Source: a virus. From it: a stretch of DNA of 22,963 bases. A program made the translations under genes and the position numbers. Shown piece after piece: positions 1-22,963 of the stretch (positions are counted from its first letter, which is position 1; each line of letters opens with the position of its first letter). The stretch lies in the IMG/VR virus record IMGVR_UViG_3300043466_000884, positions 1 to 22,963 of that record. The stretch is one strand, 5' to 3'. The notes beneath the pieces are model-generated. The model worked only from the letters and a program-made list of their open reading frames with translations. It did no database searches and had not been told where the DNA came from.

Positions 1-109
1 GTTCATGGTCAGCCCACTGCGCCACACTCATACGCGGCGGTGGCGTCATCTGCTTCATGGCCTTCGCCATTTGCTCCAGTGCTGCTTCTCTGGTGGCTTG
101 TTCGATCAT
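1..109 (-). CDS. Terminase large subunit, N-terminal fragment (GpA-like)
   Basis: This is the first 36 codons of a gene that runs off the left edge. The readable protein starts MIEQATREAALEQMAKAM and ends in MSVAQWADHE. A short segment of the type S/VAxWAD shortly before the ATPase is typical of the lambda GpA family of large terminases, which cut and pump DNA into the prohead with a Walker ATPase and an RNase H-like nuclease; neither domain is inside the window. The ATG overlaps the TGA of the small terminase gene (ATGA), so the two are translationally coupled, as expected for TerS-TerL. The family call rests on a short motif plus the neighbour and is therefore moderate. Confidence 0.68.
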   Translation of the reverse strand, partial: MIEQATREAALEQMAKAMKQMTPPPRMSVAQWADHE

Positions 110-543
110 ACGATTATCGTCCGACCCTTCTTAGGGCGTCCGACCTTACGCTTGGGCTGTTCGACTACCGCAGTTTCGGCTGGGGCCTCTTCCGACACCG
201 ATCCAGTGCGGACAGGATCAATGCTGGGCTGGTAGTTGGACAATTCCGCCAGTGCTTCGCGGATTGCATTTTCCAAATGGTCCTTTGCCACAACAACATC
301 TGTTTCCGTGGCTAAAATTGGAGCGACTTTTGTAGGCAGGGCCAGAAACTTGGCTTTACAGGCGTGAAGGACGCTTTCCCAAGCCGCCACCACATCATTG
401 GTCATGCAGAGAGTGCCGCGAATCTTGGCGAGTTCCAGTTCTGCGATTTCAGCTTCGGCATTTACCTTGCGGGTTCGTGCCTCGTCATAGGATGAGCCGA
501 TCAGAATCCCACCAGTGGTAGGTTTACGCTGCTGTGCTGTCAC
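106..543 (-). CDS. Terminase small subunit (Nu1-like C-terminal region, AT-hook-like tail)
   Basis: The protein has 145 residues. Residues about 19-100 (YDEARTRKVNAEAEIAEL, then a helix with VVAAWESVLHACKAKFLALP) match the conserved helical part of Nu1-like small terminases, which recognise the packaging site and recruit the large subunit. Lambda Nu1 begins with a winged HTH; here the protein opens directly at the post-HTH segment. An in-frame stop lies about 11 codons upstream, so no such domain is hidden there. Instead the C-terminus holds a basic AT-hook-like core, GRPKKGR (residues 135-141). The start is GTG at 543 with AGGA six bases upstream. The stop overlaps the large terminase start. 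The function is well supported; the DNA-binding role of the tail is inferred. Confidence 0.8.
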   Translation of the reverse strand: MTAQQRKPTTGGILIGSSYDEARTRKVNAEAEIAELELAKIRGTLCMTNDVVAAWESVLHACKAKFLALPTKVAPILATETDVVVAKDHLENAIREALAELSNYQPSIDPVRTGSVSEEAPAETAVVEQPKRKVGRPKKGRTIIV

Positions 544-564
544 AATGGTTCCTAAATTCGTGTA

Positions 565-592
565 AAAATATCATTTTAATTTCCGTTTGAAA
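565..592 (-). promoter_or_regulatory. Candidate promoter of the terminase genes
   Basis: Reading leftwards, TTTCAA (592-587), a 16-base spacer and TATTTT (570-565) sit just upstream of the small terminase; a TG one base before the -10 gives an extended -10 form. A perfect dyad, CCGTTT-G-AAACGG (583-595), covers the -35 and could be an operator. The match to consensus is only fair and the leader would be very short. Confidence 0.3.
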
Positions 593-779
593 CGGGACTT
601 ATGGATGCGTTTTGACATTGTGACATCAGGGCCACGGCCTGTCTAGCCCAAATCTGCGCAACAATATTTTACAAATAGGTTTGGAAATTGCTCTCTCTGG
701 AAATTCTTCGGGCTCCTAATCACCCGCACGGGCAATCCGCCCCATAGGACCCGCTTTTCATGCCTTGCGGACATGCCCC

Positions 780-883
780 ATAGACGCCCATACGGGGCCG
801 CTAGGGCGCAACGATTGACGGCCCTGCTACCTATATAGGCAAGGGCAATCCCATAGCCTTAAACGGCTTCTATGGGCGTCTAT
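780..883. repeat. 13-bp perfect inverted repeat
   Basis: ATAGACGCCCATA at 780-792 is the exact reverse complement of TATGGGCGTCTAT at 871-883, with 78 bases between the arms. Each arm contains or abuts a CCCATAG-type element. The spacing is too wide for a simple terminator, so a protein-binding pair or a looped structure is more likely. Confidence 0.75.
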
Positions 884-916
884 TGCGAAGGGCTGGCAAG
901 GGCCGCAATGCCATAG

Positions 917-970
917 GGCAAGGGCCAAGGGCAGGGCCAAGGGCAGGGCAGGGGCCAAGGGCCAAGGGCC
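917..970. repeat. Low-complexity GGGCAA/GGGCCAAG repeats
   Basis: The plus strand is a run of GGGC, AAGGGC and GGGCCAAG units with very few pyrimidines other than the C of each GGGC. No regular period holds across the whole stretch. It lies between the CCCATAG elements and the terminator. Confidence 0.7.
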
Positions 971-989
971 GCGCCTATGCGCAAGGCAC

Positions 990-1015
990 AAAAAACCCGG
1001 CGCTATGGCCGGGTT
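990..1015 (-). terminator. Rho-independent terminator of the small-gene cassette
   Basis: AACCCGGC (994-1001) pairs with GCCGGGTT (1008-1015) around a six-base loop. On the minus strand the stem runs into six T residues (990-995), giving a classic terminator 26 bases past the stop of the 49-residue HTH gene. It isolates the cassette from the terminase genes downstream. Confidence 0.85.
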
Positions 1016-1040
1016 ATGTTGTTTCGATTGTATGTTGCGG

Positions 1041-1190
1041 CTAGTTCAATTCAAGCAACCTCGCCAGCATAGGGGTCAGTGGCCTATGGCCAGCTTCAAC
1101 CCGCTGGTAATGACGGGGGCAGATCGCCAATAGTTCGGCGGCTCTCTCTTGCGTTAGGTTGCGCGCCAAGCGCCAAGCTTTGACGTTCAT
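1041..1190 (-). CDS. 49-residue HTH DNA-binding protein (XRE-like), last gene of the cassette
   Basis: The protein begins MNVKAWRLARNLTQERAAEL and continues with CPRHYQRVEAGHRPLT. LTQERAAELL is helix 2 and HYQRVEAG the recognition-helix segment of the Cro/CI (XRE) HTH fold; almost nothing else is present, so it is a minimal HTH. The start at 1190 is chosen because GGGGGGT lies just upstream and the ATG overlaps the stop of the gene before it (ATGA). It is last in an operon of small unknown genes and is followed by a terminator. A self-regulator of that operon is the natural guess; its resemblance to aca repressors is by position and fold only. Confidence 0.75.
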   Translation of the reverse strand: MNVKAWRLARNLTQERAAELLAICPRHYQRVEAGHRPLTPMLARLLELN

Positions 1191-1375
1191 ATCTTTACCC
1201 CCCTTGCTGTAGCAATGAACAATCGGCGATAGGCAAGGGCGTTGCGGTAATCGTCGCAACGTATCTTATCCCGAACCTCACCCCTAGCATCGCGCATTAG
1301 CACCTCATACCAGCCGTTGCACTTGCCGAAAAACACTGTCCAGCCGTTGCGTAAAATGGTTACCTTGTCTGTCAT
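1187..1375 (-). CDS. Small protein of unknown function, 62 residues
   Basis: I do not recognise the family. The protein opens MTDKVTILRNGWTVFFGKCN and has many Arg, Trp and Tyr residues, including DDYRNALAYRRLF near the C-terminus, so it is probably a compact soluble alpha/beta protein. AAGGAT lies eight bases before the ATG and overlaps the end of the upstream gene. Its TGA overlaps the ATG of the HTH gene. Both junctions indicate translational coupling and argue that it is a real gene. Confidence 0.65.
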   Translation of the reverse strand: MTDKVTILRNGWTVFFGKCNGWYEVLMRDARGEVRDKIRCDDYRNALAYRRLFIATARGVKI

Positions 1376-1387
1376 ATTAAATATCCT

Positions 1388-1597
1388 TTATTCAAAAGCC
1401 GTCCAAGGTTGGGGGCAATGGTTGGGCTTGCTAGCATTAGCCAGCCAATCCGCCGTTAATGCAAGCGGGGCGCTTTTCCGATATATCCGCCCCGACACAT
1501 ACCAGCGCAAGCTTAAGCCGTTGCGCGATTGCACATATCGCGCCGAACGCTTGCCCGTGGGCGTTAGGTCAAGGTCCGTCTGTATTGTTAGTTGCAC
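1388..1597 (-). CDS. Small basic protein of unknown function, 69 residues
   Basis: The family is not recognised. The start is a GTG at 1597, preceded by GGGGAG at about eight bases, and lies 10 bases inside the end of the upstream gene. The N-terminal half is basic (TPTGKRSARYVQSRNGLSLR), followed by RWYVSGRIYRKS, a pattern compatible with nucleic-acid binding, though no named motif is visible. The stop at 1388 feeds directly into the ribosome binding site of the next gene. Confidence 0.6.
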   Translation of the reverse strand: MQLTIQTDLDLTPTGKRSARYVQSRNGLSLRWYVSGRIYRKSAPLALTADWLANASKPNHCPQPWTAFE

Positions 1598-1872
1598 GTT
1601 TCAATCTCCCCAACTGTTGCCAGCCACTTATTGGACGGCCCTATGTAAGCGGTTCCCACGTTGCTATAGCAAGCGACATAAACGCGCCGCCAGCGCCCCG
1701 CCCATTTAACCATATAAGGTGAGGGGGTCCGTGGCCCATAACCCGTTGGGGTATAGGTCAAGCCGCGCCGTTGCCAAGGCAACAGACTTTCCTTTGCTTC
1801 AACCTTGACGGTTAAAAACGGGCCTTGCGGATAGCCGCAAGCGGCCCCGCCGAAATGTAAGTATGTAAACAT
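1588..1872 (-). CDS. Small protein of unknown function, 94 residues
   Basis: No family is recognised. The protein begins MFTYLHFGGAACGYPQGPFL and is rich in aromatic residues, Gly and Arg, with WAGRWRRVYVACYSNVGTAY in the second half. There is no signal peptide or clear membrane segment. GGGGGT precedes the ATG, which overlaps the stop of the upstream gene by one base (TAATG). The close coupling to genes on both sides supports translation. Confidence 0.62.
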   Translation of the reverse strand: MFTYLHFGGAACGYPQGPFLTVKVEAKESLLPWQRRGLTYTPTGYGPRTPSPYMVKWAGRWRRVYVACYSNVGTAYIGPSNKWLATVGEIETCN

Positions 1873-2291
1873 TAGACTTCGACCCCCAATTCACTTGCAA
1901 TGTCGCTTGCGAACCATTCCACGGCGAAACATAAGCCAAGCAATGCAGCATCGCACATATCTTCCCCGCCAAAATCAAAATCATCTGGTGAGAATAAGAG
2001 CAAGGCTTGCAATATCGTTTCGGCGGTTATGCCGTCGCGGCTAACAAAACTTTCACCCGTTGCGTCGCGGTAATCATTAAGCGCCGTTGCAATGTCGCGG
2101 CGATACTCATTGGCCATTTTAAGCATTGGGGCCGTATATATGAGGTCATTCCACCAGCCGGTATTTGTGCCGCGCATTGCATCGGTGAAAGCGTCAAGCG
2201 TTGACTTTTCCGTAGCAACACCAGTTTCGCTATAATCGGCGGCGGCTTGCAACATGGTATTGCGGACATATTGTTTAAGTGAATTTGTCAT
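1872..2291 (-). CDS. Acidic protein of unknown function, 139 residues
   Basis: This is the largest protein of the cassette and has no recognised domain. I count about 23 Asp/Glu against 9 Lys/Arg; the C-terminal part is especially acidic (SPDDFDFGGEDMCDAALL). It is probably helical (LKQYVRNTMLQAAADYSETG at the start). Strong acidity in a small phage protein is a feature of DNA mimics such as Ocr and ArdA, but no sequence relation to them can be seen, so this is only a hint. TAGGAG lies upstream of the ATG. The stop overlaps the next start as TAATG. Confidence 0.65.
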   Translation of the reverse strand: MTNSLKQYVRNTMLQAAADYSETGVATEKSTLDAFTDAMRGTNTGWWNDLIYTAPMLKMANEYRRDIATALNDYRDATGESFVSRDGITAETILQALLLFSPDDFDFGGEDMCDAALLGLCFAVEWFASDIASELGVEV

Positions 2292-2315
2292 TTGTTAAAC
2301 TCCTACTGTTAAAGA

Positions 2316-2408
2316 TTAAAATTGCGGGCCGAATATAAAGGCATCAAGCGCAAGCGCGGCCAGTATGTAAAGGCAGAATAGCGCCACATGGGTTGCGGAT
2401 TGTTTCAT
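2316..2408 (-). CDS. 30-residue single-span membrane peptide
   Basis: This very short gene encodes MKQSATHVALFCLYILAALA followed by LDAFIFGPQF. Residues about 7-26 form one hydrophobic helix, so a small inner-membrane protein is expected. The ATG at 2408 overlaps the TGA of the gene upstream (ATGA), and AGGGGAAG precedes it at a proper distance. The stop is followed, about 20 bases on, by the ribosome binding site of the 139-residue gene. Its function is unknown; possibilities include a toxin, a superinfection factor or a regulator of a membrane protein. Confidence 0.6.
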   Translation of the reverse strand: MKQSATHVALFCLYILAALALDAFIFGPQF

Positions 2409-2614
2409 GCCGCTTCCCCTTGTTCGTCTAATGACTCAAATAAGCCAGCGGCAGCGGCTAACATATCGGCAGCGACTTTCGCGGCGGCAGCGCGGCTTGC
2501 GAATATATCACCTTGAATAAACTTAGGCGTTCCGTTGGCACGAATTAAATAAACTTGATAGCCAGTAACGCCGTTATGGCATTCGACCTTATCAATTTCG
2601 GTTACATAAAACAT
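2405..2614 (-). CDS. Small protein of unknown function, 69 residues, first gene of the cassette
   Basis: The protein starts MFYVTEIDKVECHNGVTGYQ and reads as a few beta strands (YQVYLIRANGTPKFIQGDIF) followed by an Ala-rich helix (ASRAAAAKVAADMLAAAAGL) and an acidic tail. The fold resembles small phage proteins with a strand-strand-helix layout, but I cannot name a family. The reading frame is open further upstream; 2614 is chosen because GAGGT lies about eight bases before this ATG, while the earlier candidates have no binding site. It is the promoter-proximal gene of the leftward cassette and overlaps the next start as ATGA. Confidence 0.6.
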   Translation of the reverse strand: MFYVTEIDKVECHNGVTGYQVYLIRANGTPKFIQGDIFASRAAAAKVAADMLAAAAGLFESLDEQGEAA

Positions 2615-2636
2615 ATTGTTACACCTCATATTAAAA

Positions 2637-2655
2637 TCGGTTCCGTTCGGTTCCG
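2637..2655. repeat. Tandem 9-bp repeat, candidate operator
   Basis: TCGGTTCCG occurs at 2637-2645 and again at 2647-2655, a spacing of exactly one helical turn, 22 bases ahead of the start codon of the first cassette gene. The position suits a repressor or activator site acting on the cassette. Confidence 0.5.
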
Positions 2656-2751
2656 ATAGGCCAGTCACTAGCACGGCCACGGGCCGCGTCAATAAAAAAA
2701 CGACATGAACCCAAAAAAAAACGCAAGCCCAACCGCTGGCCGTGGCCCCCC

Positions 2752-2759
2752 TATATATA
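2752..2759 (-). promoter_or_regulatory. Candidate -10 element of the cassette promoter
   Basis: TATATATA on the minus strand is the most -10-like element upstream of the cassette. The best-spaced -35 (TTAATC, 16 bases upstream) is weak, which would suit an activated or tightly regulated promoter. It is a candidate only. Confidence 0.35.
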
Positions 2760-2785
2760 AAGCCTAAAATCAAGGGATTAACGGG

Positions 2786-2839
2786 GCGAAACGCAATAAA
2801 GTTTCGCTTGGCTTTACGATAATTGCGTCAACGCAATAA
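2786..2839. repeat. CGCAATAA inverted-repeat pair
   Basis: CGCAATAA occurs at 2792-2799 and 2832-2839. The first copy sits within GCGAAAC (2786-2792) and GTTTCGC (2801-2807), a 7-bp inverted repeat. The second forms ATTGCGT-CA-ACGCAAT (2822-2837). They are the same octamer as the sites to the right, in opposite orientation. Confidence 0.65.
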
Positions 2840-2880
2840 AGTTGCGCGTCGTTGTAATATTCTTGCCGATAGGTTTTTGA

Positions 2881-2959
2881 TTATTGCGCAAAACGGCTTG
2901 GACACGCAACATTATTGCGCAAGAGCAACATTATTGCGCGATTGAGCAATATTATTGCG
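2881..2959. repeat. TTATTGCG iterons with three dyad-symmetric 13-mers
   Basis: TTATTGCG is found at 2881, 2912, 2931 and 2952. The last three lie within dyads GCAAyATTATTGC at 2906-2918, 2925-2937 and 2946-2958; the third copy is perfectly symmetric around its central base. The dyads are 19 and 21 bp apart, roughly two helical turns, so dimers would bind on one face of the DNA. This looks like a multi-site operator or an iteron-type origin. Confidence 0.75.
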
Positions 2960-2990
2960 TTCACGGGTCTAAAAAATGACCCCTCCCCGG

Positions 2991-3052
2991 TTTATGGAGC
3001 AAAAATTACCCCCATACGATTTATGGGCCAAAAATCCCCCATACGATTTATG
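2991..3052. repeat. Direct repeats, 17-bp unit at 27-bp spacing
   Basis: CCCCCATACGATTTATG is present at 3009-3025 and 3036-3052, exactly 27 bp apart. A degenerate third copy (TTTATG at 2991-2996) precedes them. Each is followed by a related CAAAAATT-like tail. The stop codon of the 64-residue gene lies inside the last copy. Confidence 0.75.
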
Positions 3053-3242
3053 AAGCAATTTTCTTTACGCCCAGCGCCTTCGCGCATTCGCCGGACCAGA
3101 ACGCCCAATCGTAAATCAATCCCTCATCATCGTAACGATCTAATCCCTCTTTGGCAGCGTTATCCAGCAGCACCATTAGAGCGTTCAACAGGTCAGCAGC
3201 AAACAGATGCTTCGGACCTTCGTGTTCGATATTGTCGTTCAT
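3048..3242 (-). CDS. Small acidic protein of unknown function, 64 residues
   Basis: The protein opens MNDNIEHEGPKHLFAADLLN and reads as a mostly helical, acidic polypeptide ending ECAKALGVKKIAS. No family is recognised. The ATG at 3242 overlaps the TGA of the methyltransferase gene (ATGA) and is preferred over a TTG 12 bases upstream. The gene is the last in a four-gene leftward unit and ends within the direct repeats, without an obvious terminator. Confidence 0.6.
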   Translation of the reverse strand: MNDNIEHEGPKHLFAADLLNALMVLLDNAAKEGLDRYDDEGLIYDWAFWSGECAKALGVKKIAS

Positions 3243-3721
3243 GTTAAATTCCAAATCTTACCATTAATACCAGATGCGACTAAGGCCGCTACGTTTTGTT
3301 CACCCCATGCAATGAGGCAGCTATCAGCGTTATTGCCTTGGACCTTCTTACCTGTTGCAGCGTTTATAAACGAAACACGCCCACGCATAAACAGGATGGC
3401 GTCAGCCGTATTTAAGACCTCTTGCTGAAACCACACGGAACCCATGCGTGGCGGTATAAGTGCGATGCCATTGCCATGACACGCCATCCTGTGCATCCAA
3501 AGCCTTGTTTGAGCACCGTATGGAGGGTTGCACCATATTCTACCACCCCAAACGCCTTCAAGGCCATTATCCTCAATGGTGAGGCCACTTAGGGCGCAGC
3601 GCGTTGGGTCTTGTGTGTTCGCGCACGGGTCAAGGTCAAAATCACCAAGAGCCTTTACAATTTCAATCGGTGTTTGCCAATCGTCGCGGGTTTCCTGTGT
3701 TCGCGTCTGAAATGCAGTCAT
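3239..3721 (-). CDS. Phage DNA N-6-adenine methyltransferase (Dam-like)
   Basis: This 160-residue protein matches the compact phage Dam family that methylates adenine N6 using S-adenosylmethionine. Visible signatures are DDWQTP near the N-terminus, DFDLDPCA (residues 27-34), which replaces the usual FxGxG cofactor loop in this family, and the catalytic NPPY (65-68, within WCNPPYG). Its length is normal for the family. No cognate restriction enzyme is nearby, so it is best read as an orphan methylase that protects phage DNA from host restriction or marks it for replication or packaging. It follows the 250-residue gene by three bases and is coupled to the next gene. Confidence 0.85.
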   Translation of the reverse strand: MTAFQTRTQETRDDWQTPIEIVKALGDFDLDPCANTQDPTRCALSGLTIEDNGLEGVWGGRIWCNPPYGAQTRLWMHRMACHGNGIALIPPRMGSVWFQQEVLNTADAILFMRGRVSFINAATGKKVQGNNADSCLIAWGEQNVAALVASGINGKIWNLT

Positions 3722-3724
3722 ATG

Positions 3725-4477
3725 TTATAGCCTAGATACCATTCGGTTAATAATACGGTTAAAGTGCAGCGGCAGACTGTAAGCGACTTGCTTCTGTCCA
3801 ACGCCGAAATAATCATAACGCTTCTTATATGGCCTTCTTGTCTTGGTATTTACAAGCATTATTTTAATGTCCTTGCCACGGCGCTCTGCAATTCCGATAG
3901 GAACTCCCTCGCGCTTCATCACAAAGAAGCTGATGTTCTTACGATTCCGCTGCTTGCCCTTGGGCATTGCGCTACGGGCAGTCTCAGACAATGCACCAAC
4001 AGCCGCCAGCATTTCACTATACCGAGAGCCATTGATGTCACCACCTGATCCACGGGGATAATTTCTACCTTGGACAGTATCTTGGGTTCCAAGCAAAGCC
4101 ACCCTATCCTGCAATCGCCTCTCAGACGCCTTGCGCGACCTTAGTCCACCAAACACATGTGGCTTGACGATGCTCTCAGGCGAACCCGTGCCGCCAAAAT
4201 ATTCAAAGTAAGTTCCAGCCTTCAATACACCCTGACCAAACCTAGCCCTGTTCGACTGACCTTCACGCCCACCCGGATAACTTTTCTTCAGACCCTTCAA
4301 CACATATGGCGATGGCTTATTGAAAACCTTATTCATCTCCATGTGCTGCCGAGTGTAAAGATCGTCCACCGTGTCAGACAAAGCGCCAACAATAGCCTTG
4401 CGGATCATATTAGGCGTTTCGGCAAGAACCCGTAAGCCCCTGTCAAAATCACTGGTATCGATCCGCATTGCTAACAT
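3725..4477 (-). CDS. Possible phage tail/virion protein (minor tail protein Z-like), 250 residues
   Basis: The protein is strongly basic, with an N-terminal helix (FDRGLRVLAETPNMIRKAIV) and a C-terminal part of beta strands with many Arg/Lys (RNRKNISFFVMKREGVPIGI) ending in a helix (LPLHFNRIINRMVSRL). This organisation recalls minor tail protein Z and tail-completion proteins, which act at the head-tail joint or tail tip; no catalytic motif is seen. The similarity is by general pattern only. The start at 4477 is set by GAGGAAG and a TAATG overlap with the upstream gene. Its place between a Cys-rich miniprotein and a methylase, away from other structural genes, is unusual. Confidence 0.42.
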   Translation of the reverse strand: MLAMRIDTSDFDRGLRVLAETPNMIRKAIVGALSDTVDDLYTRQHMEMNKVFNKPSPYVLKGLKKSYPGGREGQSNRARFGQGVLKAGTYFEYFGGTGSPESIVKPHVFGGLRSRKASERRLQDRVALLGTQDTVQGRNYPRGSGGDINGSRYSEMLAAVGALSETARSAMPKGKQRNRKNISFFVMKREGVPIGIAERRGKDIKIMLVNTKTRRPYKKRYDYFGVGQKQVAYSLPLHFNRIINRMVSRL

Positions 4478-4662
4478 TATTCTTCCTCGAACTCGCCACA
4501 CCAATTAAAGGGTGAGGTCACTGGATTGAAAAACTTGGCTCGACCTTCATTGTCTATGTTCGTGAACACAGGAGGGAACCGTTTGCAAAATCCATGAGAG
4601 CCAGAAGGGCTTCCCTGAAAGAACAAACACTGCCCACAAGACTCATCATTACTCTTACTCAT
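4477..4662 (-). CDS. Cys-rich miniprotein, probable metal-binding, 61 residues
   Basis: The protein has four cysteines at residues 9, 12, 26 and 55 (C-x2-C-x13-C-x28-C), with CGQCLFF, GFCKRFPP and NWCGEF as landmarks. The arrangement fits a small zinc- or iron-binding fold found as hypothetical proteins in many phages; its biochemical role is unknown to me. AAAGGAAG precedes the ATG, and the stop overlaps the next start. A protein of the same general design is encoded on the other strand at 11420-11614. It is the first gene after a strong promoter. Confidence 0.7.
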   Translation of the reverse strand: MSKSNDESCGQCLFFQGSPSGSHGFCKRFPPVFTNIDNEGRAKFFNPVTSPFNWCGEFEEE

Positions 4663-4684
4663 AATCTTCCTTTCCGCATACCTA

Positions 4685-4713
4685 ATTCTATATCACCAGA
4701 GGTCCAATGACAA
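4685..4713 (-). promoter_or_regulatory. Sigma-70-type promoter of the methyltransferase unit
   Basis: On the minus strand TTGTCA (4713-4708), a 17-base spacer and TAGAAT (4690-4685) each differ from consensus by one base. Transcription would start near 4678, just ahead of the ribosome binding site of the Cys-rich miniprotein. The -35 lies beside the GTGGACAA repeats, which could bring a regulator to it. Confidence 0.6.
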
Positions 4714-4739
4714 GTGGTCAGGACACCCCGCAGGACAGA

Positions 4740-4907
4740 GTGGACAAGTGGACAACACCTATAGGTGTGTTGTCCTGTCCGTCCACCCCTGCCTACCTTG
4801 CCCCTACCTTGTCCACCTTCTTGTCTACCCCTATCTAAAAACCGCAGAAAAGCGTCAGTTTAGGTGGACAAGTTCTGTTTTGTCCACCCTTGTCCACCCT
4901 TGTCCAC
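4740..4907. repeat. GTGGACAA/TTGTCCAC repeat cluster
   Basis: The octamer GTGGACAA occurs in tandem at 4740-4747 and 4748-4755 and again at 4864-4871. Its complement TTGTCCAC occurs at 4809-4816 and three times at a 10-bp period (4880, 4890, 4900), with a near copy at 4821-4828. The cluster fills the gap between the primase-helicase stop and the next promoter. An iteron array for the replication protein encoded next door is an attractive reading, but unproved. Confidence 0.75.
4750..4775. repeat. Palindrome within the repeat cluster
   Basis: ACACCTATAGGTGT (4755-4768) is a perfect 14-bp palindrome. It is flanked by GGACAA and TTGTCC, so the dyad spans 26 bases with a two-base interruption. 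There is no following T-run, so it is not a normal terminator; a protein-binding site or cruciform is more likely. Confidence 0.7.
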
Positions 4908-4910
4908 CCC

Positions 4911-6929
4911 CTATTTATAGTCACTTCTTGAAATCATCATGGACGAGGCATTTTCAGGGCAAATTACCACCCATCCATGCTCATGTCTGCTCACCATTTC
5001 GCTCACAATAAGCGTCCCAATCAGCCTATTGGTTTGGCTCTCCTGACACATCTTCTTTGCCGCATCTTCATTCTTAGCCAAGCCCTCTTTCATGATATGA
5101 TCTATCAATGCAGAGCGAGACAGATACGGCATGTCATCCCTGACTTCACACCCAGCCTTATGCCAAGCACCATCAAATATCTTGAAGTTGCTTTTGTGCT
5201 TTGCCTCCTTGCGTGTCTCAGGCGGAGCCTCAGTTTGCATTATAACCGCACTGGACACTTGCTCACCATCCTCATCGAACCAGCCGTTGATCTGTACAAG
5301 TTCCAGTACAGCATAGACAGGCTTTGCCTCTTCGGCATCCTTGGACTTGCGCTGGACGATCTGGATGGGTCCGTCACCCTTGGCTGGGACAACACTGATC
5401 TCGATTTCAAGAGCGCCCTTCCAAGCTGACGATCCACGCGCACGATGCTGTGCCTCATCTGACACGCCAGTGTGATGGACAAGGATGATGCTGCAACCAA
5501 ACTCACGCATAAGCGCAGCACAGGCATCGATCATTGTTTTGGCATCTTGTGCGCTGTTCTCGTCGCCTGACAGGAACCTGTGCAGGGTATCGACCACAAT
5601 AACGCTGGGTGGATGCGGTAGCGCCCTGATGGCCTCTACAACCTTCATGTAGCCTTCAGGCGTGTTCAGATCGCAGCCAGCCTTGGACAGCCACATATTG
5701 ACGCTACTGACGCCGTGATGCTGTTTCCATGCCGAGATACGCGAACGCAGACCGTGATGTCCCTCACCAGCCAAATAGACCACTGTGCCGTTCTTAACCC
5801 TGTGTCCGTTCCAATCGGTTAGGCTGGAAGCTATGTGTAGACACCAATCAAGCGCCACAAAGGTCTTGCCGCCACCTGACGGCCCGTGAATCATGATAAG
5901 GGCATCATCCTGTATCCAGTTCTTGACCATCCATTTGATAGGGGCTGGCTTAGTGCAGAACTCGTCGGCTGGGATGAGCCAATCGGAAACAGGCGGAATC
6001 AGCAGGACCGAGAGATCGCCACCCAAGGCAACATAATCGTTCGCATCGCCTTGGAAGGGTGGCGTTATGGTCCGCGCACCAAACTTGGCTGATGCTTGGT
6101 CAGCATATTTCTGACCTGTGTTGGACGCATCATTGTCCGCCACAATGACGATTTCTTGGGTTGGGCCGTATTTGTCCCGCGCTGTCCCAGTGACGGGAAC
6201 GAGGTTTGATGCGGAATATGCCACAATGCACGGGCGGCCTGTTACCTGATAGATGGTGGCCGCTGTTGCGTAGCCCTCAGCTACATAAAGAACGCCGGGT
6301 TCGTCCATTGTCCCGACCATCCAAGAGCAGCCGCCTGTCTGTCCGCCAGCGTGGTATAACTTGCCACCCTCACGATCTATGTATTGCAGAGAGGATAATT
6401 TCCCGTTGGGGCTGAACAAGGGAACCACCAGCCGTCCGTCGCCCGTGACCCTAGCGCCATTGACGCCAATCCCTTTGCGGGAAAGATATGGGTGATCTGG
6501 ATGTGCAGCGGTTGCCTCTGACCAAATCTTCTCGACGGTGTTTGATGCCACCTCCCGCGACTTGGCTAGTTCGATGTCCCGCGCTGCCTTAGCCTCTGAC
6601 ATGCGACGGACATTTGCCATCTCTTCGGATGGCGTCAGCTTACGGCCAACGTCCGCCCTCCATGTCATTTCCATGCCAGCCCTCCAGCAGCCGAAGCGGC
6701 CAGCGGGAACACCATCGCCATAGGCAATGTACCAGCCGGACTTATCGTGTCCGCCCTTGCCTTTGGTTTCGGAGTTGAAGCGGTGCATTTTGCCATCAAG
6801 GACAATGTCCTTTGGCGGTGTTATGCCACTATTCTCTATGGCGTCACGAAGCTGTAGTTCCGGTGGGTCTGCTTTAATCTCTGCTGGCGGTGACCATGAG
6901 CCGCCCAGAATGTTTGTTAGATCAGCCAT
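4911..6929 (-). CDS. Primase-helicase: TOPRIM domain plus RepA/RecA-fold (AAA_25) ATPase
   Basis: This 672-residue replication protein should prime and unwind DNA at the phage fork. Residues about 60-90 form the N-terminal part often seen in TOPRIM phage primases (GWYIAYGDG, RFGCWR). The TOPRIM core spans about 210-300, with catalytic E218 (VAEGYAT) and the acidic pair in ADNDAS (265-267). The ATPase follows, with Walker A GPSGGGKT (349-356), Walker B VIVVDTLH (443-450), the LVHHTG sensor (483-488) and RGSSAWKGA. The C-terminal 100 residues look like an accessory HTH-type domain. No Cys4 zinc finger is seen. GGGGAA precedes the ATG, which overlaps the stop of the small HTH gene. The gene is followed by the GTGGACAA repeats. 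Confidence 0.88.
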   Translation of the reverse strand: MADLTNILGGSWSPPAEIKADPPELQLRDAIENSGITPPKDIVLDGKMHRFNSETKGKGGHDKSGWYIAYGDGVPAGRFGCWRAGMEMTWRADVGRKLTPSEEMANVRRMSEAKAARDIELAKSREVASNTVEKIWSEATAAHPDHPYLSRKGIGVNGARVTGDGRLVVPLFSPNGKLSSLQYIDREGGKLYHAGGQTGGCSWMVGTMDEPGVLYVAEGYATAATIYQVTGRPCIVAYSASNLVPVTGTARDKYGPTQEIVIVADNDASNTGQKYADQASAKFGARTITPPFQGDANDYVALGGDLSVLLIPPVSDWLIPADEFCTKPAPIKWMVKNWIQDDALIMIHGPSGGGKTFVALDWCLHIASSLTDWNGHRVKNGTVVYLAGEGHHGLRSRISAWKQHHGVSSVNMWLSKAGCDLNTPEGYMKVVEAIRALPHPPSVIVVDTLHRFLSGDENSAQDAKTMIDACAALMREFGCSIILVHHTGVSDEAQHRARGSSAWKGALEIEISVVPAKGDGPIQIVQRKSKDAEEAKPVYAVLELVQINGWFDEDGEQVSSAVIMQTEAPPETRKEAKHKSNFKIFDGAWHKAGCEVRDDMPYLSRSALIDHIMKEGLAKNEDAAKKMCQESQTNRLIGTLIVSEMVSRHEHGWVVICPENASSMMISRSDYK

Positions 6930-7105
6930 TATTCCCCTTCCCCAATCAGATAACGCGCCAACCTATTAAGCGTGTCAATCTTTGGGTTATCTTCTTTACC
7001 ATCCCTTATACGGGTAACGGTGTTGACATGCAGACCAGTGCGTTCCGCCACAACCTTTGGGCGTCTATCTAACAGCCCTTCTTTAATCCAGTTTATTTCA
7101 ACCAC
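6929..7105 (-). CDS. Small Cro/XRE-like HTH regulator, 58 residues
   Basis: Starting at a GTG (7105) with AGGAG seven bases upstream, the protein reads MVEINWIKEGLLDRRPKVVA, then ERTGLHVNTVTRIRDGKEDN, then a helix ending RLARYLIGEGE. PKVVAERTGLHVNTVTRIRDG is a textbook helix-turn-helix, and the length matches Cro-type repressors. Its TAA overlaps the ATG of the primase-helicase (TAATG), so the two are made together. It lies directly beside the divergent early control region, which holds an inverted repeat suited to a dimeric repressor. It probably regulates its own operon and the rightward early genes; this is inferred. Confidence 0.75.
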   Translation of the reverse strand: MVEINWIKEGLLDRRPKVVAERTGLHVNTVTRIRDGKEDNPKIDTLNRLARYLIGEGE

Positions 7106-7221
7106 TGACTATCTCCTTTTTAATGTGATTTTTCCCCTTTACATATCAAAATTTGGCTGTAAAGACATTTCTACGCACTAACTGGATTGTCCGAATTGTG
7201 CTGAAACGAAAGGAGCCTTCA
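7106..7221. promoter_or_regulatory. Divergent early control region
   Basis: The two replication operons diverge from these 116 bases. CTTTACA (7137-7143) and TGTAAAG (7158-7164) form a perfect inverted repeat with centres 21 bp apart, two helical turns. It overlaps a candidate rightward promoter (TTTACA 7138-7143, 16-base spacer, TAAAGA 7160-7165). A repressor bound there would block RNA polymerase. The leftward promoter could not be placed with confidence. Confidence 0.45.
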
Positions 7222-7899
7222 ATGGCTATTAATCTAAAAAAGACCGGAGGTCTAACCGCCAATGGTGTTAAGCTGCTTGTGTATGGTCAGGCTGGCGCTG
7301 GTAAGACATCTCTTATCCGCACACTGCCGAACCCTGTGGTTCTGTCGGCAGAAGGTGGGCTGCTGTCCATCCAAGATGCTGACCTTGCCTATATTGAAAT
7401 TAAGAACATGGAAGATTTACGCGAGGCGTATGCTTGGGCCAAGGACAGCGAAGAAGCCGCTGGCTTTGAAAGCGTGGCACTCGACAGTATCAGTGAAGTG
7501 GCCGAGGTTGTCCTTCAGCATGAACTGCGCACCAACAAAGATGGCCGCGCTGCTTATGGCGAACTCAACACCGTTATGCAGGAACTGATCCGTGCGTTCC
7601 GTGATTTGCCAAACAAGCATGTCTACATGAGCGCCAAGCTGGAAAAGTCCACCGACGAAATGGGCAAGTTGCTTTACAATCCATCAATGCCGGGAAAGTC
7701 GTTGACGCAGGGTCTGCCCTACTTCTTCGACGAAGTCTTGGCTCTGCGTGTGGAACGCGATGCGGATGGCAATGCCCAACGTGCCATTATGTGCGACAGC
7801 GATGGTTTGTGGCTGGCTAAGGATCGCTCCGGCAAGCTGGCTTCATGGGAGTCGCCTGACCTTGGTGAGATCATTCGCAAGATTGGTGGTGTGTCGTGA
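7222..7899 (+). CDS. Sak4-like RecA-fold ATPase (AAA_24), phage recombination protein
   Basis: The 225-residue protein has Walker A GQAGAGKTS (22-30), a Walker B-like strand SVALDSIS (83-90) and later FFDEVLALRV. It matches the AAA_24 family of short RecA-core phage ATPases, which includes Sak4, a single-strand annealing or recombinase-like protein that works with an SSB partner. It is at the head of a rightward operon with a DUF669 protein, a nuclease and a helicase, the normal company of this family. The start at 7222 is set by AAAGGAG; an upstream TTG in frame lacks a binding site. Its role in recombination or origin-related replication is inferred from the family. Confidence 0.85.
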   Translation: MAINLKKTGGLTANGVKLLVYGQAGAGKTSLIRTLPNPVVLSAEGGLLSIQDADLAYIEIKNMEDLREAYAWAKDSEEAAGFESVALDSISEVAEVVLQHELRTNKDGRAAYGELNTVMQELIRAFRDLPNKHVYMSAKLEKSTDEMGKLLYNPSMPGKSLTQGLPYFFDEVLALRVERDADGNAQRAIMCDSDGLWLAKDRSGKLASWESPDLGEIIRKIGGVS

Positions 7900-8273
7900 T
7901 GAACATCTACCAGCAATGGCAAGATGCCAAAGCCAGAGAGGCTGAGGCGACGGCAGAGCGCCGTGAGATTGAGGATCAGATGGTGGCGCAGTTTAACGTC
8001 CCATCCACCCTCGACAAGACGGCCAACTTTGAAGCCGACGGCTACAAGGTCAAGATCGAAGGCCGCATCAATCGCAAGATCAACGGCGAGAAGCTGCAAG
8101 AGATTGCAGTCGAGCATGGGTTGATGGCGCATCTAGAATGCCTCTTCCGGTGGAAGCCGGAGATCAATGCGGCAGTCTGGAAGTCAACTGACCCAGCAAT
8201 TACTACCCCACTACTGGACGCAATTACCTCAACACCGGGGCGTCCATCATTCACTATCGTTAAAAAGGATTAA
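7899..8273 (+). CDS. Conserved-looking phage protein of unknown function, 124 residues
   Basis: The protein starts MNIYQQWQDAKAREAEATAE, a charged helix that is likely to be coiled-coil over residues 5-30, followed by a strand-rich middle (ANFEADGYKVKIEGRINRKI) and a helical part with WKPEINAAVWKS. Proteins of this type are regularly found between Sak4-like ATPases and DUF669 proteins in phages, so a role in the same recombination complex is plausible. The ATG overlaps the preceding TGA by one base; a GTG three bases earlier is also possible. Confidence 0.65.
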   Translation: MNIYQQWQDAKAREAEATAERREIEDQMVAQFNVPSTLDKTANFEADGYKVKIEGRINRKINGEKLQEIAVEHGLMAHLECLFRWKPEINAAVWKSTDPAITTPLLDAITSTPGRPSFTIVKKD

Positions 8274-8276
8274 GAC

Positions 8277-8762
8277 ATGGCATTTTTAGGTGAAACATTT
8301 TCTACAGACAGCCTTCCTGTTTCGGATCGTTCGTATGATCTGATTCCAGAAGGCTGGTACAACGCCACGATCACCAAGGCGGAATTGAACAACACCAAGG
8401 CTGGCACAGGTCAGAAGATCGACATGCGCTATGACATCGTTGGTCCGACGCAGCAGGGCCGTGTGGTCTTTGGCACAGTCAACGTCCGCAACCAGAGCGA
8501 ACGGGCCGAGGCGATTGGTCGCCAGCAACTTGGTGAGATCATGAGGGCTGTCGGCTTGGCTAAAATCCAAGACACTGACGAACTGGTCGGCGGTAGCATC
8601 TGCATCCGCGTAAAGATTAAGCCAGCCGAAAATGGTTATGATGCCCGTAATGAAGTTAGCGGGTTCAAGTCAGCATCCGGCGCATTGCCACAGGTCACAG
8701 CATCAGCTTCTCCAGAGCCTACCGCATCTGTCGGCGGCGCAAAGCCACCTTGGGCTAAGTAA
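8277..8762 (+). CDS. DUF669 family protein, probable SSB-like partner of Sak4
   Basis: This 161-residue protein has the layout of DUF669: an N-terminal IPEGWYNATITKAELNNTKA strand pair, then GQKIDMRYDIVGP, VNVRNQSERAEAIGRQQLGE, and a low-complexity tail rich in Ala, Pro and Ser that ends PPWAK. DUF669 proteins accompany phage recombinases and are thought to bind single-stranded DNA or act as adaptors; that role is from family knowledge. AAGGATT lies before the ATG. The disordered tail resembles the linker of SSB proteins but lacks an acidic tip. A strong hairpin follows directly. Confidence 0.8.
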   Translation: MAFLGETFSTDSLPVSDRSYDLIPEGWYNATITKAELNNTKAGTGQKIDMRYDIVGPTQQGRVVFGTVNVRNQSERAEAIGRQQLGEIMRAVGLAKIQDTDELVGGSICIRVKIKPAENGYDARNEVSGFKSASGALPQVTASASPEPTASVGGAKPPWAK

Positions 8763-8769
8763 ACAAAAA

Positions 8770-8795
8770 CCCCCGCTCTATCACTAGGGCGGGGG
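8770..8795. terminator. Strong hairpin between DUF669 and nuclease genes
   Basis: The 11-base arms 8770-8780 and 8785-8795 pair fully except for one T-G wobble, around the loop TCAC. On the plus strand it is followed by AAGTTTG, a poor T-run; on the minus strand the stem leads into five T residues. As written it is a better terminator for leftward transcripts, and for the operon it may act as an attenuator or an mRNA-stability or processing element. Confidence 0.6.
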
Positions 8796-8821
8796 AAGTT
8801 TGTAGGAAAGGAGATAACACA

Positions 8822-9832
8822 ATGAGCAAATTGCCCGACCCAGTTAATACCATCGCAACGATGATAGATCAATACCATGCCAGCAAGAAGTCCAAGCCGC
8901 GTCCACACATGGGCGTCAGCCTCTTGGGACACCATTGCGACAGGTGGCTTTGGATTAACTTCCGCTGGGCAGTGGTCGAAGATTTCGATGGCCGTATCTT
9001 GCGCCTGTTCCGTCGTGGACACACCGAGGAAGACACCATCATCCGTGACCTTCGCAACATTGGTATCGACATTCGCTCCAGCCAGAGGCGCGTAGACTTT
9101 GGCAACCATGTAAGCGGCAGTCTTGACGGCGTGATCGAAAAGGGCGTCCCAGAGGCTCCCAAGGCGCGTCATGTGGCCGAGTTTAAGACGCACTCAAAGA
9201 AATCATTTGATGACATGGTCAAGAACGGCGTGGAGAAGTCCAAGCCAATGCACTTTATCCAGATGCAAGTTTATATGCACGGCACTGACATCAACCGTGC
9301 GCTTTATCTGGCGGTCTGCAAGGACGATGACCGCATCTACACCGAGCGTGTGAAATACGACAAAAAGGTAGCCGAGGACGCAATTATACGCGGGAAGCGT
9401 ATCGCCATGTCAGATCGTATGCCAGAGCCGTGCAGTGCCGATCCAAGCTGGTATCAGTGCAAGTTCTGTCCGGCGCACAGCTTCTGCCACAAGCAGGAAC
9501 CGACCAAGCGGATCAACTGCCGAACCTGTGCGCACAGCACTGCAATGGCAGATTCCACATTCCGTTGTGAGCGTCACGATGCGGACGCCATCCCAGAGGA
9601 CTTTCAGCACGAAGGCTGCGATGACCACATCCTGCATCCAGACATGGTGCATTGGCCTATGGAAGGCTCAGACGATGGTCACAGCGTCAAGTGGAAGATT
9701 GGCGACAAGTGGATCGTGAATGGCAAAGGCGGATACAAGAGCCGCGAGATACTCGCCAACGCAGAGGCGCTGGACGATGCAGTAGTTCTGTCGATTAAGG
9801 CGATGTTCCCTGACGCGGAGGTGGTGGGCTAA
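8822..9832 (+). CDS. Cas4-like PD-(D/E)XK nuclease with predicted Fe-S cluster
   Basis: This 336-residue nuclease shows the restriction-like core: H67 in RRGHTEED, D102 in GSLDG, E120 and K122 in AEFKTH, and a Gln motif QMQVYM (147-152). Four cysteines, C39 (GHHCDRW) and C213, C216, C222 (YQCKFCPAHSFC), flank the core as in Cas4 and AddB-type nucleases that carry a 4Fe-4S cluster. A second cysteine set follows (C233, C236, C249, C266) in a region beyond the usual Cas4 length. In phages such nucleases resect DNA ends for the annealing protein; this context supports that over a CRISPR role. AAAGGAG sets the start. The stop overlaps the helicase start as TAATG. Confidence 0.85.
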   Translation: MSKLPDPVNTIATMIDQYHASKKSKPRPHMGVSLLGHHCDRWLWINFRWAVVEDFDGRILRLFRRGHTEEDTIIRDLRNIGIDIRSSQRRVDFGNHVSGSLDGVIEKGVPEAPKARHVAEFKTHSKKSFDDMVKNGVEKSKPMHFIQMQVYMHGTDINRALYLAVCKDDDRIYTERVKYDKKVAEDAIIRGKRIAMSDRMPEPCSADPSWYQCKFCPAHSFCHKQEPTKRINCRTCAHSTAMADSTFRCERHDADAIPEDFQHEGCDDHILHPDMVHWPMEGSDDGHSVKWKIGDKWIVNGKGGYKSREILANAEALDDAVVLSIKAMFPDAEVVG

Positions 9833-11436
9833 TGCTGCGACCATACCAACAACGCGCCATAGACGACCTTTATAAGTGGATGGGCAACAACAAAGGCAAC
9901 CCATGCTTGGTGCTGCCGACAGGATCAGGCAAGAGTCATATTGTTGCTGCATTTTGTAAGAATGCTGTGCAGAATTGGCCTGACACTAAAATTATGATGC
10001 TGACCCATGTAAAGGAACTTATCGAACAGAACGCCGAGAAGATGCGCCAGCATTGGCCGGGTGCGCCTATGGGCATCTATTCGGCTGGGATGCGCAGGAA
10101 GCAATTGGGTGAGCCAATCACCTTCGCTGGCATTCAGTCGATTTGGAGCAAGTCCAGCCGTGTAGGCCACATCGACATTTGCATCATTGATGAGTGCCAC
10201 TTGGTCAACCACAAGGCAATTGGCATGTACCGCGCATTTCTGGATTCTTTACTGGTTATCAACCCGTCGATGCGTGTGGTTGGGCTGACGGCAACGCCAT
10301 ATCGTCTGGGGCATGGGCTGATTACGGATAAGCCAGCCATCTTTGATGATTTGCTCGACCCTGTGACTATCGAAGAACTGATCCAGAAGGGGTTTCTTGC
10401 CCCGCTTAGTTCCAAAGTCACCAAGACCAATTACGATCTGTCAGGCGTCCACAAGCGCGGCGGAGAGTTCATTGAGAGCGAACTGCAAGCTGCCGTGGAT
10501 ACTGACGAGAACAACGACAGTGTAATTAGGGAAGTGATTGCCTTGGCCGAGGGTCGCAAGTCTTGGTTGTTCTTCTGCACTGGTGTCCACCATGCCCACG
10601 CCATAGCGGAATCGCTCAGGCGCGAAGGCATCAGTGCGGCATGTGTGACTGGGGAAACGCCAAAGGAAGAACGGGAAAAGATACTGGCTGACTTTAAGGC
10701 TGGGCGGATCAAGGCGCTGACCAACGCCAATGTTCTTACCACGGGCTTTGACGCGCCGAACATCGATCTGATTGCCATGCTCCGCCCCACCATGAGCGCC
10801 AGCCTGTATGTCCAGATGGCTGGGCGCGGCATGAGGCTGAAGGAACATACGGATCATTGCTTGGTGCTTGACTTCGCTGGGGTTGTGCGGACGCATGGGC
10901 CAATCATTGCCGTTACCCCACCTCAGCGCAAGGGTGAGGAAGGGCGAGGGGCGGGTGAGGCTCCGGTCAAGGTCTGTGACAACTGTGATGAACTGGTGGC
11001 TATAAACGCCAAGGAATGTCCAGCTTGCGGAATGGCGTTTCCTGAGCCTGAAAAAGCCGTCTTGAAGCTGCACAACGATGACATTATGGGTGTATCTGGC
11101 ACAGAGATGGTGGTCACTGATTGGCTGTGGCGCAAGCACACCAGCAAAACCAGTGGCAAAGATATGCTCTGCGTGTCATATTATGGCGAGTTGACTGATC
11201 CGAGTGTGACTGAATATTTGCCTGTGACGCATGAGGGATACGCCGGACAAAAAGCTATAACGCAGTTGGTCAAGATAGCGCAAAGCGCAGGGGCGACATT
11301 TGATGGTGTGAGTTTGCTTGAGGATTGGGCGCAGCGTCTGAACGATGCTCACCCGCCGATTGTGATTAGCTATAAACGCGACGGTAAATATCATAGGGTT
11401 TTAAGAAGGGAATGGAACAATGAAGCGTTTTCCTAA
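9832..11436 (+). CDS. SF2 DEAD/DEAH-box helicase, RadD-like, with C-terminal zinc ribbon
   Basis: This 534-residue ATP-dependent helicase has motif I PTGSGKS (29-35), motif II DECH (120-123), motif III TATP (153-156) and motif VI QMAGRGMR (328-335). After the two RecA domains comes a zinc ribbon, CDNC (382-385) with CPAC (396-399), then a C-terminal domain of about 130 residues. The order matches RadD/YejH-type SF2 enzymes, which help process recombination intermediates. It is translationally coupled to the nuclease, so the pair could form a helicase-nuclease end-processing unit. The remaining tail is of the type common in phage copies of this helicase. Confidence 0.88.
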   Translation: MLRPYQQRAIDDLYKWMGNNKGNPCLVLPTGSGKSHIVAAFCKNAVQNWPDTKIMMLTHVKELIEQNAEKMRQHWPGAPMGIYSAGMRRKQLGEPITFAGIQSIWSKSSRVGHIDICIIDECHLVNHKAIGMYRAFLDSLLVINPSMRVVGLTATPYRLGHGLITDKPAIFDDLLDPVTIEELIQKGFLAPLSSKVTKTNYDLSGVHKRGGEFIESELQAAVDTDENNDSVIREVIALAEGRKSWLFFCTGVHHAHAIAESLRREGISAACVTGETPKEEREKILADFKAGRIKALTNANVLTTGFDAPNIDLIAMLRPTMSASLYVQMAGRGMRLKEHTDHCLVLDFAGVVRTHGPIIAVTPPQRKGEEGRGAGEAPVKVCDNCDELVAINAKECPACGMAFPEPEKAVLKLHNDDIMGVSGTEMVVTDWLWRKHTSKTSGKDMLCVSYYGELTDPSVTEYLPVTHEGYAGQKAITQLVKIAQSAGATFDGVSLLEDWAQRLNDAHPPIVISYKRDGKYHRVLRREWNNEAFS

Positions 11437-11614
11437 GCCGGATTTCTTGGTGCAGTATGAGCAGTGGATCAAGGATGGTCCGCCTCAATGCTGCCACACT
11501 TGTGACAACTTTGCGGGGGACGGAAAATGCTTTTTCTTTAACATGTATCCGCCAGCCGATTTCGTTAATAGCCAAGGGCAGTGTGCCGCTTGGTCATGGG
11601 AGGTTCCGTTTTGA
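11420..11614 (+). CDS. Cys-rich miniprotein, probable metal-binding, 64 residues
   Basis: Cysteines lie at 24, 25, 28, 37 and 55, with landmarks CCHTC, GKCFFFNMYPP and GQCAAWSW. The order of features (C-x2-C, then a Cys before aromatic residues and PP, then a Cys before a Trp) parallels the miniprotein at 4477-4662. The N-terminal 20 residues form an extra helix. The start lies 17 bases inside the helicase gene, after AAGGGAA. The stop overlaps a TTG start of the next gene. It probably binds zinc or iron; its function is unknown. Confidence 0.65.
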   Translation: MKRFPKPDFLVQYEQWIKDGPPQCCHTCDNFAGDGKCFFFNMYPPADFVNSQGQCAAWSWEVPF

Positions 11615-11967
11615 CCGATAGAATACCAACAGAGCATGAGGAACAGCGCCAAGTTGTAATGTGGTTCCGCCAGACCTACCGACCAATGCGGATATTTGCG
11701 ATTCCGAACGGTGGGATGAGATCAAAGGCGACTGCGGCCAAACTAAAGGTTGAGGGTGTCAGCCCCGGCATACCTGACCTTTTTATTCCTGCGCTCAAGC
11801 TGTGGATCGAAATGAAGCGGATCAAGGGGGGCAGATTATCTCCAGAGCAAAAAGATTGGATAAATTATCTTGCCTCTGTTGGTTATGTGTGCTTTATTTG
11901 TGCTGGCGCTGAAGACGCCAAGATACAAATATCTGATTATATTAAGGATTATAAAAATGCGACCTGA
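11611..11967 (+). CDS. VRR-NUC domain nuclease
   Basis: This 118-residue protein is close to the minimal VRR-NUC fold, a PD-(D/E)XK nuclease. Visible signatures are EHEEQRQVVMWF, IPNGG, the catalytic GIPDLFIP with the Asp, IEMKR with E and K, and LSPEQKDWINYLASVGY. Phage single-domain VRR-NUC enzymes cut branched DNA such as Holliday junctions, so this is a candidate resolvase for the recombination module. The most likely start is TTG at 11611: GGGAGG lies seven bases upstream and the TTG overlaps the preceding TGA (TTGA). An ATG at 11596 is possible but has no binding site. Confidence 0.85.
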   Translation: MTDRIPTEHEEQRQVVMWFRQTYRPMRIFAIPNGGMRSKATAAKLKVEGVSPGIPDLFIPALKLWIEMKRIKGGRLSPEQKDWINYLASVGYVCFICAGAEDAKIQISDYIKDYKNAT

Positions 11968-12274
11968 TATACGACATAAAGTACGCCATCTTTGTAGCTA
12001 TATTTCCGACAGAAGCGCCGTGTTAGCGCACATCAATCGGGACTATGGCACTTCGTACAAAATGAGCGACCTGACCCATGCGCTCACTTATTTTCCAGCT
12101 ACAAGTAGGCGCAGGAATACTGATGATGACGCGCTTCCTCTGACGCCGCCTGTCTCCACACATGATGGCCGTGGTTACGATCCTCTGGCGATTGCGCTGT
12201 TTAAGTATCACGCCGCTCGAACCACTGGCGAAGATAAGCGCCATTGGGAGCGCAAACTAGCAAAGGTATTTTGA
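11957..12274 (+). CDS. Protein of unknown function, 105 residues
   Basis: The protein begins MRPDIRHKVRHLCSYISDRS and continues with AVLAHINRDYGTSYKMSDLT, a set of helices that could be a DNA-binding HTH but lacks a clear signature. The second half has a Pro-rich linker and an Arg/Lys-rich C-terminal helix (TGEDKRHWERKLAKVF). AAGGAT precedes the ATG at 11957, which lies 11 bases inside the VRR-NUC gene; longer readings of the frame have no binding site. Its position suggests an early regulator or nucleic-acid-binding accessory. Confidence 0.6.
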   Translation: MRPDIRHKVRHLCSYISDRSAVLAHINRDYGTSYKMSDLTHALTYFPATSRRRNTDDDALPLTPPVSTHDGRGYDPLAIALFKYHAARTTGEDKRHWERKLAKVF

Positions 12275-12275
12275 T

Positions 12276-12464
12276 ATGACACTTAATGAACTTAGAAACA
12301 TAGTCGCAGATCGCGTTGAGATGACGCATGGCAATGAAGAATTTATTCGCCAGATCAGAAATGGTGAGCAGGATGATGGTCCGTTTATGGTTGGCGGGTT
12401 AGCAGTATGGGCAAAGTTTATGGAAGGCTTGCAGCCAGCACCGGAGGTATTGGCAGATGATTAA
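12276..12464 (+). CDS. Small acidic protein of unknown function, 62 residues
   Basis: The protein starts MTLNELRNIVADRVEMTHGN and ends EVLADD. It is acidic and largely helical, with a hydrophobic patch FMVGGLAVWAKFM in the middle that is too short and mixed for a confident membrane span. The ATG follows the preceding stop by one base, with AAAGGT upstream. No family is recognised. Confidence 0.55.
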   Translation: MTLNELRNIVADRVEMTHGNEEFIRQIRNGEQDDGPFMVGGLAVWAKFMEGLQPAPEVLADD

Positions 12465-12588
12465 GGCACAACAAGCAGCCCCTATGGGCAAGAGCCACCG
12501 AGTATCATCCGATAGCGCATGGCCCTTGAGGGGCGCAGACGGAAAGACGTTTGCAGAGCGCCGCAAGGAACAGGAACAAAGCAAATGA
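12457..12588 (+). CDS. 43-residue basic protein of unknown function
   Basis: The short protein reads MIKAQQAAPMGKSHRVSSDS, AWPLRGADGKTFAERRKEQE, QSK. The ATG is nine bases after a perfect GGAGG that lies inside the upstream gene, the two genes overlap by eight bases, and the TGA overlaps the next ATG (ATGA). The signals are better than for many longer genes here. The RRKEQEQ tail is a charged helix; no family is recognised. Confidence 0.55.
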   Translation: MIKAQQAAPMGKSHRVSSDSAWPLRGADGKTFAERRKEQEQSK

Positions 12589-12950
12589 GCGAGTATGGCA
12601 AAATCCACACCGATGGGAGCCGCTCCGGTGGTCAGCCTGTGGGCGACCCACTCACTTGCCGCGCCTGCGCCCAGAATCGTGGAACTATCTTGCAATTAAA
12701 GCGGGAACTTGCTGACTTCAAGCAAAAGGTGAGCGATGCGTTGGTGGATTATTTTGGGGAACATTTGGTTGCAGAGGATGGCGGTGATACGCTTGCCAGT
12801 TTCATCATCCCCAAGCCCAAGCCTGACCCGCTGGTTGAGGCGATGAAAAAAATGGGTTGGTATCTTTCGGAAAGCTTTTTAACAGACGCCGAAAAATTCC
12901 GCGACGCACTGGACGCCCGTGGTTGGGAGATACGGGAGAAGGGGCAATGA
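12585..12950 (+). CDS. Protein of unknown function with N-terminal CxxC, 121 residues
   Basis: The protein begins MSEYGKIHTDGSRSGGQPVG, has CRAC at residues about 27-30, then a probable coiled-coil (ILQLKRELADFKQKVSDALV), a Pro-Lys linker (IPKPKPDP), and a C-terminal globular part (AMKKMGWYLSESFLTDAEKF). The start is set by the ATGA overlap with the 43-residue gene. Its own TGA overlaps the next ATG. No known domain is recognised. Confidence 0.6.
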   Translation: MSEYGKIHTDGSRSGGQPVGDPLTCRACAQNRGTILQLKRELADFKQKVSDALVDYFGEHLVAEDGGDTLASFIIPKPKPDPLVEAMKKMGWYLSESFLTDAEKFRDALDARGWEIREKGQ

Positions 12951-13258
12951 AGGAAGGTCCGGTCATGAAAGGATGCATCGCTTCGGCAGAATCATTGCCT
13001 AATCGCCCTGCGCCCCCCGCTCCAAATAAGATGCCAAAGCAGGGGCATGATCCAGCATCCGAATGGCAGTCAGGTTATGATGCTGGCATTGAAGCAGCCG
13101 CTAATGCGTTGGAGGCTGATGCAAGGCTTTGCGATTGTTTTGCCCACGAAGAAAACGAATGCGCCTGTGGATCGTGGGCTGATTATAAGACTATCACATC
13201 AGCGAGGGCTGTCGAGATTGTCCGTGACCTTACCAACCTCAAGCGCCCACGCCCGTAG
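12947..13258 (+). CDS. Protein of unknown function, Cys-rich, 103 residues, last gene of the early operon
   Basis: The N-terminal third is Pro-rich and probably disordered (PNRPAPPAPNKMP). Then come a helix (SEWQSGYDAGIEAAANALEA) and a cysteine cluster, CDCFAHEENECAC, likely to bind a metal. GGAGAAGGGG precedes the ATG, which overlaps the preceding stop. The 3' end overlaps the spanin gene, on the opposite strand, by 60 bases, so the early and late operons converge with no room for a usual terminator. Confidence 0.6.
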   Translation: MKEGPVMKGCIASAESLPNRPAPPAPNKMPKQGHDPASEWQSGYDAGIEAAANALEADARLCDCFAHEENECACGSWADYKTITSARAVEIVRDLTNLKRPRP

Positions 13259-13696
13259 CGCATCCAACTGGGCGTATGCGTCAGCGACTATTTCGAGATC
13301 GGCAACAGGAATGATGGCCGTTTCGGCTCCTGACACAACTTCACCGGGCACTGGGGCGACTTCGCTTGCTCCGGTGCTTCCGGTAGAACTTTTAGCGGCT
13401 TGTTTACGCATCCACTCAGACAGAGCCATGCGGTTATCAGCAATACGTTTTTCATAATCGGATTCTGCCTTTTCTGATATGGCGGCATATTGGCGCTCGA
13501 TCTGAGCGACCCGTGCCTTGTTGATTTGTGTAGCCGCAACCTGTGCGGCCTCATACTGCGCCACGACCTTTTCAGAGGCAGCATATTGCTTCTGCCAGTG
13601 CCGAGCGTTGCCGTACTGCACAGCGGCCATTATAGCGAACAGGGCAATCCCTGCGTATGGCGCGAACTTTAGATACGGAACAAATTTAGTTAGCAT
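13199..13696 (-). CDS. Rz: Rz-like inner-membrane spanin
   Basis: The protein has 165 residues, with an N-terminal signal-anchor (about residues 12-27, FAPYAGIALFAIMAAV), a long periplasmic coiled-coil (HWQKQYAASEKVVAQYEAAQ onward) and a C-terminal part. This is the layout of i-spanins, which link inner and outer membranes with Rz1 and fuse them in the last step of lysis of Gram-negative hosts. A lipoprotein gene nested in another frame confirms the call. It begins 11 bases inside the holin gene. The C-terminus after the coiled-coil is longer than usual and overlaps the convergent operon. Confidence 0.85.
   Translation of the reverse strand: MLTKFVPYLKFAPYAGIALFAIMAAVQYGNARHWQKQYAASEKVVAQYEAAQVAATQINKARVAQIERQYAAISEKAESDYEKRIADNRMALSEWMRKQAAKSSTGSTGASEVAPVPGEVVSGAETAIIPVADLEIVADAYAQLDALRAWALEVGKVTDNLDSPR
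13288..13455 (-). CDS. Rz1: Rz1-like outer-membrane spanin lipoprotein, nested within Rz
   Basis: This 55-residue protein starts MKNVLLITAWLCLSGCVNKP. The signal peptide ends in the lipobox LSGC, so Cys16 would be lipidated and the protein sent to the outer membrane. The mature part is short and Pro-rich (PLKVLPEAPEQAKS), typical of o-spanins. The whole gene lies inside the Rz gene in a different reading frame, the most compact known Rz/Rz1 arrangement. The start at 13455 is chosen because it gives the proper signal peptide; the longer open frame adds an unlikely basic leader. Confidence 0.85.
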   Translation of the reverse strand: MKNVLLITAWLCLSGCVNKPLKVLPEAPEQAKSPQCPVKLCQEPKRPSFLLPISK

Positions 13697-13940
13697 CAGT
13701 TATCTCAATTCCATCTTTGCCAGCCTTGATGCTTCTTTTCACAAACAGTGCAGTAAACGCAGTCAGGCCAAGCATGATCTGCGCATGAGCAGCCAGTGCT
13801 AGGTAGAAAGTGTACGCGGCGTTTCCCGACACTAACCACACGCCAACAGCCGCGAAGATCGTCATAATGACGCAGCCGCCAAGCAAGGCTCCAAATGCAG
13901 CGGCCCTGCGGCCATTAGGTGTCCACAGCAAGCTAATCAT
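13686..13940 (-). CDS. Holin candidate with two membrane spans, 84 residues
   Basis: Two hydrophobic stretches lie at about 18-38 (ALLGGCVIMTIFAAVGVWLV) and 43-67 (TFYLALAAHAQIMLGLTAFT), separated by a short turn, with a charged C-terminal tail (VKRSIKAGKDGIEITDAN). Size, topology and position between endolysin and spanin fit a holin, which makes the inner-membrane hole needed because the endolysin has no signal peptide. The ATG overlaps the endolysin stop (ATGA); in-frame upstream starts would fall inside the endolysin gene. An antiholin or pinholin is possible, since another candidate lies upstream. Confidence 0.65.
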   Translation of the reverse strand: MISLLWTPNGRRAAAFGALLGGCVIMTIFAAVGVWLVSGNAAYTFYLALAAHAQIMLGLTAFTALFVKRSIKAGKDGIEITDAN

Positions 13941-14401
13941 ATCGGCATACCCTGAGCAAACCACGCTGGCATATCGAAGCAGGGGCATTCCTTTAGCCAT
14001 TCATGCTTCTCGACCACGCCGTCGCCATCCTTGTCAGGCGACAGATCGCGGTGGCCCATGACAGGCGGGTTCTTGTGCAACGCTCTCATGCGGTTGATGA
14101 TTTCCTTCAGACCCTTCTTCTGGGCTGGCGTCCGCGTGTCCTTGGCCTTGCCGTCCTTGTCCAGACCGCCAACATAGACAATGGCAATGCTGCCAGCGTT
14201 CCAGCCCTTTACATGCGAACCAACGGCAGTATCAGGGCGACCCTTCTCGACCCGCCCATCCAGCCGCACCACATAGTGATAGCCAATATCCGACCAGCCC
14301 TGCTTCAGATGCCAGCCGCGAATGGTGGCCGCACTTACATCTTGGCCCTCACGGGTTGCAGTGCAGTGGACCACAATGCGCTTAATCGGAAAATTGCTCA
14401 T
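13937..14401 (-). CDS. Endolysin: N-acetylmuramoyl-L-alanine amidase (T7 lysozyme-like, Amidase_2)
   Basis: This 154-residue enzyme cuts the amide bond between MurNAc and L-alanine in peptidoglycan. The likely zinc ligands are H12 (VVHCTAT), H117 (MGHRD) and a Cys of CPCFD (139 or 141), with Y43 in GYHYVV near the active site and GSHVKGWNAGSIAIVYVGG as the central strand. Between H117 and the Cys ligand is an EF-hand-like loop, DKDGDGVVEKHE (123-134), compatible with calcium binding and seen in some related phage amidases. No signal peptide is present, so a holin must release it. The gene starts 20 bases inside the DUF3310 gene and overlaps the holin candidate at its end. Confidence 0.9.
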   Translation of the reverse strand: MSNFPIKRIVVHCTATREGQDVSAATIRGWHLKQGWSDIGYHYVVRLDGRVEKGRPDTAVGSHVKGWNAGSIAIVYVGGLDKDGKAKDTRTPAQKKGLKEIINRMRALHKNPPVMGHRDLSPDKDGDGVVEKHEWLKECPCFDMPAWFAQGMPI

Positions 14402-14597
14402 GATCTATCCTTGCTATCTCGCGGTCAATATACCACCGCGCTTTTCTCAAGTCCTCTATAGCATTATTTTTAAGCCCTGCCCTCCAAATATATTTGATGG
14501 CATTGCCAAGGCAGAAATTCATATGTTCCGTGATCTGGATGCACTCAACGCCTGATGGGTGATCTTGATAGTGTGGTGGGTTTATTGCGTCAGTCAT
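14382..14597 (-). CDS. DUF3310 family protein, 71 residues
   Basis: The sequence matches the DUF3310 pattern: NPPHYQDHPSGVECI, then FCLGNAIKYIWRAGLK, then EDLRKARWYIDREI. Members are short phage proteins of unknown biochemistry, sometimes annotated as nucleotide-kinase-like without firm support. It is usually early or metabolic in other phages; here it lies between the phosphoesterase (one-base gap) and the endolysin (20-base overlap) in the late operon. The ribosome binding site GAGGT sits inside the end of the preceding gene. Confidence 0.82.
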   Translation of the reverse strand: MTDAINPPHYQDHPSGVECIQITEHMNFCLGNAIKYIWRAGLKNNAIEDLRKARWYIDREIARIDHEQFSD

Positions 14598-14598
14598 G

Positions 14599-15774
14599 TT
14601 ATACCTCTTCTAACATCTCAGTTGTAATCATTACGCGCCCTACAGCGCCGTACTTTTTATGGTATGTTATAGCCCAAGCCGCACGATCTGCAATCCATCC
14701 GCCACGCGCAGCATAGGCATCCCTAGCAGCTAAGGTTGGATGCTGCACCACCGTTACGCCGTTATATTCTTTCTCATCCCTGTGGTGACGGTGGCCGCAG
14801 TGTATCTCGCGCCGGGTAGTGCGGCCCCACTCTTGCGGGAACTGTGCGGCGAACAGCAGCGGCAGGCTTTCGTTCTTAACCTTGTGGCCGTGGTGGATGC
14901 CTAGCATGGTGTTGCCCCATTCAAAGACATAGAATGGCAACACGCTGTCATTGACAGTAACGCGAGGCTCTTCTTCGTAATGCACAGCGAACAGGTCTGA
15001 CAGCCATCCTGCGCTTTCCTCGTCGTGGTTTCCCTCAGCGATAATCAAGCGCACCTCTTGATGGCGTTGCAAGCATATCGCCACCAATGAGCGGATGATG
15101 CGGATCGCGGAGCGGCGTATCTTGGGGAAGCGGCTGTCGGCATCCAGAACGTGCTTTGAGGCTGGCGTTACTGGCGTCTTGCCGTCCGTATGCAAGAAGT
15201 CGCCTTGGATATTGAGCACTGCTGTGTGTGCATTTGGGCTTTGATTGACCATCTGTACCAGCGCAGCCAGAATCGTTTTCTCTGCGATGGAAATGCTCCA
15301 ATCGCTGCCGCCCTCTTTGTGCCACGCCAACATGCCAAGGTGGTAATCGGTAAAGGTGTAAAGGTTGCACAGATGCTCCTCAGAGCCTTCTGGGGCGACG
15401 ATAACACTTGCTGGCAGTATTTCGTCCTTGAAGCCATCTATGGCCTCTTTCATGGCGTCCACCAGAGCCTGATGGCTTAGTGACGCCTTGACCCACTGTC
15501 CGGCTGGCTTGCCTTCAGCGTTATAATAGGTGCTGACGCCCTTGGCTACATATCCATCAGGGACGGGCCTAGTGAAGTCATGCTCTGGGGCATATCCCTT
15601 CTTTGCAGCCTTTTTCTTGACGGCAAGATAAGTCTCGCTTGCGCCGCCAATGTTCATGCCCAATTCAACGGACGCCGCCCTAGCACTGCCAAGACGTTCT
15701 ATGGCTTCAAGGGTTTCCCTCTGACGAGGCGTACAATAGTTGTACAGGTTCTCGTCTATTTTTAATGGAGTCAT
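14599..15774 (-). CDS. Calcineurin-like metallophosphoesterase with N-terminal HTH
   Basis: This 391-residue protein has an N-terminal HTH segment (residues about 14-60, TPRQRETLEAIERLGSARAA) followed by a metallophosphoesterase domain with all metal-binding signatures: D143-x-H145, GD (191-192), GNHDE (248-252), HHGH (294-297) and GHRHH (327-330). Such domains hydrolyse phosphodiesters or phosphomonoesters with two metal ions. Phage copies fused to an HTH are often found near structural genes; the substrate is unknown, with nucleic acid being plausible because of the HTH. The gene sits in the lysis section of the late operon, between a membrane protein and DUF3310. Confidence 0.85.
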   Translation of the reverse strand: MTPLKIDENLYNYCTPRQRETLEAIERLGSARAASVELGMNIGGASETYLAVKKKAAKKGYAPEHDFTRPVPDGYVAKGVSTYYNAEGKPAGQWVKASLSHQALVDAMKEAIDGFKDEILPASVIVAPEGSEEHLCNLYTFTDYHLGMLAWHKEGGSDWSISIAEKTILAALVQMVNQSPNAHTAVLNIQGDFLHTDGKTPVTPASKHVLDADSRFPKIRRSAIRIIRSLVAICLQRHQEVRLIIAEGNHDEESAGWLSDLFAVHYEEEPRVTVNDSVLPFYVFEWGNTMLGIHHGHKVKNESLPLLFAAQFPQEWGRTTRREIHCGHRHHRDEKEYNGVTVVQHPTLAARDAYAARGGWIADRAAWAITYHKKYGAVGRVMITTEMLEEV

Positions 15775-15782
15775 TAAACACC

Positions 15783-15983
15783 CTAATCTCTTGGCAAATG
15801 CCCCCCTGAGAGCCTTGCTTCAACCCAATCGTAAATTCTGAGCGTCATCCAAACTATAGTCAAAAGAGATGCCAGTGGTGGCAGAAACTGCACCAAAGTA
15901 CCAAACGCAGCAGCAACTGCCAAACCGTCAGCAATATGCTTCACGTTATCCCCCAAATGATTAAGTATTGAATGAACGCTCAT
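15783..15983 (-). CDS. Small membrane protein, second holin candidate, 66 residues
   Basis: The protein starts MSVHSILNHLGDNVKHIADG, then has a hydrophobic region (about 22-50, LAVAAAFGTLVQFLPPLASL and on), broken by a PP turn that allows two short helices, and a polar tail (RLSGGHLPRD). Its length and pattern are close to class II holins such as that of T7, but no sequence family can be confirmed. The start at 15983 has GGAG seven bases upstream; a GTG two codons earlier is the alternative. It is upstream of the phosphoesterase in the late operon. Confidence 0.6.
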   Translation of the reverse strand: MSVHSILNHLGDNVKHIADGLAVAAAFGTLVQFLPPLASLLTIVWMTLRIYDWVEARLSGGHLPRD

Positions 15984-15985
15984 TG

Positions 15986-16150
15986 TCACTCTCCGACTTC
16001 GAGTTCCTGTGCAGGATCACCTATTTGGGCTTCTGCCTGTTCCTTGATTTTAACGACAAGCGGCCATGCGCCCGAAGACGTTGGCAGATTACCAAGCGTC
16101 TGAAGGACCGCGTTAACCTCTTCGACGTTTAAACTAAGATTGATTTCCAT
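15986..16150 (-). CDS. Small phage protein of unknown function, 54 residues
   Basis: The protein begins MEINLSLNVEEVNAVLQTLG and continues with NLPTSSGAWPLVVKIKEQAE and an acidic tail. Short proteins with this pattern (an amphipathic beta-then-helix start, NLP, then KIKEQA) are common next to tail-fibre genes in aquatic phages; their function is unknown to me. GGAGTG lies before the ATG, and the neighbours are one base upstream and two bases downstream, so it fits the operon exactly. Confidence 0.65.
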   Translation of the reverse strand: MEINLSLNVEEVNAVLQTLGNLPTSSGAWPLVVKIKEQAEAQIGDPAQELEVGE

Positions 16151-16151
16151 A

Positions 16152-16481
16152 TTATTCACTCCAAGGTAGTTGTGGCGTAACTACAGGTGGGTTAATCTGG
16201 TCAGCGATTTGCTGCGCCACATTTGCTTCATAACCTGTTACAGCTTCTTCGCCAAGTGCTTCTTTAACCCAATCAATGACTTGGGCTTCGGTCAGATCAG
16301 CATAAGGTACATAGGTTGCCTCTGAATCAAGCGTCAGGCCAACGGAACCGTATACTGATCCGTTATGTGTTTCGTCTGTGCCGTTAAGCGTCCAGTGAAC
16401 GGTGAAGACAACGTCTGCGTTGCCTTCGTACTCTGGGTAAGCGTCCATCTGAACTACGGACCATGTGTTTGTGATAGTCAT
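16152..16481 (-). CDS. Tail-region protein of unknown function, 109 residues
   Basis: The protein opens MTITNTWSVVQMDAYPEYEG and has a beta-rich first half (ADVVFTVHWTLNGTDETHNG) and a helical second half (LTEAQVIDWVKEALGEEAVT) ending NPPVVTPQLPWSE. This type of protein is frequent beside tail fibres in phages of marine and freshwater bacteria; it may be a fibre chaperone or a minor virion part, which is inferred from position only. AAGGAA precedes the ATG. Confidence 0.65.
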   Translation of the reverse strand: MTITNTWSVVQMDAYPEYEGNADVVFTVHWTLNGTDETHNGSVYGSVGLTLDSEATYVPYADLTEAQVIDWVKEALGEEAVTGYEANVAQQIADQINPPVVTPQLPWSE

Positions 16482-16501
16482 GTCTTAGTTTCCTTCTTTG
16501 A

Positions 16502-18367
16502 TTAAAGTATTCTGAGTACGGAATATTGTATGGTCTGCGTTAGACCTTGAAGATGTGTAACCTGCAAGTTTAGCCCAGACATTGACAATGAAAGCTGGGA
16601 GGCATTGACAAGAGTAGTGATGGAAGTGTTCGACTGAGAAACACACACCATTGCTACTTCGTTGTAATCCGCTGGTGTGGCACTGGCATTTAAAGATGCA
16701 CTGACCATGTAATTTCCCTCACCGGACGGTAGCGTGGCAATCGTAGTTGCGGTGTTATTGGCAACAGATGCGCTCGACCGAAGCGTCGAAAAAATGCCGC
16801 CGATTACCCTAGCGGTATTTGATGCGCTGCCACTCGAACTCGTCGTCCCCACCAGCAAGTTGCCGCTGCTGTCGATGCGCATGCGTTCTGTGGCGCTATT
16901 GGCGAAGATGGTGTTGTTGCTGTATCCGCCAATTATCAAGTCGGTCCCTGAAAAACCAGCATTGTAGCCCTTAGCAGCGCCGATATAACCGACTGAAGTA
17001 GCGCCGTTCTCCAGATACATTGCGGTATTCGTGTCGCCGCCTTTCAGCACAAGGCGCTGACCGCCACTCGTCGCGCCCACCAGCAAGTTGCCGCTGCTGT
17101 CGATGCGCATGCGTTCAGTGAAGGTGCCGCTCGCTGTTCCGAATGCAAGAGCGCCGCTTGACCAAAGTGCGGACAACCCACTTGATATGTTGTTAAATAT
17201 AAATGAAGTGGTTGCGTTGTCTGTCAACCGCAAAGCGCCATCAGCAGATGAACCTAACGGCTGACTAATCTGCACCCTGCCCTGTGACGCATTCGGTGGC
17301 TGGTTTATCCCGACGTTGCCGCTGCTGTCGATGCGCATGCGCTCGGTGTTGTTGGTGCCAATAACAAGTGGGTGATTGCTCGTTGTGCGTAAGATTGCAC
17401 CCGCGACCACTGCGTTACCAGCGGCATCATTAAAAAACTGCGAGGATACGGTTCCGCTATTGATGTTTAAACCCGCGTAGGACGCCGAAGTTCCAGCGTT
17501 AGTGATTGTGATCCCACTTATCGAACCCGCAGTATTGGTGCGGGAGAGAAGCATGTTGTCGCTGAAGTACGATGTTCCGTTCACATCCAACTTATAATTT
17601 GGCGCACTCGTACCAATCCCGACGTTGCCGCTGCTGTCGATGCGCATGCGTTCATTTTCACTGCCGCTGAAGCCGTTTTGCGTGGTGAAAAGAAGGTTGT
17701 TAACAAAGTTGCTACCGCTTCCGCTGCCAACAGACTTGATCTGCCACGCAGCCACACGCCCAGCGTCTCCGTATCCTCCGGATAGTTGTATGCCCGCTGT
17801 AGTAGCACCGTTGTACCCGCCACCCCGAACAATGGCAAAATTACCGGCGGGAACGGGAATGTCAGTTAAACTGGCGCTAGTTCCTACATGCAACAAGGCC
17901 CTTGGTGTTGTGTTGGAAATCCCGACGTTACCCGCGCTAGTGATCATCATCGCGTCGGCGTAAGCAGAAGGCGCTCCCGTCCCGACAGTTGCGCCAACGC
18001 TAAAATACATATCGCCAGTGCTATACAGGCGCGGAATGCCACCGCTCCACAATCCAATCGCAGTGGTTCCCCCACTGGTATACGATTGGATCAGGTTATT
18101 GCCGGAAGCACCGCCAACACGCAGCATGCCTCCCGACGCTGACACGTCAACCTTAGTCGCTGGCGAACTCGTACCAATCCCGACGTTGCCGCTGGCATCC
18201 TTGTATATCTGCGTCCCACCAACGCTCATAATGCCAGCACCAGTCACCGTCAGCGCAGTGGTGGACAGCAGATCAGTGACAACGCCTTCCTTATTCTGGA
18301 AAGCCATATTGCCAAGCGACCCGTTGGTCGGAACTTGGTTTGGCGCTGTGCCGATTAACTTAGGCAT
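16502..18367 (-). CDS. Tail fibre protein B with ERMRIDSSGN repeats, 621 residues
   Basis: The N-terminus, MPKLIGTAPNQVPTNGSLGN, is of a kind seen at the virion end of many phage fibres. The shaft holds four ERMRIDSSGN-type repeats at about residues 240, 344, 419 and 495, with related GNVGIGTSSP units, as in trimeric beta-helical shafts. The C-terminal 120 residues (STLRSSASVANNTATTIATL onward) would form the receptor-binding tip; no chaperone peptidase (S74) motif is visible. The ATG overlaps the stop of fibre A as TAATG. The fibre role is clear; the receptor is unknown. Confidence 0.85.
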   Translation of the reverse strand: MPKLIGTAPNQVPTNGSLGNMAFQNKEGVVTDLLSTTALTVTGAGIMSVGGTQIYKDASGNVGIGTSSPATKVDVSASGGMLRVGGASGNNLIQSYTSGGTTAIGLWSGGIPRLYSTGDMYFSVGATVGTGAPSAYADAMMITSAGNVGISNTTPRALLHVGTSASLTDIPVPAGNFAIVRGGGYNGATTAGIQLSGGYGDAGRVAAWQIKSVGSGSGSNFVNNLLFTTQNGFSGSENERMRIDSSGNVGIGTSAPNYKLDVNGTSYFSDNMLLSRTNTAGSISGITITNAGTSASYAGLNINSGTVSSQFFNDAAGNAVVAGAILRTTSNHPLVIGTNNTERMRIDSSGNVGINQPPNASQGRVQISQPLGSSADGALRLTDNATTSFIFNNISSGLSALWSSGALAFGTASGTFTERMRIDSSGNLLVGATSGGQRLVLKGGDTNTAMYLENGATSVGYIGAAKGYNAGFSGTDLIIGGYSNNTIFANSATERMRIDSSGNLLVGTTSSSGSASNTARVIGGIFSTLRSSASVANNTATTIATLPSGEGNYMVSASLNASATPADYNEVAMVCVSQSNTSITTLVNASQLSLSMSGLNLQVTHLQGLTQTIQYSVLRIL

Positions 18368-20736
18368 TATCTCGTTACCCCTTGCAGAACAGCGTTAGAT
18401 AGCCGTGTGTTGTAGTATGCGATTGAGCGGATGTGGCCGTTGAGGTGACCAAAACCACCAAACGCGCCAATAGCCATTCGGTCTACTGCAGGTACACTAA
18501 TTCCAGCATTGGTCCCGATAGCACCCCCATTTGTAGATGCCGCAAAATCTGTCGCTTTGTACGCAAACGCAGATTTATTGGGTATACCAAGGGTATTAGA
18601 TGCGCGATCAATTACACTTGATAGACCCGAAGTGGTGCTATTAGAACGCACGGTTCCTGAACCAAATAGTGTAATTGCGTTGAAATTATTGGTTGTTCCG
18701 TCGTAGGCCGTGAAAGCATAGCTCCCAGTGCCGCCGAAATCCGCAACAAACGTCCCCTCGCTCTGCCGATACCAGTTAGAGAAGTTTGCGCCTGTCATCA
18801 ACGCTAAGTCTGCGCTGCGCGTTACTTGGCTGGCAACTGTGGGGATATAGCTGGTGGCGGATGCTCCGGCTTCGAGTTGTGCGCCCCATAGAAATAAACC
18901 TGAAGTGCCATCGCCTGTGTAGATAAATGAACCGTCAGTGTTGGCTATGTAGAACGAATAGTTTTGCGCGGCGGCGGCTGGCGTAGATGTTATTGAACAC
19001 CTATACCAACCATTACCGACTGGCGTAATTGTTGCCGTTGTGGCACCGACTATTGTGCCGATAACCCCTGTGCTTACGTTGAAATACGCGGCTTGCGATA
19101 GTGAAGCATTACCCATGTAAAGCCAGTTGCGTCCCGCTGCCTTTGCGTAGATTGTAGCTGTATGCGGAACAGCCGTAAGTGTCGGAACTTGCGAAACACG
19201 GTGAATGTTGTTGGTTGCGTCTTCAACCAGCTTGTCCGCAGTTGACGTGCCATCAGGCGCAACAGCAGCATTTGCTGTGACGGTTGCGTTGTTTTTGTTC
19301 CAAGCAGCATTATCAAATTGTTCTGAGTATGTGAATATATTCGTCCGCTGCTCTTCGATCAGCAAGCCCTTTGCCGCAAGCGTTACAGGGTCGTAATCAA
19401 AGCGCGGGGCATTGACCGCAGCCGTCTGAATGAGGCCGTTGCTACCAGTGAACGTAGCCGTCGATGCCCGCGTGAACGTAACGCGAGGATCAAGTGCGCC
19501 GACATCTACAAAGTCGAGTGAGAGTGCGGGGCGGGTCGCAGGAAGGCTGTCTGTCGTGTATTCCAGCGCCAGTTGGTCTGGAATGGTGGCTAAATCACCA
19601 ACAGCATCGCCCAGAGTTGTGTTGCCGCGAACAGTTGCGTTGCCGTTTACATCAAGCAGCGCACTTGGTGTGGTTGTTCCTATGCCGACGTTGCCCGCGC
19701 TGGTGATGCGCATGCGTTCCGTGTTGGTGGTGGCAAGAACAATGCCGTTGGCGGTGGTATTAAAGATATTAAGGTTGGTGCTGTGGGAAATATAAGACCC
19801 AGCGACATTCCCTTTTTTCAGCCCGATGGTTGAGCCATCTACCCCGTTCAATTCAAGGCTAGGGTTACTGGCATAGCCGTATAGGCTGGTTGTTGTGTTG
19901 ATGAGAACATCGCCAATAGAGGTGATGCGCATGCGTTCTGCGGAGGCTGTCCACAATGCCATAAAGTCACTGGTGTGCGAGTAGCGGATAAGACCCGCAT
20001 ATTGACCGGTGCCAGTTGTGGCGTCCGAGAACTGAATGTCCGCCGTAGCAGTAGAGCCAACTGTTAGACCACTACCTGCGCTTGTGGTCGGGTTGCCGAT
20101 TTGCAGAAGGTTGCCGTTCGCTCCGGTAGCCATTGGCGTTACGCCGATGCCTACTTGGCCAGTGCCGTCGATCCGCATGCGTTCTGTTAGCGCGGTCGAG
20201 CCGCCATTGTTTTGTGTAAAGAACGCTAAAGAGCCGCTGTAATCATTAAGCGTTGCAGATGACTTAAAGCCTTGGATAGCTGCAAAGCCGTAACTCGCAG
20301 TGGTGTTTCCAGTTTGCCCCTCGAAAAGTATAGACGGGCCAACCCCTACCGCTGCCGTAGTAGTGGATGTTAAACGAACTGCATTGGTTCCAGACGTATT
20401 GGTAGGGGCCGCGCCACTAGCTGTGCGGACATTCAGCGTAGAAGCTGGCGCACTCGTACCAATCCCAACATCACCCGCGCTGGTGATGCGCATGCGTTCT
20501 GTGGCGTTTGTGCTGAATGTAAGTGGGGTAGCAGTTGGTGTCCCTACATCGAGACTTGCGGATGTCCCGAAAATCGTCCCGTAGCGGGTGCCTCCAGTAA
20601 AGAAGTCGATGAAGGAACCCGAAGTTCCGTTGATGCCGATGTTTGTGTAATTTGTTACTGCGCGGGGGCTGGCTGTACCGATCCCGACGTTGCCTGCGCT
20701 GGTAATACGCATGTATTCGGTGGACTCATTAGCCGC
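16862..20736. repeat. DNA repeats encoding the (E/A)(R/Y)MRI fibre motif
   Basis: GATGCGCATGCG recurs through both fibre genes. In fibre B all four copies share GCTGCTGTCGATGCGCATGC (from about 16865, 17094, 17324 and 17629), and the first two are identical over about 41 bases. In fibre A the copies near 19705, 19922 and 20483 use GGTGATGCGCATGCG instead, with diverged forms near 20170 and 20710. Such nearly exact DNA copies can recombine. Confidence 0.8.
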
Positions 20737-22797
20737 CCGAAAAACTTGTAGGTTGGCATTATAATAAAGGTCACCAGCAGATGTAATCTGCATGGCCTCA
20801 GAGTTCAGTCCCGTAGAGCGAATTTTGTGTACGCTACCTGTACCATTGGTCCCTTGTAGACGGAACTCTGGGTTAGTGGCGGATATGTGTAGCAGTGTGG
20901 CTGGCGAAGCCGTACCAATCCCGACGTTCGTACCGTTGTCGTACACCACAGACGCGCTGACAGCCGACGTGCCGTTACCCTTGACCAGATAGCCAGACGT
21001 GAGTGTCGTGGCTCCTGTGCCGCCGTTGGCGACGGCCAAAGTGCCGCCAAGCGTTAGTGTGCCAGCCGTAGTGATTGGTGAGCCAGTGAACGTAAGGCCA
21101 GTTGTGCCGCCAGAGGCTGCTACAGACGTTACCGTGCCTACAGTGCTATCGTTCGATGTGATTGTAAAGTTAGGATACGTTCCAGTGACAGTGGTCGTGC
21201 CAGCACCTGTCAGGGCAACGGTCTGATCCGGCGCGGAGTTCGTAATTACGCCAGTTGTGCTGTTATAGCTTATGCCAGTTCCAGCAGAAATAGAACCTCG
21301 TGCGGCAGCTTGCGTGAAGTACAGGTTAGTCCCTTGGGCAACATCGCTGGTCGTAAGGACAACCGCACCAGTGTAGCCATTGACCGAAGATACGGCGTCG
21401 GTGTTATCGACCTTTTGCCATGTGGAACCATCGTACACGGCCCAATCACCAATCTTCCAATCGGTTATGCCGTTTAAGTTAGTGGAGCCAGCGGTGCTGA
21501 CAACGTAGTAATATCCCTTTGAGCCAACGCTAGATGCTAAGGTCGGCACGTTTGTCGATGCGTTCCAAGTGCCTTGATAGTTCAGGCCACCAAGAACTGC
21601 ACCTGGCAACTGAGATGTCGGAACTGTTCCGCTACCATCAAGCGTGGCAACGCCACCAGAAACGCCAGCATTGAGGACAGCAGCCGTGCCTAAGCCTAAA
21701 GATGTACGCGCACCAGATGCAGTCGTTGCGTTTGTACCGCCATTAGCGATTGGCAGTGTACCAGTGACGTTTGATGTCAGGCTGACGCTTGAAAGATAGT
21801 TGCTTGGATTTGTAGCATTGTACGGCGTGTAGCCCAATGCTGTTACAATGGATTTCTTTTCCCACAAACCTGTCGTTGTATTGTAAAACAAACCATCATT
21901 ATTCGATGGATTTTGAGCAGACACATCGTGCAACTCATCCATTTCATAGCCGTTTTGGACTTTGACAAATAACTTGCCCTGTGATGGGTGGGCGCTTTCA
22001 ACAATTGCCATGTAGACCAAATGCTGTGGCGCATATGGCTTCGTTGCTGTCAGTGTTCCAGCCGTTGTTGGGCTAAGATAAAGCTGCTGGCCATCTGTGT
22101 ATGCAGAGGTATTAATGTTTGTAATTGTGCCAATAAGCGTTACGTTACCATTGGCATTGTTAGCAATGTCGGCTGTGACCAAGCCCAAGGTCTGCGCTGA
22201 CGTTGCATCGCCAGAAGCGATTGCCTTGCTGACAGTTGAAAGCTGACCAGTGGCCCCGCTGATGTAGACGGCAGTACCCTTAGTAAGAGTTGCGCCAGTT
22301 GTGTTGCGGATAGGCAAAAGCACATTGCTTGTAGAGCCAGCGGTTGCAACCGACAGATCGATAGTTGTCGTGCCTGTGACAGTCACAGAGCCATCAGTGG
22401 ACCCAATAGTTTGAACAGGACTATAGCCCAACGCAGTCGTAACTTGTCCGCTGGTAAGAACCAAAGTCCCGCCAAGCGTCAAAGAGCCGCTATTAGTCAC
22501 TGTGCCAGTAAGCGTCAGTCCATTGACTGTACCAGTTCCAGATACGCTGTTGACAGTAGCCTTAGTAGTCTGTGTCGTGCCATCAGGGAACCTAAAGCCA
22601 CCTACGGTGCTTTCAATAATGCCAGTGGCAATGACAGCGCCAGTTTTGCCAACCGTGAATTTAGAAGCGCCATTGATCTGTAGATCAATCAGCTTTGAGC
22701 CAGCCGCACTGGCAGTATCAGTCGCATTCAACTTAATGCCGTTGAACGAAATACCCGCATTGTTCCAAGTGTCAGACAGGTCGTAGATAAATGCCAT
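18367..22797 (-). CDS. Long tail fibre protein A with C-terminal adhesin-like domain, 1476 residues
   Basis: The N-terminus is MAFIYDLSDTWNNAGISFNG. The first 600 residues contain Gly/Thr-rich beta repeats (TLGGTL, GTGTVNG, TGAVVLTTSDVAQGTNLYFT) and a QIGDW/KIGDWAVYDG segment common in fibres. Five ERMRI-type repeats follow at about 694-1029. From about residue 1080 to the end is a distinct domain: VTFTRASTATFTGSNG, APRFDYDP, LLIEEQRTN, then a jelly-roll-like part ending NTRLSNAVLQGVTR. In many phages that module is predicted to bind carbohydrate, so it is the likely receptor-binding tip. AAGGGAA precedes the ATG. The TAATG junction couples it to fibre B. Confidence 0.87.
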   Translation of the reverse strand: MAFIYDLSDTWNNAGISFNGIKLNATDTASAAGSKLIDLQINGASKFTVGKTGAVIATGIIESTVGGFRFPDGTTQTTKATVNSVSGTGTVNGLTLTGTVTNSGSLTLGGTLVLTSGQVTTALGYSPVQTIGSTDGSVTVTGTTTIDLSVATAGSTSNVLLPIRNTTGATLTKGTAVYISGATGQLSTVSKAIASGDATSAQTLGLVTADIANNANGNVTLIGTITNINTSAYTDGQQLYLSPTTAGTLTATKPYAPQHLVYMAIVESAHPSQGKLFVKVQNGYEMDELHDVSAQNPSNNDGLFYNTTTGLWEKKSIVTALGYTPYNATNPSNYLSSVSLTSNVTGTLPIANGGTNATTASGARTSLGLGTAAVLNAGVSGGVATLDGSGTVPTSQLPGAVLGGLNYQGTWNASTNVPTLASSVGSKGYYYVVSTAGSTNLNGITDWKIGDWAVYDGSTWQKVDNTDAVSSVNGYTGAVVLTTSDVAQGTNLYFTQAAARGSISAGTGISYNSTTGVITNSAPDQTVALTGAGTTTVTGTYPNFTITSNDSTVGTVTSVAASGGTTGLTFTGSPITTAGTLTLGGTLAVANGGTGATTLTSGYLVKGNGTSAVSASVVYDNGTNVGIGTASPATLLHISATNPEFRLQGTNGTGSVHKIRSTGLNSEAMQITSAGDLYYNANLQVFRAANESTEYMRITSAGNVGIGTASPRAVTNYTNIGINGTSGSFIDFFTGGTRYGTIFGTSASLDVGTPTATPLTFSTNATERMRITSAGDVGIGTSAPASTLNVRTASGAAPTNTSGTNAVRLTSTTTAAVGVGPSILFEGQTGNTTASYGFAAIQGFKSSATLNDYSGSLAFFTQNNGGSTALTERMRIDGTGQVGIGVTPMATGANGNLLQIGNPTTSAGSGLTVGSTATADIQFSDATTGTGQYAGLIRYSHTSDFMALWTASAERMRITSIGDVLINTTTSLYGYASNPSLELNGVDGSTIGLKKGNVAGSYISHSTNLNIFNTTANGIVLATTNTERMRITSAGNVGIGTTTPSALLDVNGNATVRGNTTLGDAVGDLATIPDQLALEYTTDSLPATRPALSLDFVDVGALDPRVTFTRASTATFTGSNGLIQTAAVNAPRFDYDPVTLAAKGLLIEEQRTNIFTYSEQFDNAAWNKNNATVTANAAVAPDGTSTADKLVEDATNNIHRVSQVPTLTAVPHTATIYAKAAGRNWLYMGNASLSQAAYFNVSTGVIGTIVGATTATITPVGNGWYRCSITSTPAAAAQNYSFYIANTDGSFIYTGDGTSGLFLWGAQLEAGASATSYIPTVASQVTRSADLALMTGANFSNWYRQSEGTFVADFGGTGSYAFTAYDGTTNNFNAITLFGSGTVRSNSTTSGLSSVIDRASNTLGIPNKSAFAYKATDFAASTNGGAIGTNAGISVPAVDRMAIGAFGGFGHLNGHIRSIAYYNTRLSNAVLQGVTR

Positions 22798-22855
22798 TGG
22801 GATTCCCTTCGTGCCGTATCTTTAGCACTTTATCTGTTAGCTGCCAACTGAGTAT

Positions 22856-22963
22856 TCACGAAACTGCGAAAACAGTGTAGGTTCCGCCAACACCATAACC
22901 GCCACTTCCGCCTGGTAAGCTAGGCCAATCATTTATGGTAACGCTTTCAACACCTATCGTAGT
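22856..22963 (-). CDS. C-terminal fragment of an upstream virion gene
   Basis: The last 35 codons of a gene entering from the right edge are visible. The protein end reads TTIGVESVTINDWPSLPGGS, then GGYGVGGTYTVFAVS before TGA. The Gly-rich, strand-forming end (GGTYTVFAVS) suits a tail or structural protein. No other feature can be judged. The stop lies 58 bases ahead of fibre A, a gap that holds only the fibre A ribosome binding site. Confidence 0.5.
   Translation of the reverse strand, partial: TTIGVESVTINDWPSLPGGSGGYGVGGTYTVFAVS

Follow-up and report, generated by a model that had tools for sequence, protein, structure and literature searches.

Results

The window analyzed here, i.e. the whole stretch of DNA under study, is a complete IMG/VR virus record of 22,963 bp and represents a partial genome of a tailed phage. 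Its leftward gene order runs HTH58, primase/helicase and further genes to Dam and a conserved small gene (3048-3242, minus strand), then a 433-bp gap, small genes (the first at 2405-2614, minus strand), HTH49, which is an XRE-type HTH protein (1041-1190, minus strand), and the terminase small subunit gene, terS (phrog_57; 106-543, minus strand). The second HTH protein of the window, HTH58, is encoded at 6929-7105. The gap (2615-3047) is non-coding and precedes the leftward operon with terS at its end; in the relative L018, the next gene after terS encodes a lambda gpA-like large terminase (phrog_15). Based on the primase, the closest cultured relatives are Salicola phage CGphi29 (57%), Idiomarinaceae phage 1N2-2 and Alteromonas phages PB15 and XX1924. 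Two further repeat sets occur in the window, i.e. three perfect tandem copies of TTGTCCACCC right after the primase-helicase gene (4880-4909) and short tandem repeats of GGGCCAAGGGC (910-970) that lie in the 500 bp separating HTH49 from terS and represent a candidate packaging region.

The 433-bp gap contains three dyad-symmetric 13-mers (GCAAYATTATTGC), at least three degenerate copies and one half-site. The 13-mers at 2906-2918 and 2925-2937 (both GCAACATTATTGC) each have one central C/A mismatch, that at 2946-2958 (GCAATATTATTGC) is a perfect dyad, and their start positions are 19 and 21 bp apart. The half-site ATTATTGCGCAA is located at 2880-2891 (plus strand), and degenerate copies are present at 2854-2866 (GTAATATTCTTGC, plus strand, two mismatches), 2833-2845 (GCAACTTTATTGC, minus strand, one mismatch) and 2793-2805 (GAAACTTTATTGC, minus strand, two mismatches), the last lying closest to the TATATATA box described below. 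An earlier note on this DNA had reported the three dyads together with TTATTGCG at 2881 and, in reverse orientation, CGCAATAAAGTTTCG at 2792 and CGCAATAAAGTTGCG at 2832, all of which we find, and had considered chance a poor explanation. Consistent with this, the exact consensus is present three times in the 433-bp region, with a maximum of zero in 5000 dinucleotide shuffles, and GCAAN5TTGC is present four times versus a shuffle mean of 0.026; no exact copy of the 13-mer occurs in the window outside the gap. The proposed spacing by two helical turns holds for the 19 and 21 bp of the window, but is not general, with spacings across lineages ranging from 13 to 62. A 10.5-bp periodicity of dyad spacings across lineages is not significant (p 0.38), a value of p 0.006 being reached solely in a post hoc subset. 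The strict phasing suggested in the same note is thus not supported across lineages.

The TATATATA box (2752-2759), kept in most of the group, is a candidate -10 element of an activator-dependent leftward promoter; the window dyads lie 40-200 bp upstream of it, at distances that differ among relatives. Also present is a pair of similar GC-rich dyads at a distance of about 60 bp, a proximal copy (2675-2688) pairing with a distal copy (2734-2747) that adjoins TATATATA. A candidate leftward promoter, TTGACG-N16-TAGTGA (2665-2692, minus strand), has a GC-rich dyad in its spacer, and in most relatives TTGACR with a spacer dyad is found again at 67-71 bp from TATATA; scanning this region of the window for the sigma-70 consensus gave no match, and TTGACG-N16-TAGTGA was not called as a promoter. 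The sequence of the GC-rich dyads varies in relatives (CGGCCAATGGCCG, CGACATAACGTCG, GTTCAATGAAC) and the two copies tend to covary, as if the specificity of a repressor had been switched. A second repeat family beside the array consists of three direct repeats, each about 28 bp long, with the core CATACGATTTATGG (2972-3056). This 28-bp repeat (CCCCCATACGATTTATGGGCCAAAAATT), of which most group members have 2-5 copies, is more constant than the 13-mers, since it is present also in array-less relatives.

A protein search yielded 80 relatives, and 13 stretches came from a repeat search, in part from the same contigs. Among the 25 group members with a readable gap, the window included, 19 have the array at the syntenic place, i.e. 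at least one exact GCAAYAWTRTTGC is present in 18 and a one-mismatch copy in one, with no dyad in the remaining six; dyad number, degenerate copies counted, varies from 0 to 6 and spacing varies too. Conservation in relatives, proposed earlier as a check, is therefore observed for position, but not for phasing or copy number. The loss of the repeats from close relatives that retain the flanking genes, named in advance as counter-evidence, does occur. The gap of L099 is shorter and dyad-free, despite HTH49 being 94% and a neighboring gene 96% identical, and L100, likewise a close relative, has no array. These losses imply that the array is accessory and inessential to the region, and dispensable in these phages, but not that it is no binding site. 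A DNA search of cultured phages using the region gave no match, the array was not found in cultured CGphi29, 1N2-2, PB15 or sampled alphaproteobacterial phages, and none of the phage papers searched contained the strings of the 13-mer.

Pooling of the phage sites extends the consensus to 17 bp (RCGCAAYAWTRTTGCGY), with C at position -1 in 71% of the sites, including those of unrelated phages, and T in only 4%. The half-sites vary independently (CC 8, CT 32 and TT 13, versus 10.9, 26.3 and 15.9 expected), and mismatched C/A dyads are found in both orientations. Such free combination of half-sites, along with mismatches in either orientation, argues for a dimer reading double-stranded DNA rather than for an RNA hairpin. 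The prediction that each 13-mer comprises two half-sites for a dimer, in the manner of phage operators, is supported by the independence of the half-sites and by the positional conservation of the array. The same core is abundant in Bacteroidota genomes, where T is present at -1 in 85% and CobW, FUR-family and TonB-receptor genes are nearby; in a mostly Bacteroidota set (L111-L228), paired TGCAACAWTGTTGCA lie about 24 bp apart by CobW, FUR-family, MerC and TonB-receptor genes. These sites are presumably Zur boxes, with a specificity differing from that of the phage sites.

A scan of viral contigs for two dyads at a gap of 3-33 returned 26 stretches, versus two for a scrambled dyad, and a second scan at a gap of 34-64, on a partly held-out set, returned 19; protein-coding repeats were set aside before clusters were placed relative to genes. 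Distances of 0.1-2.4 kb separate clusters from the downstream terS/terL in phages with TerL families phrog_979, 38, 2/31467, 9 and 15, i.e. in L006/L233 (phrog_979), L007/L009 (phrog_38, with an antiterminator-like gene in between), L008/L014 and L232/L234/L239/L257/L267/L299/L315/L328 (phrog_2-type), L229 and L285 (phrog_9-type), and L266 and the Enhydrobacter MAG contig L254 (phrog_15-type). In L007 (8398-9078) the antiterminator-like gene (phrog_6386) has the array on one side and the terminase genes on the other. In L274/L275 the array is right upstream of the major capsid gene, in L282/L295 arrays are located within the head operon, that of L295 lying between an HNH gene and head closure, and in L015, L230, L240 and L262 no terminase was recognized near the array. 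Several arrays sit between divergent operons. In long contigs a terminase gene follows within 2.5 kb of the array in seven of nine (binomial about 1e-7, with an assumed background of 2.5/40 and with lineages of the same TerL type not fully independent). The terminase association was spotted after the first scan, and a fairer test of it comes from the second scan and from the long contigs; IMG/VR calling favors contigs with hallmark genes, but the long contigs nevertheless give the same picture.

The 44-kb phage G411 carries its main array ahead of terS, with additional sites behind terL and in front of the head-tail adaptor gene. Its major capsid gene is preceded by a site pair, one of which lies within TTGACA-CGCAATAATATTTCGCC-TATATT, a near-perfect sigma-70 promoter with the dyad in its spacer. 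Dyads overlap a good promoter in few cases only, a clear one being L351 at 9970. For the five lineages tested, the nearest cultured relatives are mainly Rhizobium, Sinorhizobium, Erythrobacter, Roseobacter and Brevundimonas phages, an assignment that is made from relatives alone and from lists that also contain other hosts. By eye, the array segment of L229 (10700-11000) resembles an insertion of ~190 bp before terS when compared with L243 (Sinorhizobium phage NV1.1.1). The sequence GTTTCAC/GTGAAAC, one half of parS, flanks the dyads in L229, L282, L285, L295 and L311.

With respect to the binding protein, the two HTH proteins of the window, which were among the candidates of the earlier note, do not consistently co-occur with the array and are not its common binder. 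Nearly the entire group encodes HTH49, including array-less relatives, and unrelated array phages lack it. In several relatives that carry the array, HTH58 has diverged or could not be detected. When ten array phages, a number of them available as fragments, were compared all against all, no protein family was shared by more than four, the best (4/10) being an HTH/metallophosphoesterase-like protein. The window member of this family (14599-15774) combines an HTH-like stretch at its N-terminus with a metallophosphoesterase-like body. The phrog_1924 neighbor was rejected as a common protein, being limited to the window group and the Enhydrobacter contig. A host regulon was likewise not apparent: among 385 alphaproteobacterial genomes, paired dyads are present solely in one Enhydrobacter MAG, on the contig with terminase genes, and the 6.3-Mb Enhydrobacter genome has no further exact site. 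Single extended sites occur at 28 places in 289 alphaproteobacterial genomes, versus three for a reversed control; these sites (in 21/289 genomes) are scattered, many are coding, and they have no common neighbors. A host binder might still act through a small number of its own sites, or through degenerate ones.

Discussion

The combined observations lead us to favor, at about even odds, the reading that the 13-mers are operators of a dimeric late-transcription regulator at the entry to the late operon. On this proposal the sites (consensus RCGCAAYAWTRTTGCGY) would be bound by a homodimeric DNA-binding protein and, being clustered where the late (terminase/head) operon begins, would determine when or how strongly the late genes are transcribed. 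Sites lie upstream of late, terminase or head genes in independent phages, as expected of late-promoter operators, and in G411 their distribution over late genes is regulon-like. The spread of sites over the late transcription units of G411 is the strongest argument for transcriptional control, as opposed to a role in packaging or as an origin. As to the sign of control, an activator would fit the upstream positions in the window group and a repressor the placement of a dyad within the promoter spacer in L351. Since the array phages have no candidate phage protein in common, the regulator could be host-encoded, a weaker suggestion than that of dimer binding. Arguing against late operators are the array-less L099 and L100, the variable distance to TATATATA and the lack of a sigma-70 match in the region, as well as the arrays inside the head operon of L282/L295, the location of packaging sites likewise upstream of terminase genes, the lack of a visible host regulon and the scarcity of dyads overlapping a good promoter.

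The sites of late-gene activators include those of P2 Ogr/Delta and lambda CII. The arrays resemble these in being ahead of late or regulated operons and, in G411, in occurring several times per genome; however, no homologue of such activators was found next to the array, and the array sequence is unlike the direct repeats of CII (TTGC-N6-TTGC).

The location directly upstream of terS of most clusters, including that of L229 immediately before the gene, raises the alternative that the array is an accessory element of a cos/pac packaging initiation site, bound by TerS or by a host architectural protein, which we consider unlikely. G/C-rich tracts beside the clusters in many lineages are in its favor, as is the lambda gpA-like TerL (phrog_15) of the window group, which together with the phrog_57 terS downstream of the repeats recalls the R sites of lambda cosB. 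R sites of the lambda type are, however, not dyads, and the dyad studied here serves phages with unrelated TerS families (phrog_57, phrog_51 and unassigned). Moreover, terS of the window is 2.3 kb from the array, the sites in front of the major capsid gene in L275/L351 and close to the head-closure gene in L295 do not occupy packaging positions, and the long contigs of the group have no common end at the array, which is indirect evidence.

Autoregulation by HTH49, i.e. an array of operators for the phage's own product encoded in the same leftward operon, is a doubtful prospect. HTH49 is kept across the group with a conserved recognition helix, and XRE proteins use such dyads. Cro/CI (XRE, HTH_3) phage operators, e.g. 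those of 434 (ACAA-N6-TTGT) and lambda OR, are a close likeness with respect to clustered short GCAA/TTGC half-site dyads near a promoter, and in L005/L013 the identical 13-mer (GCAATATTATTGC) lies between divergent repressor-type genes. Here, however, the dyads, clustered and non-coding as in such operators, are not beside a repressor gene, their spacing is not fixed, and they recur in unrelated phages with no XRE protein in common; three long array phages have no HTH_3 protein at all. HTH49 is also retained without the array in L036 and L102, as in L099 and L100.

An iteron-type replication origin, the other possibility raised in the earlier note, appears improbable. Dyads and 28-bp direct repeats beside an A-rich stretch could serve as iterons, and in most phages there is a single intergenic repeat cluster per genome; however, the copy number and spacing of the dyads are too variable, regular direct repeats are not found in all replicating relatives given the array-less L099/L100, and G411 has several sites per genome, at late genes. 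GC skew shows no extremum at 2.9 kb, its minimum being near 6.5-7 kb.

RNA hairpins or a TIGR-type guide-RNA array are highly improbable. The relative CGphi29 has a TIGR-TasH locus (PMC12045711) and the region folds well (z -3.7), but good folding is expected of any set of dyads, the half-site and mismatch patterns favor DNA, an Rfam search of the region gave no match, and the dual repeat with 9-nt spacers of TIGR arrays (PMC12045711) is lacking at spacings of 19/21. It is equally hard to credit that the phage sites themselves are Zur (zinc regulator) boxes, since the boxes of Bacteroidota/Betaproteobacteria, as inferred from neighboring genes, share the paired core, but have a T...A flank and cellular metal genes, in contrast to the C...G flank of the phage sites.

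Returning to late operators, a shared control protein, possibly a host product, may lie behind the dyads in otherwise unrelated phages. More tentatively, unrelated phages, mostly of alphaproteobacterial type, might have independently gained one 17-bp operator array that is read by a conserved host protein. If so, the array would represent a host-dependent switch of late gene expression that these phages have in common. As a cis-element of unrelated phages with no phage protein in common, it would expose a host factor for late transcription or packaging, for which the dyad provides a sequence bait, as well as being a simple sequence marker of late operons in uncultured phages.
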